From Clostridiales bacterium (GTDB taxonomy: Bacteria > Bacillota > Clostridia > Christensenellales > Borkfalkiaceae), in NCBI GenBank assembly GCA_022508245.1, contig JAFLVO010000001.1, positions 248,001 through 312,000 on the forward strand: a DNA stretch of 64,000 bases. The letters run 5' to 3'. The notes beneath the pieces were generated by a model that searched no databases, was not told the DNA's origin, and was given only the letters and a program-made list of their open reading frames with translations. Both the position numbers and the translations under genes were made by a program. Positions 1 through 64,000 of the stretch are shown here, in pieces; positions within the stretch are counted from its first letter, which is position 1; the number at the start of each line of letters is the position of its first letter.

Positions 1-1823
1 CCAAGCCGTTCGTTCATATACATCAACTTGTACAAATCGTCAACCTTTCTCTCTGCCTCGTCGGCTACGCGCTCTCTTTCAGAGCAATCAATGCCCGCCA
101 TATTTGCAATTTGAGCGTATCTTTCAAAGCTCTTTCCGTCTAAAACACATTTAATAACTCTGTGAACGAACAGGTCGGGATAGCGGCGGATGGGGGAGGT
201 AAAGTGACAGTAGCATTCTGATGCAAGCCCGAAGTGCTTTAAATTGCGCTCGCAGTACCTCGCCTTTTGCATAGTCCGCAGCATAATTTTATTTATTACC
301 GAATATGCCGGCAGGTCTTGCGATTCAGTCAGAATATTGCGGAAATCTTTGGGTGTAACGTTATCGTAGTCGAGTTTGACTGTCAGCCCCAAATCGCGCA
401 AAAAATCTGCAAATTTCTCGCACTTTTCGGGTGCGGGAGACTCGTGAATTCTGTAAAGGCAGGGTGCGCCCTTGCTCTGCAAAAATTCCGCAACCGCCTC
501 GTTTGCGCAAATCATAAACTGCTCTATAATTCTATGCGCAATATTTCTCTCGGCGGTAGGTATAACTATTTCCCCGTCATTGTCAATATAAATATGCGCC
601 TCTTTGACTTCAAGATTTACTTCCCCCGCACTTTTGCGCCTAGATTCAAGGGCGATACAGAGCTCGGCCATACCGCCCACAATTTCCGTTAAATCGCCGT
701 ATTTGCGGCATACTTGGGGGTCTTTTTCGCAAAGCGCGGCAATTTCAGTGTAGGTGGTGCGGTGGGAAGAGCATATAACGCTCTTAAAAACATCGTAGGA
801 CAGTCGCTCGCCGTTCTTTGAGAATTTCATCTCGCAGGAGAGAGCATATCTGTCCTCGCCCTCATTGAGTGAGCACGCTCCGTTGGAAAGAGCTTTCGGA
901 AGCATAGGCAGAACTCTGTCGGGAAAGTACACGCTTGTCCCGCGGGCATAGGCGCTCTTGTCAAGTATAGAATTGTGCTTAACGTAATAGCTGACGTCCG
1001 CAATATGCACGCCCAGAATATAGTTTTCGCCCTCTCTTTCAAGGCTTACGGCATCGTCGATGTCCCGAGTATCCTCGCCGTCTATCGTAAATATCAATTT
1101 GCTCCGCAAATCACGCCTGCCGTCCAAAACTATCGGCGCCTTCGAAGCTCGCTCTGCTTCCTCCGAAACTGCGGGCAGAAAATCCTCTTCAAGCCCGAAT
1201 TCGCGGATAATAGAGAGTTCCTCGCTGTCTAAATCTCCGCCCTCGCCGAGCACCTCCACAACCTTTCCGCCGGGTGCTTTATCACTCGGATAGGAGGTTA
1301 TTTCACACACTACTTTGTCGCCGTTTTGCGCCCCTGAAATAAGCGTATTAGGCACATATATGCGGGGTAATCGCAAATTATCGGGATAAACGTAAGTCAT
1401 ATTTCTGCTTTTTGACAGCGTTCCTACAACCTGCTTATTCCCGCGTTCCAAAACCCTTACAACAAGTGCCTCGTCCTTTGTATCGGGTACATGAACGGCA
1501 AGCACGGTGTCGCCGTCGTACGCGCCGTTTACCGAGCGGTGGGGCACGAAATAATCGCTTCCGCCCGACTCGGGTGTGATAAAGGCAAACCCGCGTTCGT
1601 TGCCGCGAATGGTACCCCTAAACGCTCCCGCCTGTTCGGGAGTAAGAAATCCCCCGTGCGGAGTTTTAAAAAGCTCCCCATTATCGCAGAGCTTTAAAAG
1701 TAAGGTTTTTAAATTTTTCTTTTCGTTTTGGCGTAGCTTAAGTATTGAAAAGATTTCGCGGGCAGTCTTGTTTTTAAGCTGACCGCTCTTAACGCCTTCT
1801 AAAATCCTGTTTTCCGATAACAT
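1..1823 (-). CDS. rnr: Ribonuclease R (3' part cut off by window edge)
   Basis: RNase R is a processive 3'-5' exoribonuclease that degrades structured RNA and, with tmRNA, faulty mRNAs. About 607 residues are visible from the ATG at 1821-1823. In order they hold an N-terminal winged-helix-like region, cold-shock RNA-binding segments (around residue 85, GTIRGNERGFAFIT), the RNB catalytic domain with the metal-binding aspartate cluster GEDTRDIDDAVS (about residues 247-258), and the family motif FTSPIRRYPDLFVHR (about residues 540-555). The S1 domain lies off the window. The gene sits downstream of secG, as is usual in Bacillota, but a terminator and repeat R1 separate the two. The repeat ends only about 6 bp before the start codon and no Shine-Dalgarno sequence is visible, so expression is probably unusual. 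The family call is secure. Confidence 0.95.
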   Translation of the reverse strand, partial: MLSENRILEGVKSGQLKNKTAREIFSILKLRQNEKKNLKTLLLKLCDNGELFKTPHGGFLTPEQAGAFRGTIRGNERGFAFITPESGGSDYFVPHRSVNGAYDGDTVLAVHVPDTKDEALVVRVLERGNKQVVGTLSKSRNMTYVYPDNLRLPRIYVPNTLISGAQNGDKVVCEITSYPSDKAPGGKVVEVLGEGGDLDSEELSIIREFGLEEDFLPAVSEEAERASKAPIVLDGRRDLRSKLIFTIDGEDTRDIDDAVSLEREGENYILGVHIADVSYYVKHNSILDKSAYARGTSVYFPDRVLPMLPKALSNGACSLNEGEDRYALSCEMKFSKNGERLSYDVFKSVICSSHRTTYTEIAALCEKDPQVCRKYGDLTEIVGGMAELCIALESRRKSAGEVNLEVKEAHIYIDNDGEIVIPTAERNIAHRIIEQFMICANEAVAEFLQSKGAPCLYRIHESPAPEKCEKFADFLRDLGLTVKLDYDNVTPKDFRNILTESQDLPAYSVINKIMLRTMQKARYCERNLKHFGLASECYCHFTSPIRRYPDLFVHRVIKCVLDGKSFERYAQIANMAGIDCSERERVADEAERKVDDLYKLMYMNERL

Positions 1824-1828
1824 ATTAA

Positions 1829-2108
1829 CATAAGTTTAGGAGAGCCGAACTCGCAAGGTTTTTGAAATAAAATCTTTGCGATACTTTGTCGTTTGTCCTT
1901 GACGTATATTCGATACGCCTGCGCCCAAACTCCTCGTCTTGCTTTGCTTTTTTTGCAAAAACTGCCGTGCACCCTAAGTAAGTATATTTTGATGATTTTT
2001 GTGCGGATTGTGCGCAGAAATATTGAACGTATTTCCAGTGCAAGCCGTGCGGAAAGCGCGAAATATACACCCTTAGGGCTTCGCGGGTTCGGCTCTCCTA
2101 AACTTAAA
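1829..2108. repeat. Inverted-repeat-bounded intergenic element R1
   Basis: About 280 bp bounded by a 24-bp inverted repeat with one mismatch (1831-1854 against 2083-2106; outer part AAGTTTAGGAGAGCCGAAC). Both ends are flanked by TA, as in miniature transposons that target TA. An internal hairpin, CGTAT-attcg-ATACG, lies near 1902-1917. The interior (about 1872-1925 and 2000-2060) resembles the interior of the element at 33245-33533, while the terminal repeats of the two share no sequence. An 81-codon frame crosses R1 but is not kept in the second copy, so the element is treated as non-coding. Confidence 0.75.
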
Positions 2109-2134
2109 AAAAGCGGCTTAAAATTAAGCCGCTT
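2106..2134 (-). terminator. Intrinsic terminator of secG
   Basis: A perfect stem AAGCGGCTTAA / TTAAGCCGCTT (2111-2134) is followed on the minus strand by a run of seven T. It should stop secG transcripts before repeat R1 and rnr. Confidence 0.85.
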
Positions 2135-2151
2135 ATGTGTACCTGTTATAA

Positions 2152-2451
2152 TTAGTTGATAGCAATCTGAATAATGTAAGCCGCGATTGCAAGAACGCCG
2201 ATTACACCCAACATTATCCAGGTCAGCTTTTTGAGCGTGCTTTCAATCGAGCGACCCTTGTGCTTGCCGAAGAAAGTTTCGCTTGAAGCCGTAATTCCCT
2301 GAATGCCGTCAGAATTGCTCTTCTGCAACATTACCAATATAACTGAAAAAAGAGCGACTAAAAATATAAGTATTACCAATATGGCACATACAACGTTAAA
2401 CGCAATCCACTGCGCGTCGTTGTCGAAGGTTGCCAACAATGCAGTTAACAT
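2152..2451 (-). CDS. secG: Protein translocase subunit SecG
   Basis: SecG is the small non-essential subunit of the SecYEG membrane channel and helps SecA-driven export. The 99-residue protein has two membrane segments (about residues 16-42 and 74-97). The cytoplasmic loop between them carries the family signature QKSNSDGIQGI...ETFFGKHKGRSIES. A short leader with AGAGG lies before the ATG, and a consensus promoter is found at 2482-2510. The secG-rnr order is typical of Bacillota, but here the two genes are split by a terminator and repeat R1. Confidence 0.95.
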   Translation of the reverse strand: MLTALLATFDNDAQWIAFNVVCAILVILIFLVALFSVILVMLQKSNSDGIQGITASSETFFGKHKGRSIESTLKKLTWIMLGVIGVLAIAAYIIQIAIN

Positions 2452-2481
2452 TTTAAAACCTCTTTAACGTATTACTTAAAA

Positions 2482-2510
2482 AGTATAACACAGTAAAATA
2501 TAATTTACAA
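2482..2510 (-). promoter_or_regulatory. secG promoter
   Basis: On the minus strand TTGTAA (2505-2510) and TATACT (2482-2487) are spaced by 17 bp. The predicted start lies about 24 nt before the secG ATG. Confidence 0.75.
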
Positions 2511-2537
2511 ACAAAAATACACCCGTTTTGAAAAATT

Positions 2538-3497
2538 TTACTCGGTTTTTCGTTCGATTTTCCTTTTTTCACCGAATTTGTTTATAATAAAAATTCCCAA
2601 ACATACCAAAGCGAGGGCAATAAGCGTAAAAATGCTCAAAAGCTGGTTGTATTCTTTAAGAACAATTGCAGAGAAGACTGAGCCGAAGATAGGATTGGTA
2701 CTCTTGAACACCGCAACCCTTGAAACGGGGTTATACCTTAACAGCGTTCCCTGCAAAGTGAAGGCGCACGCCGACAGGAATGCGAGATAAATCAAAAGGA
2801 AAACCGCGCCCACGCTGACTCTCGTAATCGTACCGCCAAAGCTAAAGCCTATGATTGTTAGCACAATTCCGCCGAAAAAGAACTGATACCCGCAGAGTGC
2901 GACAGTGTTCTCGTGCTTTGAAAATATTTTAACGAATCCGGCGGCAATCGCAGATGACAAGCCGGACAGAATTACGCACCCCTCGCCGAAGAATTTAAAC
3001 TCGAAGGTAAATTCGCCGCCGATGTTTATTAGTACTATTCCGCCAAAACCCAAAAGACAGCCCAAAAGCTTAATTAAATTAAATCTTTCCGTTCGGAAGA
3101 TAAAACAGGCGGCAAGTATAGTGAAGAACACGCCCAACCCGTTTAAAACGGACGACTTAACCCCCGTCGTGTTCGCCACACCTATATAGAAACAGGTGTA
3201 TTGAAGTACAGTCTGAAATAGCGCCACTATACCCACCCGCCAAAAATTTTTGGGTTTAAACGTCAAAAATTTCCTTTGGGTAATTGAGCCGAACGCAATT
3301 ACAAGCATTCCCGCAAGAGTAAATCGTAATCCCGCAAACAGCATTAAAGAGGGAGCGTGGTTTTTATTTATGTCAAACAGCTCGTAGCCTATTTTAACAC
3401 ACGGAAAGGCACTGCCCCAAAGCACGCAGCAGATAAGTGCGCATATGCATACAATCCACGTCTTTGAAAAAGTTTTTTCAGGCTCCTTGAACAACAT
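2538..3497 (-). CDS. EamA/DMT-family transporter
   Basis: A 319-residue integral membrane protein with about ten hydrophobic segments arranged as two tandem EamA repeats (roughly residues 18-155 and 165-305), the layout of drug/metabolite superfamily exporters and permeases. The first repeat begins with the typical WGSAFPCVKIG segment. The substrate cannot be told; family members export amino acids, nucleosides or other metabolites. The gene stands alone on the minus strand between secG and the XRE regulator. The promoter TTGCGT-17-TATAAT (3504-3532) puts the transcription start at or next to the ATG, and no ribosome binding site is visible, so the mRNA is probably leaderless. Confidence 0.85.
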   Translation of the reverse strand: MLFKEPEKTFSKTWIVCICALICCVLWGSAFPCVKIGYELFDINKNHAPSLMLFAGLRFTLAGMLVIAFGSITQRKFLTFKPKNFWRVGIVALFQTVLQYTCFYIGVANTTGVKSSVLNGLGVFFTILAACFIFRTERFNLIKLLGCLLGFGGIVLINIGGEFTFEFKFFGEGCVILSGLSSAIAAGFVKIFSKHENTVALCGYQFFFGGIVLTIIGFSFGGTITRVSVGAVFLLIYLAFLSACAFTLQGTLLRYNPVSRVAVFKSTNPIFGSVFSAIVLKEYNQLLSIFTLIALALVCLGIFIINKFGEKRKIERKTE

Positions 3498-3503
3498 ATT
3501 ATC

Positions 3504-3532
3504 ATTATATTAAAATAGATTAAATTACGCAA
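3504..3532 (-). promoter_or_regulatory. EamA transporter promoter, leaderless arrangement
   Basis: TTGCGT (3527-3532) and TATAAT (3504-3509) are separated by 17 bp on the minus strand. Only six bases lie between the -10 box and the ATG at 3497, so the predicted transcript starts at the start codon. Confidence 0.7.
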
Positions 3533-3534
3533 TT

Positions 3535-3574
3535 AAAAACGCCTGCGGCGTAAAATTCCGCCGCAGGCGTTTTA
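3535..3574 (-). terminator. Terminator of the XRE regulator gene
   Basis: A long stem AAAACGCCTGCGGCG / CGCCGCAGGCGTTTT with an AT-rich loop and a T-run on both strands, 12 bp past the stop of the XRE gene. Confidence 0.9.
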
Positions 3575-3585
3575 GCTGCTTTAAT

Positions 3586-3795
3586 TTATTTCAGCCCGAG
3601 TATATCGTCTGCCGAAACGTCAAGAATTTTGCACAAGTTTGCAAACGTGTCGATCGCGGGATATTTATTTAAACGCATATACTTACTGACTGTTGATTGA
3701 CTTATTCCCAATCTTTTGGCTATTTCGGTTTGCGTCATATTACTCGTTTCAATCGCTTCACGCAACCTTGATTGAATGTCCTTAATGGTTATCAT
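3586..3795 (-). CDS. XRE-family helix-turn-helix repressor
   Basis: A 69-residue stand-alone Cro/CI-type DNA-binding domain. The helix-turn-helix reads TQTEIAKRLGISQSTVSKYM (about residues 21-40). No sensor or dimerisation domain follows, so it resembles a small phage-like or autoregulating repressor. It is transcribed away from the collagen-like lipoprotein gene. The roughly 150 bp between them hold several copies of a palindrome near TTAGGCACAATGTGCCTAA, one of them between the -35 and -10 boxes of the lipoprotein promoter and another beside this gene's own start. The inference is that it represses the lipoprotein and itself. Its inducing signal is not known. Confidence 0.9.
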   Translation of the reverse strand: MITIKDIQSRLREAIETSNMTQTEIAKRLGISQSTVSKYMRLNKYPAIDTFANLCKILDVSADDILGLK

Positions 3796-3804
3796 ATTAA
3801 AAAT

Positions 3805-3901
3805 TTAGCACAATGTGTCTAATTTTGTTTGACATTAGGCACAATGTGTATATATAATAAATAACAATTAGGCGCAATGTGCCTTAAGTACAATATGTGC
3901 A
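3805..3901. promoter_or_regulatory. Array of four operator-like palindromes
   Basis: Four related sites: TTAGCACAATGTGTCTAA (3805-3822), TTAGGCACAATGTGTATA (3835-3852), TTAGGCGCAATGTGCCTTA (3868-3886) and a weaker TACAATATGTGCA (3889-3901). All share the centre CACAATGTG or a near variant. Their position between the XRE gene and its divergent neighbour suggests they are XRE operators. Confidence 0.8.
3829..3858 (+). promoter_or_regulatory. Collagen-like lipoprotein promoter
   Basis: TTGACA (3829-3834) and TATAAT (3853-3858) with an 18-bp spacer that is filled exactly by the second operator palindrome, an arrangement suited to direct repression by the XRE protein. Confidence 0.8.
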
Positions 3902-3947
3902 AATTACAAATGCGATAAAACAAAAAATTTTAAAGGAGATTAAAATT

Positions 3948-5183
3948 ATGAAAAAGAAAAAAATTTTTGCGGCGCTTGCATTGAGCGCATGTATGGCACT
4001 CGGCACAATGAGCGTTGCAGCTTGTTCGCCCAACAAAGGCAACAATGGTGGCGGAAACACGGGCGACACCGTTGACAAAAGTATTATGCGAGTTTACGAG
4101 GCTTATGCCGAAGCAGCCGCAGCAAACGGCGATGACGTTATGGACTACGAAGAGTGGTATGCAGACTTGCTTGCAAATGCCAAGGGCGACAAGGGAGATA
4201 AAGGCGACAAAGGCGATACCGGTGCAACCGGAGCGCAGGGCGAAAAAGGTGACAAAGGAGACTACGGCGAAAAGGGCGAAGACGGAGCGGCAGGTAAGGA
4301 CGGAAATACCTGGCTTGTAGGTACAACCGCACCCACCGCAACCGACGGTAAGGACGGAGACCTTTATCTTGACTATACCACTTGGAACGTCTACCACAAG
4401 GTAAGCGGAGAGTGGCAGCTTCTCGGCAATATCAAGGGCGAAAAAGGCGATAAGGGCGACAAGGGAGATAAAGGCGACAGTGGCTCGCAGGGCGGCTCAC
4501 AGGGCGAAGTAGGAGAAACAGTAGTAAAGGACTTCGGCACAGTCACCATTCAGGCAGGAGAGACCTATGAGCTTTCATTTGAAGACATTGCAGACGGTAC
4601 GTATATGCTTTCTGCTGAACTTAAGAACGGCGAGGTTGTTCAGGACGGTTTAACTGCTACTACGGCATATGAGTTTAACGGTTTTTCTCTTGGCAGTAAT
4701 GTATTTGATATGTATGGTCCTAAAACCAATTCTTATTACTGCGTACGCATAATAGAAACATTAGTAGGTGCGCCCAGTTATGCAAAGACAACCGTTTTAA
4801 CTAATAATACTAGTGCAGCAATGACGATTAAAGTTGCTCTTAAAGAATACATAGCACCTGAAGTTAAGGTTGGCGAAGAAGTTGAAGTTTCTTTTATTGA
4901 TTCATCTGTAGGATGTGCACCCGTTGCTATTCCTTCAATGGCAGGGGGAACATACAACATAATAGTTAAAGACTTTTTACAGACTAGTGTTCAAAATTGT
5001 ATTGAAGTGCACAAATTTGAAAATGACAAGCATAGTGCATTATTTGCAAGCTTTACAAAAGATGATGACATAATAACTAAAAATGGGTGTGCAATTCCAG
5101 ATGGGTTAGAATTCATCGGGTTTGTATCTAGAGTTGCATCAAAATCTTGTAATGCAATAGCTTTATTTGAAGCTGCGGCATAA
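3948..5183 (+). CDS. Collagen-like surface lipoprotein
   Basis: A 411-residue predicted lipoprotein. The signal peptide ends in the lipobox SVAAC (Cys26). After a short linker come two Gly-X-Y collagen-like runs rich in GDK/GEK triplets (about residues 80-119 and 163-187). Between them is a small domain with WLVGTTAPTATDGKDGDLYL, like the beta modules found in other bacterial collagen-like proteins. The rest (about 190-411) looks like two related beta-sandwich units (one near VTIQAGETYELSFEDI, one near VKVGEEVEVSFIDS) with a C-terminal Ala-rich end. The start was chosen for the AAAGGAG box just upstream; an earlier in-frame ATG at 3897 would spoil the signal peptide. Codons from about 4600 on are more AT-rich than the rest. 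Role unknown; probably a trimeric stalk on the cell surface. Confidence 0.85.
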   Translation: MKKKKIFAALALSACMALGTMSVAACSPNKGNNGGGNTGDTVDKSIMRVYEAYAEAAAANGDDVMDYEEWYADLLANAKGDKGDKGDKGDTGATGAQGEKGDKGDYGEKGEDGAAGKDGNTWLVGTTAPTATDGKDGDLYLDYTTWNVYHKVSGEWQLLGNIKGEKGDKGDKGDKGDSGSQGGSQGEVGETVVKDFGTVTIQAGETYELSFEDIADGTYMLSAELKNGEVVQDGLTATTAYEFNGFSLGSNVFDMYGPKTNSYYCVRIIETLVGAPSYAKTTVLTNNTSAAMTIKVALKEYIAPEVKVGEEVEVSFIDSSVGCAPVAIPSMAGGTYNIIVKDFLQTSVQNCIEVHKFENDKHSALFASFTKDDDIITKNGCAIPDGLEFIGFVSRVASKSCNAIALFEAAA

Positions 5184-5232
5184 TAAAGCATTAACACGTA
5201 AGCTACACAACTTGTAAGCGGAGTTATTCCGC

Positions 5233-5285
5233 GGCGGCGAGGGTCTTTACAGCCTTTTTTCAGACCTCGCCGCCAAATTTTTTTA
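5233..5285 (+). terminator. Terminator of the collagen-like lipoprotein gene
   Basis: A strong stem GGCGGCGAGGGTCT / AGACCTCGCCGCC with a 14-nt loop, followed by AAATTTTTTT. Confidence 0.85.
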
Positions 5286-5293
5286 ATAAGCAA

Positions 5294-5327
5294 CAAAAAA
5301 AACGGAGAGGAAAGCCTCTCCGTTTTT
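5294..5327 (-). terminator. Terminator of the pgk-tpiA-gpmI operon
   Basis: The stem AACGGAGAGG / CCTCTCCGTT with a 4-nt loop has T-runs on both sides. The longer run is on the minus strand, just past the gpmI stop. Confidence 0.9.
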
Positions 5328-5336
5328 ATATGGTAA

Positions 5337-6890
5337 TTATTTTATTAAACTTTTGCCCGTCATCTCTTTGGGAATAGGTAAGCCCATAACTTCCAAAAGA
5401 GTGGGGGCAAGGTCGGCTAAAATTCCGTCGTCGCGCAGTTTTGCGTTTTTGTATTTTTCGGAAATGAGCACTACTGGAACGGGGTTGGTGGTGTGTGCCG
5501 TGAAGGGCGAGCCGTTCTCCACCATCTTGTCGGCGTTGCCGTGGTCTGCCGTAAGTAGCGCAGAACCGCCCATTTCAAGAATTTTGTCTACAACCTTTTT
5601 GACGCACTCGTCAACCGTGCCAACGGCTTTTACGGCTGCGGAAATAACTCCCGTGTGCCCAACCATATCACAGTTTGCAAAGTTTAAAATCATTACGTCA
5701 AACTTTCCGCTGTCAAGCTCTTCAAGCACTTTTTCGGTTACGAGGTACGCGCTCATCTCGGGCTGTAAATCGTAGGTAGCAACCTTGGGCGAGGGGATAA
5801 GGTCGCGCGTTTCTCCCTCGTTGGGGGCCTCCACGCCGCCGTTGAAGAAGAATGTTACGTGCGCGTATTTTTCCGTTTCGGCAATGCGCAATTGAGTGAG
5901 ATTAAGCGAGGAAAGATACTCGCCGAGGGTGTTTGTAAGTACGGTCTTGGGGAAGGCAATTTGCAGACCCTTAAATTCGGCGTCATACACGGTAAAACAA
6001 ACATATGTGGGGGTCAAATAGCCCGTCTTGCGCTCGAAAGCGGTGCCCTTTGGCACTATAAATTCGGGTTGGGAAACTGCCCTTGTAATCTCTCTTGCTC
6101 TGTCGGGGCGGAAGTTGAAGCATATCACGCTGTCGCCCTTTTCAAGCAGACCCAAAGGCTTTGCGTTTTCGTAAACTTTAATGGGTTTAATGAACTCGTC
6201 GGTAACTCCGCTTGCGTAACTCTTTTCAACTGTTTCGGCGGGGTTTTCACTCTTTTCGCCTTCGCCGAGAGTGAGCATATCGTACGCCTTTTCGATTCTG
6301 TCCCAGTTATTGTCCCTATCCATTGCGTAGTATCTTCCGCAGACGGATGCAACCTTGCCTATCCCGATTTTTTTCATTTCGGACTGCAAGTCGCGGATAA
6401 AGCCTGCGCCCGAAGTGGGGGAAACGTCCCTGCCGTCCATAAAGCAGTGAACGTAGCACTCGGAGAGTCCGCGAAGCTTTGCCATTTTCAAAAGAGCGTA
6501 CAAGTGGGTTATGTGGCTGTGAACGCCGCCGTCGGAGAGAAGCCCGTAAAGGTGCAACTTCTTGCCGTTGTTTTTTGCGTTGTCCATAGCATTGACGAGC
6601 GCGGGATTTTCAAAAAAGTCGCCGTCCTCGATAGCTTTGGTTATTTTTGTAAGGTCCTGATACACTATTCTGCCCGCGCCGATATTTAAGTGTCCCACCT
6701 CGCTGTTGCCCATCTGACCGTCGGGAAGTCCAACGGAGAGTCCGCTTGCGCCGAGCGTGGAGGAGGGGTATTTTTTAATGAGCGCATTTACGTTTTTACT
6801 ACCGTCTATCGAAATCGCGTTGCCCTCTCCCGTGGGCGCAAGTCCGTAGCCGTCCATAATAATTAAAGCATAAGGGATTTTTTTAGCCAT
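5337..6890 (-). CDS. gpmI: 2,3-bisphosphoglycerate-independent phosphoglycerate mutase
   Basis: Converts 3-phosphoglycerate to 2-phosphoglycerate in glycolysis and gluconeogenesis using two Mn ions and a phosphoserine intermediate. At 517 residues it has the usual length. Visible family marks are the N-terminal metal site IIMDGYG, the catalytic serine in GNSEVGHLNIGAGR (Ser63), the HSHITH substrate loop (about residue 124), FNFRPDRAREITRA (about residue 260), and the metal-binding ends NFANCDMVGHTG and LTADHGNADKM. AGGAG precedes the ATG. It is the last gene of the pgk-tpiA-gpmI operon, 10 bp after tpiA. Confidence 0.97.
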   Translation of the reverse strand: MAKKIPYALIIMDGYGLAPTGEGNAISIDGSKNVNALIKKYPSSTLGASGLSVGLPDGQMGNSEVGHLNIGAGRIVYQDLTKITKAIEDGDFFENPALVNAMDNAKNNGKKLHLYGLLSDGGVHSHITHLYALLKMAKLRGLSECYVHCFMDGRDVSPTSGAGFIRDLQSEMKKIGIGKVASVCGRYYAMDRDNNWDRIEKAYDMLTLGEGEKSENPAETVEKSYASGVTDEFIKPIKVYENAKPLGLLEKGDSVICFNFRPDRAREITRAVSQPEFIVPKGTAFERKTGYLTPTYVCFTVYDAEFKGLQIAFPKTVLTNTLGEYLSSLNLTQLRIAETEKYAHVTFFFNGGVEAPNEGETRDLIPSPKVATYDLQPEMSAYLVTEKVLEELDSGKFDVMILNFANCDMVGHTGVISAAVKAVGTVDECVKKVVDKILEMGGSALLTADHGNADKMVENGSPFTAHTTNPVPVVLISEKYKNAKLRDDGILADLAPTLLEVMGLPIPKEMTGKSLIK

Positions 6891-6900
6891 TTCAAGCTCC

Positions 6901-7647
6901 TTATTTATCGTAGTTTACTATCGTTGCAAAATCGAGTTTCAAAGAAGCTCCGCCTATGAGTCCGCCGTCTATATCGTGTTGAGCCATAAGCCCCTTGCAG
7001 TTTTTAGCGTTCATACTTCCGCCGTAGAGAATTCTCACTCTGTTGGCATCCTTTAAACCAAACATTTTGGAAAGCCTCTTTCTTATAAACGCGATAGTTT
7101 CCTGCGCCTGCTCGTCGGTTGCGGTTTTTCCCGTACCGATAGCCCAAACGGGCTCGTAAGCGATAACTATTTTTTTAATGTCCTCAATGCCGAACAAACC
7201 GAATTCAAGTTGTCTTGCCAAAACGTCTTCTGTCTTACCGGCTTCACGCTCTTCAAGTGTTTCACCTACGCAAACAATGGGGGTAAGCTCGTTTTCAAGC
7301 GCTTTCATAGTGCGTAAATTCACGGTATCGTTGGTATCTCCGAAGTATTGTCTTCTTTCGCTGTGACCGATAATTACATATTTTACTCCGTAATCTTTCA
7401 GCATGGCTGCGGAAATTTCGCCCGTATAAGCGCCCGCCTCCGCCCAGTGCACGTTTTGTGCGCCGATTTTGATTTTACTTCCCTTTGCGGCTTTGACCAT
7501 AGCGGGAATTAAAATTGCGGGAACGCAGAGCGCAACATCGCATTTAGCTTCCTTTACAAGAGGCTTAAGATCAGTAATAAGTTTAGTGCCTTCGGCAACG
7601 GTCATATTCATTTTCCAGTTGCCGGCAATAAAAGGTTTTCTTGACAT
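6901..7647 (-). CDS. tpiA: Triosephosphate isomerase
   Basis: Interconverts dihydroxyacetone phosphate and glyceraldehyde 3-phosphate. The 248-residue TIM barrel is complete: NWKMN with the catalytic lysine (Lys12), GHSERR with the catalytic histidine (about residue 95), the glutamate in AYEPVWAIGTGKTA (about residue 165; the flexible loop 6 follows) and the phosphate-binding YGGSMN. It is the middle gene of the operon with pgk upstream and gpmI downstream. A hairpin at 7676-7700 separates it from pgk and may act in mRNA processing or partial termination. Confidence 0.97.
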   Translation of the reverse strand: MSRKPFIAGNWKMNMTVAEGTKLITDLKPLVKEAKCDVALCVPAILIPAMVKAAKGSKIKIGAQNVHWAEAGAYTGEISAAMLKDYGVKYVIIGHSERRQYFGDTNDTVNLRTMKALENELTPIVCVGETLEEREAGKTEDVLARQLEFGLFGIEDIKKIVIAYEPVWAIGTGKTATDEQAQETIAFIRKRLSKMFGLKDANRVRILYGGSMNAKNCKGLMAQHDIDGGLIGGASLKLDFATIVNYDK

Positions 7648-7675
7648 AAATATCAGCTCCCAAATATTTAATATA

Positions 7676-7700
7676 GCCGTGCGCCATTAAGGTGCACGGC
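7676..7700 (-). promoter_or_regulatory. Intercistronic hairpin between pgk and tpiA
   Basis: A 10-bp stem GCCGTGCACC / GGCGCACGGC with a 5-nt loop and one mismatch. No T-run follows on the minus strand, so it is more likely an mRNA stability or processing element than a full terminator. Confidence 0.6.
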
Positions 7701-7713
7701 AGTTGTAGTTTAA

Positions 7714-9024
7714 TTAGTGCTTTTCGTTAAGGCACTCGATACCGGGAAGGGTCTTGCCCTCGAAAAGCTCCAGTGACGCGCCGCCGCCAGTAGAGATGTG
7801 TGTCATCCTGTCGGCAAACCCAAGCTGCTGAACTGCCGCCGCGCTGTCGCCGCCTCCGATAATGGTGGTGCATTTTCCGTAAACGTCTGCAAGCGCCTGT
7901 GCTACCGCAATAGTGCCCTTTGCCAGAATGGGATTTTCGAATACGCCCATAGGTCCGTTCCAGATAACCGATTTTGCCGAAGCAACTTTGTCTGCATAAA
8001 GCTTTCTCGTCTTTTCGCCGATATCCATACCCATCTTATCAGCGGGCATTTTGTCCGCGGGAACGGTTCCAATCGCAATCTCGGCGTCAATGGGGTCGGG
8101 GAAGTGAGTTGTAACGACCGTATCTACAGGTAAAAGAAGCTCTTTTCCCGACTTTTCAGCCTTTGCAATCATCTCCTTGCAGTAGTCGATTTTATCTTCG
8201 TCGCAAAGAGAGGTACCGATTTCGTAGCCCTTTGCCTTGAGGAAGGTGTAAGCCATGCCGCCGCCGATAATGAGAGTGTCGCATTTTTCCAACAGATTGG
8301 AGATAACGTTGAGCTTATCGGAAACTTTCGCGCCGCCCAAAATTGCAACGAAGGGGCGCTTGGGATTTTCAAGAGTATCAGCCATAACCGAGAGCTCCTT
8401 TTCGATAAGGAATCCGCAGACAGCTGTCTTGATAATGCCGTATTCAACGATAGCGGCGGTGGAGGCGTGTGAGCGGTGAGCCGTGCCAAACGCGTCGTTC
8501 ACGTAGATTTCGGCGTCGTATGCAAGCTCTTTGCAAAAACCCTCGTCCTTTTTCTCTTCTTCCCAGTGGAAGCGGAGGTTTTCCAAGAGCACGGCTTCTC
8601 CCTCTTTAAGCGCACTGCGTTTAGCTTTAGCGTCTGCGCCGATAACGTCGGTTGCAAACGTAACCTTTCCGCCTAAAAGCTCGTTAAGACGCTTCGCCAC
8701 GGGAGCAAGCGTAAGCTTTTTGGGTTCGTCCTTTAATGCTTTTTCGATAATTGCTTCCTTAGTAGTTTCGCCCGCTTCAACCTTTTTTAAGTCCTTTTTA
8801 TTGAGCTTAACCTCGCTTGAAAAGATGGAGTGGGGTTTTCCCATATGTGAGCAAAGCGTAACCTTTGCGCCAGCTTCAAGCAGGTACTTAATTGTAGGCA
8901 ATGCTCCGATAATTCTGTTTTCATCGGTAATTTCTCCGTCTTTCATAGGTACGTTGAAATCGCAGCGCACGAGCACTTTTTTGCCCTTAAGGTCTTTAAG
9001 GTCTTTAACGGACATTTTGTTCAT
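7714..9024 (-). CDS. pgk: Phosphoglycerate kinase
   Basis: Transfers phosphate from 1,3-bisphosphoglycerate to ADP in glycolysis. At 436 residues it is about 35-40 longer than typical bacterial enzymes. The extra length is a lysine- and glutamate-rich insert at about residues 70-110, right after the LCSHMGKP substrate-binding segment. Other marks are VRCDFNVPM near the N terminus, the ADP-site GGAKVSDKL (about residue 229), and the C-terminal GGGDSAAAV. The ATG is preceded by AGGAG. It is the first gene of the pgk-tpiA-gpmI operon and is driven by a near-perfect promoter. gapA is not in this operon. Confidence 0.97.
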
Positions 9025-9064
9025 GAATAACTACTCCTAAAATCAAATAATTTTTTACTTAAAT

Positions 9065-9093
9065 ATTATAAATCTTGTGCAATAAGTTGTCAA
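9065..9093 (-). promoter_or_regulatory. pgk operon promoter
   Basis: Consensus TTGACA (9088-9093) and TATAAT (9065-9070) with a 17-bp spacer on the minus strand. Confidence 0.85.
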
Positions 9094-9102
9094 TAAAATG
9101 AA

Positions 9103-9131
9103 TTGAATTATTTTCTTACTTATGTTATAAT
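9103..9131 (+). promoter_or_regulatory. Divergent promoter facing away from pgk
   Basis: TTGAAT (9103-9108) and TATAAT (9126-9131) with a 17-bp spacer on the plus strand, starting 10 bp from the pgk -35 box. The nearest gene on this strand begins 300 bp on, so a non-coding transcript is suggested. Confidence 0.65.
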
Positions 9132-9137
9132 GCAATG

Positions 9138-9232
9138 CAAGATAAAAGGTAATTTTTAAAATTCGCATAATGTAGCTGAGCTGATTGGCGTCTCGTTTTG
9201 TCTTATATTAAGGGTGTGGACACTCTTTTTGG
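9138..9232 (+). ncRNA. Candidate small RNA, unidentified
   Basis: The stretch runs from the predicted start of the divergent promoter to a short hairpin AGGGTG-TGGA-CACTCT followed by TTTTT (9211-9230). It has no open frame of note and no family was recognised. The remaining gap to 9441 contains a weak hairpin (GGGG at 9231-9234 with CCCC near 9253) and otherwise nothing recognisable. Confidence 0.4.
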
Positions 9233-9441
9233 GGTATAACAAAAATTAATTGCCCCCTATATATGCCTTAAATAACGGGATTTCAGAGAAAATTTCGGAC
9301 AAAAAAAATTGCCTACACTGTTCAGCTTGTAACCGTAGTTTTCAACGCGTTCGTAAATGATTCAGAAGGCGGTAGAAATAAATTGGGAATAAGTTGCTTA
9401 AAATTTTCGCTTTTTTTCGGTAAATATGTTATAATGCGACT

Positions 9442-9813
9442 ATGAAGTGCAAAATCGTACTCTGCGGAGAGGAAAAAACTCAAAATTTTTCTTGTGTCGG
9501 AGAGCTTAATTCTGGTAAAGACAGCTTCTCTCTTACATACGTTTTTAACGGCGACAGCTGTAATTTATCATACGACGGTCAGCTTTTGCGGCACGAAAAA
9601 AGAGGCGAAATTCCCGTCTTAATGGAGTTTGATTTGAATAAAAAGACGCTCTGCAGAATAGGCAGCGGCGAGCTTTTGGGTAAGATTCCCGTATTCACGA
9701 AGAGCTTAAGCGTGCATATGGATTCCAAATCTGTACGCGTTTCCGTTTTTTACGAATTAGACGGAGAAGACAAAAAAATGCAAATTATTGCCGAAAGTAT
9801 TAACGCGCTTTAA
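9442..9813 (+). CDS. DUF1934/YwiB-like beta-barrel protein
   Basis: A 123-residue soluble protein with alternating beta strands, resembling the DUF1934 family (B. subtilis YwiB), whose members have a calycin-like barrel and no settled function. The visible pattern fits: an N-terminal strand followed by SLTYVFNGDSCNLSYDG, a central IPVLMEFD strand, and a C-terminal VSVFYELDGEDKKMQI strand. The -10 box TGTTATAAT ends six bases before the ATG and there is no ribosome binding site, so the mRNA is probably leaderless. It lies 9 bp upstream of the UlaG-like hydrolase and is likely co-transcribed with it and the Rho-like gene. The family call is tentative. Confidence 0.6.
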   Translation: MKCKIVLCGEEKTQNFSCVGELNSGKDSFSLTYVFNGDSCNLSYDGQLLRHEKRGEIPVLMEFDLNKKTLCRIGSGELLGKIPVFTKSLSVHMDSKSVRVSVFYELDGEDKKMQIIAESINAL

Positions 9814-9822
9814 GGGGGCAAA

Positions 9823-10467
9823 ATGAAAATAGAGTATTTGGGTCATTCCTGTTTCAAGCTAACCGATAGCGCAAACGTCTCGGTTGTTTGCGACCCGTTC
9901 TCGGGCGAAATTGGCTATTCAATGCCAGAAATTTCCGCAAATGCGATTACAATTTCGCACCGGCATTTTGACCATGACTGTACAAAAAACGTTGCAGGGA
10001 GCCCCTCAATTTTTGACAAAGCGGGAACTTTTAACGTTCAAGGCGTGCAAATCAGTTCGATTAAGAGCTTCCACGACGACGTGCAAGGCAAAAAGCGCGG
10101 CGAAAATTTAATTTTTAAATTTACAATGGACGGGATAACCGTCTGCCATCTCGGCGATTTGGGCGAAAGCTGTTCGGACAGCTTGATTGAAAAAATTTCG
10201 CCCGTGAACGTCCTTTTAATTCCCGTTGGCGGCAACTATACGATAGACGCCGAAACGGCGAAGGAGTACGTTGAAAAATTAAATCCTCAAATAGTAATTC
10301 CCATGCACTACCGCACGGATGATTGTAAAATAGATATAGAGAAAGTAGATGAATTTTTAAAACTGTTCGACGAATCTTGTATACGCGAAGCGGACTGCCT
10401 TGACCTGTCAAAAGAGCAGTTTAACGATAACAACACAAAAATTACAGTAATCAGGAGAGCAAGATGA
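9823..10467 (+). CDS. UlaG-like metallo-beta-lactamase-fold hydrolase
   Basis: A 214-residue MBL-fold protein related to the UlaG/YtkL group of metal-dependent hydrolases. The N terminus MKIEYLGHSCFKL is the family hallmark. The metal motif reads SHRHFDHD (about residues 45-52), a second histidine lies in SFHDD, an aspartate in CHLGDLG, and a C-terminal metal histidine in IPMHYRTD. The metal site therefore looks intact, in contrast to the second MBL protein of this window at 40461. The substrate is unknown. The next gene overlaps by ATGA, which indicates translational coupling with the Rho-like protein. Confidence 0.88.
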   Translation: MKIEYLGHSCFKLTDSANVSVVCDPFSGEIGYSMPEISANAITISHRHFDHDCTKNVAGSPSIFDKAGTFNVQGVQISSIKSFHDDVQGKKRGENLIFKFTMDGITVCHLGDLGESCSDSLIEKISPVNVLLIPVGGNYTIDAETAKEYVEKLNPQIVIPMHYRTDDCKIDIEKVDEFLKLFDESCIREADCLDLSKEQFNDNNTKITVIRRAR

Positions 10468-11798
10468 GTGATAAAATTCTCGCCGATCTAAGGGCGAGAC
10501 TCAATAAACTCAATATTTACGAAATGCGCCAGATAGCGCGCCATTTCGGCGTGAGTAAGCCCGCAGGGACTAAAAAAGAACAGCTCATTTATGAAGTTTT
10601 GGAAATTGCGCAGGCAAAGGCTTCTCCCAAAGCGCCCTCAAAGGTGGGAGCTCCGCCAAAATCGCAGTCGTACGATCAGGAGCTTGTCGCAGATATAGAA
10701 ACTTGCAGAAACTATTATCTTCAGATTGGCGACAGCTTATCCTTCGACCGCCCGCGCGGGCATATTTTGACTGTCAGCGACGGCGCAAGCGAAAAAAGAA
10801 ATCTCAAACAGGTGACGGGTATTTTAGATAAGACAGAATTTTTCGTTCTGCGGGATAACGGTTTTTCCAATCCCTACGGCGTGTTTGTTCACGACTCTTA
10901 CGTCAACAGATACGGCTTGAAGTACGGCGATATGGTCTGCGGAATAGCGCAGCGCAATGGGGAGAACGAGGGCTACGGTTTAACCGACGTCATATCCGTC
11001 AACGGAAAACAGCCTTCGCAAAACAGAAAAGATTTTACCTCTTTCACAAGGATATACCCCGAAAAGCGTGTTAAAGTCGAGCACTCGGGCAATACTGCTT
11101 GCAGAATAATAGATTTGTGCGCTCCGTTGGCACTCGGTCAAAGAGCGTTCATCACGGGGCTCGCAAATTCGGGAAAAAGCACTGTACTTAAACACCTTAT
11201 TCAAGGCATAAAAAACAACGAGCCTGAAATTATTACAATTACTCTGCTCGTTGGTGCACGCCCCGAGGAGGTTACCGATTTTAGGCGCACTCTCGGCGAA
11301 GAGAACTTGTTTTATACAACCTTCGATATGCCCGACGAGGAACACGTTCAGGCGGTTCGCCTCGTCTCGGCTTACGCAAAAAGGCTGTGCGAAAGCGGAA
11401 ATAACATCGTGCTTGCGATAGACGGCTTGGGCAATTTCGTCCGGGCGCTTAAATTTGACAGGGTCGAGGAGCTTAAAAAGCTGCTTTTCAGTGCATGCAA
11501 CGCAGAGGAGGGACCCTCGCTCACGATAATTGCCGTTTTAGAGAGCGAAGAGAGCGTGTTCGGCGGTGTGTCCGCTCTTGCCGATATGTGCGTAGAGCTT
11601 TCTGGCGAGCTTTCCAAGGATAGAATTTTCCCCGCAATAAATATAAGGGGCTGCTATGCGGACAGAGCGGAAACCTTGCTTGATGATAAAGAATTAAAAT
11701 TAGTGTCCCGTCTGCGTTCGCTTCCAAATACCCAAGCAATAGAACTTTTTAAGCAAACTTCTCAAAACAGCGAACTTGCGGGTAAACTTCTAAAATAA
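10464..11798 (+). CDS. Divergent Rho-like ATPase, probably not a working Rho helicase
   Basis: A 444-residue protein with the whole Rho architecture: N-terminal SAP-like helix domain (about 15-50), a proline- and lysine-rich linker, a cold-shock-like RNA-binding domain (about 85-180) and a RecA-like ATPase. The P-loop is GLANSGKST (about 233-241) instead of the usual APPKAGKT. Walker B keeps its aspartate (VLAIDGLG), and the arginine-finger region (DRIFPAI...DRAETLL) is kept. Key parts are altered. The catalytic segment DERPEEVT is GARPEEVT. The Q-loop segment between Walker B and the FSACN strand is about 20 residues shorter. The R-loop KGTGN is ALADM. Canonical Rho therefore cannot be assumed; it may be an RNA-binding regulator. 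It overlaps the upstream hydrolase by 4 nt and lies 2 bp from obgE. Confidence 0.85.
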   Translation: MSDKILADLRARLNKLNIYEMRQIARHFGVSKPAGTKKEQLIYEVLEIAQAKASPKAPSKVGAPPKSQSYDQELVADIETCRNYYLQIGDSLSFDRPRGHILTVSDGASEKRNLKQVTGILDKTEFFVLRDNGFSNPYGVFVHDSYVNRYGLKYGDMVCGIAQRNGENEGYGLTDVISVNGKQPSQNRKDFTSFTRIYPEKRVKVEHSGNTACRIIDLCAPLALGQRAFITGLANSGKSTVLKHLIQGIKNNEPEIITITLLVGARPEEVTDFRRTLGEENLFYTTFDMPDEEHVQAVRLVSAYAKRLCESGNNIVLAIDGLGNFVRALKFDRVEELKKLLFSACNAEEGPSLTIIAVLESEESVFGGVSALADMCVELSGELSKDRIFPAINIRGCYADRAETLLDDKELKLVSRLRSLPNTQAIELFKQTSQNSELAGKLLK

Positions 11799-11800
11799 TT

Positions 11801-13081
11801 ATGGCTGACAAAAATTTATTTACCGACAAGGTAAAAATTACAATTAAATCGGGCGACGGCGGCGACGGGATGAATTCATTCAAGTCGTTCAAGGGCAAGC
11901 CCGCCTGCGGACCGGACGGCGGCGACGGCGGGAACGGAGGTAACATCTATATCCGCGCTGACGCGGGTATGGGTGATTTGCTTGCGTTCAGGTACAAGAC
12001 CAAATACGTTGCTGGCGACGGCGAAAGAGGCGGTTCAAACAAGTGCTTTGGAAAAAGCGGCGAGGACGTCATAATAAAGGTTCCGCTCGGTACGGTAGTC
12101 AAAGATTTTGAAACAGACACGGTAATAGCCGATATGTTCGAGGCGGGCGAGCAAAAGCTTATTGCCGAAGGCGGCAGGGGCGGTAAGGGCAACGTCAGGT
12201 TTACCACTTCGAGAAGACACGCTCCCAACTTTGCCCAAAAGGGCGAAAAGACTCAGCCGCACGTTCTTGTTTTAGAGCTCAAAGTTATTGCGGATGTCGG
12301 GCTGATAGGCTTTCCGAACGTGGGCAAGTCCACGACACTTTCCAAAATTTCGGCGGCAAAGCCCAAGATTGCCGACTATCATTTCACAACCCTTTCCCCC
12401 AATTTGGGCGTAGTTTCCTATTACGACAACTCGTTCGTTGCGGCGGATATACCGGGACTTATTGAGGGAGCTGCGAAGGGCGCAGGACTCGGGCACGACT
12501 TTTTAAGGCACATCGAGCGAACGCGTATGCTCGTTCACGTAGTCGACATTTCGGGCACTGAAGGGCGCGACCCTTTGGACGATTTTGTAAAAATAAATGC
12601 CGAACTCAAAGAATACAGCAAAAAGCTTGCCGCACTTCCGCAAATTGTTGCACTGAATAAATGCGACGTTTTCGGCGCGGAAGAGAATATAAAACGCTTT
12701 AAGAAGAAGTACGGCAGAAAGTATAAAATTTACACTCTTTCGGCGGTCGAAGGAAAGGGGCTTGATGAGCTTATTTCGGGTATTTTCGGCATTTTATCGA
12801 CTTTGCCGCCCGTTTCTAGGGTGGAGGCGGACGAGGAGTTTACCTACCGCAAAAGCGGCAATCTGGACTTTGAAATTTACAAAGACGGCGACGTGTTTGT
12901 CGTGGTAGGCTCACTTGTCGATATGCTATGCAGAAACGTAGTTTTGAATGACCCCGACTCGATGGCATATTTCCAAAAGATATTAAGGGAAAAACGCGTC
13001 ATAAACAAATTGCAGGAAATGGGCATGAAAGAGGGCGATACCGTATCTATCGGCGACGTGGAGTTTGAATACGTGCCTTAA
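11801..13081 (+). CDS. obgE: GTPase ObgE/CgtA
   Basis: An essential ribosome-associated GTPase acting in 50S assembly and the stringent response, and in B. subtilis also in stress signalling and sporulation. The 426 residues show the glycine-rich Obg fold (about 1-160, with KPACGPDGGDGGNGG), the G domain with G1 GFPNVGKST (about 169-177), G3 DIPGLIEGA and G4 NKCD, and a C-terminal OCT domain (about 355-426) containing the KSGNLDFEIYKDGDVFVV segment. It follows the Rho-like gene by only 2 bp. In many Clostridia obgE is followed by yhbY and nadD, as it is here. Confidence 0.97.
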   Translation: MADKNLFTDKVKITIKSGDGGDGMNSFKSFKGKPACGPDGGDGGNGGNIYIRADAGMGDLLAFRYKTKYVAGDGERGGSNKCFGKSGEDVIIKVPLGTVVKDFETDTVIADMFEAGEQKLIAEGGRGGKGNVRFTTSRRHAPNFAQKGEKTQPHVLVLELKVIADVGLIGFPNVGKSTTLSKISAAKPKIADYHFTTLSPNLGVVSYYDNSFVAADIPGLIEGAAKGAGLGHDFLRHIERTRMLVHVVDISGTEGRDPLDDFVKINAELKEYSKKLAALPQIVALNKCDVFGAEENIKRFKKKYGRKYKIYTLSAVEGKGLDELISGIFGILSTLPPVSRVEADEEFTYRKSGNLDFEIYKDGDVFVVVGSLVDMLCRNVVLNDPDSMAYFQKILREKRVINKLQEMGMKEGDTVSIGDVEFEYVP

Positions 13082-13130
13082 AATTTACGAAAAATAAAAG
13101 CCCCGCAAAGAGCGGAGCAACGGAGTAAAA

Positions 13131-13424
13131 ATGTTAACGTCAAAACAGCGCAGCAAACTAAAAGGCTTGGCGGCAAATCTGTCGCCTATAGGTCAGGTCG
13201 GTAAAGAGGGGATTGGAGAAAATATGCTTGCAAGCTTTTCCGACTGCCTTGAAAAGCGCGAACTTATCAAAATAAATATCCTTGAAAATGCCGACGGCGT
13301 TCCGCAGGAAATAGGCAGAGAGCTTGCCGAAAGGCTTGGTGCCGAGTGCGTGATAGTTATAGGCAGAAAGGCAGTTTTATACAGAAAATCCAACCGCAAG
13401 GATATTGACCATATTTTAATTTAA
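13131..13424 (+). CDS. yhbY: YhbY-family RNA-binding protein (CRM domain)
   Basis: A 97-residue single CRM domain, a KH-like RNA-binding fold associated with pre-50S ribosomal particles. It begins with the typical LTSKQRSKLKGLAANLSPIGQVGKEG, whose GxxG-like loop is the RNA-binding element, and ends with the family pattern VIGRKAVLYRKS. A small hairpin (GCCCCGC-AAAGA-GCGGAGC, about 13100-13118) lies in the 49-bp gap after obgE. The 3' end overlaps the convergent membrane-protein gene by 9 bp. Confidence 0.92.
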   Translation: MLTSKQRSKLKGLAANLSPIGQVGKEGIGENMLASFSDCLEKRELIKINILENADGVPQEIGRELAERLGAECVIVIGRKAVLYRKSNRKDIDHILI

Positions 13425-14153
13425 GACAAGTGCGCACGCGGCAAGTATAAGCATCAGCCCACCGCTCACAATATAGTATATGGGGAAGAACGTAAAGTAG
13501 CTCAATAAAAGCAGCGCAAGCCCCGACCAGAACAGCGGAGCGCAAAGCTTTCTTGAAAATCTTGCGCGTATTCTTTTAAAAATATTTGCTCGTTTTTGGT
13601 CCTCGTAAATATACTTTTCGGGAAGCAGGTCCTTGCTCTTTAGTAGCTCGTAAACTTCCTCGATTGTTATTATTTTTATGCCGAAATTTTCAGCTAAAAC
13701 ATAGGCGTCGGGTGCGGTTTTAACGCAATAAATTGCTTTATCACCATGCACGTCTTCTTTAATAATCTGTGCAATATCGTCCTCGGATAAATTTTGCATT
13801 TTGAAGTTAAAAAAGTAGGATACACCCCCACATATAACCCGTTTACCGCTAATTTCCGCATTTTCAAAGCATTTTAAAAATAAGTTTTTTACGTAGGCGT
13901 CGGAAGATAAAGTAAGGTGCAGCGCAAGCAGTTTTTTCTGCTTTTCGTCGTGGGATATTAAAAACGATTTGCTCTGCCTTGTGCTTATGTAGATAAATGC
14001 GAGCGTTCCGAACAAAAGGGCGGCAACTATGCCGAAGATAAGCCCGATAGCGGGACTTTTCGTGTAAAAGCGTATAGCGGTAAAAAACAGCAAAAAGGCG
14101 CAAACAGCGGCAAACAGAGTGTCTAAAATCAAGGGCAAATTTATTCTTTTCAT
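13416..14153 (-). CDS. Membrane protein of unknown function
   Basis: About 245 residues, with two membrane segments near the N terminus (about 10-30 and 34-57), a soluble middle region of about 130 residues, and two further hydrophobic segments at the C terminus (about 205-245). The middle contains a positively charged beta-alpha region and the stretch AIYCVKTAPDAYVLAENFGI followed by KIITIEEVYELLKSK, which suggests a small alpha/beta domain; no family was recognised. The ATG at 14153 is preferred over an in-frame TTG two codons upstream. The gene is convergent with yhbY, overlapping it by 9 bp, and divergent from nadD-yqeK. Confidence 0.75.
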   Translation of the reverse strand: MKRINLPLILDTLFAAVCAFLLFFTAIRFYTKSPAIGLIFGIVAALLFGTLAFIYISTRQSKSFLISHDEKQKKLLALHLTLSSDAYVKNLFLKCFENAEISGKRVICGGVSYFFNFKMQNLSEDDIAQIIKEDVHGDKAIYCVKTAPDAYVLAENFGIKIITIEEVYELLKSKDLLPEKYIYEDQKRANIFKRIRARFSRKLCAPLFWSGLALLLLSYFTFFPIYYIVSGGLMLILAACALVLN

Positions 14154-14189
14154 ACTCAAATTATTGACTTTAAACGGTATTTTTAATCA

Positions 14190-15323
14190 ATGAAAATTGC
14201 AATTTACGGCGGTTCATTCAACCCTGTCCATAACGAGCATATAAACATAGTCCGCGCGGCGAAAAGTAGCCTCGGGCTTGACAGAATAATTGTAATTCCA
14301 ACCTTTATCTCTCCCCATAAAAAGGGAGTTTTATGCGCCCGCGCCCGCGACAGATTGCAGATGTGCCGCTTTGCGTTCAAGGATATAGAAGGGGTTGAAG
14401 TTTCCGACTACGAAATAAAACGCGGCGGCGTCAGCTATTCATACGTAACTTGCCGCCACTTCAAAAAGCTGTACCCCGACGACGAGCTTTATTTTATTAT
14501 CGGCGCGGATATGCTCGAGAGCTTCCACCTTTGGCGTGAGCCCGAAGAAGTTTTAAAGTGTGTAACCTTGGCTGTCTGTGCAAGGGAGAGCGGGGAAACG
14601 CTTAAAAAGTATATCAAAGCCTTCAATTCCCGTTTCAAAAAAGAAATCGTAGAAATTAACTATGTCGGTGCGGCTGTAAGCTCGACTAAAATCAGGGCAA
14701 TGGCAGCGCTCGGAGAAGATATTTCAAAATTTGTCCCAAACAGCGTTAAACGCCACATAGTAGGGGGGCAACTGTATTCTTTGCCCCACATTACGGATGT
14801 GAAAAAGCTAATTTCAGATGACAGATGGCAGCACACAGTGCGCGTAGCTGAATTGGCTGCCTCGCGCTGTGCCTCGCTTGGAATTTACGAAGAGGACGCA
14901 CTAATTGCCTCCGCCTTGCACGACTGTGCAAAGTACCTGGGAAGTGATGCAGACGAGCTTAAAGGATTCGATTGCCCTGAAAATGTGCCGTCGCCGGTTT
15001 TACACCAGTTCAGCGGGGCGTACGTTGCCGAACACACCTTCGGCATAAAGGATAACAATATTTTAAACGCCATACGCTATCACACAAGCGGTCGGGAAAA
15101 TATGTCTAACCTTGAAAAGTTAATTTTTCTTTCCGATTTACTTGAAGAGGGGCGGGATTTCGAGGGCGTAGACGAGCTTAGAAAGCTCTTTTATAAAGAC
15201 ATAAATATCTGTCTTTTGACAGCACTTAAACATCAGTTAGATTATCTCGAAAGTACGGGCAAGCCTGTCTATACGCTTACGCGCCGTGCTTACGGGTATA
15301 TGAAGGAGAATTATGACAAGTAA
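14190..15323 (+). CDS. nadD: Fused nicotinate-nucleotide adenylyltransferase / YqeK HD hydrolase
   Basis: A 377-residue two-domain protein. Residues 1 to about 190 are NadD, which makes deamido-NAD from nicotinate mononucleotide and ATP, with the nucleotidyltransferase start IYGGSFNPVHNEH and the C-terminal VSSTKIRAM motif. The usual HxGH signature reads HNEH here. Residues from about 200 to 377 are a YqeK-type HD domain (H-T-V-R-V-A, ALHDCAKYL, YHTSGRENMSNLEKLIFLSD), a family that hydrolyses diadenosine tetraphosphate. In B. subtilis nadD and yqeK are separate neighbouring genes, followed by rsfS. The rsfS gene here overlaps by 11 nt, so the order is kept and the first two are joined. Confidence 0.93.
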   Translation: MKIAIYGGSFNPVHNEHINIVRAAKSSLGLDRIIVIPTFISPHKKGVLCARARDRLQMCRFAFKDIEGVEVSDYEIKRGGVSYSYVTCRHFKKLYPDDELYFIIGADMLESFHLWREPEEVLKCVTLAVCARESGETLKKYIKAFNSRFKKEIVEINYVGAAVSSTKIRAMAALGEDISKFVPNSVKRHIVGGQLYSLPHITDVKKLISDDRWQHTVRVAELAASRCASLGIYEEDALIASALHDCAKYLGSDADELKGFDCPENVPSPVLHQFSGAYVAEHTFGIKDNNILNAIRYHTSGRENMSNLEKLIFLSDLLEEGRDFEGVDELRKLFYKDINICLLTALKHQLDYLESTGKPVYTLTRRAYGYMKENYDK

Positions 15324-15663
15324 AGAAAAAACACTGCTAATTTGTAACTTTTTATCTTCCAAAAAGGCAAAAGGTATAGTCTATCTCGGCGTTGAAAGCA
15401 AGACGAGTCTTTGTGATTATTTCGTAATTGCGGGAGGCTCGTCCAAAACTCACGTAAAGTCGCTTGCCGAAAATCTCGACGAGAAGCTTGAAAAGGAGTA
15501 CGGCATTATTCCCAAGCGCAAAGACGGAATAAGAGAGGGCAGATGGGCTGTCCTCGATTATTCAGACGTAATCGTGCATATCTTCGGCGACGAGGAACGC
15601 GACTTTTACAGTTTGGAGCGCCTTTGGGAAGACGGCGAAAATCTCGTACATTACGAAGACTAA
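15313..15663 (+). CDS. rsfS: Ribosomal silencing factor RsfS
   Basis: A 116-residue RsfS/Iojap protein that binds ribosomal protein uL14 and blocks joining of the subunits when nutrients are low. The conserved core is visible: GIVYLGVESKTSLCDYFVIAGGSS, HVKSLAENLDEKL, GRWAVLDYSDVIVHIF and ERDFYSLERLW. The start codon lies inside the end of nadD-yqeK (11-nt overlap), which implies coupled translation. Confidence 0.97.
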   Translation: MTSKEKTLLICNFLSSKKAKGIVYLGVESKTSLCDYFVIAGGSSKTHVKSLAENLDEKLEKEYGIIPKRKDGIREGRWAVLDYSDVIVHIFGDEERDFYSLERLWEDGENLVHYED

Positions 15664-15685
15664 AATATATAATTATAAAGAAAAC

Positions 15686-15711
15686 GCCGCCGCGCAGTTT
15701 TGCGCGGCGGC
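15686..15711. terminator. Hairpin between rsfS and a convergent small gene
   Basis: A 10-bp GC-only stem GCCGCCGCGC / GCGCGGCGGC with a 6-nt loop. It has a short T-run on the minus strand and a weaker AT tail on the plus strand, and probably serves both convergent genes. Confidence 0.75.
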
Positions 15712-15718
15712 TTAAATA

Positions 15719-15934
15719 TTACTTAAATTCTATCTCTTTGGGGTTGGAATAAGATTTTTTCGTGCGTTTTTTTTCGACTATGTAATAGACCGGCTCGGGT
15801 TTCGGAGTCGGTTTTTCTTGCGTTTCGGGGGGCTTTTTTAAAGAGCTTGCGCCGATAAAGGCAAGTTTTACGACGTGCACGAGAATAAAACAGAATAAAA
15901 AAGTCAAAAACAAATACAAAATCCCTATAAACAT
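15719..15934 (-). CDS. Small single-pass membrane protein, unknown function
   Basis: A 71-residue frame with one N-terminal membrane segment (about residues 3-27), then a proline-rich linker (KPPETQEKPTPKPEP) and a basic tail ending YYIVEKKRTKKSYSNPKEIEFK. The mix of a clean membrane helix and a low-complexity charged tail, and the hairpin directly after its stop, support a real gene. The ribosome binding site is weak. No function can be given. Confidence 0.6.
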   Translation of the reverse strand: MFIGILYLFLTFLFCFILVHVVKLAFIGASSLKKPPETQEKPTPKPEPVYYIVEKKRTKKSYSNPKEIEFK

Positions 15935-15987
15935 ACTTACATTTTAGTCTGATTTAAAGCGTAAAAAATGCAAGAATAACAAGGTTT

Positions 15988-16743
15988 ATGGGGAATACGG
16001 TAAAATTTATGGAGCTCTCCGAAAACGAAAAAACTTTATATATGCAGTTCAGAAAGAAGATGAACACTCAGGCGGCAAAGGCGCAGATTAAAAAGCTTGA
16101 GTACAATCTTGCCGACGTAACATGCGGTCTTGCTACACTCAAAGCCGCCTGTGCGGACGGGAAGGCGCTCGAGCTTGGCGGAATTTGCGTTCTGCCCGGT
16201 TTTGTAAAACAGTGCGCAACCTATCTCGGCCCCGAGCGAAAGTGTCAGGTAATAGCCTGTATAAGCTACCCGCACGGCGGCGACAGCACGGACATCAAAG
16301 TAAAATCAATTAAGCGTGCAATTAAAGACGGTGCGGACGAGGTGGAAGTTACAGTTCCCGTTGCCCATATTCGGGAGGGGAATTTTTCATACCTCAAACG
16401 CGAGCTCAAAAAATTGCGGTCGGCAGCCAAAAAGCGCTCACTCCGAATAGATGCCGAGTGCCCTCTTCTGACAAAGGAAGAGGTTGTAAGGGTCTGCAAG
16501 GTTGCCACCGACTGCGGAGTAAATTCAGTTAAAACCTCTTCGGGAGTGTACGGCAGAGGCAACGAGCTTGAAATGGTTTCAAACGTAAAAAACGCGGTAA
16601 AGGACAGATGCACGGTAAAGGCGGACGGAATAGCCACGATGCTTGAAATGAGCAGCGCGCTTGATATGGGTGCCAGCGTCATAGGCAGTAAAAACGCCGC
16701 CGACGTCGCCCGCACGATTCTTTCCGCCGCCAATATAGAATAA
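15988..16743 (+). CDS. deoC: Deoxyribose-phosphate aldolase-like protein (DeoC family)
   Basis: A 251-residue TIM-barrel class I aldolase of the DeoC family, which splits 2-deoxyribose 5-phosphate into acetaldehyde and glyceraldehyde 3-phosphate. The Schiff-base lysine is in SVKTSSG (about residue 180) and the second active-site lysine in CTVKADG (about residue 212). The region SYPHGGDSTDIKVKSIKRAI matches the family. The proton-relay aspartate of E. coli DeoC (Asp102, in EVDVV) is a glutamate here (EVEVT), so activity or substrate may differ. AAGG precedes the ATG. The gene stands alone, convergent with the helicase gene across a terminator. Confidence 0.85.
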   Translation: MGNTVKFMELSENEKTLYMQFRKKMNTQAAKAQIKKLEYNLADVTCGLATLKAACADGKALELGGICVLPGFVKQCATYLGPERKCQVIACISYPHGGDSTDIKVKSIKRAIKDGADEVEVTVPVAHIREGNFSYLKRELKKLRSAAKKRSLRIDAECPLLTKEEVVRVCKVATDCGVNSVKTSSGVYGRGNELEMVSNVKNAVKDRCTVKADGIATMLEMSSALDMGASVIGSKNAADVARTILSAANIE

Positions 16744-16793
16744 TATTATAAAAAATGCGTTAATTCAAACATATATTGGGGGAAATTACATTT

Positions 16794-16821
16794 AAAAGGC
16801 GGAAACAATTCCGCCTTTTTT
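16794..16821. terminator. Bidirectional terminator between deoC and helicase
   Basis: The stem AAAAGGCGGAA / TTCCGCCTTTT with a 4-nt loop has T-runs in both directions, placed between two convergent genes. Confidence 0.9.
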
Positions 16822-16825
16822 GCTT

Positions 16826-18040
16826 TTATTTAACTATAACAAGCTTCTTTTTCGCTCGGGTAATTGCGGTATAAAGCCAGCGATTTTTGTCCTCCTTAAA
16901 GGCGTAGCTCTCGTCGAAAACAACCACGTTGTCGAACTCGCTTCCCTGCGCCTTGTGGCAGGATATGCAGTAGCCGTATTCAAATCTGTTTAAAGTGAAC
17001 GCGCCTACGGCTTCGCCGTCCTCGTTGAACTTTTCAAAGTAATCGCCGCGCCTGTGCCGATAATTTCCGTCCGTGAAAATTCCCGTATCAAAGGGAACGG
17101 CTTCGGGACAGACCTCGTCAGTAAAATCGGGCTTAAAGACAATAAAACCTATTCCGTCGTCACTGTAATAATAGGGAGAGTACGCCGTGCCGATAATTCC
17201 GTTTACCATATTAAATCTCATTTCGCTGTCAATGTACATTTCCCAGTTATTCTGTGTGCAGATAAGCTTGTCTCCATCCTCGGGGAGGTTTCCAAAGCCC
17301 AAATAAGAGCGGATTTCGTCGTTGATGAGTGCACGCGTCTTGTTAATTCCGCAAATAATCTGGTCTGCGCGCAAGAGGCAGTTTTTCCTTATCTGTCCCG
17401 TGAACATACGTCTGCTAATAACAGTTACACTGTCGCCGTATCTTCCGTAGCCAATATACTTTCCCTCACGCGCCATTTTTGAAAGCTCGATAATTGGGTT
17501 GCCCTGCTGTTGGCGCACTATAGTTTTTAAAGTGTAGTCGGGCGAGGCAAGAAAGTCGTTCATGCCCTCAACGGGCGGAAGCTGGGCGTTATCCCCGCAC
17601 AGCAAAAGTTTAATACCGTATCCGCCGATATCGTACAAAACGTCGTTTGAAACCATTGAAAACTCGTCCAAAACTATCAGCTTTATTGACTTATCTATGC
17701 TTTCGCGCCTCTTGAAGTTGAGTTTTTCTATTATAATTTTCTTGCCGTTGACTTTGATTTCCTGCTCCTCGGCAATAGGCTGATAGATGAGCTTATGAAG
17801 GGTAGAGGCAGAAATTCCCGTGCGAATGAGCGCTGTTGCCGCTTTGCCGGTAGGGGTTACGAACGCCGCACTGTCATCGGGAATAAGATGAAGTCTCTCG
17901 GTTACGACGTGTTTTAAAAGCGTGGTTTTCCCAGTTCCGGCGTACCCCGAAAGCACGAAAAACTGCTTTGTGGAGTGTAAAAACCAGTCCTCTATTAAGT
18001 TTGCAGCCTCCGTTTGGTCGGCGGTAAGTTCGTCAAACAT
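16826..18040 (-). CDS. Dda/RecD-like superfamily 1 DNA helicase
   Basis: About 404 residues of an SF1B helicase. Walker A is SGYAGTGKTTLLK, motif II LIVLDEFSMVS, motif III LLLCGDNAQLPPVEG, and near the end come the YGYCISCHKAQGSEFDNVVV motif and the AITRAKKKLVIV motif. The single-chain layout without a nuclease domain resembles phage T4 Dda and stand-alone RecD2-like enzymes, so it probably unwinds DNA during repair or clears bound proteins. The start is placed at 18040 because the promoter TTGAAA-17-TATAAT (18074-18102) predicts a transcript beginning inside any longer frame. No Shine-Dalgarno box is seen. Confidence 0.85.
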   Translation of the reverse strand: MFDELTADQTEAANLIEDWFLHSTKQFFVLSGYAGTGKTTLLKHVVTERLHLIPDDSAAFVTPTGKAATALIRTGISASTLHKLIYQPIAEEQEIKVNGKKIIIEKLNFKRRESIDKSIKLIVLDEFSMVSNDVLYDIGGYGIKLLLCGDNAQLPPVEGMNDFLASPDYTLKTIVRQQQGNPIIELSKMAREGKYIGYGRYGDSVTVISRRMFTGQIRKNCLLRADQIICGINKTRALINDEIRSYLGFGNLPEDGDKLICTQNNWEMYIDSEMRFNMVNGIIGTAYSPYYYSDDGIGFIVFKPDFTDEVCPEAVPFDTGIFTDGNYRHRRGDYFEKFNEDGEAVGAFTLNRFEYGYCISCHKAQGSEFDNVVVFDESYAFKEDKNRWLYTAITRAKKKLVIVK

Positions 18041-18073
18041 ATTAACCGTATGGTTTAAAATTATTCGGCTACA

Positions 18074-18102
18074 ATTATAACACGCGAACAAAAGTTTTTC
18101 AA
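18074..18102 (-). promoter_or_regulatory. Helicase gene promoter
   Basis: TTGAAA (18097-18102) and TATAAT (18074-18079), 17-bp spacer, on the minus strand. Confidence 0.8.
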
Positions 18103-18139
18103 GTATATACGTTATTTAATAAATATAAAATAATAAAAT

Positions 18140-18322
18140 GCGGCGCGGCAAAAAATCACACTTTTTTGTTTCGCACTCAATTTGCGTATACCTACGCCTG
18201 AGTGGAAGTGAATGTCTGCAATTTTATTTTCGTTTGCTCCTAATTATTTCGGGCAGAGAAACTTAGTTTCTAAAAATCACGGAAAATATGCCTCGCAGAA
18301 TAGAGATGTACTTTCGTGAACT
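18140..18322 (+). repeat. Structured intergenic repeat B1 (candidate structured RNA)
   Basis: About 183 bp, roughly 70% alike by eye to the element at 60159-60339. It contains a series of hairpins also present in that copy: an A/T stem near 18150-18173, a GCGTA-tacc-TACGC hairpin closed by CACT/AGTG (near 18170-18200), a TGTCTGCAAT / ATTTCGGGCA pairing, an AGAAAC-tta-GTTTCT hairpin and a final long hairpin with loop GCAGAATA. Several stem positions differ from the other copy while pairing is kept. It lies between the divergent helicase and pgi genes. Confidence 0.75.
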
Positions 18323-18358
18323 GTTATAAATATTTTTTGTCAATTTTTAAGCCCGCTA

Positions 18359-18387
18359 TTGACTATCGCGCAAATTTGGGATATAAT
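18359..18387 (+). promoter_or_regulatory. pgi promoter
   Basis: TTGACT (18359-18364) and TATAAT (18382-18387) with a 17-bp spacer, about 45 bp before the pgi ATG. Confidence 0.8.
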
Positions 18388-18432
18388 AAGCAATGGAATA
18401 ATTTTCCGCAAGGATATATTAAGGAGTGAAAA

Positions 18433-19869
18433 ATGGCGTATAAGACTAAAGAGTGGCGCAACGGTATGCGCGTAACGGTAGACTATAACTACATGATGAA
18501 TAAGTCGCTTGGCGAGAGAGGAATAACCGACGACGAACTGCGCGCTATCAAGGGCAAAGCCGAACAGGCGTATGCATACGTCAAGGAAAACAGAGGCAAG
18601 GACGAACTCTATATGGGTTGGACGGAGCTTCCATACAACCAAGACGAGATTGTAAACGACATTCTTACAACCGCAAAACAAATAAGAAAGAAGTTCAAAT
18701 ATTTCGTAGTTTTGGGTATCGGCGGAAGCGCACTCGGCCCTAGCATGGTATTTAACGCCCTCAAGCACCTTCACTACAACGAACTGCCCCCCAAGAAGCG
18801 CGGCGGTCCTAAGTTCTATGTGGAAGACAACGTTGACCCCGTCAGAATGCAGGCGCTTTTGGACGTTATCGTTCCCGAAGAAACCTGTTTCAACGTAATT
18901 TCCAAGTCCGGCGCAACGAGCGAAACGATGACGCAGTTCCTCATCATTGCAGACATTTTGGAAAAAGCGGGCGTATCCCTTCCCGACAACATGATATTCA
19001 CAACCGACGCATGCCGCGGCAACCTCATAAAGATTGACGAAAAATACGGCGGCAAGTTCAAAAAATACGTTCTTCCCGACGGCGTCGGCGGAAGGTTCTC
19101 CGAGCTTTGCCCCGTAGGACTTCTTCCCGCAGCTGTTCTCGGCATCGATATTAAGGGACTTTTGGCGGGCGCAGCCTATATGGACAGCCTCTGCAACAAA
19201 CCGAGTGTCGCTAAAAACCCCGCGCTTGCGCTTGCTTCGCTTCACTATATCACAATGCAGCAGGGCAAGAACATTCACGTGCTTATGCCCTATTCGGACA
19301 ATCTCAAGCTAATTGCCGACTGGTACTGTCAGCTCTGGGCGGAGTCGCTTGGAAAGGCGGTTGACTATGCGGGCAACACCGTGAACGCAGGTACAACTCC
19401 CGTAAAAAGCCTTGGCGTAACCGACCAGCATTCGCAGGTTCAGCTCTATATCGAAGGACCGTATGATAAGGTTATAACCTTTATTTCGGTTGAAAAGTAC
19501 GGATGTGAAATGCCTATTGCGCACGGTTGCGAGGATATACCTGACGTAGGCTTCCTCGGCGGGCACACCATGCAGGAGCTCATTCAGGCAGAGAACAAGG
19601 CTACGGCGTACGCACTTATGCGTGCCGGCAGAATGAACTACACGATAAATATGCCCGAAATCAACGCTTTCACGCTCGGACAGCTCATGTTTATGCTCGA
19701 GTTGCAGACGGCATATGCCGGCGCACTTCTCAACATCGACACCTTCAATCAGCCCGGAGTTGAAAACGGCAAGAAAGCAACCTTTGCGCTTCTTGGCAAG
19801 AAAGGCTACGAGGGACAAAAGAAGGAAATGGACGAGGCACCCGCTCTCGACGAGAAATATATTGTTTAA
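18433..19869 (+). CDS. pgi: Glucose-6-phosphate isomerase
   Basis: Interconverts glucose 6-phosphate and fructose 6-phosphate. A 478-residue SIS-fold enzyme. The sugar-phosphate binding loop reads VLGIGGSALGPSMV (about residues 97-110), then VISKSGATSETM (about 155-166), GGRFSELCPVGLLPAAVLG (about 221-239) and the active-site stretch TDQHSQVQLYIEGP (about 334-347). AAGGAG stands 7 bases before the ATG. The gene is single, with its own promoter and a terminator hairpin directly downstream. Confidence 0.97.
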   Translation: MAYKTKEWRNGMRVTVDYNYMMNKSLGERGITDDELRAIKGKAEQAYAYVKENRGKDELYMGWTELPYNQDEIVNDILTTAKQIRKKFKYFVVLGIGGSALGPSMVFNALKHLHYNELPPKKRGGPKFYVEDNVDPVRMQALLDVIVPEETCFNVISKSGATSETMTQFLIIADILEKAGVSLPDNMIFTTDACRGNLIKIDEKYGGKFKKYVLPDGVGGRFSELCPVGLLPAAVLGIDIKGLLAGAAYMDSLCNKPSVAKNPALALASLHYITMQQGKNIHVLMPYSDNLKLIADWYCQLWAESLGKAVDYAGNTVNAGTTPVKSLGVTDQHSQVQLYIEGPYDKVITFISVEKYGCEMPIAHGCEDIPDVGFLGGHTMQELIQAENKATAYALMRAGRMNYTINMPEINAFTLGQLMFMLELQTAYAGALLNIDTFNQPGVENGKKATFALLGKKGYEGQKKEMDEAPALDEKYIV

Positions 19870-19889
19870 TTAAAATTTATAAAGGAGAG

Positions 19890-19924
19890 GCGGCGCAACC
19901 TTATAATTTGCGCCGCTTAATTTT
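19890..19924 (+). terminator. Terminator-like hairpin between pgi and the hydrolase
   Basis: The stem GCGGCGCAA / TTGCGCCGC is followed by TTAATTTT and, at once, the ATG of the hydrolase. A strong AAAGGAG box lies just before the hairpin (19881-19887), so folding would bring that box next to the start codon. Confidence 0.7.
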
Positions 19925-20920
19925 ATGGATTGGTATTATATACTTTTAATATGTATAATCGGCGTTGCGCTCATTTTAACGGCGTTTGCGGCATTTGTGT
20001 ATAATGCGGTGTTCGGTTCACGCCGTGATAAAAATCCCCTTTTAAAATATTTTACATATGAAGATTTTTCGCTAAAGGTCGATGAGGTAGCTATTTCCCG
20101 CAAAAAAGGGGCGTTGAAAGGCTATATATATTACCCTGCAACCGAGAAAAACGGCAAGCTAATAGTATTTTGTCACGGTATGGGGCCGGGGCAGATTGCC
20201 TATACAACCGAAATTGCCTACTTTTGCAACAAAGGTTTTACCGTGCTTGCGCTTGACAGCACAGGCTGTAACCTCTCCGAGGGAAAGAGAACGGTCGGAA
20301 TGTACGAGGGAGTGAGAACGGCTGTTGCGGCAATCGATTTTGCCCGTTCGGACAGTCGCCTTTCGGATATGCCCGTTTATTTGGTCGGACACAGCTGGGG
20401 CGGATTTTCGGCGCTCTGCGCCTCCGCCGAGAGGAAAGTAAACGCCGTGGTTGCAATGAGTGCGCCCGCATCGCTCATAAAAATCATGTATAAGAACGCA
20501 TCTGCGCAAATGCCCAAGTTCATTGCGGCTATCTTGTGCCCTTTTTTAGCAGTTGTCGATTTCTTTAAATTCGGAAATAAAGCAAATCTGAATGCTCCCA
20601 AGCTTGCGGACAAAAGCGGAACGCCGGTTCTGCACGTTCACGGCGATAACGACCCTTTGGTGCCTTTGAAAAGCTCAGCGTATTTTAATTCCAAGAGCGA
20701 GAACGCGAAAAAATTGTTGGTTGAAGGGAGGGCTCACAATCCTTACAACAGCCTGGATGCCCAAAAGAAGATGTCTGAGCTGTTTGCAAAACTTTCCAAA
20801 GCCCGCAAAATGAGCAAAGAGGAGAGAGATGAATATTTTAAAAACTTCGATTTTGCTGCGGCTACGGAGGAGGACTTGGAAGTAATGAGCAAAATTGTGC
20901 AGTTTTTAACAGAAAATTAA
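19925..20920 (+). CDS. Alpha/beta-hydrolase, membrane-anchored
   Basis: A 331-residue serine hydrolase. One N-terminal membrane segment (about residues 4-28) is followed by an alpha/beta-hydrolase fold with oxyanion region FCHGMGPG, nucleophile elbow GHSWGG (about 157-162), acid residue in HGDNDPLVP and catalytic histidine in GRAHNPYN. It resembles bacterial peptidase S9/esterase-like proteins, but the substrate is unknown. The ATG directly abuts a terminator-like hairpin. The nearest ribosome binding site is upstream of that hairpin, which suggests translation depends on its folding or on read-through from pgi. Confidence 0.85.
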   Translation: MDWYYILLICIIGVALILTAFAAFVYNAVFGSRRDKNPLLKYFTYEDFSLKVDEVAISRKKGALKGYIYYPATEKNGKLIVFCHGMGPGQIAYTTEIAYFCNKGFTVLALDSTGCNLSEGKRTVGMYEGVRTAVAAIDFARSDSRLSDMPVYLVGHSWGGFSALCASAERKVNAVVAMSAPASLIKIMYKNASAQMPKFIAAILCPFLAVVDFFKFGNKANLNAPKLADKSGTPVLHVHGDNDPLVPLKSSAYFNSKSENAKKLLVEGRAHNPYNSLDAQKKMSELFAKLSKARKMSKEERDEYFKNFDFAAATEEDLEVMSKIVQFLTEN

Positions 20921-20940
20921 CAAAAAAGTATCAATGCAAT

Positions 20941-20980
20941 ATGCCGCGAAATTTGTTTGACAAATTTTGCGGCATTATTT
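20941..20980 (+). terminator. Terminator of the alpha/beta-hydrolase gene
   Basis: A long stem beginning ATGCCGC and ending GCGGCAT, with inner AAATTTGT / ACAAATTT pairing, followed by TATTT. Confidence 0.85.
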
Positions 20981-20984
20981 ATAC

Positions 20985-21258
20985 TTATGGTAATGGTATA
21001 GAACTTTAAGAGTTCACGCAAATACCCGCGCGGTATAGGCCGCATTATTGATTGAGTTAAAAGCTCAAATTTTATAAGTTGATTACTTTATAATCAAAGC
21101 CTTTTAAAGGTCACTTGTGAAACGGTCAATAAGAGTAGTAAAAGTATTTGCTATATAGACTCTAAAAAGTTCCAAACCGAGAACAAAGTATTTTGTGTAA
21201 TTGCGCAAAGACGACCTTTAATCGGGGTCGTCTTAATTTTATTTTCAGGAGAAAAGAC
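20985..21258 (+). promoter_or_regulatory. Structured leader region of the potABCD operon
   Basis: A gap of about 270 bp rich in small hairpins: GAACT-ttaag-AGTTC, TTGAG-ttaaaag-CTCAA, TTGATTA-ctt-TATAATCAA and CCTTTTAAAGG. It ends in a terminator-like stem AAGACGACC / GGTCGTCTT (21208-21234) with a T-rich tail, just before the ribosome binding site of potA. This is the layout of an attenuated leader. No known riboswitch consensus was recognised and no clear promoter was found. Confidence 0.5.
21208..21244 (+). terminator. Terminator-like hairpin ahead of potA
   Basis: The stem AAGACGACC / GGTCGTCTT with a 9-nt loop is followed by AATTTTATTTT, 15 bp before the potA start. Confidence 0.7.
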
Positions 21259-22770
21259 ATGAAAGATTGCGCAAACATCATTGAACTTATCGGTGTCAGA
21301 AAAGTTTTCGACGACGAAACGGTCGCGGTGGACAACTTCAACCTTGAAGTCAAAAAGGGCGAGTTTGTAACCTTTTTGGGACCGTCGGGTTGCGGAAAAA
21401 CGACTACACTTCGCATGATTGCGGGTTTTGACATCCCCACCTCGGGCAAAATTTTGTTGAACGGCGAGGATATAAGCAACCTTCCCCCCAACAAACGCCC
21501 CGTAAACACGGTTTTCCAAAAATACGCGCTCTTTCCGCACCTCAACGTATATGAAAATATCGCCTTCGGTCTGCGCCTTAAAAAGGTTGAAAACACCTAC
21601 GTAAACGACGCGGGTCAAACGTATAAGAAGGTGCAGAAGCTCTCCAAAACCGAAATAGATAAAAAGATTAAGACGGCGCTTGAAATAGTCGACCTGGAGG
21701 GCTTTGAAAAGCGGAGTGTATCTACCCTTTCGGGCGGACAGCAGCAGCGTATTGCCATTGCCCGCGCAATCGTCAATGAGCCCGAAATTCTGCTCTTAGA
21801 CGAGCCGTTGGGCGCACTCGATTTGAAGATGCGCAAGGAAATGCAGATAGAGCTTAAGAAAATGCACGAAAGGCTTGGCATAACTTTCATTTACGTTACG
21901 CACGACCAGGAAGAGGCGCTGACAATGTCCGATAAAATAGTCGTAATAAACGACGGCGAAATTCAGCAAATCGGCACGCCTACGGAAATTTACAACGAAC
22001 CTATCAACACCTTCGTTGCCGACTTCATCGGCGAGAGCAACATCTTCAACGGCACTGTAGTCGGCAAGCTTAAAGTTAAATTCTGCGGCGCGTCGTTTGA
22101 CTGCCTCGACGATTATGAAATCAATCAGCTTGTGGACGTAGTCGTCCGCCCCGAGGACATAAAAATCTGCAAACCGGGCGAGGGTCAGCTTAAAGGCAAG
22201 GTAATCTCCTCGGTTTTCAAGGGCGTTCATTACGAAACCACGGTAGAGATAGGCAAATTCGAAATTGTAATTCAAAGCACACGCACGGCGGAGCTCGGCT
22301 CAATAATAGGACTCAGAATAGAACCCGACGGCATACACCTTATGGAAAAGGTCTATACCGTAAACAAGTACGACGGCGTAATAACCAAGACCAACACGGT
22401 AGAGTTCGGCGACGGCGAATTCGAGTGCGACGTAACCCAGCTCTACAAAAATTCCACGCTCGATGAGGAGGGCTATTTAATTACCGAAAGCGGTGAAAAG
22501 CTCGATTTGACGGGTACGGAGGTTACGGTAGAGGTGGACACGCACGACATACTGATGACCGACGACGAGGAAGCGGGCGGCGCGCAGGGCAACATCATTT
22601 CTATGATTTACAAGGGCGATCACTACCGCTACATAGTCCGCACGGAAGAGAACGAAGAGGACTACGTACTGTCCTGCCCCGATCTTTGGAACACGGGCGA
22701 CCTTGTCGGCATAATTATCCCCAAGGAAAAAATTAAATTGACCTTAAAACTCACGGAAGAGAACAAATAA
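21259..22770 (+). CDS. potA: Spermidine/putrescine ABC transporter ATP-binding protein PotA, extended
   Basis: The ATPase of a polyamine importer. Walker [10 protein letters not shown] is at residues 41-49, followed by the Q-loop, the signature [15 protein letters not shown], Walker [12 protein letters not shown] and the switch histidine in THDQEEA. At 503 residues it is about 130 longer than usual. After the first TOBE segment ([15 protein letters not shown], about 315-330) comes a second TOBE-like unit near the C terminus ([13 protein letters not shown]). The C-terminal regulatory part thus appears doubled. The ATG at 21259 follows AGGAG; an upstream TTG frame lacks support. First gene of potABCD, 10 bp before potB. 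Confidence 0.95.
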
Positions 22771-22780
22771 GAGGTGGAAG

Positions 22781-23578
22781 ATGAAAAAATTTCGCTTTAA
22801 CAGAAGCCAGCTCTGTATACCGTACGCAATATTTTTGATTTTCTTCGTCATAGCGCCGCTTATTGTCATTGTCTACTATGCGTTTACGAACGGTCAGGGT
22901 CAGTTTACTTTCAATAATTTAACGGGCTTCTTTGCAAACCCCAATATTTTGGGAACACTTTTATACAGCTTTACGCTTGCAATTGTTACGACGCTCGTCT
23001 GTCTTATAATAGCCTATCCCACGGCGTATATCCTTGCAAGAAGCAATTTCAAAAAGAAATACGTTTTATTGCTTCTGTTTATACTGCCCATGTGGATAAA
23101 CTTCACGCTCAGAATTACCGCACTCAAAGAAATTTTGTCGGTATTGGAGGGCAATATTTCCGAATATCCCTTTTTGAATTCGGTAATCGGCATGACATTC
23201 GATTTCCTGCCGTTTATGATTTTGCCCCTCTATACCTCGCTTTTAAAGCTCGATAAAAACCTTTTGGAGGCGGCTTCAGACTTGGGTGCAAATAAATTTA
23301 CGGTGTTCTTGCGTGTGACGTTGCCCCTTTCCGTACCGGGAATAATTTCGGGCATAACCATGGTGCTTTTGCCCTCCATGACAAACTACGTAGTTTTGGA
23401 TATGCTATATAACAGCACCTACATAATGGGAAGCTTAATCGGCAGTTATTTCAGCGCATACGATTGGAACAACGGCTCTATGATTTCGCTCATACTTCTC
23501 ATTATTATATTTATAGTAACGCTTGTAACCAACCGTTTCAGCGACAAAGATGCAAACAACAGGGGGGCGGTATTATGA
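22781..23578 (+). CDS. potB: Spermidine/putrescine ABC transporter permease PotB
   Basis: A 265-residue permease with six predicted membrane segments. The EAA-type motif that contacts the ATPase is visible as EAASDLGANKFTVFLRVTLP (about residues 165-184). Together with PotC it forms the membrane channel for polyamines. Its stop overlaps the potC start by ATGA. Confidence 0.95.
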   Translation: MKKFRFNRSQLCIPYAIFLIFFVIAPLIVIVYYAFTNGQGQFTFNNLTGFFANPNILGTLLYSFTLAIVTTLVCLIIAYPTAYILARSNFKKKYVLLLLFILPMWINFTLRITALKEILSVLEGNISEYPFLNSVIGMTFDFLPFMILPLYTSLLKLDKNLLEAASDLGANKFTVFLRVTLPLSVPGIISGITMVLLPSMTNYVVLDMLYNSTYIMGSLIGSYFSAYDWNNGSMISLILLIIIFIVTLVTNRFSDKDANNRGAVL

Positions 23579-24381
23579 AAAAGGCAATTCGCATAATCTG
23601 GCTTGCTCTTGTTCTTATGTTTATCTATATTCCCATTCTCATACTTGCAGTTTACAGCTTTACAGACGCAAGCATGGTGGGGGGCGGAATAAGCGGGTTT
23701 TCGTTTGAAAATTATATCAACCTCTTCAAAAACGAAGAGCTCAGAAACATGATTTTCGGCACGCTTATTTTGGCGGTTGTCTGCGCGGCAATTGCAACTG
23801 TGCTTGCAACCTTCGGCGCAATAGGAACTTTCTATTCGAAAAAACTTCCCAAAACGCTCATAAACACCGCAAATCAGGTTCCTGTCGTCAACGCGGATAT
23901 AGTCACCGGCTTTTCGATTTGTATATTCTTAATTGTAATTCTGCGTGTCGATAAAGACACCTTTATCCCGCTCGGAGCAGGACACGTGGTGCTCGCCGCA
24001 CCGTTTGTGTACCTTTCAATACTTCCCAAATTAAAGCAGATGGACAACAGCTTGTACGAAGCGGCGCTCGACTTGGGCGCGTCTCCCGCGCAGGCGCTCT
24101 TTAAAGTGGTTATTCCGCAGTTAATTCCGGGAATTTTATCGGGCTTTATGCTTGCGGTAACCCTTTCGCTCGACGATTATTTCATAACTACGTACACTAA
24201 ACCGTCCACGTTCGACACAATAAGTACCTACGTTGTCAACGCCACTAAAGGCAGTCAGACGGACGTTAAAACAGCGCTTTGGGCGCTCTCTACGCTCATA
24301 TTCCTGATAGTTATAGTAATAGTCGTCGTTATGAACGTGGTTTCAAGCAAAAAGGGGGGCAAGACTAATGAAAAAGCTTAA
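23575..24381 (+). CDS. potC: Spermidine/putrescine ABC transporter permease PotC
   Basis: A 268-residue permease with six predicted membrane segments and the EAA motif YEAALDLGASPAQALFKVVI (about residues 161-180), followed by LSLDDYFITT, typical of PotC. The ATG at 23575 overlaps the potB stop. A much earlier in-frame ATG at 23464 would overlap potB by over 100 bases and add a non-hydrophobic leader, so it was rejected. The 3' end overlaps potD by 14 nt. Confidence 0.95.
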   Translation: MKKAIRIIWLALVLMFIYIPILILAVYSFTDASMVGGGISGFSFENYINLFKNEELRNMIFGTLILAVVCAAIATVLATFGAIGTFYSKKLPKTLINTANQVPVVNADIVTGFSICIFLIVILRVDKDTFIPLGAGHVVLAAPFVYLSILPKLKQMDNSLYEAALDLGASPAQALFKVVIPQLIPGILSGFMLAVTLSLDDYFITTYTKPSTFDTISTYVVNATKGSQTDVKTALWALSTLIFLIVIVIVVVMNVVSSKKGGKTNEKA

Positions 24382-25924
24382 AAGAACAGCCGCCTTTACC
24401 GCGGCGGCAAGCTTAATTTGCGCCCCGTTTGCATTTGCGGGCTGCGCAAACAAAGACGACACAGTAGTCCTCCGCGTTTGCAGCTGGGAAGAGTATATAG
24501 ACCTCGGCGACTGGGACAATGAGGAGCGCATAGATATTGAAAACCCGTTTGCAGACAACTCCGAGGACGGTATTTTCGGTGAAAACAGTATGGTTGACGA
24601 CTTTACAGAGTGGTTCAACGATAATCACGATTACAATATCAGGGTTGAATATTCCACCTTCGGAACAAATGAAGATTTGTACAACCGTTTAAGCTTGGGC
24701 GACGTGTACGATTTGGTATGTCCGTCCGACTATATGATAATGAAGCTTTTGAGCGAAAACGCATGCGTTGAGTATTCCGACGGGTTCTGGAATTTAGACA
24801 ATGAGGAAAATTATTATGCAAACTACGTTTCAAGGTATATAGACGGTGATGATGACAGCGTCTATAATCAGCCCGAATATGATTGGCACAAGAAAGCCGC
24901 CTGTTATATGTGGGGAACGACGGGGCTTGTGTACAACCCCGAAAGCGTTGAGGACGAGGCGGACGTTTCGACTTGGAAAATGCTTTTAAATTCCAACTAT
25001 AAGCGTCAGGTCACAATAAAGGACAACGTGCGCGACGCATACTTTGCCGCCCTCGGCATAGTCTATAACGATTTGCTTACCGACAGCGAAATAACTTCCG
25101 ATATGCGCGCTTCGCTTATGAACGACGTCAGCGCAGACGCAATTTCGGCGGCAGAGGACGTTTTAAAGCAAATTAAGGAAAATGTGTACTCATTTGAAAC
25201 CGACTCGGGCAAAGCCGATATGGTGACGGGCAAGGTGGTTGCGAACTTCCAGTGGTCGGGCGACGCTGTCTATATAATGGACGAGGCGGAGGGCGACGGA
25301 ACGGAGCTGTGGTATTCCGTACCGGACGAGTGCGCAAATCTTTGGTTTGACGGTTGGGTTATGCTTAAAAAGGGTATAGGTAATGACCCAAAGAAGCAAG
25401 AGGCGGCAGAGGCGTTTGTAAACTTTCTGTCAAGACCGGACAACGCCGTAAGGAATATGTACTACATAGGCTATACCTCGGCTATTTCGGGCAACAGCGA
25501 ATGCAGTACCGTGTTCGATTATATGGAGTGGAACTACGGCGTGGAGGACGATATATCCGAAGAGGATGTCTATGAATACGATTTAAGCTATTTCTTCGGC
25601 GAAGAAACCTATCTCTCTGCGGACATATCGCTGTTCGGATTTGACGGAGATAAAATAAACAGAGGCAGACAGCTCTTTGCGCAGTACCCGCCTGAAAACG
25701 TAATCGAGCGCAGTGTAGTAATGCTCGACTTCGGCGACAAGCTTGCAGATTTGAACCAGATGTGGATAAACGTAAGGTGCTTCGACGTCAGTGATATATC
25801 TCCCGTAACGATTGGCGTGACCGCGGGCGTAATAGTGCTTGCCGCTGCGGCAATATGCCTCTACTCGTTCAGATATAAAATATTTATAACGGGCAAACCC
25901 AAGAAAGGTTACAGAAAAGTTTAA
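24368..25924 (+). CDS. potD: Polyamine-binding lipoprotein PotD with extra C-terminal membrane anchor
   Basis: The substrate-binding component of the polyamine importer. A signal peptide ends in a lipobox, AFAGC (Cys26), then a periplasmic-binding-protein fold follows that begins VVLRVCSWEEYIDLGDW and carries the acidic and aromatic residues common in polyamine pockets (WGTTGLVYN, FQWSGDAVYIM, WFDGWVMLKKG). At 518 residues it is about 150 longer than ordinary PotD. An acidic insert lies between about 35 and 60. The C terminus holds a hydrophobic segment (about 478-499) followed by a basic tail, a second membrane anchor that standard PotD proteins lack. Confidence 0.93.
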   Translation: MKKLKRTAAFTAAASLICAPFAFAGCANKDDTVVLRVCSWEEYIDLGDWDNEERIDIENPFADNSEDGIFGENSMVDDFTEWFNDNHDYNIRVEYSTFGTNEDLYNRLSLGDVYDLVCPSDYMIMKLLSENACVEYSDGFWNLDNEENYYANYVSRYIDGDDDSVYNQPEYDWHKKAACYMWGTTGLVYNPESVEDEADVSTWKMLLNSNYKRQVTIKDNVRDAYFAALGIVYNDLLTDSEITSDMRASLMNDVSADAISAAEDVLKQIKENVYSFETDSGKADMVTGKVVANFQWSGDAVYIMDEAEGDGTELWYSVPDECANLWFDGWVMLKKGIGNDPKKQEAAEAFVNFLSRPDNAVRNMYYIGYTSAISGNSECSTVFDYMEWNYGVEDDISEEDVYEYDLSYFFGEETYLSADISLFGFDGDKINRGRQLFAQYPPENVIERSVVMLDFGDKLADLNQMWINVRCFDVSDISPVTIGVTAGVIVLAAAAICLYSFRYKIFITGKPKKGYRKV

Positions 25925-25935
25925 TAAATTACTTA

Positions 25936-25968
25936 AAATCGGACGGTATAACCCGTCCGATTTTTATT
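25936..25968 (+). terminator. Terminator of the potABCD operon
   Basis: The stem AAATCGGACGG / CCGTCCGATTT with a short loop and T-rich tail, 12 bp past the potD stop. Confidence 0.9.
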
Positions 25969-25978
25969 TGCCCGATAT

Positions 25979-26013
25979 AAATAAGCCGCCGTGCATTAAG
26001 CACGGCGGCTTTA
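25979..26013 (-). terminator. Terminator of the PFOR gene
   Basis: A perfect 12-bp stem AAGCCGCCGTGC / GCACGGCGGCTT with a 5-nt loop, just past the PFOR stop on the minus strand. Confidence 0.85.
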
Positions 26014-26029
26014 AGTTTAAGCTATATTA

Positions 26030-29000
26030 TTATTTGCCTGCGAGCTTTTTGTAGCCTTCAAGTCTTGCCTTTGCCGATTCTTCGGTCTGCTTGAAGAGCT
26101 CGTTGGCAACTTCTGCACCCTGCGTCTTAACGAGGGAAGCGTATCTCGTTTCGCCTGCAAGGAACGCCTGATAGTCGCCCGTCGGGTCTTTGGAGTCGAG
26201 AGTGAATACCTCACCTTCGGGGTTGTATCTGTAAAGCTGCCAGTAACCGCAGTTAACAGCCTCTTTCTCTTCGAGCTGGCTCTTTGCCATATTGATACCG
26301 TGGTTGATACAAGGAGCGTAGCAAATGATGAGCGAAGGTCCGTGATAAGCCTCTGCCTCGGTGAGGGCTTTAAGAAGTTGAGCGGGATCGGAACCCATAG
26401 CGCACTGTGCAACATAAACGTAGCCGTACGATTTAGCAATCATGCCGAGGTCCTTCTTCTTAACTCTCTTGCCCGCGGAAGCAAATTTAGCAACAGCGCC
26501 GATATTCGTCGCTTTACTTGCCTGACCGCCCGTGTTGGAGTAAACCTCGGTGTCGAGAACAAGAATATTTACATCCTCGCCGCTTGCAAGTACGTGGTCG
26601 AGACCACCGTAGCCGATGTCGTATGCCCAGCCGTCGCCGCCGAATATCCAAATGGATTTCTTGGCAAGGCAGTCTTTGTCTGCAAGAATGTCTTTGCAAA
26701 GCTTGTTGCAATCACAAGTGCTGTTCTTGCAGCTTTCAAGGTGTTTAACAAGCTCTGCCGAAGCTTGCTTAGAAGCTTCTCTGTCGTCGAACGCAGCAAT
26801 ATAAGCCTTGCAAGTTTCCTTAACTGCTTCGTTTTTAGTTGTTTCGGCAAGCTTCTCTACCTTAGCCTTGACTGCATTTCTTCTTGCTGTGTAAGCAAGG
26901 TTCATGCCGTAGCCGAATTCCGCGTTATCTTCAAAGAGGGAGTTAGCCCAAGCGGGACCGCGACCCTGCTTATTGGTGGTGTAGGGGCATGTAGGCGAAG
27001 AACCGCCGTAGATGGAAGAGCAGCCCGTTGCGTTTGCAATAACCATATCTTCGCCGAAGAGCTGGGTAACAACCTTAACGTAAGGTGTCTCGCCGCAGCC
27101 TGCGCAAGCGCCCGAGAACTCAAAGAGGGGAGTAGCGAACTGGCAACCTTTTACGGTGTTCTTCTTGAACTTGGAAGTATCAACTTCGGGAAGCTCAACA
27201 GCATAATCCCAGTTCTTGTCCTCGCCCTTTTCAAGCGACTCTGCAAGAGGAATCATCTTGATAGCTCCGCCGTCCTTTACGGGGCAAACGGTAGCGCACA
27301 CGCCGCAACCCATACAGTCGAGGGGTGAAACCTGCATCTTGTAGCTGTAGCCGGGCAAGCCGATAGCTGCCTTGGTCTTGAGCGTTGAAGGCTTCTTTTC
27401 GCCGTCAGCAATAAGAGCGGGTCTTAAGCATGCGTGAGGGCATACGAACGAGCAGTTGCCGCACTGTACGCACTTTGCAATGTCGATTTCGGGAACGAGA
27501 ACGGCAACACCGCGCTTTTCGTACTTGGTGGTACCGGTGGGAACGTGTCCGTCTGCATTGAACTGCGAGGACTTAAGCTCGTCACCCTTTAAGTAGAGAA
27601 TGGGCTTAACTATCTCCTGATAGTAAGCGTTGTCCGCGCCCTTAATCATAGCCGCGCCCTTCTTTGCATTAGCCCAAGCTTCGGGAACGTTGATTTTTAC
27701 AAGGTTGTCGCCTGCAGCCGCGTCGATAGCGTTGTAGTTCATCTGAACGACAGCGTCGCCCTTTCTGCCGAACGTCTTTTTAGCCATGTACTTCATGTAT
27801 TCAATGGCTTTGTCGTAGGGCATTATCTGTGGATTAACACGGAAGAACGCCGACTGTAAAATAGTATTGGTTCTGCCTCTCAAGCCGAGCTCTGCGGCAA
27901 TCTTGATAGCGTCTATAACGTAGAGGTTGATGTGCTTTTTAGCAATATCCTTCTTAACCTTTGCGGGAAGGAATTCTTCCAAAGCCTCAACCGTAGTTGC
28001 GCTTGTATTGATAAGGAACGTGCCGCCTTCCTTGATGTCGCCCGTCATATCGTAGCGGGTAATGTAGGAGGGATTGGAGCACTGAACGAAATCGGCGGAG
28101 TCGATTAAATATTCAGACTGAATGGGGGTATCGCCGAAACGGAGGTGAGAAACGGTGATGCCGCCCGATTTCTTGGAATCGTAGAAGAAGTACGCCTGTG
28201 CGTGCTTATCTGTGTGGTCGCCGATAATTTTAATGGAGTTCTTGTTTGCGCCTACCGTACCGTCGGAGCCCAAGCCGTAGAACTTGCAGCTTGTCGAGCC
28301 CTCGGGAGCGGCGTCGAACTTTTGCGAGAAGTCAAGCGAAGAGTTGGTAATATCTTCGTAAATACCGATAGTGAAATGGTTTTTGGGTTCCTTCTTTTCA
28401 AGGTTTTTATATACCGCAAGAACCATCGAAGGGGTAAATTCTTTTGAACCGAGACCGTATCTGCCGCCTACAACCTTAATTTTGGTTATGCCCTTTTCAA
28501 GGAGTGCGGAGCAAACGTCAAGGTATAAAGGTTCGCCGAGCGAGCCGGGTTCCTTGGTTCTGTCGAGAACGGCAATCTTTTTAACGGTTGCGGGAAGTGC
28601 GTTTATGAACGCGTCTGCAACGAAGGGGCGGTAGAGGCGAACCTTTACAAGACCGTACTTCTTGCCCATCGTGTTGAGCTTGTTGATGGACTCTTCGATA
28701 GTGCCGCAACCCGAACCCATACAAACGATAACCTTGTCCGCATCGGGAGCGCCAACGTAGTCGAAGAGGTGGTAGCTTCTGCCGCATTTAGCCGAAACAA
28801 CGTCCATCATCTTCTGAACGATAGCGGGAGTGGCCGCATAATAGCTGTTGGCAGTCTCTCTGTTCTGGAAGTACGTATCGCCGTTCTGAGCGGTACCCTT
28901 CTGAATAGGATGCTCGGGGTTGAGCGCGCGGGACTTGAAGTCTGCAATGTCCTCTGCAATTCCGAGTTCGTCGCAGATATCTCTTATTTCTTTGTAGTCG

Positions 29001-29563
29001 TCTGCCTCGTCCCAAACGTCGATTTTAGCAACCTCGTGCGAAGTTCTGAAACCGTCGAAGAAGTTGATGAAAGGAACTCTTGATTTGAGGGTGGAGAGAT
29101 GCGCAACGAGCGCAAGGTCCATAACTTCCTGAACGGAAGAGTCGCAAATCATAGCAAAGCCAGTTTGACGGCAAGCCATAACATCGGCATGGTCACCGAA
29201 GATGTTGAGTGAGTGAGCGGCAAGTGCACGTGCCGAAACGTGCATAACCATAGGCATAAGCTCGCCCGAAATTTTGTACATATTGGGGATCATCAATAAA
29301 AGTCCCTGAGATGCCGTATATGTACTTGTAAGAGCGCCTGCGCAAAGCGAACCGTGAACTGCGCCTGCAGCGCCGCCTTCCGACTGCATTTCTGCAATCT
29401 TAACCTTCTGACCCCACATGTTGGTTCTGCCTGCGGTTGCCCACTCGTCCGCAACTTCCGCCATAGGCGAAGAGGGGGTAATGGGATAAATTGCCGCTAC
29501 TTCCGAAAAGGCGTACGCAACATGGCTTGCGGCGGTATTACCGTCGATAGTCAACTTTTTCAT
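26030..29563 (-). CDS. nifJ: Pyruvate:ferredoxin oxidoreductase, single chain
   Basis: Oxidises pyruvate to acetyl-CoA and CO2 with electrons to ferredoxin or flavodoxin, a central step of anaerobic fermentation. The 1177 residues have the full fused layout: N-terminal pyrimidine-binding domain (AYAFSEVAAIYPITPSSPMA), the EKR and transketolase-C-like region, a 2x[4Fe-4S] ferredoxin domain with CVQCGNCSFVCPHAC and CMGCGVCATVCP (about residues 690-770), and the C-terminal thiamine-diphosphate domain (GCAGCGETPYVK, ATGCSSIYGGS, IFGGDGWAYDIGYGGLDHVL). The ATG at 29563 follows GGAGG, whereas a longer in-frame start would extend past the predicted transcription start region. It is a single-gene unit with an operator-like palindrome at its transcription start. 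Confidence 0.97.
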   Translation of the reverse strand: MKKLTIDGNTAASHVAYAFSEVAAIYPITPSSPMAEVADEWATAGRTNMWGQKVKIAEMQSEGGAAGAVHGSLCAGALTSTYTASQGLLLMIPNMYKISGELMPMVMHVSARALAAHSLNIFGDHADVMACRQTGFAMICDSSVQEVMDLALVAHLSTLKSRVPFINFFDGFRTSHEVAKIDVWDEADDYKEIRDICDELGIAEDIADFKSRALNPEHPIQKGTAQNGDTYFQNRETANSYYAATPAIVQKMMDVVSAKCGRSYHLFDYVGAPDADKVIVCMGSGCGTIEESINKLNTMGKKYGLVKVRLYRPFVADAFINALPATVKKIAVLDRTKEPGSLGEPLYLDVCSALLEKGITKIKVVGGRYGLGSKEFTPSMVLAVYKNLEKKEPKNHFTIGIYEDITNSSLDFSQKFDAAPEGSTSCKFYGLGSDGTVGANKNSIKIIGDHTDKHAQAYFFYDSKKSGGITVSHLRFGDTPIQSEYLIDSADFVQCSNPSYITRYDMTGDIKEGGTFLINTSATTVEALEEFLPAKVKKDIAKKHINLYVIDAIKIAAELGLRGRTNTILQSAFFRVNPQIMPYDKAIEYMKYMAKKTFGRKGDAVVQMNYNAIDAAAGDNLVKINVPEAWANAKKGAAMIKGADNAYYQEIVKPILYLKGDELKSSQFNADGHVPTGTTKYEKRGVAVLVPEIDIAKCVQCGNCSFVCPHACLRPALIADGEKKPSTLKTKAAIGLPGYSYKMQVSPLDCMGCGVCATVCPVKDGGAIKMIPLAESLEKGEDKNWDYAVELPEVDTSKFKKNTVKGCQFATPLFEFSGACAGCGETPYVKVVTQLFGEDMVIANATGCSSIYGGSSPTCPYTTNKQGRGPAWANSLFEDNAEFGYGMNLAYTARRNAVKAKVEKLAETTKNEAVKETCKAYIAAFDDREASKQASAELVKHLESCKNSTCDCNKLCKDILADKDCLAKKSIWIFGGDGWAYDIGYGGLDHVLASGEDVNILVLDTEVYSNTGGQASKATNIGAVAKFASAGKRVKKKDLGMIAKSYGYVYVAQCAMGSDPAQLLKALTEAEAYHGPSLIICYAPCINHGINMAKSQLEEKEAVNCGYWQLYRYNPEGEVFTLDSKDPTGDYQAFLAGETRYASLVKTQGAEVANELFKQTEESAKARLEGYKKLAGK

Positions 29564-29603
29564 CAAAAAACCTCCGTTTTTAAATATATTATTTTTAACA
29601 TTG

Positions 29604-29621
29604 TGTGCAACGATTTGCACA
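29604..29621. promoter_or_regulatory. Palindrome at the PFOR transcription start
   Basis: An 18-bp inverted repeat TGTGCAA-nnnn-TTGCACA. With the promoter at 29628-29656 its upstream edge coincides with the predicted +1, a usual position for a repressor site. An RNA hairpin role is also possible. Confidence 0.55.
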
Positions 29622-29627
29622 TCTTTA

Positions 29628-29656
29628 AGTATAATTCATTATTATATAAAAGTCAA
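29628..29656 (-). promoter_or_regulatory. PFOR promoter
   Basis: TTGACT (29651-29656) and TATACT (29628-29633), 17-bp spacer, on the minus strand. Confidence 0.8.
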
Positions 29657-29759
29657 TATTCAAATTGATGTTTTTGATAAAATTAAGTGTATTTTTATCG
29701 AATTTTTTATACTATTTTAAAAATTTTAAATTCCTTTTACGGTAAAACCCGTTATTTTG

Positions 29760-29788
29760 TTGTAAAAACCCGCCGCATTTGATATAAT
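29760..29788 (+). promoter_or_regulatory. ecfA-ecfT-truA promoter
   Basis: TTGTAA (29760-29765) and TATAAT (29783-29788) with a 17-bp spacer, 26 bp before the ATG of the fused EcfA gene. Confidence 0.75.
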
Positions 29789-29813
29789 CTAGAAAGATTT
29801 TTCGCGGTGCAGT

Positions 29814-31643
29814 ATGGAAAAAGATAACGAAGAATATATAATTAAGTGCGAAAATTTAAAATTTACCTATGCGGGCGCAAAGCAGCCCGCGCTTTGCGGT
29901 GTAAATTTAGAGGTAAAGCGCGGCGAATTTTTGTCGGTTGTAGGTCATAACGGCAGCGGAAAATCGACGCTTGCAAGGCTTTTAAACGGGCTTTTAGAGG
30001 CGGAAAGCGGCAAAGTTTCTGTTCTCGGCATGGACATAAGCGAGGGCAACAACGCCGTAGAGATACGGAAGAGCGTGGGTATGGTTTTCCAGAATCCGGA
30101 CAACCAGATGGTTGCTTCGATAGTGGAGGACGATATTGCGTTCGGTCCCGAAAACATAGGTATAGAGCGCGAAGAGATAGGCAGAAGAATTGCTTGGGCT
30201 TTGGACGCAGTAGGGATGCAGGAGTTTAAGGAAACAACACCTTCGCGGCTGTCCGGCGGACAAAAGCAGCGCATAGCTGTCGCAGGCGTTCTTGCAATGA
30301 AGCCGCAAATTTTAATCTTGGATGAATCCACCGCCATGCTTGACCCCAAAGGCAGACGCGAGGTAACCGACGTAATTTGCCGTCTAAACAAAGAAGAGGG
30401 CATGACGGTAATACTCATTACCCACTTTATGGAAGAAGCACTCCTTGCCGACAGATGCATAGTGATGAACAGGGGCGAGATAGTACTTTCGGGTACTCCC
30501 GAGAAAATTTTCGAAAGCGGCAACGAGCTTGAAACCTATAATCTTGCACTTCCCAGGATCAGCAAAATTGCCAACAGTTTACGAGCTGCGGGAATGGAAA
30601 TTAAGGACGTCCTGCGCCCTGAACAGCTTGCCGAAGAAATTTCAAAAAACTTCGTTAAACGCGGCATAGTAGTGGGGCAATTTAAGAAATATCCAATTAA
30701 AGACGATATAAAAAGCGGCGATTGGGATATTGAAATTAAAGATTTAACATACACCTATTCCAAAAAATCCCCCTTTGCGGCAAAGGCTTTAAAGGGCGTG
30801 GATTTAAGTATTAAAGAGGGCGAATTTTTCGGAATTATCGGACATACGGGTAGCGGAAAGTCAACCCTTATCCAACACCTCAACGCACTCATAAAGCTTC
30901 CTCAGGTTGAGAAAAGATACCGCAAGCCCAAGGCAAAAAAAGGTATGCCGCCACCCGTTATTTCAAGTATATCAGTGGGGCAATTTGATTTAGGCGATAA
31001 AAAATGCAAGTTTAAAGAGCTTCGCGCAAGCGTGGGCATGGTGTTTCAATATCCCGAGTATCAGCTCTTTGCCGACAGCGTTTTTGCGGATGTTGCGTTC
31101 GGGTTGAAAAACTTTAAAAAGGGTCTTTCCGACGAAGAGGTTGAAAGGGCTGTAAAAGAGAGTCTTGAAGTCGTAGGGCTCGACTACGACGAAGTAAAGG
31201 ACAAGTCCCCATTTGACCTCTCCGGCGGACAAAAGAGAAGAGTAGCAATAGCGGGAGTTATCGTAACCAAACCGCAGATACTCGTTCTCGACGAACCCGC
31301 GGCAGGGCTTGACCCCAAGGGCAAGGACGAAATAATGGAGCTACTCCACAAGCTCCACAGAGAGTGGTGTAAGACAGTAATAATCGTCTCTCACGACATG
31401 GACGAAGTTGCCGACAACTGCACCAAAGCCGCGGTCTTGTCGGACGGGAAAATTTTTGCATGCGACTATCCCGAAAGACTCTTCGCCCGCTCAAACGAGC
31501 TCATATCTCTCGGACTCGATATCCCGCTCACCGCAAAGATTTCGAACTGCTTAAAGAAGCAGGGAATGGAAGTCAATAGCGACTGCACGGTTGAAGGGTT
31601 TGCAAATGCAATAATAGAGCTTTACGGAGGTCGAAATGCTTAA
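29814..31643 (+). CDS. Fused energy-coupling factor ATPase EcfA1-EcfA2
   Basis: A 609-residue protein with two complete ABC ATPase domains in one chain. Domain 1 (about 8-285) has Walker A GHNGSGKSTLARL, signature LSGGQKQRIAVAG and Walker B LILDESTAMLDPKG. Domain 2 (about 302-600) has GHTGSGKSTLIQHL, LSGGQKRRVAIAG and LVLDEPAAGLDPKG. The first has the EcfA1-like ESTAMLD, the second the EcfA2-like EPAAGLD. In most Bacillota these are two genes, ecfA1 and ecfA2, next to ecfT and truA. Here the order is kept but the two are joined by a linker at about 286-301. The module powers uptake of vitamins by interchangeable S components. The ecfT start overlaps the 3' end by 8 nt. Confidence 0.93.
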   Translation: MEKDNEEYIIKCENLKFTYAGAKQPALCGVNLEVKRGEFLSVVGHNGSGKSTLARLLNGLLEAESGKVSVLGMDISEGNNAVEIRKSVGMVFQNPDNQMVASIVEDDIAFGPENIGIEREEIGRRIAWALDAVGMQEFKETTPSRLSGGQKQRIAVAGVLAMKPQILILDESTAMLDPKGRREVTDVICRLNKEEGMTVILITHFMEEALLADRCIVMNRGEIVLSGTPEKIFESGNELETYNLALPRISKIANSLRAAGMEIKDVLRPEQLAEEISKNFVKRGIVVGQFKKYPIKDDIKSGDWDIEIKDLTYTYSKKSPFAAKALKGVDLSIKEGEFFGIIGHTGSGKSTLIQHLNALIKLPQVEKRYRKPKAKKGMPPPVISSISVGQFDLGDKKCKFKELRASVGMVFQYPEYQLFADSVFADVAFGLKNFKKGLSDEEVERAVKESLEVVGLDYDEVKDKSPFDLSGGQKRRVAIAGVIVTKPQILVLDEPAAGLDPKGKDEIMELLHKLHREWCKTVIIVSHDMDEVADNCTKAAVLSDGKIFACDYPERLFARSNELISLGLDIPLTAKISNCLKKQGMEVNSDCTVEGFANAIIELYGGRNA

Positions 31644-32484
31644 CGACGTAACCTTCGGACAGTTCTATCCCACAAAATCCTTTGTACACAAGTTGGACCC
31701 GAGGATGAAGCTGCTTGCACTCATAGCCTATATTGTGCTATTATTCTGTGCAGACAACTTTTATTCCCTCCTTGCGTGCGCAATCGTACTTTTCGCGGCA
31801 ATAATAGCCTCCCGTGTGCCATTTGGCAGGGTTTTAAAATCGGTAAAAGCCATAATTTTTATTTTGATTTTTACTTCCGTACTCAATTTATTTTTTCACG
31901 GAGGCGACCACCTGTTGTGGCAGTGGAAATTTATAAAAATCTACCAAGAGGGTGTAATTTTTGCGGTATTTCTAATTTTAAGACTGTTTTTCCTTGTAAT
32001 GGGCTCGTCTGTTTTGACGCTTACAACTACACCCGTAGCGCTTACCGACGGAATCGAAAGTCTCTTAACTCCATTAAAATGGATACGCTTCCCCGTTCAC
32101 GAGCTTGCGCTTATAATGTCAATTGCGCTCCGCTTTATCCCCACGCTGATTGATGAAACCAACCGAATAATTTCGGCTCAAAAGGCGCGCGGCGCGGACT
32201 TTGAAAGCGGAAATTTATTCAAGAGAATTAAGGCAATTATCCCCATACTTATACCACTGCTCATTTCTGCGTTCAGAAGGGCGGAGGAGCTTGGCGACGC
32301 AATGGACGCGCGCTGTTATTCCGGCTCAAAAAACCGAACCAAGTACAAAAAACTCAAATTCGGAATAAGAGATTTAGTTACCTTTCTCGTATTTGGCGCA
32401 CTGATTGCAGGGGTGGTGCTCTTAAATATTTACTGCTTTCAGATTTGTCCTCAAATTTACGAATTTGTGATAGTGGTGCGTTAA
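31636..32484 (+). CDS. ecfT: Energy-coupling factor transmembrane protein EcfT
   Basis: The membrane scaffold linking the EcfA ATPases to vitamin-binding S components. A 282-residue protein with five to six hydrophobic segments. It starts GQFYPTKSFVHKLDPRMKLL, the usual EcfT beginning, and has the two coupling-helix motifs with A-R-G (QKARGADFESG, about residues 180-190; and DAMDARCYSG, about 218-227). Its stop is 1 bp before truA. Confidence 0.95.
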   Translation: MLNDVTFGQFYPTKSFVHKLDPRMKLLALIAYIVLLFCADNFYSLLACAIVLFAAIIASRVPFGRVLKSVKAIIFILIFTSVLNLFFHGGDHLLWQWKFIKIYQEGVIFAVFLILRLFFLVMGSSVLTLTTTPVALTDGIESLLTPLKWIRFPVHELALIMSIALRFIPTLIDETNRIISAQKARGADFESGNLFKRIKAIIPILIPLLISAFRRAEELGDAMDARCYSGSKNRTKYKKLKFGIRDLVTFLVFGALIAGVVLLNIYCFQICPQIYEFVIVVR

Positions 32485-32485
32485 A

Positions 32486-33247
32486 ATGAGATATGCAATC
32501 AAAATTGCCTACGACGGCACGAACTACGGCGGATGGCAAATTCAGAAGAACAATAATTCCGTTCAGGCAGAAGTCGAAAAGGTCGCAAAAATAATTTTCG
32601 GCAAAAGGGTGTGCGTCATAGCCAGCGGAAGAACGGATAGCGGAGTCCACGCGGCGGCGCAGATTTGTCATTTCGATGCGGACACCTCTATTCCGCCCGA
32701 TAAAATTGCCGATGCATTCAATGCCTATCTTCCGACGGATATAAGCGTTTTGCAGTCCGCTTGCGCGCCTGAAAATTTCGACGCAACAAGAAGCGCAAAG
32801 AGAAAAACCTACTGTTATAAAATGTATCTCTCTCCACGCAGAAACCCACTAAAAGACAGGTATTCCGAGTGGATAAAATTTTCCGTTAATATTGCAAAAC
32901 TCAAGCATATTGCGGGGTGTTTTGAAGGTGTTCACGATTTTAAAGCCTATTGCAAGAGCAATTCTTCCATTAAAACTACCGTACGGGAAATTTACTCCGT
33001 GAACGTAAAAGTTACGGAGAAAGAGGGATTTACTGACGTCGAAATTTACGTTTGCGGCAACGGCTTTCTCTACAATATGGTCCGTACCATTGCAGGCACT
33101 ATGCTAGGCTATGCGGCAGGCTCCATATCCGAAGAAGAAGTCAAAAATTCCATTGAAAACTGCGACAGAAGCTGCGTAGGCAAAACCATGCCGGCGCACG
33201 GACTTACACTTGAAAGCGTTGATTACGGCGTTGATTTGTTCGGTTAA
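32486..33247 (+). CDS. truA: tRNA pseudouridine synthase A
   Basis: Makes pseudouridine at positions 38-40 of tRNA anticodon stems. The 253 residues include the catalytic aspartate in GRTDSGVHAAAQ (Asp51), the KRKTYCYKMY strand and the C-terminal FLYNMVRTIAGTMLGYA motif. The gene follows ecfT by 1 bp, the classical order downstream of the ribosomal protein operon, but rplM and rpsI do not follow here. Its TAA stop codon coincides with the left end of repeat R2. Confidence 0.97.
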   Translation: MRYAIKIAYDGTNYGGWQIQKNNNSVQAEVEKVAKIIFGKRVCVIASGRTDSGVHAAAQICHFDADTSIPPDKIADAFNAYLPTDISVLQSACAPENFDATRSAKRKTYCYKMYLSPRRNPLKDRYSEWIKFSVNIAKLKHIAGCFEGVHDFKAYCKSNSSIKTTVREIYSVNVKVTEKEGFTDVEIYVCGNGFLYNMVRTIAGTMLGYAAGSISEEEVKNSIENCDRSCVGKTMPAHGLTLESVDYGVDLFG

Positions 33248-33533
33248 CCACTGTCGACCCCAACATAATGCAATTTAATGGATAGATTTTGGCTTATACT
33301 TCGTTAAGCCCGCTTGCCGTACGTCGCTGTACGCCTGCGCGCCCTTGCCTTGTCTGATCTCAAAATTTGTCTCATAAAATCGCTTTGCGTTTAAGCGATG
33401 AAATTTGTAATGGATTTTGTGCGTGGTGACCGCAGGTGTATCAAACATACATCAAGGGCGCACCGCGCGAAAGACACACAAATAGCGCGCTTAAATGCGT
33501 TCTGTTGGGGTCGTCAGCGGTTACAGACGGTAA
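33245..33533. repeat. Inverted-repeat-bounded intergenic element R2
   Basis: About 290 bp bounded by imperfect inverted repeats of about 34 bp (33245-33279 against 33490-33533; common part CGACCCCAACA). Inside are a CGTAC-gtcgct-GTACG hairpin and segments alike to element R1 (about 33290-33345 and 33410-33480). The ends differ completely from those of R1. No open frame is shared by the two copies. The rest of the gap to 33610 holds only a TATAAT-like box at 33585-33590 for the next gene. Confidence 0.72.
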
Positions 33534-33610
33534 GTTTTTACAAGGTTTTCACAAAGCTATTTAAATTTATTCATTATGCACATATATAATAGAAAATAAG
33601 AGGGTACAAG

Positions 33611-34438
33611 ATGGCGTTTTTTAGTTTTACACAAACTGCAGAAACATTAATTGAACCGACGTACTGGCGCACAGCTTTAATTTACGGTGCGGTAGTTTTT
33701 TTAATTGTGTTTGTTTTTCAGGCAATTGCCCTCTATACTGTGGCTACGCGCAACGGTATAGCCAATAAATGGATGGCGTTTGTGCCCGTTTTAAGCACTT
33801 ATTATATAGGCGTTTGTGCCCGAAAGAATAAGCCGCTTGGGTTTGACAGTAAGGTTGTAGGTATAGTCATCGCAGTCTTGGAATTATTACTCTGCGCCGG
33901 CTTTATCTTGCACTATGTCGGTCATTATTTTGCCGAGCCTTATATACAGATAGTCTCGCAACAAGATTATTACGGTTTGCCTATTTATGAGGTATCTATT
34001 CCGAATATCGACCCTGAACTTGCCTGGGCAGGCTTCTGCTACCTAACCTTGGGCGACATTTTATATTGGATAAGTCTCTTATACAGCATAGTTGAAATAT
34101 TACTTATCTCTGCATTTTTCCAGACTTATGCACCGCGCAGATACTTTATTTTTACAATTGTAAGTATTTTCTTACCCGTCGCTCAAGGCATACTTTTCTT
34201 TGCCGTTCGCAACAACAAGGGAATGAACTACCGCGAATATTTAATGCGTGAACAGGAGAGGCAGTATAGAATATACCGACAGAACAGGCAAAATGACCCG
34301 TACGGTCAGAATTATTACGGTCATAATAACTACAATCAAAGCAATTACGGCTACAACGAACAGCCCCGCCCTGAAACCAAGAACGAGGATCCTTTCGAAG
34401 AGTTCGGCAAATCAGACGACGACCCGTTTAACCACTGA
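33611..34438 (+). CDS. Polytopic membrane protein with Asn/Gln/Tyr-rich tail
   Basis: 275 residues with four to five hydrophobic segments (about 22-45, 75-100, 135-165, 178-200), followed by a cytoplasmic tail (about 205-275) that is rich in Arg, Gln, Asn and Tyr, then acidic near the end (NEDPFEEFGKSDDDPF). The first loop, TRNGIANKWMAFVPVLSTYYIG, resembles small DUF-type membrane proteins of Clostridia, but no named family was recognised. AGAGGG precedes the ATG. The gene stands between repeat R2 and a terminator, so it is probably transcribed alone. Confidence 0.8.
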   Translation: MAFFSFTQTAETLIEPTYWRTALIYGAVVFLIVFVFQAIALYTVATRNGIANKWMAFVPVLSTYYIGVCARKNKPLGFDSKVVGIVIAVLELLLCAGFILHYVGHYFAEPYIQIVSQQDYYGLPIYEVSIPNIDPELAWAGFCYLTLGDILYWISLLYSIVEILLISAFFQTYAPRRYFIFTIVSIFLPVAQGILFFAVRNNKGMNYREYLMREQERQYRIYRQNRQNDPYGQNYYGHNNYNQSNYGYNEQPRPETKNEDPFEEFGKSDDDPFNH

Positions 34439-34453
34439 AAACATAGATAACTT

Positions 34454-34480
34454 GCGCGTCCTTTAAGGGCGCGTTTTTTT
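34454..34480 (+). terminator. Terminator upstream of mnmE
   Basis: A GC-rich stem GCGCGTCC-TTTA-AGGGCGCG with a run of seven T. Confidence 0.85.
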
Positions 34481-34481
34481 G

Positions 34482-34510
34482 TTGATTTCCTGTCGGTTTT
34501 GTGTTATAAT
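34482..34510 (+). promoter_or_regulatory. mnmE promoter
   Basis: TTGATT (34482-34487) and TATAAT (34505-34510), 17-bp spacer, 37 bp before the mnmE ATG. Confidence 0.8.
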
Positions 34511-34547
34511 TATCTTATAAAATAGCAGTAAAAGAAGAATTAATTTT

Positions 34548-35852
34548 ATGAGCGAACTTATAGCCGCCATAGCCACCGCAAACGGCACGGGCGGTGTTGC
34601 GATTATACGGATAAGCGGGGATAACGCGCTGAATTTGGCAGAGCGAATGTTTACATTTTGCCGTGTACCCAAGTCTGTTGTGCCCAATCATCTGTACCCG
34701 GGAAGGATAGAAGGCGACGGTTTTTGCGACTTCGGTTTTATGGTATATTTCAAGGCGCCGTACTCCTTTACGGGTGAGGATACGGTTGAGTTTCACTGTC
34801 ACGGCGGAGTAAGAATTTCGCAGGGGATTTTGAAAAGAATATACTCTATCGGTGCCCGTCCCGCCGAGCGGGGGGAGTTTACCCGCCGAGCCTTTTTAAA
34901 CGGTAAACTTACTCTTGCGGCAGCCGAGGGTATGGCGGATATGATTAATGCCGAAAGCCTTGCGCTCGTCCGTGCGGGCGGCATGATGTACTTCGGAAAG
35001 CTCAACGAAGACATAAAAAATTTGCAGGATAATTTAAAAAATATACTTGCCCGCGTGGCTGTTGAAATAGACTATCCCGAGGAGGACGAGGGCGGGATCG
35101 ACTTCGACAAAATTTGTGCCGATTTAAACAATTCGCACGGGGATATGTGCCGTTTACTGCAAAGCTACGGTTCGGGACGCAAGATAAAAAACGGCGTAAC
35201 AGTGGCAATTTGCGGCAAGCCGAACGCGGGTAAGAGCTCGCTTTTAAACGCGCTTTTGGGCTATGAAAAAGCAATCGTTTCCGACGAGGCGGGCACCACC
35301 CGCGACGCCGTCGAAGGTCATATTGAAATAGACGGAATACTCTTTAATCTCATCGATACCGCGGGCATACGCGACGGGGCAGGTACGGTTGAAAGTATGG
35401 GAATAGAGCGCGCGAAAAATGCACTGCGCACGGCAGATATTGTGCTTTCGATTGCGGACAATAGCGGCTTTGCCGAGCTGCCGCAAACAGACGGAAAGGT
35501 AATTAAGGTGTTTTCCAAGTGCGATATTCAGAGCCCTGAAAGGGAATACGACGCGGTCGTTTCTTCAAAGACTGGCGATGGACTTGAAAAGCTTAAAAAA
35601 CTGCTGGTAAAGTCAAGCGTCGGTGAATTTGCTGCCGACAAGGCTTATCTTATCGAACAGCGTCACTACGACGCACTTCAAAGGGCGGCGGCGGCGTTAT
35701 CTTCCGCAAAACAGAACATAGGCACGCTCACACTCGACCTTATAAGGGTGGATTTGCAGGAGGCATGGCAGGCGCTCGGCGAAATAACGGGTGAAACGGC
35801 TTCGGAAGAGATAGTCGGCACCATTTTCGAAAAATTTTGCGTCGGCAAATAA
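34548..35852 (+). CDS. mnmE: tRNA modification GTPase MnmE
   Basis: With MnmG it installs the (carboxymethyl)aminomethyl group at the wobble uridine of several tRNAs. A 434-residue protein with the N-terminal folate-binding domain (ATANGTGGVAIIRISG), the central helical domain, an inserted G domain with G1 GKPNAGKSSLLN (about residues 223-234), G3 DTAGIRD and G4 FSKCD, and the C-terminal catalytic CxGK as CVGK. The usual partners mnmG and rsmG are not adjacent. holA follows 17 bp downstream. Confidence 0.97.
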   Translation: MSELIAAIATANGTGGVAIIRISGDNALNLAERMFTFCRVPKSVVPNHLYPGRIEGDGFCDFGFMVYFKAPYSFTGEDTVEFHCHGGVRISQGILKRIYSIGARPAERGEFTRRAFLNGKLTLAAAEGMADMINAESLALVRAGGMMYFGKLNEDIKNLQDNLKNILARVAVEIDYPEEDEGGIDFDKICADLNNSHGDMCRLLQSYGSGRKIKNGVTVAICGKPNAGKSSLLNALLGYEKAIVSDEAGTTRDAVEGHIEIDGILFNLIDTAGIRDGAGTVESMGIERAKNALRTADIVLSIADNSGFAELPQTDGKVIKVFSKCDIQSPEREYDAVVSSKTGDGLEKLKKLLVKSSVGEFAADKAYLIEQRHYDALQRAAAALSSAKQNIGTLTLDLIRVDLQEAWQALGEITGETASEEIVGTIFEKFCVGK

Positions 35853-35869
35853 TTTAAAGCGAGAGGGTT

Positions 35870-36859
35870 ATGAAGTTTACCGAACTGAAAAACAGCATAC
35901 AGGGCGGCGCGGAGAGTATATATCTGTTCGAAGGCGACGACGCCTATTTCAGAATGAAAGGCGAGGAGAGCGTGAAAAGCGCCTTCCTTGAAATGCCAGA
36001 ACTCAACTATTCGGCGTTTGACGGCGAAACCTTAAAGGGGCAGGCGTACACTTCGCTTGTCGCTGCAATCAAAAATTACCCCTTTATGGCGGAAAAGCGG
36101 ATTGTCAAGGTAAGCGAATTTTATCCGTCCGAGAGCGATTTTGACACTTATTTTAATGAGCTTTTCGAAGATTTCCCCCCTACGAGCATACTTATCATTG
36201 TAAATTCGGGTGCAAAAAAGGGTGTGGATTTAAAGCGCAAAAAGACAGTAACATACGTGGACTGCAATAAGCCCGACCAGGAGGCGGTCACCAAGTGGAT
36301 ATATCTTACTTTGCGCCGCGCGGGAATTTCGGCTCCCGCATCCGTCTGCGAAAGCATAGGTCTTTATTGCCTTTGCAACATGGCAAGGGTTTCGGTAGAG
36401 GTTCAAAAGCTCATAGACTATAAGGGCAATGGGGAGCTCACGCAGGATGATGTAGACGCACTTGTTTACAAGGACGCCGAATACAGATTGTATGAGCTCA
36501 CTAACACCGTTCCGAGAAGAGATTTTACCAAATTTGCGAATATTTTAGATGAGCTGCTTAAAAAGGGCGGAGACGAAATATATATTTTAAACGGACTTTT
36601 CAACTATTTTAAAAATCTCCTGACGGTAAGCTCTTCGCAAAATAGCGACGCCGAGCTCGCAGTTCAGCTAAAAATGAAGGAATACGGCGTCAAAAAGAGC
36701 AGGGAGCAGGCGTATTCTATCGGGGAAGAAAAACTCAAATATTATGTAAAATATATATACGGTTGCATTTCGGACGTCAAGTGTGGAAGGGCTACCCCTG
36801 AAAATGCCCTACAAAAAGCACAAAATGCAATTTTTTTCGGTAATATATCAAATATTTAG
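35870..36859 (+). CDS. holA: DNA polymerase III delta subunit
   Basis: The clamp-loader subunit that opens the beta sliding clamp. The 329 residues match HolA in order: N-terminal YLFEGDDAYFR, a P-loop-less AAA+ fold with NYPFMAEKRIVKV and SILIIVNSG, and the C-terminal helical collar with YRLYELTNTVPRRDFTKF. It lies directly downstream of mnmE and is probably co-transcribed. Confidence 0.9.
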   Translation: MKFTELKNSIQGGAESIYLFEGDDAYFRMKGEESVKSAFLEMPELNYSAFDGETLKGQAYTSLVAAIKNYPFMAEKRIVKVSEFYPSESDFDTYFNELFEDFPPTSILIIVNSGAKKGVDLKRKKTVTYVDCNKPDQEAVTKWIYLTLRRAGISAPASVCESIGLYCLCNMARVSVEVQKLIDYKGNGELTQDDVDALVYKDAEYRLYELTNTVPRRDFTKFANILDELLKKGGDEIYILNGLFNYFKNLLTVSSSQNSDAELAVQLKMKEYGVKKSREQAYSIGEEKLKYYVKYIYGCISDVKCGRATPENALQKAQNAIFFGNISNI

Positions 36860-36930
36860 CTATTAAACGCTTTATTTTTTATAATTTTAATTATATAATA
36901 GTGATACTATAAACATACAAGGATAGTAAT

Positions 36931-37761
36931 ATGGCGGTTTTTAAAGATTTTGGGGACAGATTAGTATCGTTTTTTACAAAGAGTGAGGGAATACAAACAA
37001 CATATATCCCGTGCATTCTCGAGTTTTTGCTTTTAGCCGTACTTTTTTACTTCGTGTTCAAGGTTTTGACAACGAATAAGTGTACAAAGTTCATTGCGGC
37101 TGTAGCGGTTGTCGTTGTCGTATGCGGCTTTACTTTAAGCTTGACATCTCAGTTTGATTCTCAACTCATACTGTTAATAGTACTTATTATAGCGCTTTTA
37201 GTGTTTACAATGTTCCACACAGAGATAAAGCGTTCCATACTTGATGCGGGTGTCAAAAAGGGCAACGCCGAAAAGTTTAACGTAACGGGCGTCGAGCTTA
37301 TCATTGAGGAGGCGGTAAAGGCAATTCAGAACATGTCCAAAAAGGATATAGGTGCGCTTATCGTTCTCTCCAACGATAACCTGCCCGAGGGAATTATCGA
37401 AAGCGGCACGGTAGTAAACGCCGAAATCACTTCGCAGATGATAGAGGCGGTATTCTATCCCAAGGCGCCCCTTCACGACGGAGCTATGATAATAGAGGGC
37501 AACAAGATTTATGCGGCAGGCTGTTTCCTGCCTCTTACGCAGAGCGATAATCTTCCCAAAGAGATGGGCAGCCGTCACCGCGCGGCTCTCGGTGTTACTA
37601 CCGTTGCAAACGTTACGGCTATCGTCGTTTCGGAAGAGACGGGTATAATATCAATTGTCAGAAACGGTATGGTAGTTAAAAAATATGCCGATGCGGCAGA
37701 CCTTAAAAACGCATTATCAGATTATTATTGGTCGGATTTGACCGCGGAGAATAAAATATGA
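36931..37761 (+). CDS. cdaA: Diadenylate cyclase CdaA
   Basis: Makes the second messenger c-di-AMP from two ATP, controlling potassium and osmolyte transport and cell-wall balance. A 276-residue membrane protein with about three N-terminal membrane segments (within 20-100) and a DAC catalytic domain. The domain's DGA motif is in LHDGAMIIEG (about 181-190) and its RHR motif in GSRHRAALG (about 213-221). AAGGA precedes the ATG. In most Bacillota cdaA is followed by cdaR and glmM. Here only a 35-codon frame overlapping the stop (ATGA) follows. Confidence 0.96.
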   Translation: MAVFKDFGDRLVSFFTKSEGIQTTYIPCILEFLLLAVLFYFVFKVLTTNKCTKFIAAVAVVVVVCGFTLSLTSQFDSQLILLIVLIIALLVFTMFHTEIKRSILDAGVKKGNAEKFNVTGVELIIEEAVKAIQNMSKKDIGALIVLSNDNLPEGIIESGTVVNAEITSQMIEAVFYPKAPLHDGAMIIEGNKIYAAGCFLPLTQSDNLPKEMGSRHRAALGVTTVANVTAIVVSEETGIISIVRNGMVVKKYADAADLKNALSDYYWSDLTAENKI

Positions 37762-37865
37762 AAAAGTTCGGTAAATTTCTTGCAGATCTCTTCACTAAAA
37801 ATATCCCCATAAAATTGCTCGCCATTGCGCTTGCAGTGGTGACTGTAATATTAATAAATATTTGA
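37758..37865 (+). CDS. CdaR-like micro-protein consisting of the membrane anchor only
   Basis: A 35-codon frame whose ATG overlaps the cdaA stop. It encodes a basic N terminus (MKKFGKFLADLFTKN) followed by one membrane helix (IPIKLLAIALAVVTVILIN) and then a stop. This matches the start of CdaR/YbbR proteins, in which such a helix precedes several extracytoplasmic YbbR domains; these domains are absent and an unrelated gene begins 7 bp later. Position and overlap suggest it is translated with cdaA. It may be a remnant or a working micro-protein. Confidence 0.65.
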   Translation: MKKFGKFLADLFTKNIPIKLLAIALAVVTVILINI

Positions 37866-37872
37866 GGTTCTT

Positions 37873-39051
37873 ATGAAAACTTTACATCTTCCCGAAATTC
37901 TGTTGCCCGCAGACGGCACAGACATGACCAAATGGGCGGTTAACGCCTGCGACCAGTTTACCTCCGATTACGCATATTGGCAGGAGGTAGAAAAATTCGT
38001 TGAGGGGTATCCGAGTACCTTTAATCTCATATTCCCCGAAATCTATCTCAAGGACAATCCTGAGGCACGAATTAAAAAAATCAACTCCAAGATGAAAGAG
38101 TATCTTGACGGCGGCGTTTTCAAGAGCGTGACCGGCGGTTTTATACTTGTAGAACGCACTACCGAGTCCGGAACGCGCACAGGCATCGTGCTTGCGGTTG
38201 ATTTGGAGGACTACTCGTTCTTAAAAGATGATAAAGCAGTTATACGCTCTACCGAGGCAACCGTGCCCGAGCGTATCCCTCCTAGAGTTGAAATAAGAAA
38301 GGACGCATTCGTAGAGCTTCCGCACGCAATGCTCTTATATAACGACGAAAAGGACGTTGTTTTAAAGAGTGTCAAGCGCGGCAAAGTCCTGTACGACTTC
38401 GATTTACAGATGAACGGCGGACACATCAAGGGCACTTATATAGATAACTCTAAAGAGGTTGCCGAAAATCTGCTTTCATTAAAAGACGAAAGCGGTATGC
38501 TCTTTGCAGTCGGCGACGGAAACCACTCCCTTGCAACGGCAAAAACATGTTGGGACAATCTCAAAACAAGTCTTTCAAGCAAAGAGAGGGAAACTCATCC
38601 CGCAAGATTTGCTCTCTGCGAAATTGTCAACATCTTCGACCCTGCACTCAATTTCGAGCCTATCCACAGACTTATAAAGTGCAAGGATGTGCAAAAGTTT
38701 ATAGACGGATATAAAACTTTTGGCAGCAACAAGGCATATATTGTAGTGGACGGGAAAAAGCGCGAAATACCTTTTTCCGACAAAATCCCCGAGGGAATAC
38801 GCGCCCTTGACGAATGTATTTCAAAATTTATAAAAGAAAACGGCGGCGAAGTGGACTATATCCACGGCGAGGCAGAGCTTACCAATTTCACGCAGGATAA
38901 GGGCAATGTGGGAATACTTCTTCCCGCAATTGCAAAGAACGACTTTTTCAATCTCATAATATCGGGCGGAAATCTGCCCAGAAAGACCTTCTCCATGGGC
39001 GAGGGCAACGAAAAAAGGTATTATATCGAGGCCAAAAAGATCCGTATTTAA
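37873..39051 (+). CDS. DUF1015 family protein
   Basis: 392 residues with the DUF1015 pattern: an N-terminal LPEILLPADGTDMTKWAVNACDQ, a central AVGDGNHSLATAKTCWD (about 213-230) and the C-terminal segment ending ILLPAIAKNDFFNLIISGG. Family members occur widely in Clostridia and often next to serine or phosphoserine metabolism genes; a biochemical role is not established. Here the neighbours are cdaA upstream and aspartokinase downstream (25 bp). It is an apparently complete soluble protein. Confidence 0.85.
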   Translation: MKTLHLPEILLPADGTDMTKWAVNACDQFTSDYAYWQEVEKFVEGYPSTFNLIFPEIYLKDNPEARIKKINSKMKEYLDGGVFKSVTGGFILVERTTESGTRTGIVLAVDLEDYSFLKDDKAVIRSTEATVPERIPPRVEIRKDAFVELPHAMLLYNDEKDVVLKSVKRGKVLYDFDLQMNGGHIKGTYIDNSKEVAENLLSLKDESGMLFAVGDGNHSLATAKTCWDNLKTSLSSKERETHPARFALCEIVNIFDPALNFEPIHRLIKCKDVQKFIDGYKTFGSNKAYIVVDGKKREIPFSDKIPEGIRALDECISKFIKENGGEVDYIHGEAELTNFTQDKGNVGILLPAIAKNDFFNLIISGGNLPRKTFSMGEGNEKRYYIEAKKIRI

Positions 39052-39076
39052 TGCCTTTTAAAATCTGCGGGTAAAT

Positions 39077-40390
39077 ATGGCAATAAAAGTTTGTAAATTC
39101 GGCGGAACTTCCTTGGCGGCAGGCAATGTCATAAGAAGCGTCAAAAGCATAATCGAAAGTGACAAAGAACGCAGGTTCATAGTCGTATCTGCACCAGGAA
39201 AGAGATATTCGGGCGACACAAAAGTAACCGATATGCTTTATGCCTGTCAATCGGCAAGGGATAGGGAGGAACTTAAAAAACTATTCGCGCCCGTCCGCAA
39301 CCGATTTACAAACATAATTAAAGAGCTCGACTTAAGCTTTCAAATAGAAGCGCTTTTAGACGAGGCAGAACAGCAGATTTTTTTAAAAAAGCAAGAAGAT
39401 TTCACAGCATCCCGCGGTGAATATATCTGCGGGATGATTATGGCTGAAGTCCTCGGCGCGAAATTTATTGATGCAAAAGACGTAATTTTTTTTAAAGCTG
39501 ACGGCACGCTCAACGATGAAAAGACCTACAAATGCGTTGAGGCGGCGCTTTCGGGCGTGTCCCGAGCGGTAATTTCAGGCTTTTACGGCACGGACGCGGA
39601 CGGAAACATAAAGACCTTTTCGCGCGGCGGCTCGGATATTTCGGGCGCAATCGTTGCCCGTGCGGTCAACGCGTCTGTCTATGAAAATTGGACGGACGTC
39701 TCGGGCTTTCTCGCCTGCGACCCCCGCATTGTAGACAGTCCCAAGCGCGTAAAGCAAATATCCTATAAAGAGTTTCGCGAGTTAAGCTATATGGGCGCGG
39801 ACTTGCTGCACTGCGAGTCTGTATTTCCCGTATGTAAAGCCAATATTCCCATTTTAATAAAAAACACCTTTCGCCCGCAGGACGAGGGAACTGCTATTCT
39901 TCCCACCTCGCGCTATATTCAAAGCGGAACCACGGTAACGGGAATAGCGGGAAAAAAGAATTTTACAATTATATTTATTGAAAAGGCAAATATGAACTCC
40001 GAAGCGGGGTTTATGTGCAAAGTCTTACAAGTTCTATCCGACGAAAACGTGTTAATAGAACATATTCCATCCGGCATAGACACAATGTCACTCGTAATTG
40101 AAAGCAATCAGCTTGACGGCAAGTTAGAGCGTGTAATCGAAGGCATAAAAAAAGCGGTTTTACCCGATACAGTGCGCGTAAGCAAGGACATTGCGCTGAT
40201 TGCAACGGTCGGCTACGGCATGTCGTCGTCAATAGGAACGAGCGCACGACTGTTCAAAGCCATAGCCGTTGCGAATATTAATATAAGAATAATAGAACAA
40301 GGTTCGAGTGAAATCAACATCATAGTAGGCGTAAGGAACGAGGACTACGAGAATTGTATCCGAGCAATTTACGGCGAATTTTTTAACTGA
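39077..40390 (+). CDS. lysC: Aspartokinase
   Basis: Phosphorylates aspartate in the first step towards lysine, threonine, methionine and diaminopimelate. A 437-residue protein. The kinase domain starts KFGGTSLAAGNVIRSV (residues 6-21) and includes SRGGSDISGAIVARAV (about 176-191) and the YENWTDVSGF active-site region. Two C-terminal ACT domains (about 300-437) imply feedback control by amino acids. The arrangement resembles the monofunctional LysC group III enzymes. It stands alone, followed by a GC-rich hairpin. Confidence 0.95.
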   Translation: MAIKVCKFGGTSLAAGNVIRSVKSIIESDKERRFIVVSAPGKRYSGDTKVTDMLYACQSARDREELKKLFAPVRNRFTNIIKELDLSFQIEALLDEAEQQIFLKKQEDFTASRGEYICGMIMAEVLGAKFIDAKDVIFFKADGTLNDEKTYKCVEAALSGVSRAVISGFYGTDADGNIKTFSRGGSDISGAIVARAVNASVYENWTDVSGFLACDPRIVDSPKRVKQISYKEFRELSYMGADLLHCESVFPVCKANIPILIKNTFRPQDEGTAILPTSRYIQSGTTVTGIAGKKNFTIIFIEKANMNSEAGFMCKVLQVLSDENVLIEHIPSGIDTMSLVIESNQLDGKLERVIEGIKKAVLPDTVRVSKDIALIATVGYGMSSSIGTSARLFKAIAVANINIRIIEQGSSEINIIVGVRNEDYENCIRAIYGEFFN

Positions 40391-40401
40391 TATATTATTT
40401 A

Positions 40402-40433
40402 TTCGCCCGCCCGTAATTTATGGGGCGGGCGAA
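40402..40433 (+). terminator. GC-rich hairpin after lysC
   Basis: The stem TTCGCCCGCCC / GGGCGGGCGAA with a 9-10-nt loop. The T-tract is poor, so termination may be partial. Confidence 0.55.
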
Positions 40434-40460
40434 TATAAAATTTAAACTACGGCGGTTTGT

Positions 40461-41420
40461 ATGTCGCAAAAGAAGAAACTGTCAAAGAGGTTGTTGGCAA
40501 TAATAATACCGATAGCCGTTGCGGCGGTGATACTGTCGGCAATTTTGATAACAAATATATTTATTCCGGTAAAGTACTTGTCGGCTTATATAAATTTAAG
40601 TACGGACAAGCTCCGAGATGGCGAAATGCGCGTAAGCTTTATTGACGTGGGAAACGGGGACTGTACACTTATAGAGTTCCCCGACGGTAAGGTTGCCCTC
40701 ATTGACGGCGGCAGCGGCTCGTACAACAACCAATTAAAGATTTTCAAAAAATTAAACTCTTCGAAAATCAATAAAATAGACTACCTTTTCTGCACCTCGT
40801 CGGCGGCAAAGCGTTGCGGCGGACTTGCCGAGATTGTCAAATATAAAGAGGTAGGCAAAATTTACGCTCCGATATATAAAAATACAGGAGCAACAGACGA
40901 ATACCGCAATTTTGTCAAGCAAGTCAGAAATAAGAATAAAGAAATCAACGAGTGTACCTACGGTGCAGGCTGTTACAGCGAGGAGTGCGGCTACTGCGTT
41001 TGGGTGCTGTATCCCGCAAAGAGCGTATCGGGCAGCGAGGACAATTTGCGCGCCCCGGCAATTTGGATAAGCTACGGCGGAACAAGCGTTCTTTTGTTGG
41101 GCGATTTAAGCTCAACTGAAATGTCCGGTTTTTTGGAATCATACACGGTAAGTGGCTTTGAAATTGGCGGGCACAGCATCATTTTGGAGGACTGCAACGT
41201 TATAAAAGTGCCGGGCGGCATAGAGGCGGGCGGTGCGCTTATCGCGCTTTGCGATTTAACAAAGCCGGAAACGGCAATACTTTCAACGGACGACGCAACG
41301 TTTTCCCTTATCGCAGATATCGGGCATTTTGCGAACGGTAACATCTACAGAACGGGTGTAAACGGAACCGTCACTTTGAGTATATCGGACGGCAAATACG
41401 CAGTTAAAAAGGAGAGATGA
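40461..41420 (+). CDS. Membrane-anchored MBL-fold protein lacking metal ligands (ComEC C-domain-like)
   Basis: 319 residues: an N-terminal membrane anchor (about 12-34) and a metallo-beta-lactamase fold most like the extracellular domain of ComEC and related hydrolases (FIDVGNGDCTLIEFPDGKVALIDGGSG, about 60-85). The metal motif that usually reads THPDADHIGG is TSSAAKRCGG (about 113-122), and the HHGS motif is PGGI, so the metal ligands there are replaced. LLLGDLSS keeps its aspartate. It is therefore probably not a hydrolase but a binding or structural protein. Its stop overlaps an ATG of aroC. Real gene, function unknown. Confidence 0.85.
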   Translation: MSQKKKLSKRLLAIIIPIAVAAVILSAILITNIFIPVKYLSAYINLSTDKLRDGEMRVSFIDVGNGDCTLIEFPDGKVALIDGGSGSYNNQLKIFKKLNSSKINKIDYLFCTSSAAKRCGGLAEIVKYKEVGKIYAPIYKNTGATDEYRNFVKQVRNKNKEINECTYGAGCYSEECGYCVWVLYPAKSVSGSEDNLRAPAIWISYGGTSVLLLGDLSSTEMSGFLESYTVSGFEIGGHSIILEDCNVIKVPGGIEAGGALIALCDLTKPETAILSTDDATFSLIADIGHFANGNIYRTGVNGTVTLSISDGKYAVKKER

Positions 41421-42541
41421 TGAAACTTATCACGGCAGGCGAATCGCACGGAAAAGCATTGACTGCGATAATAGAGGGACTGCCCTCTCATTTAAAAATA
41501 GACATAGAAGAAATCAACCACTACCTAGCGTTGAGGCAGTCGGGCTACGGCAGAGGCGCAAGACAGAAAATCGAGAGTGACAGGGTTGAAATTTTGAGCG
41601 GTGTAAGGGGTGGACAAACACTCGGCAGCCCCGTTGCCCTCTGCATTAAAAACAAGGACTACGAAAATTGGCAGGAAGTTATGTCACCCGAAGAGTGTGA
41701 TTTTACAAAGCGTACTCTTACAAACGTGCGCCCCGGTCACGCTGACCTCACGGGTATGATTAAGTATAATCAGACGGATGCAAGAAACATATTAGAGCGC
41801 GCAAGTGCAAGGGAGACGGCAATAAGAGTTGCGGCAGGCAGCGTGGCAAGGCAGTATTTAAGGGCGCTCGGCGTCGAAATTTCGGGCTACGTGAAGGGGG
41901 TGTGCGGAGTAATTGACCCCAATATATACCCGTTTGAACGCCTTTTAGAGGCAAAATCGGAGCCTCTTTTTATGCTTGACAAAGATATTCAAAGTAAAGC
42001 AATTTCCCTATTGGACGAGCTCAAAAAAGAGGGCGACACGGCGGGTGGAATTATAGAAATCAGGGTCAAAGGACTTAAGAGCGGATTCGGTAGCTGTATG
42101 CAGTATTCCACCAAGCTCGACGCCGTTTTGTGCGGCGCGCTTATGAGTATTCAGGCAATCAAGGGCGTAGAAGTCGGCTTGGGCTTTGAAGTTGCAAATT
42201 TAAGGGGCAGCAAGGTTCAGGACGAGATTTTCTACGACGGCAAATTCTACCGCAACACTAATAATGCGGGCGGAATAGAGGGCGGCATGTCCAACGGCGA
42301 AGAAATCGTGCTTCGCGCCGCCATGAAACCCATACCTACCTTAATGAAAGGACTGTGCACCGTTGACTATAACACCAAAGAGGCAGTCAAGGCGGCAAGC
42401 GAAAGAAGCGACGTTGCGGCAATCTGTGCCGCAGAAATAATTGCAGAAAGCGTCGTCTGCTTCGCCCTTGCCGACGTCATTTCGCAAAGGCTCGGCGGCG
42501 ACTATATGCAAGAAGTCTGCGACAGATATTCAAAGCTTTAA
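41420..42541 (+). CDS. aroC: Chorismate synthase
   Basis: The last step to chorismate, removing phosphate from 5-enolpyruvylshikimate 3-phosphate with reduced FMN. The 373 residues include GESHGKALTAIIEG at the N terminus, RPGHADLTGMIKYNQ (about 104-118), and the FMN-binding RASARETAIRVAAGSVA and GGIEGGMSNGEE. The second of two adjacent ATG codons is chosen because it stands 5 bases from the AAGGAG box. First gene of a shikimate cluster aroC-aroB-aroE-aroQ-aroK; aroA and the DAHP synthase gene are not in the window. Confidence 0.97.
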   Translation: MKLITAGESHGKALTAIIEGLPSHLKIDIEEINHYLALRQSGYGRGARQKIESDRVEILSGVRGGQTLGSPVALCIKNKDYENWQEVMSPEECDFTKRTLTNVRPGHADLTGMIKYNQTDARNILERASARETAIRVAAGSVARQYLRALGVEISGYVKGVCGVIDPNIYPFERLLEAKSEPLFMLDKDIQSKAISLLDELKKEGDTAGGIIEIRVKGLKSGFGSCMQYSTKLDAVLCGALMSIQAIKGVEVGLGFEVANLRGSKVQDEIFYDGKFYRNTNNAGGIEGGMSNGEEIVLRAAMKPIPTLMKGLCTVDYNTKEAVKAASERSDVAAICAAEIIAESVVCFALADVISQRLGGDYMQEVCDRYSKL

Positions 42542-42543
42542 TT

Positions 42544-43593
42544 ATGAAAGACATTATTTTAAAGACAAGCACGGTCAGCAGTATAATTCACTGTGGAAAG
42601 GGTGCGTTTGAAAAATACGCCCCCGCTCTTTCAATCGGGCAGGTATTTCTTGTCACCGACACAAACGTGTATGCCCATTATTCCGACCTCATAGCGCGCT
42701 TTTTCGGCGATATCCCTAAGTTCGTGCTGCCTGCGGGCGAAAAGAGTAAAACCTACAAAAATCTAATTAAAATCCTTGAGGCAATGCTTGCCTCGGGTAT
42801 GCGCCGCAACTGTCGGGTCATAGCTATGGGCGGCGGAGTAGTGGGGGATATTGCAGGACTTGCCGCGTCGCTGTATATGCGCGGCGTGCATCTCGCCCAG
42901 ATACCCACCACGCTGCTTTCGCAGGTAGACAGCTCGGTTGGCGGAAAAACTGCCGTTGACCACAAGGGAGTAAAGAACGTTATCGGCGCCTTTTATCAGC
43001 CCGAAGAAGTAATTGCAGACCCGCTGTTCTTTTCAACCCTCCCCAAGCGCGAATTGCGTTGCGGACTTGGCGAAATCATAAAGTACGGCGGGCTCAACGA
43101 AAATATCTATAACTGCCTGCTTGAAAATGCCGACTGTCTTTACTCGGAAAAATTTCTTGAAGGCATTGTCGCAATGTGTATAGAACATAAAGCAGAAGTA
43201 GTTAAAATAGACGAAAGGGACAGCGGCGGAATAAGAAAATCCTTGAATTTAGGTCACACTACGGGGCACGCGTTAGAGCTTTTTTACGGTAGAAAATCTC
43301 ACGGCGAATTCGTACTTATCGGTATGTACTACGAGCTTCAAATCGCCCGTCAACGTGGCATATGTGGGGGGCAATACGCCGATAACCTTGAAAAACTCAT
43401 AAAAAAAGTCATAAAAGTACCTTCGTACGAAAACATAGCCGAGGCGGCGTTGAACGCCGTTCACGACAAGAAAAACGTTGACGAAAACATATCAATTATA
43501 GCTCCCTGTAAAGAGGGCGAGTTTGCAGAGATAAAGCTTCCCGTAAGCGAATATGCGCAATTAATCTACGAGGAGGCAAAGAGGATAAAATGA
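42544..43593 (+). CDS. aroB: 3-dehydroquinate synthase
   Basis: Converts DAHP to 3-dehydroquinate using NAD and a divalent metal. The 349 residues contain the NAD-binding GGGVVGDIAGLAASLYMRGV (about 97-116), IPTTLLSQVDSSVGGKTAVD (about 120-139), and the metal-binding region GLGEIIKYG and LNLGHTTGHALE (about 238-249). It starts 2 bp after aroC and overlaps aroE by 4 nt. Confidence 0.97.
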   Translation: MKDIILKTSTVSSIIHCGKGAFEKYAPALSIGQVFLVTDTNVYAHYSDLIARFFGDIPKFVLPAGEKSKTYKNLIKILEAMLASGMRRNCRVIAMGGGVVGDIAGLAASLYMRGVHLAQIPTTLLSQVDSSVGGKTAVDHKGVKNVIGAFYQPEEVIADPLFFSTLPKRELRCGLGEIIKYGGLNENIYNCLLENADCLYSEKFLEGIVAMCIEHKAEVVKIDERDSGGIRKSLNLGHTTGHALELFYGRKSHGEFVLIGMYYELQIARQRGICGGQYADNLEKLIKKVIKVPSYENIAEAALNAVHDKKNVDENISIIAPCKEGEFAEIKLPVSEYAQLIYEEAKRIK

Positions 43594-44393
43594 AGCAATT
43601 AAAGCTTGCTGTTATAGGCAAAGACGTATCAAAATCGGGCAGTCCGTCAATTCACTCTTTTATTGCCGAAAAACTTGGCTATAAAGTGGAATACGACAAG
43701 ATTTCAATACCCGAAGACCAATTTGACCCCGCAATATGCCGCATTTTCGATAAATATGACGGTTTTAACGTAACAATACCCTTTAAACTGTCAATAATTA
43801 AATATCTTAAAAAAATTATGGGTGACGCTGAAGTTTTCGGTGCGGTAAATACCGTAAACGTAAAGAATAAGACGGGCTACAATACCGACGGTCTGGGTTT
43901 TACCCTTATGCTCAAAAACAACGACATTGACGTAAAGGGTAAAAACGTGCTTTTAATCGGCGCAGGCGGTGCTGGCAGAAGCGTTGCAAAAAAGCTTTCT
44001 GACAGCGGCGCAAGCGTCTTTGTTTACGATAAAAAAATTGATAACGCATATGCCCTCGAAAGAGAATTTAAGGGCATAAAAGCGCTTGAAAATTTGCAAA
44101 ACACCCCGTACTATGCCTTAATTAATGCAAGCGGAGTGGGTATGCACAGTACGGAGGGGCTATCCCCCGTAGGCGAAGAACTTATTTCTTTGTGCGAGGT
44201 TGCAATAGACCTTATTTACGAACCAAAGGTTAGCAAATTTTTGGAAATTGCCGCCGGCTTTGGCAAAAAGACATTGAACGGCAAAGCAATGCTCTTTTAT
44301 CAGGCATATTATGCTGCGTGTATTTTTGCCGATATGCAACCCGACGAAATCACTGCAAAAAAACTGTTTACCGAATATTTGGAGGAATTATGA
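43590..44393 (+). CDS. aroE: Shikimate dehydrogenase
   Basis: NADPH-dependent reduction of 3-dehydroshikimate to shikimate. 267 residues, with the substrate-binding start VSKSGSPSIHSFIAEKLG, the catalytic GFNVTIPFK (about 57-65, with the essential lysine) and the nucleotide-binding LLIGAGGAGRSVAKKL (about 127-142). The start overlaps the aroB stop by ATGA, and the stop overlaps the aroQ start the same way. Confidence 0.96.
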   Translation: MKQLKLAVIGKDVSKSGSPSIHSFIAEKLGYKVEYDKISIPEDQFDPAICRIFDKYDGFNVTIPFKLSIIKYLKKIMGDAEVFGAVNTVNVKNKTGYNTDGLGFTLMLKNNDIDVKGKNVLLIGAGGAGRSVAKKLSDSGASVFVYDKKIDNAYALEREFKGIKALENLQNTPYYALINASGVGMHSTEGLSPVGEELISLCEVAIDLIYEPKVSKFLEIAAGFGKKTLNGKAMLFYQAYYAACIFADMQPDEITAKKLFTEYLEEL

Positions 44394-44821
44394 AACTTCT
44401 TTTTATAAATGGCGTCAACCTCAACATGACGGGCAAACGCGAAAAGGACGTCTACGGAACCCAGACCCTCGACGATATAAACGAAGAGATAGCCGCGTAT
44501 TTCACTTTTGACGAATGCGCTTTCTATCAGAGCAACAACGAGGGAGATATCTGCACCCAGATACAGCTTGCGGGCGACGAGGACTTTGACGGCATTATTC
44601 TCAATGCCGGCGCATTCACTCACTACAGCTATGCGATACGCGATGCGATAGCTTCTATCGACGTGCCCGTAATAGAGGTGCATATGTCAAACGTTCATGC
44701 GCGCGAGGAGTTCAGACACAAATCGGTCATCTCTGAAGTATGCAAGGGCGTCATTGCGGGCTTCGGCAAATATAGCTATATTCTGGCAGGCGAAAGCTTC
44801 AGGTTTGACGGAAAATACTGA
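44390..44821 (+). CDS. aroQ: Type II 3-dehydroquinate dehydratase
   Basis: Dehydrates 3-dehydroquinate to 3-dehydroshikimate. The compact 143-residue protein has the family marks LFINGVNLNMTGKRE, DVYG with the catalytic tyrosine (about residue 22), NAGAFTHYSYAIRDA (about 72-86) and the histidine in EVHMSNVHAREEFR. It begins LFINGVN where most members have a GPN turn. The start overlaps the aroE stop by ATGA. A longer upstream frame is just aroE read in another frame. Confidence 0.95.
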   Translation: MKLLFINGVNLNMTGKREKDVYGTQTLDDINEEIAAYFTFDECAFYQSNNEGDICTQIQLAGDEDFDGIILNAGAFTHYSYAIRDAIASIDVPVIEVHMSNVHAREEFRHKSVISEVCKGVIAGFGKYSYILAGESFRFDGKY

Positions 44822-44822
44822 T

Positions 44823-45317
44823 ATGAACATAATTCTTGCGGGTATGCCCGGCTGCGGCAAATCAACCGTTGCACGCATTTTGGGCAAAAAACTCAATTTC
44901 CGCGTAGTTGACACCGACGAACTGATAGTCGAAAAATACGGCGTCATATCCGAAATTTTTGAAAAGTTCGGTGAAGAGTGTTTCAGAAATTTTGAAACGC
45001 AGGTCGTAAAAGATATTGCGTCAATGGATAACTGCGTAGTTTCGACGGGCGGCGGCTGTCTTTTGCGGGAGCAAAACCGTACGCTTTTTAAATCTTGCGG
45101 AAGAATAATTTATTTGCGCACAAAGCTTGACGCGCTTTCCAATAGGCTTGAAGGCGACACAACCCGACCGCTTTTAAAGGGCGATATGCAGAGTCGGCTA
45201 CAAAAGCTTATGCAGGAGCGCGCACCGATATATGAAAATTCGGCGGATACAGTCGTCGATACCGACCCGCTTACACCCGAAGAGGTTGCGGACAAAATTA
45301 GGGAGTTAATATTATGA
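44823..45317 (+). CDS. aroK: Shikimate kinase
   Basis: Phosphorylates shikimate at O3 using ATP. 164 residues: Walker A GMPGCGKST (7-15), shikimate-binding DTDELI (about 32-37) and STGGGCLLRE (about 72-81), and the lid region TRPLLKG. It follows aroQ by 1 bp, and its stop overlaps the fabG-like gene by ATGA. The rarer internal order aroQ-aroK closes the shikimate cluster. Confidence 0.95.
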   Translation: MNIILAGMPGCGKSTVARILGKKLNFRVVDTDELIVEKYGVISEIFEKFGEECFRNFETQVVKDIASMDNCVVSTGGGCLLREQNRTLFKSCGRIIYLRTKLDALSNRLEGDTTRPLLKGDMQSRLQKLMQERAPIYENSADTVVDTDPLTPEEVADKIRELIL

Positions 45318-46039
45318 AAACAGCTTTAATAACGGGCGGAACGAAAGGTATAGGAAAGGCAATAGCAGGGGCATTTCTCGAACGAGGTTACGAGGTGGTT
45401 TTAAACTACCACAAGGACGAAGCCGCCGCGCTTGCCACGCAGGAGGAGTTCAATATGCTCGGCTACTGTCCGGTGCTTTTCCGTGCCGATGTTTCCGACG
45501 AGGTTCAGGTTCGCAATATGTTCCGCGAATTTTTTTCTATTTACGATAACCTCGACGTGCTTGTAAACAATGCGGGCATTTCACTTATTAAAGTTATTCA
45601 GGACACCACTCTTTCCGATTGGAATAAAATTTTCGATACCAACGTAAAGGGCACATTTCTTTGCAGTCGGGAAGTTGCAAACAAGATGGTTTGGGCGCGT
45701 AGCGGCTCGATAATAAACATCTCATCCGTTTGGGGAGAGGTAGGCTCAAGCTGTGAAGTTGCGTATTCGGCGTCAAAGGGCGCGGTAATTGCCTTTACGA
45801 AGGCGCTTGCAAAGGAGCTTGCCCCCTCCAACGTGCGTGTGAACTGTATAACCCCCGGTGTAATCGACACCGATATGAACAGTCATTTTCAGGAAGATGA
45901 ACTGCGGGAGCTCATATCTGAAATTCCAATGGGCAGAATAGGCTCGCCGGCGGAGGTTGCAAAGGCATGCGTATACTTTGCCGAGAGCGAGTACGTGACG
46001 GGTGAAGTGCTGTCCGTGGGCGGCGGTTTTGCAAAATAA
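45314..46039 (+). CDS. Short-chain dehydrogenase/reductase, FabG-like
   Basis: A 241-residue classical SDR. The nucleotide-binding motif ITGGTKGIGKAIA is at residues 6-18, NNAG at about 85-88, and the catalytic set is Ser in NISSVWGE (about 135) and Tyr/Lys in YSASK (about 150-154). The C-terminal PGVIDTDMN and GEVLSVGGGF fit 3-oxoacyl-ACP reductases. It overlaps aroK by 4 nt and so is co-translated with the shikimate genes, while no other fatty-acid gene is nearby; the substrate may therefore not be an acyl-ACP. Confidence 0.9.
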   Translation: MKTALITGGTKGIGKAIAGAFLERGYEVVLNYHKDEAAALATQEEFNMLGYCPVLFRADVSDEVQVRNMFREFFSIYDNLDVLVNNAGISLIKVIQDTTLSDWNKIFDTNVKGTFLCSREVANKMVWARSGSIINISSVWGEVGSSCEVAYSASKGAVIAFTKALAKELAPSNVRVNCITPGVIDTDMNSHFQEDELRELISEIPMGRIGSPAEVAKACVYFAESEYVTGEVLSVGGGFAK

Positions 46040-46113
46040 AGGATTTTTTTGAAAATTTTTCAATAAAAAAAGTAATTTTCAAATTTTTTTCGTAAAATTT
46101 AACGGAGAGCAGT

Positions 46114-47133
46114 ATGCAGGAAATAAAAAAGAGAACATATGCAATGGAGAAAGCTTTCCTTTCTCCCTATGCGTGCGCGTCGGAAAATACGCGCGGCAGG
46201 GACAGACAGGAAAAGCCTTGCGAGATGCGCACAGAGTTCCAGCGGGACAGAGACAGAATAATTTACTGTAAAGCTTTTATGCGTTTGAAAAACAAGACGC
46301 AGGTCTTTTTTTCTCCCGAAGGCGACCACTATATAACTCGCCTGACGCACACGCTTGACGTCGCGCAGATAGCAAGAAGTATTGCGCGTTCGCTCTCGTT
46401 AAACGAAGATTTAACCGAGGCAATTGCGCTTGGTCACGACTTGGGTCACACCCCGTTCGGGCACAGCGGAGAAAGAATATTGGACAAGCTGACAGAGCAC
46501 GGCTTCAAACATAACGTGCAGTCTGTCAGGGTCGTTGACGTGCTTGAAAAGGACGGAAGGGGTCTGAATCTGACCTTTGAAGTAAAGGACGGAATTTTAA
46601 ACCACACCAGAAGCGGAAACGCCGCAACCCTGGAGGGCAGGTGTGTTTCTCTTGCCGACAGAATTGCATACATAAACCACGATTTGGACGATGCCGTAAG
46701 GGCGGGTCTTTTGACCTTGGACGATGTTCCCAAGGACATAATACAAGTGCTTGGCAACACCTCGAAAGAGAGAATTGATACGGCAATATCCTCGATTTAC
46801 CGCAATTCCGTCAATAAAAATATCGTCGAAATGGACGTGGAAGTTCAAAAGGCGAGCGAGCATATGCGCTCCTTTATGTTCGACAGAGTTTACTACTCCA
46901 AAACGGCGAAGAGCGAGGAGGACAAAGCCGAGAGAATGCTCACAGAAATGTTCAACTACTTTTTGAAAAATACGGGTGAGCTTCCTCAAAGCTATATAAA
47001 TTTAATAGACAAATACGGCGAGGAGCAGACGGTTATCGACTATCTATCTTCAATGACCGACAGGTACGCCGTGTATATGTTCAGCAAAATTTACGTACCC
47101 AGGGGCTGGTCTTTCGTAGACGAAAGCAATTGA
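46114..47133 (+). CDS. dgt: Deoxyguanosine triphosphate triphosphohydrolase-like HD protein
   Basis: Hydrolyses dNTPs to deoxynucleosides and triphosphate. The 339-residue protein shows the HD metal site in RLTHTLDVAQIARSIAR (about 73-89) and GHDLGHTPFGHSGE (about 109-122), with the third ligand in LADRIAYINHDLDDA (about 186-200). GGAGAG lies before the ATG. The dgt-dnaG-rpoD order is a familiar cluster in Clostridia and suggests links to replication. Confidence 0.95.
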   Translation: MQEIKKRTYAMEKAFLSPYACASENTRGRDRQEKPCEMRTEFQRDRDRIIYCKAFMRLKNKTQVFFSPEGDHYITRLTHTLDVAQIARSIARSLSLNEDLTEAIALGHDLGHTPFGHSGERILDKLTEHGFKHNVQSVRVVDVLEKDGRGLNLTFEVKDGILNHTRSGNAATLEGRCVSLADRIAYINHDLDDAVRAGLLTLDDVPKDIIQVLGNTSKERIDTAISSIYRNSVNKNIVEMDVEVQKASEHMRSFMFDRVYYSKTAKSEEDKAERMLTEMFNYFLKNTGELPQSYINLIDKYGEEQTVIDYLSSMTDRYAVYMFSKIYVPRGWSFVDESN

Positions 47134-47152
47134 GTTCGGAGCCGCTTAAATT

Positions 47153-48940
47153 ATGGCCGGTGAATTAAAGGAGTTTATCACAACTCTCAAGGAAAAAATA
47201 AATATTGTAGACGTAGCGTCGGGTTACGTATCGTTGGAGCGGCGTGGCAACAGCTATTGGGCGTGTTGCCCCTTTCATCATGAAAAAACGCCCTCTTTTT
47301 CCATAAACGAATCCGAGCAGTTCTACCACTGCTTCGGTTGCGGAGAATCGGGCGACGTGATAGGTTTTGTAAAAAACATTGAAAACGTCGAATTTATGGA
47401 GGCGGTAAAGCTGCTTGCTGACCGAGCAAATCTCACCGTTCCGCAGACTGGGTTTGACAGCATGCAGACTGTCGAGAGCAAGAGAAAGAGGGACGCTATT
47501 TTGAAAATTTTAAACGAAACGGCGCACTTTTACCTCAACAATCTCAACTCAGGCAAGGCGGACGAGCATATCCAATACATAATAAACCGCAAAATTCCGA
47601 CGCCGATTGTAAGGAAATTCGGCTTGGGTGCAAGCCTCAACTTTAACGATTTACCGAGGTTTTTGCTCGATAAAGGGTTTCAAAAGCAGGATATGATTGA
47701 CAGCGGCGTTGTCAACGAGGTAAACGGGAGACTGACGGACGCGCAGGGCGGAAGGCTTATAATCCCCATAATAAACGCCATGAACGAGGTAATAGCTTTC
47801 GGCGGCAGGGCGCTTAAAAAGGTTGATTTCGGCAAATATAAAAATACAAAAGAGACGGTTGTTTTCAACAAGAGCAAGGCGCTATACAACATCAATCTTT
47901 TAAAAAAGTTAAGAAAAGAGAAAAATGTTAATAATATAATAGTGGTTGAGGGATATATGGACGTCATTTCCCTGTACAGCGCGGGTTTTACCAACGTCGT
48001 TGCGAGTATGGGAACGTCGCTCACGCAGGATCAGGCGCGGCTTTTAAAGCGATATTCCGACAACGTACTAATAAGCTACGACGGCGACGCGGCGGGGCAA
48101 AAAGCCAATATGCGCGGGTTGGATATCTTAAAAGGAGAGGGACTGAACGTAAAGGTGGTGCCTCTGCCCGACGGGTTGGACCCCGACGACGTAATAAAAC
48201 AGCTCGGTCCGCAGGGATACCAAAAATGTCTTGACAGCGCACAGTCGCTTATAGATTTCAAGCTGAACGCAGCCAAAAAGAATTACGATATCAACAAGAG
48301 CGAAGACAAGTACAAATACGTAAAAGACGCAGTAAAGATAATAAAGACGGCGGACAGTGCGGCGGAGCAGGAAGATTTATTGAAAGCTTTAAGGAACGAA
48401 ACGGGATTAACCTACGAGTCCTTGAGCCGTGATCTGAACGCCCAGCCGCAGACGCCAAAAGCCGAAACCAAAGCGCCGGCACGCCGTAAAGACACGTCGT
48501 CAAACATAGATAAGGCGTCCCGCTTCGTGATTGCCGCATATCTTTCCAAGGCTCAATTCACTGATGAAGCGGACATAAATAAAATTCCGTTCAGTAATCA
48601 GGTACATAGGATAATCGCGGGGTACGTCAAGTCGAAAAAGCTGTTCAACGAGGCAATTTCAAAGAATGAAATTTTTGAGTTCTTTGAGCAAAACACCCCC
48701 GAATATGCCGAACTTACGCACATTTTAGACTATATGGAGGACGCTTTTTCGGACGAGGTTTCAAAGAAATTTTTCTTCGATTGTATCAAGAAATTAAAAC
48801 TCAACGAAATAGACGGTAAGATAAGCCTTCTAAAGCAACAAGTTCAAAAAGAAGAAGATTTAAATACACGAAAAACGCTTGCCGCGGCACTTCAGGACCT
48901 TTTGAAAAAACGCAGTAAAATCAAAAGCGAAGAAGGTTGA
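47153..48940 (+). CDS. dnaG: DNA primase
   Basis: Makes RNA primers at the replication fork. The 595 residues show the CHC2 zinc finger (CCPFHHEKTPSF and FHCFGCG-like YHCFGCGESGD, about 40-70), the TOPRIM domain with VVEGYMDVISLYSAG and SYDGDAAGQKA (about 260-330), a linker rich in Pro and Lys, and a C-terminal helicase-binding region. It is 19 bp downstream of dgt, with a weak ribosome binding site, and just upstream of rpoD. Confidence 0.96.
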   Translation: MAGELKEFITTLKEKINIVDVASGYVSLERRGNSYWACCPFHHEKTPSFSINESEQFYHCFGCGESGDVIGFVKNIENVEFMEAVKLLADRANLTVPQTGFDSMQTVESKRKRDAILKILNETAHFYLNNLNSGKADEHIQYIINRKIPTPIVRKFGLGASLNFNDLPRFLLDKGFQKQDMIDSGVVNEVNGRLTDAQGGRLIIPIINAMNEVIAFGGRALKKVDFGKYKNTKETVVFNKSKALYNINLLKKLRKEKNVNNIIVVEGYMDVISLYSAGFTNVVASMGTSLTQDQARLLKRYSDNVLISYDGDAAGQKANMRGLDILKGEGLNVKVVPLPDGLDPDDVIKQLGPQGYQKCLDSAQSLIDFKLNAAKKNYDINKSEDKYKYVKDAVKIIKTADSAAEQEDLLKALRNETGLTYESLSRDLNAQPQTPKAETKAPARRKDTSSNIDKASRFVIAAYLSKAQFTDEADINKIPFSNQVHRIIAGYVKSKKLFNEAISKNEIFEFFEQNTPEYAELTHILDYMEDAFSDEVSKKFFFDCIKKLKLNEIDGKISLLKQQVQKEEDLNTRKTLAAALQDLLKKRSKIKSEEG

Positions 48941-48964
48941 ATACGGTAAAAGGAGATACGGAAA

Positions 48965-50023
48965 ATGAATTTATCAGAACAGAAATTGGCGGATATCTTA
49001 AAGCAGATTGTGGAGAGTTATTCCTCCAAGGGCTCGATAACAACGAACACCCTCTGCGACATAATGGAAAAGTACGAAACGACGCCCGCACAGATGGACT
49101 TCGTGTACAAATCCATTGCCGAAGCGGGTATTCAGATTATAGACGAGGCTGAGCGCGACAGAGAGCTTTATGAACAGGCGCTCTCGGATATCGGTCTTGA
49201 CGACCCTGTCAAGATGTATCTTAAAGACATAGGCAGAGTGCCCCTTCTTTCGGCGGACGATGAGATAGAGCTTGCCCGCAGAATGCAGGAGGGTGACGAA
49301 GAGGCAAAGAAAAAGCTTTCTGAAGCAAATCTTCGCCTTGTAGTGTCAATTGCAAAGCGCTACGTCGGCCGCGGCATGCTCTTTCTTGATTTAATTCAGG
49401 AAGGTAATTTGGGTCTCATGAAGGCGGTTGAAAAATTCGACTATCAAAAGGGCTTCAAATTCTCAACATATGCAACGTGGTGGATAAGGCAGGCTATAAC
49501 GAGAGCAATTGCAGACCAGGCGCGCACTATCCGCATACCCGTGCATATGGTCGAAACGATAAATAAGCTAACCCGTGTTTCAAGAATACTTTTGCAAAAA
49601 TACGGCAGGGAACCCACTCCCGCGGAAATTGCAAAGGAAATGAACATAAGTGAGGAGCGCGTGCGCGAAATTCAGAAAATTGCGCAGGATCCCGTGTCCT
49701 TGGAAACTCCCATAGGCGAGGAGGAGGACAGCCACCTGGGCGACTTTATCGAGGACGAAGCTTCGACAACTCCCTCGGACAGCGTATCCACGACAATGCT
49801 CAAAGAAACGCTATTATCCGTTCTCAACAGCCTTACCCCCCGCGAAGAGAAGGTTTTGCGCCTTCGCTACGGCGTGGACGACGGCAGACCCAGAACACTT
49901 GAAGAGGTTGGCAAGGAATTCAACGTAACGCGTGAGAGAATCCGTCAGATAGAGGCAAAGGCTTTAAGAAAGCTCCGTCATCCCTCGCGCTCGAAGCATC
50001 TTAAGGATTTCCTTGATACCTGA
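48965..50023 (+). CDS. rpoD: RNA polymerase primary sigma factor
   Basis: The housekeeping sigma-A factor. The 352-residue protein holds a short region 1.1, then 1.2 ([16 protein letters not shown]), region 2 with [18 protein letters not shown] and [13 protein letters not shown] (about 155-190), region 3, and region 4 with [20 protein letters not shown] (about 310-330). AAGGAG precedes the ATG. This factor fits the many TTGACA/TATAAT promoters in the window. trmK overlaps its stop as TGATG. Confidence 0.98.
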
Positions 50024-50670
50024 TGGACAGAATCGATAAGCTGTGTGCCTATTTAGACCCCTGCGAAAGCTTTGCCGATATCGGCTGCGACCACGGCTAC
50101 TGCACGCGGTATATGCTTGAAAACAATCTTTGCAAGAGCGCGGTTATTTCGGATATAAGCGAAAAATGCCTCGATAAAGCCAAGAGGCTGCTATCTGCAT
50201 ATATTGCGCAGAACAGGGTAAAGGCGGTTTGCTGTAACGGTCTTTCTCAAATTGACGAGAATACCGGGCAAGTACTTATCGCCGGTATGGGCGGCGAAGA
50301 AATTATTGCTATCTTAAAAAATTCCTTTATTCCCAAAAGCTTTGTGTTTCAGCCCATGAAAAACGTCCGCCTCGTGCGAGAGTATCTCATAAGCTGCGGC
50401 GCGGAGATTTCCACCGACGAATACTTTGAAAGCGGCGGCAAATTTTACTCGGTTATAAAGGGCAAAAAAAATGGATTGCCCCCGGAATATACCGCAGTTA
50501 TGCTCGAATTCGGAAAAAATATTTCATGCGGCGGAACAAGAAAATTTATAGCTCAAGAGCTTGATAAAAAGCGGAGCTATCTTGAAAGAAATCTCGGTAA
50601 AAAAGCCCGGGAAGATATCTTACGGCAGATAAAATTTATGGAAGAGGTATTGTCAAGTGAAAATAAATGA
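50023..50670 (+). CDS. trmK: tRNA (adenine22-N1)-methyltransferase TrmK
   Basis: A SAM-dependent methyltransferase acting on adenine 22 of tRNA, typical of Bacillota. The 215 residues have the SAM-binding FADIGCDHGYCTRYM (about 18-32) and VLIAGMGGEEIIAIL (about 84-98). It is coupled to rpoD by a 1-nt overlap, and its end overlaps the next gene by 14 nt. Confidence 0.92.
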   Translation: MDRIDKLCAYLDPCESFADIGCDHGYCTRYMLENNLCKSAVISDISEKCLDKAKRLLSAYIAQNRVKAVCCNGLSQIDENTGQVLIAGMGGEEIIAILKNSFIPKSFVFQPMKNVRLVREYLISCGAEISTDEYFESGGKFYSVIKGKKNGLPPEYTAVMLEFGKNISCGGTRKFIAQELDKKRSYLERNLGKKAREDILRQIKFMEEVLSSENK

Positions 50671-51439
50671 TATTTTATCGGTACTCGAAGAAGTTGGTCC
50701 GCTGTCCCTTTCCGACGAGTTCTGCAGAAAATTGAACGCATACGACAACAGCGGAATCATAGTAAAGAGCAGCGAGGAGGTAAACGGCGCAGTTTTCTCT
50801 CTCGATTTATCGCACAAGACGGTAGCAAAGGCAAAAGCTTTGGGGTACAATCTTATAGTAACACATCACCCCGCAATTTATCACGCCGTAAGAAGGTTTG
50901 ACGCAGTTACCGACCCCAACGCTTCGGCAATACCCGAGTGCATAAAGGCGGGAATTTCGGTAATTTCCATGCACCTCAATTTCGATACCGCACCGCAGGG
51001 CATAGACTATCATCTTATGAAAGGGCTCGGCGGGCAGGACGCGCAAATTCTCGTAGAACTAAGCGGAGGGGGCTACGGTAGAATTTACGATATCAAGCCG
51101 CAGAATTTTAAAGAGTATTTCAATACAGTAAAAAAGACTTTTTCGTCCGAGCGTGCAATTTGTTTCGGTAAGGACAGGCTCATAAAGCGCGTTGCATCCT
51201 TCTGCGGCGCGGGCTGCGACGATAAGTCAATAGCGTTTGCGTATAGAAACAACGTGGACGTTTTCGTCAGCTCGGAGCTGCGCGAACACGAAATTGCAGC
51301 GCTCACGGCAAACGGAATCAACGTAATAGTTCTTACGCACTATTCGTCGGAAAATTACGGTTTTAATAAAATTTATCAAAGCATAAAACAAAAGCTTAAA
51401 GTCCCGTCGGAGTATTTTTGCGACGACGAGCTACTTTAA
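50657..51439 (+). CDS. Nif3-like dinuclear metal protein
   Basis: 260 residues of the Nif3/DUF34 family, a ring-forming hexamer with a two-metal centre that is often annotated as a GTP cyclohydrolase I type 2 homologue. Metal residues are visible in VTHHPAIYH (about 66-74), ISMHLNFD (about 96-103) and near the end in LTHYSSENYG (about 229-238). The start is a GTG inside the end of trmK. The trmK-nif3 pair after rpoD is standard in this phylum. Exact enzymatic role is open. Confidence 0.92.
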   Translation: MKINDILSVLEEVGPLSLSDEFCRKLNAYDNSGIIVKSSEEVNGAVFSLDLSHKTVAKAKALGYNLIVTHHPAIYHAVRRFDAVTDPNASAIPECIKAGISVISMHLNFDTAPQGIDYHLMKGLGGQDAQILVELSGGGYGRIYDIKPQNFKEYFNTVKKTFSSERAICFGKDRLIKRVASFCGAGCDDKSIAFAYRNNVDVFVSSELREHEIAALTANGINVIVLTHYSSENYGFNKIYQSIKQKLKVPSEYFCDDELL

Positions 51440-51455
51440 CTAAAAGGAGAATACA

Positions 51456-52160
51456 ATGTCACAGGTAGAACAACTTCTCAAGTATCAGGAAGAAGACGCT
51501 AAACTTTTGCAAATCGAGCGCGAGGCAAACAACTCCGAGGAGCTCAAAAACTATTCAATTGCAAAAAATTTCCTCACAACTAAAGCTCCCGAAAAGCTCG
51601 AGGCCCTCGACGCCAAGGCGCGCGAGATAGGCTCTCTTGCCAAGGAGCTTGAAGAAAAATACAAGGAAATTGCCGAAACCTTAAACGATTTCGACAACGT
51701 AGACGAGCTCATAGACGGCGGCGCGGATATTTCTTTCTATAAAAAGAACGTTTTGCAGATAAGTGAGCGTCTTAAAGGCATAAAAGCCGAAATTAACGCC
51801 CTCACGAAGGCTGTTAAAGACGCCGACGATGAATATCAGGCAATGAAAAAGAAGACGATTGCCGTGCAGAAGCAATACGAGGAATACCGCAAGGTCTATT
51901 TGCAGTATAAAGAGCAGAAGCTGGCAGAAATGAAGACGGTTCAGACAGAGCTTAATAAACTTGCAAAAGGCATAGACGGCGAGGTTATGAAGAGCTATCA
52001 GATAAAGCGCAGTGAAAGAATATTCCCCATACTGTGCGTAGTTGTCAACGGCAGATGCTCAAAGTGCGGAACAGAGCTCTCTCTTGCCGGCAAAGAAAAA
52101 ATTGCGGGCGGAAGGGTCACGGAGTGCGACAACTGTCATAGATTTTTATATAAAGGATAA
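51456..52160 (+). CDS. Coiled-coil protein with C4-type zinc ribbon
   Basis: 234 residues: a long charged coiled coil (about 10-185) followed by a C-terminal zinc ribbon with CSKCG (about 204-208) and CDNC (about 226-229). Such proteins usually follow nif3 in Bacillota and Actinobacteria and may bind nucleic acid or act as adaptors. AAGGAG precedes the ATG. The gene is the last of the dgt-to-zinc-ribbon run. Confidence 0.88.
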   Translation: MSQVEQLLKYQEEDAKLLQIEREANNSEELKNYSIAKNFLTTKAPEKLEALDAKAREIGSLAKELEEKYKEIAETLNDFDNVDELIDGGADISFYKKNVLQISERLKGIKAEINALTKAVKDADDEYQAMKKKTIAVQKQYEEYRKVYLQYKEQKLAEMKTVQTELNKLAKGIDGEVMKSYQIKRSERIFPILCVVVNGRCSKCGTELSLAGKEKIAGGRVTECDNCHRFLYKG

Positions 52161-52205
52161 TTTCAAACATTTTTTGTTGTTTTTGCACAAAAAACATATT
52201 TTGAG

Positions 52206-52234
52206 TTGACAAACATATAATAAAGTGTTAATAT
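52206..52234 (+). promoter_or_regulatory. Promoter of an unidentified small RNA
   Basis: TTGACA (52206-52211) and TAATAT (52229-52234) with a 17-bp spacer. No coding frame follows. Confidence 0.8.
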
Positions 52235-52240
52235 ATTATA

Positions 52241-52335
52241 ACAAATTGACTGGTACGCTATTTCAAACGGTGGAAAAACTGTAAGATATAGGGGAAAAGG
52301 TAGCCGTCGGACAAAAGTTCGGCGGTTGTTTTTTT
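52241..52335 (+). ncRNA. Small non-coding RNA, unidentified
   Basis: A stretch of about 95 nt between a near-consensus promoter and an intrinsic terminator (AGCCGTCGGAC-aaaa-GTTCGGCGGTT with seven T, 52302-52335). No coding frame was seen and no family could be named with confidence. It lies directly upstream of the probable 6S RNA. Confidence 0.65.
52302..52335 (+). terminator. Terminator of the unidentified small RNA
   Basis: A stem of 11 base pairs including wobbles with a 4-nt loop and a clear T-run. Confidence 0.9.
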
Positions 52336-52380
52336 GCCTCGTCACATTAAATTTTAAAAAAATATGGTATATTTTCCCGC

Positions 52381-52409
52381 TTGCGTTTTAAATTTGCGTG
52401 GTGTATAAT
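52381..52409 (+). promoter_or_regulatory. Promoter of the probable 6S RNA
   Basis: TTGCGT (52381-52386) and TATAAT (52404-52409) with a 17-bp spacer. Confidence 0.8.
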
Positions 52410-52417
52410 ATTAATAT

Positions 52418-52580
52418 CATAATACAAACTAAATAGGTCTGCGGTGTTCGTGGTATGGGAAATTCGTAATCCACAAAGTAAATAAGGGAGCGAAGCGTTC
52501 GCGGGAATAGGCAAGGTCTGGTTTTCGGAAAGTCCGACGTTCCGCCTCGGCGCACCCACCTGCGAGATGCGGGTTAATAC
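52418..52580 (+). ncRNA. ssrS: Probable 6S RNA
   Basis: 6S RNA mimics an open promoter and traps the sigma-70/A holoenzyme. The 5' part has CTGCGGTGTTCGTGGTATG and the 3' part GGCGCACCCACCTGCG, which resemble the conserved closing-stem ends of Bacillota 6S RNAs. Between them is a long, interrupted rod with an AAGTAAATAAGG bubble region. The promoter and the position after the nif3 cluster fit. Ends are approximate. The call rests on sequence recall and not on a covariance search. Confidence 0.7.
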
Positions 52581-52599
52581 TTTTTCATATCACGGCACA

Positions 52600-52682
52600 G
52601 GCGGATTTCAAAAGCGCAAAAAACTTGTGTTTTTGAAATCCGCATATATCGGCAATCCGCTCGCTCGGATTGTCGCTTTTTA
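52600..52682 (+). terminator. Two hairpins downstream of the probable 6S RNA
   Basis: First a long stem GCGGATTTCAAAA / TTTTGAAATCCGC (about 52601-52643), then GCAATCCG / CGGATTGT (about 52652-52672) followed by CGCTTTTTAT. The second has the form of an intrinsic terminator. Confidence 0.7.
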
Positions 52683-52750
52683 TATTAAAATAGCCGCATT
52701 TTCACAGTTTTTTCTGCATAAGATATACAAATTTATTGGGGAGCGTGAAG

Positions 52751-53002
52751 ATGGAAGAAGGGCACAATCTATCGATAGAACAGTGTAAAAGGGTAAGCGC
52801 AACGGCAATAGCAAGCGTTGACAGCTTTTCCGATAAGCAGATAGTTTTAAGCTACGCGGGCGGCAGGATAGTAGTGGGCGGCAGCGGTATGAAGATAATA
52901 AACTTTTCAAAGACGAGCGGGGCGTTTTCGGCAACGGGCGAAATTGCCTCGGTGCGCTATGTAAAAAAGGGAAGCTCGCTTAAACAGAAACTGTTCAGAT
53001 AA
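52751..53002 (+). CDS. yabP: Sporulation protein YabP
   Basis: An 83-residue YabP/YqfC-like protein, needed for spore cortex formation in B. subtilis. The sequence has the family pattern: NLSIEQCKRVSATAIASVDS, then SDKQIVLSYAGGRIVVGGSG and a final beta strand GEIASVRYVKKG. GGGGAG stands before the ATG at 52751; a TTG five codons upstream overlaps that box and was not chosen. It is followed at once by yabQ (TAATG overlap), as in B. subtilis, where yabP, yabQ and divIC are neighbours. Confidence 0.88.
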   Translation: MEEGHNLSIEQCKRVSATAIASVDSFSDKQIVLSYAGGRIVVGGSGMKIINFSKTSGAFSATGEIASVRYVKKGSSLKQKLFR

Positions 53003-53472
53003 TGCAAATTTTCATATTTATAACCTGTATTTTTTGCGGAATAGTCAGCGGTGCGGTCTATGACGTGCTGTTTTTGGCGCGCTGTGTTCTGTGCGGATTA
53101 GACACGCAGAGCTACACTATAAAGGACAAAATTTTTATTTTTGCCGCCGACATAATATATTGCCTCGTCTTTGCGGCGGGGTTTATTTTCCTGTCTACGA
53201 TGTTCGGCTTTTCCTCATTGAGGCTGTATATGCTCATAGGCTGTGCCCTCGGTGCGCTCCTATATTTAAAAAGTTTTCATCAAATTGTTGCGTTTTTCGC
53301 AAGGAAAGTATATAATAAGATAACAAACAGACCCAAGAAGGTGAAAAAACGTGGACGAAGCAAAGAAAAACCGCATCGCAGCGGCATCAACCGTCGCCGC
53401 CGTGCTGCTGATAGTAATCTTCGCAGTAGTGATAATCTGTCAGTTGGCGACGATAGTAAATATAAACAATGA
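53002..53472 (+). CDS. yabQ: Spore cortex protein YabQ-like membrane protein
   Basis: A 156-residue protein with about three membrane segments (about 2-27, 43-65, 72-95), matching the YabQ membrane region in size and place after yabP. The last 40 residues (from about 117) are very basic and Ser/Asn-rich and share their DNA with the start of the divIC-like gene in another frame. The reading frame has no earlier stop, so an overlap of 122 bp is real at the ORF level. Function in cortex assembly is inferred from the family. Confidence 0.78.
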   Translation: MQIFIFITCIFCGIVSGAVYDVLFLARCVLCGLDTQSYTIKDKIFIFAADIIYCLVFAAGFIFLSTMFGFSSLRLYMLIGCALGALLYLKSFHQIVAFFARKVYNKITNRPKKVKKRGRSKEKPHRSGINRRRRAADSNLRSSDNLSVGDDSKYKQ

Positions 53473-53611
53473 AAAAAGAAACCTTCAAGAGCAGATCCGT
53501 TCGTATGATGACCTGATTAAAGACTCGGAAAGCGAGCTTGCGTACCTCAAATCCTGGCAGTATTACTTAGATATGCTCTCTTGGTACGGCTATCATCCCC
53601 CCAAAAACTGA
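53351..53611 (+). CDS. DivIC/FtsB-like septum protein
   Basis: An 86-residue bitopic protein: a short basic N terminus, one membrane segment (about 9-31) and an extracytoplasmic coiled coil (about 37-65) ending LSWYGYHPP. This is the architecture of DivIC/FtsB, which joins FtsL and DivIB at the division septum. The start is GTG at 53351, inside yabQ. The yabP-yabQ-divIC order is the same as in B. subtilis. It is followed 2 bp later by ppx. Confidence 0.82.
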   Translation: MDEAKKNRIAAASTVAAVLLIVIFAVVIICQLATIVNINNEKRNLQEQIRSYDDLIKDSESELAYLKSWQYYLDMLSWYGYHPPKN

Positions 53612-53613
53612 TT

Positions 53614-54477
53614 ATGAAAATTTCAGCAATCGACATCGGTTCGAATTCAGTCCGCCTTGCAACCTTTGAAGGCGGAAAAACTTTATATAAGCGTCTTTGC
53701 ACTACAAGGCTGGGCGAAGGACTCGATAAGAGTTCTGTTCTTTCCCCCAACGCCTTGGAGCGGACGGCACTTGCCGTAAACGACTTTTACAGGCAGGCAA
53801 TAGAGGACGGTGCGGAAAAGGTTTACGCCTTTGCAACCGCAGCAGTGCGCACGGCAACTAACGGGCGCGACTTTTTAAAGCGCGTTAAAGAGCTGTGCGG
53901 TTTGGATATATGCGTGCTATCCGGCGAGGAGGAGGCGGAGTGCGGAATACTCGGCGCGCTCGGTTCTTCGGACGGCGGAATTATAGATATAGGCGGCGCA
54001 AGCGCGGAAATTACCCTGCGCAAAGACTGTAAAACGGTTTACGCAAAGAGCGTCAACATAGGCGCAGTGCGCCTTTTCGACAGCGCAAAAAGGGACAGGA
54101 CCGCTCTTCAAAGTATAATTGACGAAAAGGTTGCAGAATACGGAAAAATCGACGCAAGCAATTTCAAAATGTACTCAATCGGCGGAACGGCGACCCGTCT
54201 TGCTGCCGTAAGACACAACCTTACGGAGTACGCACCCGAAATTACAGACGGAACGGTTTTGAGTTTAGCCGAGGTGGACAGGCTTGCAACTTGGCTTTTG
54301 ACCGAGGACGTCGAGCACATAAAGGCAACCACAATCTGCGCGCAGTCCTCCGAAATTATGGGCGGCGGAACACTGCTTTTATCTGCAATTATGCGTGCGC
54401 TCAATATTGCCGAAGTCACTGTATCGGAAAGAGACAATTTAGAGGGCTTTATCATCTTCAAAGAGGGCAAGCTATGA
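53614..54477 (+). CDS. ppx: Ppx/GppA-family phosphatase
   Basis: A 287-residue member of the exopolyphosphatase/guanosine pentaphosphatase family, which cuts terminal phosphate from polyphosphate or pppGpp. The ASKHA fold shows ISAIDIGSNSVRLATFEG at the start, AFATAAVRTATNG, the SGEEEAECG catalytic region and GIIDIGGASAEITL (about 125-138). The ATG at 53614 is used; a TTG 11 codons upstream gives a tail not typical of the family. The length is near that of short single-module members. It overlaps the protease gene by ATGA. Confidence 0.92.
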   Translation: MKISAIDIGSNSVRLATFEGGKTLYKRLCTTRLGEGLDKSSVLSPNALERTALAVNDFYRQAIEDGAEKVYAFATAAVRTATNGRDFLKRVKELCGLDICVLSGEEEAECGILGALGSSDGGIIDIGGASAEITLRKDCKTVYAKSVNIGAVRLFDSAKRDRTALQSIIDEKVAEYGKIDASNFKMYSIGGTATRLAAVRHNLTEYAPEITDGTVLSLAEVDRLATWLLTEDVEHIKATTICAQSSEIMGGGTLLLSAIMRALNIAEVTVSERDNLEGFIIFKEGKL

Positions 54478-55190
54478 AAAGTTCAACCTGTATCATTTTT
54501 TCTGCATTGGCTTTCGCTCTTTTTGCGGGTGTGTACGGCGCAACCTGCTGGTTTGAACTGGGACTGTGGGCAATACCCGTTTGGGTCGCTATGATAGCCG
54601 CAATTCCGCTTTCGTCGCTTTTGCACGAACTCGGGCATATGCTGTTCGGCGCGATGTGCGGAATTAAAACTAAACCTCATTTCAGTTTATTAGGCTCGTC
54701 AAGCTGTGCGCTAATGCCAAACAAAGAGGACAAACTCAAAGCACGCGTCATTGCAACAGTGTACGGTGGATGTGCTGTCAATGTGGTTATCGGACTTACT
54801 GTAGGGACTCTGATAAGCTTTAATATCGCCCCCGTTTGGTTGTCCTTTCTCATTCCTGCAAATATATATCTTATATTATTAAACGCGTTTCCCGTGCATT
54901 TTCCCTCGGGCAAAGCAGACGGACTTGTAGTAGATGAAATCGTAAAAGACAAGGACGAGGGCAAGGTTCTTCTCGCCGTCTTAACAGTTCAGGCGCAGAT
55001 TTTAAACGGAAAGCCCATAGAAGAGGTGGACGAAAGCCTTTTATTCGATCTTCCGCAGATACGCGAGGACGACCAAAGCTTTATTGCCCTTACTGAACTT
55101 AGATACGAATATATGAAAGCCAAGGGCAACGACGAAGAGGCGCAAAAGTATAAAGAGAGATTTGAACAATTAAAACAAGAGTATATGTAA
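54474..55190 (+). CDS. M50-like membrane zinc metalloprotease
   Basis: A 238-residue membrane protein with the zinc motif HELGH (about 51-55) within a membrane segment, followed by the second motif NAFPVHFPSGKADG (about 142-155), where the aspartate would be the third ligand. These are marks of site-2-type peptidases such as SpoIVFB, though this protein has few membrane segments. A soluble C-terminal helical part (about 160-238) resembles a tetratricopeptide-like tail. It overlaps the ppx stop by ATGA. The substrate is unknown; the sporulation neighbours make a spore-related role possible but unproven. Confidence 0.82.
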   Translation: MKSSTCIIFSALAFALFAGVYGATCWFELGLWAIPVWVAMIAAIPLSSLLHELGHMLFGAMCGIKTKPHFSLLGSSSCALMPNKEDKLKARVIATVYGGCAVNVVIGLTVGTLISFNIAPVWLSFLIPANIYLILLNAFPVHFPSGKADGLVVDEIVKDKDEGKVLLAVLTVQAQILNGKPIEEVDESLLFDLPQIREDDQSFIALTELRYEYMKAKGNDEEAQKYKERFEQLKQEYM

Positions 55191-55222
55191 ACCGCCGACG
55201 TTAACCGTCGGCGGTTTCATTT
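55191..55222 (+). terminator. Terminator of the yabP-to-protease run
   Basis: The stem CCGCCGACG-ttaac-CGTCGGCGG is followed by TTTCATTTTT. Confidence 0.85.
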
Positions 55223-55378
55223 TTAATTAACTCTGTACAGCTTGCCAAAGCAGTGAGGACACACCCCTCCGCACCTTTCAACCTGTGTTTTACAGATATG
55301 ATTTCCGCAGCTTCCGCACTCGTAAAAGTCGTTTAAAATATCAAAATTTGCGCTATGTCCGCACTTAAAATTTTTCAT
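55223..55378 (-). CDS. Small zinc-ribbon protein
   Basis: A 51-residue protein with three cysteine pairs or C/H sites: FKCGHSANF, ECGSCGNHIC and GVCPHCFG, the pattern of a double zinc ribbon. The start at 55378 is the ATG closest to the first Cys motif. A longer in-frame version up to 55477 would run through the gyrB promoter. The ribosome binding site is weak. It is on the strand opposite its neighbours. Function unknown. Confidence 0.55.
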   Translation of the reverse strand: MKNFKCGHSANFDILNDFYECGSCGNHICKTQVERCGGVCPHCFGKLYRVN

Positions 55379-55440
55379 AAAAAAAGTATGTGTTTTTGCC
55401 AAATTATTACTCTTATTTTTGAAATTTTTTGCTCTATCGT

Positions 55441-55469
55441 TTGCAATCGATTTTATAATATGGTATAAT
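55441..55469 (+). promoter_or_regulatory. gyrBA promoter
   Basis: TTGCAA (55441-55446) and TATAAT (55464-55469), 17-bp spacer, 37 bp before the gyrB ATG. Confidence 0.85.
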
Positions 55470-55506
55470 AAATTCAAAGTGAAATTTTTTTCGGAGAGGA
55501 AGATAA

Positions 55507-57432
55507 ATGCCTGAAAAAATAGTAAACAATTACGACGCCAACTCCCTGCGCGCGCTCAAAGGTTTGGAGCCCGTGCGCGAGCATCCAGGTATGTACATCG
55601 GACCTACGGACGAGAAGGGTCTGCATTGCCTTGTAAGGGAGGTTATAGACAACTCCATAGACGAAGCGCTTGCGGGCTATTGCGATACGATTAACGTGGT
55701 AATCACTGCGGACGGCTCCTGTTCCGTTCAGGACAACGGCAGAGGAATTCCCACGGGCATAAACAAGGAGGCTGGAATAAGCGGCGTAGAGCTTGCCTTA
55801 ACCAACCTCAACGCGGGCGGCAAATTCGGCGGCGGCAACAAGGCGGGCGGTTATAAAATTTCGTCGGGACTGCACGGTGTGGGTGTATCCTGCGTAAACG
55901 CGCTTTCGGACACTTTAACTGCCGAGGTCTGTCAGAACGGTCATATCTACCGTCAGGTCTATCACTGCGGTATACCCGAAGAACCCCTTAAAATCGTCGG
56001 CGACACGGACAAGACGGGCACGACCGTAACATTCCACCCCGACGCAACCATACTTGAAACCACCGAGTTCAACTACGACACGCTTAAAACCCTTTTAAGA
56101 GAGCTTTCCTATCTCAACAAGGGCTTAACTTTGACCCTTTCGGACTACCGCGGCGAAAAAGAGCGCCACGACAGCTTCTGCTACGAGGGCGGCGTAGTCC
56201 ACTTTATAGAGGATATCAACAGGGGCAAGGAAGTCCTCTTTGAAAAGCCCGTATACTTTGAAGAGAACGAGGGGGACGACAAATTCCTTGAAGTTGCTAT
56301 ACAGTACAACGATGGCTATTCCGAGCAGATTTTTCCCTTCTCCAACAATATCCGTCAGCCCGACGGCGGAACCCACCTCGACGGCTTTAAAGCGGCTCTT
56401 ACCAAGGTTATAAACGACGCAGGCAAGCGCCTCAACATCTTAAAAGAGAATGAAAAACTCTCGGGCGAGGACGTTCGTGAGGGCATTACGGCGGTCGTAT
56501 CGGTCAAAATAGCCGACGCACAGTACGAGAGCCAGACAAAGGCAAAGCTCTGCTCTACGTACGTAAGAGGCTTCGTACAGAAGGCTGTAACCGACAAGTT
56601 CGGCACCTATCTTGAAGAACACCCCGCCGAAACCAAGGAGCTCATACTCCGCTGTATAACGGCGCAGAGGGCGAGGGAGGCGGCAAGGCTCGCGCGCGAA
56701 GAAACACACCGTAAGGGCGTGTTCGAGAGCACAAAGCTCCCCGGAAAGCTTGCAGACTGCTCGGATAAGCGCCCCGAGCTGTGCGAAATCTATATAGTCG
56801 AGGGCGACAGTGCAGGCGGCACGGCAAAGCAGGGCAGAGACAGGCGTTTCCAGGCAATACTTCCCCTTCGAGGCAAGATTTTAAACGTTGAAAAGGTAAG
56901 AATTAACCGCGTGCTCGAAAACGAGGAAATCAAGGCAATGATTACGGCTTTCGGCTGCGGAATTCAGGAAAATTTTGACGAAAGCAAATTAAGATACGAC
57001 AGAATAATAATTATGACCGACGCCGACGTTGACGGCTCGCACATAAGAATACTTCTTTTGACCTTCTTCTTCCGCTATATGCGCCCGCTCGTTGAAAACG
57101 GACACGTATACGCGGCACAGCCTCCCTTGTACAAGGTTTCGGGCAAGGGCATAGAGGACACCTATCTCTACGACGACAAGGCATTAGAGGAGTTTAAAAA
57201 CAGCTACGACGGCAAGTTTGAGCTTCAAAGATACAAGGGTCTCGGCGAAATGAACAAGGAACAGCTTTGGGAAACAACCATGGACCCCGCAAGGCGCACA
57301 CTCGTTAGAATTAACGTGGAAGACGCGGTAGAGGCGGACAGACTTTTCTCTCTACTCATGGGAGAACAGCCAGAGCTGAGAAGACAGTTCATTGAAGATA
57401 ACGCAAAACTCGTAGCAGAGTTGGATATTTAA
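55507..57432 (+). CDS. gyrB: DNA gyrase subunit B
   Basis: The ATPase subunit of gyrase, which introduces negative supercoils. The 641 residues show the GHKL ATPase with REVIDNSIDEALAGY, VQDNGRGIPTG and GLHGVGVSCVNALS (about 30-125), the transducer, and the TOPRIM domain with EGDSAGGTAKQGRDR (about 433-447) and MTDADVDGSHIR. The end with KNSYDGKFELQRYKGLGEMN is standard. GGAGAGGA precedes the ATG. Gene order gyrB-gyrA, 15 bp apart, with its own promoter, is typical. Confidence 0.97.
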   Translation: MPEKIVNNYDANSLRALKGLEPVREHPGMYIGPTDEKGLHCLVREVIDNSIDEALAGYCDTINVVITADGSCSVQDNGRGIPTGINKEAGISGVELALTNLNAGGKFGGGNKAGGYKISSGLHGVGVSCVNALSDTLTAEVCQNGHIYRQVYHCGIPEEPLKIVGDTDKTGTTVTFHPDATILETTEFNYDTLKTLLRELSYLNKGLTLTLSDYRGEKERHDSFCYEGGVVHFIEDINRGKEVLFEKPVYFEENEGDDKFLEVAIQYNDGYSEQIFPFSNNIRQPDGGTHLDGFKAALTKVINDAGKRLNILKENEKLSGEDVREGITAVVSVKIADAQYESQTKAKLCSTYVRGFVQKAVTDKFGTYLEEHPAETKELILRCITAQRAREAARLAREETHRKGVFESTKLPGKLADCSDKRPELCEIYIVEGDSAGGTAKQGRDRRFQAILPLRGKILNVEKVRINRVLENEEIKAMITAFGCGIQENFDESKLRYDRIIIMTDADVDGSHIRILLLTFFFRYMRPLVENGHVYAAQPPLYKVSGKGIEDTYLYDDKALEEFKNSYDGKFELQRYKGLGEMNKEQLWETTMDPARRTLVRINVEDAVEADRLFSLLMGEQPELRRQFIEDNAKLVAELDI

Positions 57433-57447
57433 TAAACAGGAGTAACT

Positions 57448-60027
57448 ATGGCAAAAAAAGAAACAAGTCCGGAGCTTACCGAAGAGTTTAAACGCACCCT
57501 TGCAATGACCAAGTTTTTGGACAGAGAGGTAGACGAGGAACTTAAAAAATCCTTCATAGCGTACGCAATGGCGGTAAACGTATCCCGCGCTATACCCGAT
57601 GTGCGCGACGGTTTAAAGCCCGTTCACCGCAGGATTTTATATTCAATGCACGAGCTGGGACTCTATTCCGACAAGGCGTTCAGAAAATGCGCCCGTATCG
57701 TCGGTGACTGCTTGGGTAAATATCATCCCCACGGCGACAGCTCGGTTTACGACGCGCTCGTCCGCCTTGCGCAGGATTTCTCTATAAATTTCCCCCTCGT
57801 AGAGGGACACGGCAACTTCGGCTCGGTCGACGGCGACCCCGCCGCGGCTATGAGATATACCGAGGCAAGACTTTCAAAGCTTGCGTCCGAAATGCTTAAG
57901 GACCTCGACAAGGAAACCGTTGACTTCTACCCGACCTTCGACGACACGGGTATGCAGCCTTCCGTTTTGCCCTCGCGCTTCCCCAATATGCTTGTAAACG
58001 GTTCTGACGGCATTGCGGTGGGCATGGCGACCAACATACCGCCCCACAACCTTGGCGAGTGCATAGACGGCGTTATAGCGCTTATAGACAATCCCGATAT
58101 CGATATAGACGGGCTCATGGAATATGTTCCTGCACCCGACTTCCCCACGGGCGCGCTCATTATGGGCAGAAGCGGTATAAAAAAGGCTTACAGAACGGGC
58201 AGAGGCAATATAATCATCCGTTCGCGCTGTGAAATAGAGGAATATCAGAGCGGGAATCAGACCCGCACGCGTATAATAGTCACAGAAATTCCCTATCAGG
58301 TCAACAAGGCAAAGCTTATAGAAAATATTGCCGACCTCGTTAAAAACAAGAGAATAGAGGGTATTTCGGACATACGGGAAGAGAGCGACAGAGACGGTAT
58401 GCGCATCGTCATAGAAGTAAAGAAGGACGCAAACGCGCAGGTCGTTTTAAATCTTTTATACAAGCACACAAATTTGCAGGTGTCGGACGGAATTATAATG
58501 CTTGCGCTCGTAGACGGCACACCCAAAATTTTAAACCTCAAAGAGTGTCTTTACTACTATCTTGAACATCAGAAAGACATAATTATCCGCCGTACCAAGT
58601 ACGAATTGACCAAGACGGAGGAGCGCGCACACATTTTGCGCGGACTTGTAATTGCTCAGGCGAGCATAAACGAAGTCGTAGAAGTCTGCAAAAACGCAAA
58701 GGACAAGACGGACTGCGTTCAGCAGCTCACTTCAAAATTTTTACTTGACGAAAGGCAGGCTACGGCAGTTGCAGAATTGCGCCTTTACAGAATTTCCCAC
58801 CTCGAAGTAGATAAGCTCAACGAAGAGCTTGCCTCCCTAGAGGCGGCAATAGAGGACTACAAAGACATTCTCGCACACGAGAGCAGAGTTCTTGAAATTA
58901 TCAAAACCGACCTGCTTGAAATCAAGCGCAAATACCCCTCGGAGAGAAAGACTGAAATTGCCGTAGATTTCTCGGGCGATATTGTGGACGAGGATTTAAT
59001 TCCTGTGGAGCAGGTAGTCGTTTCAATGACCCACTCGGGCTACGTAAAGAGATTGCCCGTCGCAGAATACAAGGCTCAGCACAGGGGCGGTATGGGAATT
59101 ACCGCGCACCGTCCTAAAGAGGAGGACTTCGTCGAAAAGATGTTTGTCTGCTCCTCGCACGATTCGCTTCTTTTATTCTCGGACTACGGCAAGGTGTACA
59201 GAATAAGGGCGTTTGAAATTCCCGAAGCGGCAAGAACTGCGCGCGGCAGGGCGATTGTAAACCTTGTTCAGATTGAGCAGACCGAGAAGATAACCAATAT
59301 TATTCCCGTCGAGGATACAACCGAGGGCTATATCGCGTTCGCCACCAAGAACGGACTTATCAAAAAGACCAAGGTGGAGGAGTTTGCAAGAATAAATAAA
59401 AACGGCAAAATTGCAATCCGTTTAAACGACGGTGACTCGCTCATCTCCGTTCAGTTCACAACGGGTTCAAGCGAAATTATGATTGCATCACGCTCGGGCA
59501 AGTGTATCCGCTTTGACGAGAGCAAGGTTCGCGCAATGGGCAGGGATACTGCGGGCGTAAGAGCTATGAAACTCGACGGAGCAGACGATGCAATCGTAGA
59601 TATGCTAGCGGTTGACGAAAGCAAGGATATATTAACCGTAACCTCAAACGGCTTTGGCAAGCGTTCCCGCCTTGAAGATTACCGCCTTACGGGCAGAGCC
59701 GGCAAGGGCATAAAGGCGGGCACATTCAACGAAATAACGGGCAGTCTTGTAAACTTGAAACAAGTCAGCGAGGACGAGGACATAATGATTATCTCGGACG
59801 GCGGTACGATAATAAGAATGCACTGCGACGCAATCTCCAAGATAGGCAGAGCAACGCGCGGCGTGCGTCTTATGCGCCTTAAAGACGGTTGTGTGGCAAC
59901 CGTAGCCGTAACCGAGCGCGACGACGAGGCGGAGACCGCCGCCCCCGAGGAGGCAACAGCCGAAGATTTAGCCGAAACCCCCGACAGCGCAGAAGAAACT
60001 GAAGCAACAAACGAAAGTGAAGAATAA
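57448..60027 (+). CDS. gyrA: DNA gyrase subunit A
   Basis: The cutting and rejoining subunit of gyrase. At 859 residues it includes the catalytic tyrosine in AMRYTEARL (about 131-139) and the quinolone-sensitive region [15 protein letters not shown] (about 92-106), which keeps the serine and aspartate whose loss gives resistance, so it looks like the sensitive type. The GyrA box that separates gyrase from topoisomerase IV is QHRGGMG (about 546-552), a variant of QRRGGKG. The six-bladed C-terminal domain is followed by a strongly acidic tail (about 820-859), a known modulator of supercoiling in other species. Two terminator-like hairpins and repeat B2 follow. Confidence 0.95.
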
Positions 60028-60056
60028 TTATCAATAATATCAACCGGTAAAATAAA

Positions 60057-60090
60057 CCCGCGCCAAGCTTTTGCTCGGCGCGGGGTGTTA
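60057..60090 (+). terminator. Terminator of gyrBA
   Basis: The stem CCCGCGCC-(12 nt)-GGCGCGGG, with a tail of GTGTTAT. Confidence 0.75.
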
Positions 60091-60100
60091 TATAAATAAC

Positions 60101-60141
60101 AAAAAATAGCCTGCGCAGAATAGCAGGCTGTTTTTGTGAAC
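60101..60141 (+). terminator. Solo copy of the B-family terminal hairpin
   Basis: The stem TAGCCTGC / GCAGGCTG with loop GCAGAATA and the tail TTTTTGTGAAC. Loop and tail equal those ending element B2 while the stem differs, so it looks like a free-standing last hairpin of that family, probably also acting as a terminator. Confidence 0.7.
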
Positions 60142-60158
60142 AATTACAAAACGTTTTA

Positions 60159-60339
60159 CGGCGCGGCCCAAAACCACGATTTTTGGTCGCGCACTCAATT
60201 TGCGTATGCCTACGCCTTAGTGGAAGTGAATTGCCAAGATTTTATCTTTGTTTGCCATTAAATATCTTGGCAAGAGAAACATAGTTTCTCAAATCACGAA
60301 AAATACACCTCGCAGAATAGAGGTGTATTTTTGTGAACA
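60159..60339 (+). repeat. Structured intergenic repeat B2 (candidate structured RNA)
   Basis: About 180 bp, the better-preserved partner of B1. Hairpins in order are GCGCG-gCC-cAAAA with TTTTTGG-tCGCGC (near 60160-60191), GCGTA-tgcc-TACGC closed by CACT/AGTG (near 60192-60224), TGCCAAGAT / ATCTTGGCA enclosing about 22 nt (near 60231-60271), GAGAAAC-ata-GTTTCTC and a 17-bp final hairpin TCAC.AAAAATACACCTC with loop GCAGAATA. The end touches the P-type ATPase stop codon. It has no open frame of note. Confidence 0.78.
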
Positions 60340-63219
60340 TTATGATCTTCTTTTCTTCTTTGTCGATGGCATCAGCACGTGCGACAGATCGATAAGTGCT
60401 CCCGATAGGGGGAAGGCTGCCTCTATTACTACGACGATAGCGAGTATCTGACCGTACTCCCAATTCAAGTCGCTCCAACCCGTGTATAGGAATAAGTTGG
60501 TAATCAAAGGTACCGTAAGCGCAACCATACATACTGAAAGCACACCTATGCACAGCACAATTCGGTATAGATTCAACGGCTGACAAATCCGGTATACCAT
60601 TACATAGCCTGAAAAAGTCATTGCAAGCATGCACATAGCTCTGTAATTACTGCTGTAAACGCCCGGCCATATCTGATTTAGCACGTACATTGTCATAACG
60701 CAAATAATCATTAGCAGCGCGCCCGAAATGGCACCGCCCATGACGTGCGAAATAAACTTACCTTGCACTCGCTCGTTGTTGGGCTGAAGTGAGAGGAAGA
60801 AGGAGGGAACGGCAATAATTGCAATTTCCAAAAGAAGCATATTCTGCGGCATGAACAGATAGGGCGTAGACATAAGCACGCACAGTGTTGCCAAAAATGC
60901 CGTAAACAGCGTCTTCATAAGATAGAGGGCGGAGGAGTTCTGAATATTATTTATAACACGTCTGCCCTCTGCAACTACCTTGGGCATTGAATTAAAGTTA
61001 TTGTCCATAAGCACGAGGTGGCTCACGTTTCTTGCTGCCTCGCTGCCCGAGGCAACGGATATTGCACAGTCCGCCTCTTTAAGCGCCAGAATATCGTTTA
61101 CGCCGTCGCCCGTCATTGCAACAGTATTGCCCTGCGCCTTGATAGCGCGTATCAGAACGGCTTTCTGCTCGGGCGAAACTCTGCCGAACACGGTGTATTT
61201 ATTTGCAACGTTTTCAACTTCGGTATCGTTGAGTCCGTCAAGTGATATAAACTTCTCCGCGCCCGCAACGCCCGCACGCTTTGCAACTTCGGATACGGTA
61301 ATGGGGTTGTCGCCCGAAATAACCTTTACGTTTACGTCGTTTTCTTTGAACCACCTGATTGTTTCGGTAGCGTCGTCGCGCACGTTGTCGGCAATTGAAA
61401 TAATTGCAATGGGCTTCATAATAGTGGGAAGCTTGTCGCCAACGATTGCAGAGGGAGAGTGCGCAAGCACTATGACGCGAAGTCCCATATTTGCGTACTG
61501 CTTTACAATTCTTTCAACCTTGGCGGGGCAGGGTTTTAAAACAAACTCAGGTGCGCCCATAGCAAAGGTTCCCACGTCGTGGAAGGTAACTGCGGAGAGC
61601 TTCCTCTTTGAAGAGAATGGTATTTTTGCAACTCCCGTAAGCGCGTTACTGAACCCGAAATGATTAAATAGTGCAATCGAGGTCTGATTGTTTGAATCAA
61701 GCTCTCTGAGCATGCTTCCCATAATATCGTTTACCGAATAATCGCCCACGGTGTTAAGAATAACGGTATCGTTTACCTTCATTCTGCCGTCCGTGATAGT
61801 TCCCGTTTTATCAAGGCACAAAACGTTAACTCTGGCAAGCATCTCGAGGGAATACATATCCTTTACCTGCGTATTGCTCTTTGCAAGGCGCAAAATACCG
61901 AGGGCAAGCGCAACGCTCGTAAGTAAGAGCATACCCGAGGGAATCATACCTATAATAACCGTACATGTACGCCGTATAGCGTAGACGACTTCCTTTTTGA
62001 ACAGAGAGTTAGCCGTGACGTCCTCGAATATCTTTTGTCCGTATTCGGGATGATGCAGGGTAGTAAGGAATGTGAATATCGCAAGAGGAATGATAATAAG
62101 TGAAACGGCCTTAATTATGAGCTTTGTGTAGTTCATAAGCTCGGAATTGGGCCTTTTATATTTCTTTGCTTTGGAAGTCAGCTTTTCAAGATAGGTCTCT
62201 CTTCCCACCTTTTCGACTCTGAATTTGCCGTTACCGCTTGCAATAAAGCTACCTGCATACAGCATATCGCCGACCGATTTCTTAATTGCAATCGATTCAC
62301 CCGTCAAAAGGCTCTCGTTCACTTCAACGCTTCCGTCTGCAAGTATGCAGTCCGCGGGAACCTGATTACCGAGCTCAAGAATTAAAACGTCATCCAAAAC
62401 AACGTCTTTAACGTCAATTTCAACCGTTTCGCCGTCGCGTATGACCTTTATGGTATTAGAGGCCAGCAGAGCAAGCCGGTCTATAGAATGCTTTGCGCGG
62501 ATTTCCTGAAAAATACCTATACCTATGTTTACAGTCGTAATAACTATGACAAGGTAGTTTGAAAAACCGGGCGTACTCGCAAGCAGAAGGGCGATAAACG
62601 CAATAAGGCACAGCAAATTGAAGAAGGTGCAAACGTTTCCTATGATTATGCTCGTATAGGAGCGGGTATTGGAATTGTTTGTGTCGTTAAAGAGGAACTG
62701 TCTGAACCTCATTTGGACCTGTTTCTGCGTAAGACCCTTATTTAGCTTGGGCGAAAAACGTTCGACCTTAGAATTGATGACCTTTTTGGGGTGACGCTTG
62801 AAGTACTTTTTAATCTTTTCCTTGTCGAAAGGTTCTCCATCGCCGTCGGCTTCGGGTTCGTCATTATGCTCCTCAGTAGGGAAAAGTGCCATCTGAACGC
62901 CGTCCGTAAAGTCTTCTTTTTCGGGCTTGTACTCGCTCTCCTCGTCTGGAACTTCCTCTGTTAGGGGATTTTCCTCATCGGAAGCTTGTTCTTTTACGGT
63001 TTTTTTAGCCTTAACCACTTTGACGGGCTTTTCAACATTTTCCGTGTCGGGGAATTCCTCTTTTGTTTCGGACTTCTCCTTTGCGGGGGCGGGCGTGACT
63101 TTTCTTGCAGTTCTCTTGGGCTTTTCGGCAGCTTCTACAGTGTCGTCAACCTTTTCGGGCTGCGCGTCCGAGCCGTCCTTTTTAGGGTCGTTGTTTTGGG
63201 GTTTTAATAATATTTTCAT
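60340..63219 (-). CDS. P-type cation ATPase, CtpE-like, with long N-terminal extension
   Basis: About 960 residues. A low-complexity N terminus of about 155 residues, rich in Lys, Glu and Pro, precedes a complete P-type ATPase: actuator TGES (in LLTGESIAIKK, about 313-323), phosphorylation site DKTGTITDG (about 470-478) and hinge MTGDGVNDILALKEADC (about 698-714). About ten membrane segments are present. Helix M4 reads GMIPSGMLLLTSVAL; in calcium pumps and many homologues this place is P-E-G, so the ion-binding glutamate is a serine. Calcium transport, as reported for mycobacterial CtpE, is therefore uncertain. The ATG at 63219 is favoured; a GTG two codons earlier would sit on the AGGTGG box. 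Confidence 0.88.
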   Translation of the reverse strand: MKILLKPQNNDPKKDGSDAQPEKVDDTVEAAEKPKRTARKVTPAPAKEKSETKEEFPDTENVEKPVKVVKAKKTVKEQASDEENPLTEEVPDEESEYKPEKEDFTDGVQMALFPTEEHNDEPEADGDGEPFDKEKIKKYFKRHPKKVINSKVERFSPKLNKGLTQKQVQMRFRQFLFNDTNNSNTRSYTSIIIGNVCTFFNLLCLIAFIALLLASTPGFSNYLVIVITTVNIGIGIFQEIRAKHSIDRLALLASNTIKVIRDGETVEIDVKDVVLDDVLILELGNQVPADCILADGSVEVNESLLTGESIAIKKSVGDMLYAGSFIASGNGKFRVEKVGRETYLEKLTSKAKKYKRPNSELMNYTKLIIKAVSLIIIPLAIFTFLTTLHHPEYGQKIFEDVTANSLFKKEVVYAIRRTCTVIIGMIPSGMLLLTSVALALGILRLAKSNTQVKDMYSLEMLARVNVLCLDKTGTITDGRMKVNDTVILNTVGDYSVNDIMGSMLRELDSNNQTSIALFNHFGFSNALTGVAKIPFSSKRKLSAVTFHDVGTFAMGAPEFVLKPCPAKVERIVKQYANMGLRVIVLAHSPSAIVGDKLPTIMKPIAIISIADNVRDDATETIRWFKENDVNVKVISGDNPITVSEVAKRAGVAGAEKFISLDGLNDTEVENVANKYTVFGRVSPEQKAVLIRAIKAQGNTVAMTGDGVNDILALKEADCAISVASGSEAARNVSHLVLMDNNFNSMPKVVAEGRRVINNIQNSSALYLMKTLFTAFLATLCVLMSTPYLFMPQNMLLLEIAIIAVPSFFLSLQPNNERVQGKFISHVMGGAISGALLMIICVMTMYVLNQIWPGVYSSNYRAMCMLAMTFSGYVMVYRICQPLNLYRIVLCIGVLSVCMVALTVPLITNLFLYTGWSDLNWEYGQILAIVVVIEAAFPLSGALIDLSHVLMPSTKKKRRS

Positions 63220-63272
63220 ATCCACCTATTATCGGCGCGTTAATTTTGCGCCGACTGTTAATACGTGTTATA

Positions 63273-63301
63273 TTATATCACTAAAAATATCTTTTTTCAA
63301 T
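63273..63301 (-). promoter_or_regulatory. P-type ATPase promoter
   Basis: TTGAAA (63296-63301) and TATAAT (63273-63278), 17-bp spacer, minus strand. The 5' leader holds a small hairpin (TCGGCGC / GCGCCGA, 63233-63255). Confidence 0.8.
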
Positions 63302-63320
63302 AATTTAACTGCAATTTAAT

Positions 63321-63349
63321 TGCAATAACGCACGTTTTGAAGTATAATT
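63321..63349 (+). promoter_or_regulatory. serS promoter
   Basis: TTGCAA (63321-63326) and TATAAT (63344-63349), 17-bp spacer, 47 bp before the serS ATG. The short leader leaves no room for a T-box. Confidence 0.8.
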
Positions 63350-63396
63350 TATAAAAAATTCAGGAATTTGCCGAAAAAAACGGCTAAAAGGCTACA

Positions 63397-64000
63397 ATGA
63401 TTGATATCGAACTTATCCGTAAAAACCCACAGCTTGTAAAGGACAACCTTAAAAAGAAGTTTCAGGATAAAAAATTGCCCATCGTTGACGAGATTATAGA
63501 GCTTGATATTAAAAAGCGCGCTCTTCAGCAGGAGGGCGACAGTCTCCGCGCTCAGCGCAACACTCTTGCCAAGAGCATAGGACAACTCATGCGCGAGGGC
63601 AAGAGAGAGGAGGCAGAGGAAGCAAAAGCTCTCTCCAAAAAAAATAACGAGCGAATTGCAGTAATCGAGGCGGAGTGCTCGGAGATAGAAGGGGCGCTCA
63701 AAAAGGCGATGATGAGCATCCCAAACATAATTGCTGACGACGTACCTCTGGGCAAGGACGACAGCTGCAACGTTCAGGGAAAGGTGTTTTTAGAACCCAA
63801 GGAAAAGCCTTTTGACGTACCCTATCACGTAGAAATTCTCGAAAAGCTTGCGGGTGTAGACTTGGACAGTGCAAGACGGACGAGCGGCAACGGCTTTTAC
63901 TATCTGACGGGCGATATAGCCCGCCTTCACTCGGCAATTATAACCTACGCCCGCGACTTTATGATTGACAAGGGCTTTACCTACTGCATTCCTCCATTTA
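63397..64000 (+). CDS. serS: Serine-tRNA ligase (3' part beyond window edge)
   Basis: Charges tRNA-Ser with serine. The first 201 residues are seen: the start MIDIELIRKNPQLVKDNLKK, the long antiparallel coiled coil that binds the tRNA variable arm (about 30-105), then IPNIIADDVPLGKDD and the first part of the catalytic domain (SGNGFYYLTGDIARLHSAI). The class II core motifs 2 and 3 lie outside the window. AAAAGG precedes the ATG. Confidence 0.96.
   Translation, partial: MIDIELIRKNPQLVKDNLKKKFQDKKLPIVDEIIELDIKKRALQQEGDSLRAQRNTLAKSIGQLMREGKREEAEEAKALSKKNNERIAVIEAECSEIEGALKKAMMSIPNIIADDVPLGKDDSCNVQGKVFLEPKEKPFDVPYHVEILEKLAGVDLDSARRTSGNGFYYLTGDIARLHSAIITYARDFMIDKGFTYCIPPF

Follow-up and report, generated by a model that had tools for sequence, protein, structure and literature searches.

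The question raised by this locus is what B2 is, an intergenic element that folds into hairpins and has a second copy, B1, in the same window (the whole stretch of DNA analysed, 64,000 nucleotides). The earlier note had described a two-copy structured element with compensatory changes, lying beside unrelated genes and selected for its structure as a non-coding RNA or a hairpin DNA substrate. Both elements, which it had delimited correctly on the + strand (Table 1), align over 181 columns with 81% identity, and the sequence blocks that it named as well as five hairpins are common to the two in the same order. The stem letters that it quoted are correct (TGCCAAGAT/ATCTTGGCA in B2, TGTCTGCAAT/ATTTCGGGCA in B1) and so are the neighbours: gyrase A and an E1-E2 ATPase flank B2, a UvrD/PIF1-type helicase and PGI flank B1. 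Our main reading, to which we give a probability of roughly 0.6, is that the two elements belong to a BOX/REP-like interspersed repeat, structured, non-coding and non-autonomous, of one gut-Clostridia family. The repeat family is real and new; its kind, the non-coding structured interspersed repeat, is already known.

The element is about 180 nt long and comprises five hairpins, P1 to P5, in a fixed order: a short A/T leader, P1, the linker CACNCAATTTGCG, P2 to P4 and a terminator-like 3' hairpin, H, which ends in GTGAAC. Scanning the 64-kb window with a covariance model built from aligned copies (R1, described below) returned, besides B1 and B2, a single additional 3' hairpin upstream of B2, which we read as the remnant of an H-body-H array. 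In a terminator scan this upstream H was terminator-like on the - strand; the H of B2 itself was not scored so. B1 lies between divergent helicase and pgi genes, and only a deletion remnant is present there in the genome of a sister species (G035).

Table 1. Coordinates of the two element copies and of associated features in the window.
Feature	Position	Strand	Support
B2, full element copy	60159..60339	+	R1 match 60158-60337, 200 bits
B1, full element copy	18140..18322	+	R1 match 18140-18320, 176 bits
P1 hairpin of B2, loop ACCACGA, then conserved linker CACTCAATTTGCG	60161..60192	+	alignments A1 and A4; covariation
P2, small hairpin of B2	60203..60214	+	A1 columns 53/60 are the top-scoring covarying pair
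P3 of B2, 10 bp stem, conserved large loop (..TGTTTGCC..)	60231..60273	+	
P4 hairpin of B2, GAGAAAC/GTTTCTC	60274..60290	+	alignments; covariation; letters checked
P5 (H) of B2, A-tract/stem/loop CGCAGAATAG/stem/T-tract, 3' end of the element	60294..60336	+	
Stop codon of the convergent ATPase gene, directly after B2	60340-60342		
Extra H hairpin upstream of B2	60094..60142	+	blastn and R1

The description as two copies proved too narrow. In the source genome (G000, 1.66 Mb), blastn finds 48 matching pieces and R1 at least 44 copies. The linker pattern CACNCAATTTGCG occurs 41 times in G000 and 20 times in G035, with no occurrence of the backward control in either (both genomes are drafts, 97.6% and 93% complete). 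Searching a covariance model over genomes, as the earlier note had proposed, yielded further copies in 54 of the genus's 61 genomes, the number per genome ranging from 1 to at least 44, and none in the remaining 7. Beyond the genus the element thins out: 12 of 200 genomes sampled from the order matched (5 of the genus itself, 6 of g27, a second genus of the same family that carries the element weakly, and 1 of another family), as did 5 of 391 sampled from the class, including a weak match from outside the family. Like all R1 scans of more than 40 genomes, these apply stricter filters, by which weak matches are lost. Among the genomes of other genera of the family listed in the order scan, 6 of 8 matched and 2 were without a match. 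The contigs found by the pattern scan are titled as uncultured Clostridia, including Candidatus Coproplasma stercoravium. Together with the covariation given below and the diversity of neighbouring genes, these copies bear out the idea of a structurally conserved family that is dispersed next to unrelated genes.

That no described family was recognisable in the sequence also stood up to searching. An Rfam scan of the whole window matched only a 6S RNA (RF00013, 53.5 bits, at 52433-52611), and a scan of 60050-60400 at E up to 10 gave 26 matches, all under their gathering scores; comparison with Rfam, another check that had been proposed, thus rejects identity with a known RNA family at the gathering threshold. 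The literature searched (open-licence PubMed Central text) held no report of the repeat family. Carriage by phages or plasmids was likewise rejected for the records searched: phage and plasmid records gave no element match and viral contigs no pattern match. No autonomous long form with an open reading frame between the element ends was seen, most of the 41 linker sites of G000 being known copies by eye, in a check of all but a few linker sites (e.g. C6:298 in G000 and C40:48234 in G035). A solo H suggested by blastn 3'-hairpin matches in another genome (G024) was dropped, as the model gives 25 matches there and C24:62272 falls within a full-length one.

The fold is supported by covariation in two alignments. 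A1, on which R1 is based, holds 41 copies, 32 of G000 and 9 from eight other genomes; 53 entries from 10 genomes were reduced to 42 by removing 11 with inserts, truncations or missing modules, and L024 was then removed. Two-sided change is seen in 38 of its 48 pairs, with a covariation score of 0.501 against 0.153 in shuffles, none of 500 being as high. Since A1 had itself suggested the structure, the copies of A4 were aligned and folded afresh with RNAalifold. A4 consists of 50 copies, all outside G000 and G035, chosen from a set of 71 (set 2) that had been hand-picked from 98 matches by leaving out weak, cut-off and duplicate ones; its row L083 is the same place as A1 row L023, and several of its source genomes also gave A1 rows. 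The de novo fold consists of the same five hairpins, with two-sided change in 40 of 42 pairs (for P3, 10 of 10 pairs, after 9 of 10 in A1) and 96.6% of cells paired, a percentage that leans towards structure because the copies were located by R1, which scores pairing. The covariation score is 0.552, compared with 0.176 when shuffled and 0.08-0.15 when partners are slid by 1-3 columns. All 500 shuffles, which do not preserve the relatedness of the copies, stayed below what was observed, in the score as in each of five measures. In the 21 A4 copies that lie on pattern-found contigs, 97.5% of cells are paired with 144 two-sided, against shuffle means of 80.0% and 38 (maxima of 500: 82.5% and 56). 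In the better aligned stems, G-T mismatches outnumber A-C ones by 33:9 in A1 and 48:9 in A4, an excess that points to folding of the element's + strand. G-U makes up 2.1% and 2.4% of pairs in A1 and A4, which is low for an RNA family. Neither alignment contains a helix joining the element ends, and terminal inverted repeats are absent.

Copies are also modular. Direct tandem arrays of the type H-body-H-body-H occur in several genomes (e.g. L067, L063, G253); in the arrays examined the units are in direct orientation, and their general form is H-(body-H)n. In 24 of 140 copies (9/44 in G000, 9/25 in G035, 6/71 elsewhere), an upstream H ends 13-17 nt short of the element. The g27 copies that were read keep P1 and the linker, and mostly H, with a different middle, and one copy (L119) is a mini-form of P1 and H only. 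Between P2 and P3, eight sampled copies of G000 (L037, L042, which overlaps L009, L014, L043, L194, L195) and G035 (L185, L188) carry a 63-nt hairpin module (TTTGCACTCGAATATTAG..GGTGTGCAAAGC), and seven of the eight are 236-241 nt long. The view of this insert as a separate MITE in P2 was dropped, since it recurs in these eight copies; it may be a subfamily module. Pieces related to it match L030:6662, L043:10451, L063 and L052.

Such modularity would suit a substrate of a still active recombinase, site-specific or hairpin-recognising (integron attC-like, HUH-like or other), for which, by analogy, P1 and H, folded on single-stranded DNA, would be the hairpins recognised on the left and on the right, with a passenger between them. 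The arrays, the mini-form and the exchanged middle of the second genus speak for this, as do the strand-specific tolerance of mismatches, the low G-U share and one site at which the element has opposite orientations in G000 and G035 (L040/L176). We nevertheless hold it to be unlikely. The Y1 (HUH) transposase domain (PF01797) has no match in G000 or G035, both rich in copies, yet it is present in 18 of the 61 genus genomes, where no relation to copy number is apparent by eye, and the TnpB zinc ribbon (PF07282) is found in 0 of 9 element-rich genomes. Reverse transcriptase (PF00078), without a match in G000 and G035, occurs in 3 of 9 element-rich genomes. These domain searches of element-rich hosts leave an origin linked to RAYT/REP, TnpB or reverse transcriptase unsupported. 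Replication-strand bias, a mark of derivatives of IS200/IS605-type single-strand transposons, is likewise missing from the copies compared: mean GC skew of the flanks (1.5-20 kb only) is near 0 in element orientation, and positive in 23 of 44 copies of G000, 15 of 25 of G035 and 35 of 71 others. No pair of copies with at least 0.90 identity occurs within G000 or within G035 among the 69 compared (44 and 25, sampled from at least 44 and at least 40), and there is hence no sign of a recent transposition burst. Among the sites compared between the two genomes, none is a clean empty site with target duplication; the places tested as empty sites in G035 were rejected as deletion remnants or ambiguous, and the borders of a candidate gain (L184_9246) and of an ambiguous case (L014) are unclear. 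Of the earlier note's proposals, the hairpin DNA substrate and the dispersed, mobile family suit the data better than does a discrete RNA gene, although no mobiliser turned up among the enzyme classes searched.

We analysed the position of the element relative to genes in the 126 copies flanked by 400 nt or more on either side, out of 140 (69 from G000 and G035, 71 of set 2), with ORFs called by a simple script. The 3' end abuts a stop codon in 59 copies and a Shine-Dalgarno sequence (SD) or start in 16, counted among copies not also abutting a stop codon, giving 75 in all, compared with 11 and 6, or 17, for the 5' end; the Fisher p of about 2e-14 for this difference is too small because G000/G035 orthologues are counted twice, and set 2 includes at least one probable orthologous pair (L099/L100). 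The remaining 51 3' ends meet neither test. Among convergent genes on the 3' side, 32 of 37 in G000 and G035 and 24 of 37 elsewhere have their stop codon between -16 and +20 nt from the element end, while the same test at the 5' end gives 3 of 34 and 3 of 35. Genes neighbouring copies are diverse, and a scan of ten proteins downstream of start-abutting copies (SecE, CBAH, RimP, Lon, a 4Fe-4S single-cluster protein, DnaJ, a class-V aminotransferase, GMP synthase, a class-I tRNA synthetase and a LuxR-type regulator) showed no common function. We also compared 25 loci for each of the two sites, not all of which as fetched span the intergenic region (L154 ends inside the gene). Both G000 and G035 have a full B2; B1, full in G000, is reduced to a remnant in G035. 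The other 23 loci have no model match (E up to 0.01) at either site, which points to insertion in this lineage. In many element-free species the B2 site has its own terminator-like hairpin, about 15-45 nt past the stop by eye.

These positions might reflect a targeting rule tied to translation boundaries, whereby the element would enter with its 3' hairpin against the edge of a translated region, by a process without a dedicated transposase of the tested classes. No DNA sequence was seen to be common to stop and SD sites, so the cue would be the state of the mRNA, such as naked RNA or an R-loop beside ribosome-covered RNA, or else a ratchet of nibbling from the 3' side; the carrier might be a recombination or replication process. 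We consider such a rule rather doubtful.

How individual copies change was examined between G000 and G035, the flanks of which are mostly 85-96% identical. One orthologous pair (L193/L179) is identical across 181 nt. Three in-place diverged orthologous copies show 12 changed pairs and 0 kept two-sided changes: a single base, changed on one side of its pair, separates the two copies in L032/L177 and likewise in L036/L185, and in L045/L192, where 24 of 178 positions differ, 8 pairs have changed on one side and 2 on both sides, neither of these 2 being kept, and P3 is broken. The compensatory changes of the earlier note are therefore not borne out as evidence that a non-coding RNA is under selection site by site. 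At other sites whole stems differ and remain paired. Kept two-sided changes number 13 for B2, 15 for L007/L182, 14 for L048/L183 and 11 for L046/L178, with only 2, 2, 4 and 0 one-sided changes, respectively; in L017/L187, where 5 two-sided changes are kept and 3 changes are one-sided, the alignment locates the swap in H. Sharp breakpoints lie within the element in L046/L178 and in L037/L191, the latter with 2 kept two-sided and 9 one-sided changes and a mostly unpaired P3 in G035. The G035 remnants at the B1 site and at C13:6771 consist of P1 or its linker joined to the H loop, and a third (C1:88834) retains little beyond the 3' half of H. Stems thus change as blocks, presumably because copies exchange them, and undisturbed copies decay. 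Since changes in place are uncompensated and whole stems are swapped elsewhere, the structure is a property of the spreading, recombining family and not of each copy. Among the 69 sampled of at least 84 copies, no close donor of an exchanged block was found. Two further differences between the genomes were noticed: G035 has some 277 nt (L178:382-658) with no counterpart at the orthologous G000 site, and a separate repeat of about 57 nt in G000 (L205:2946-3002; C1, about 89.9 kb) is absent at its G035 counterpart and matches four other G035 places.

Alternatively, the stems could be renewed by mutation and not by selection, if template switching at the replication fork copied one arm onto the other in otherwise neutral repeats. 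Such a mechanism has been described, as far as the excerpted text of PMC8794818 goes, and it would account for stem changes that come in blocks with few G-U intermediates. However, mismatches stand unrepaired in place (L045/L192, L036/L185, L017/L187), loops and linkers are conserved too, and the exchanged blocks of B2 and L046/L178 span several stems and loops, which correction of a single hairpin leaves unexplained. The multi-stem blocks and the unrepaired mismatches argue for exchange between copies over template switching, which we judge quite improbable.

The same comparison bears on a family of trans-acting small RNAs, in which each copy would be an sRNA of about 180 nt with an intrinsic terminator formed by H. 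In its favour, the fold of the + strand has a hairpin at the 3' end that resembles a terminator, and the excess of G-T over A-C mismatches on that strand fits the folding of one strand as RNA. This explanation is very unlikely, though, in view of decay in place without compensation, including the broken P3 of L045/L192, of listed flanks in which no shared promoter is apparent by eye, and of the missing Rfam match. Slightly less probable still is a cis-regulatory leader, riboswitch- or attenuator-like, in which P1-P4 would sense and H would terminate before the downstream SD: it would suit the 16 copies that abut an SD or start and the promoter-like TATAAT seen by eye a few tens of nt upstream of some copies, but 59 of the 126 copies have a convergent stop codon at their 3' end, and the unrelatedness of the ten scanned downstream proteins led us to reject a riboswitch-like regulon.

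Under the interspersed-repeat reading, the course of events could be as follows. The element would have spread in the past to gene edges, where H is now observed to face the coding region, and the enzyme that first moved it may be lost. Copies of the two species now differ by swapped blocks, probably taken over from other copies, by deletions that run into the loop of H, and by gradual decay where they stand. The paired stems would be kept at the level of the family, as only foldable copies would spread or convert others. An H that abuts a stop codon probably serves as terminator and 3' barrier of that gene, and one that abuts an SD would be part of a leader or intercistronic mRNA. Counting against this reading are the missing clean empty site, the lack of terminal inverted repeats, the absence of near-identical pairs among the sampled copies and of a linked transposase, and the G-T excess, which would suit RNA folding of one strand as well.

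The element has what defines the small structured interspersed repeats (BOX/REP-like): its copies are many, dispersed, non-coding, structured and intergenic. MITEs are similarly non-coding, dispersed and strongly base-paired, whereas in the element terminal inverted repeats are absent and no target-site duplication could be read at the sites compared. TnpB/IscB-linked RNAs (omega RNA, HEARO) are structured RNA-like elements dispersed without an ORF; the element differs in that the Rfam results include no such family and the element-rich genomes examined no TnpB zinc ribbon. REP/BIME sequences are short single palindromes, often in inverted pairs, whereas the element is much larger, with five hairpins and direct tandem units, and has no Y1/RAYT match in G000 or G035. 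The two are alike as intergenic hairpins, part of them close to stop codons: according to excerpts of PMC12306157, 260 of 496 E. coli REPs in an earlier study cited there, and 446 of 4,072 in that paper's own count, lie at most 15 nt from a stop, where they can stall ribosomes. The nearest kind is BOX/SPRITE of Streptococcus pneumoniae, which in the excerpted parts of PMC3049150 is, like the element, small, structured, modular and expandable, of low present mobility and found at gene 3' ends. SPRITE is described there as terminator-like and enriched near the 3' ends of convergent genes, and BOX as encoding the stop codon in 36 of 58 overlapping CDSs. In BOX and RUP the terminal inverted repeats pair together (same excerpts), unlike in the element, which has no end-joining helix. 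It differs from BOX also in its host group and in a 3'-end polarity at both stop codons and SDs.

For RNA discovery the family is a warning, as covariation that would suffice to declare a new structured RNA can come from dispersed, mutually exchanging repeats, the individual copies of which are not seen to be maintained by compensatory change pair by pair. The polarity of the 3' end at stop and start signals offers a testable handle on the site choice or survival of such repeats, and bears on termination and translation effects in uncultured gut Clostridia.

A palindromic-looking insert begins inside the H stem at the same place in four copies (L031, L033, L040, L014), two of which are at contig ends. 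It is 285 nt long in L031, the only full reading (G000:C6:8300-16500, from about 3982 downwards), and sits at one spot in H as if targeting that hairpin.
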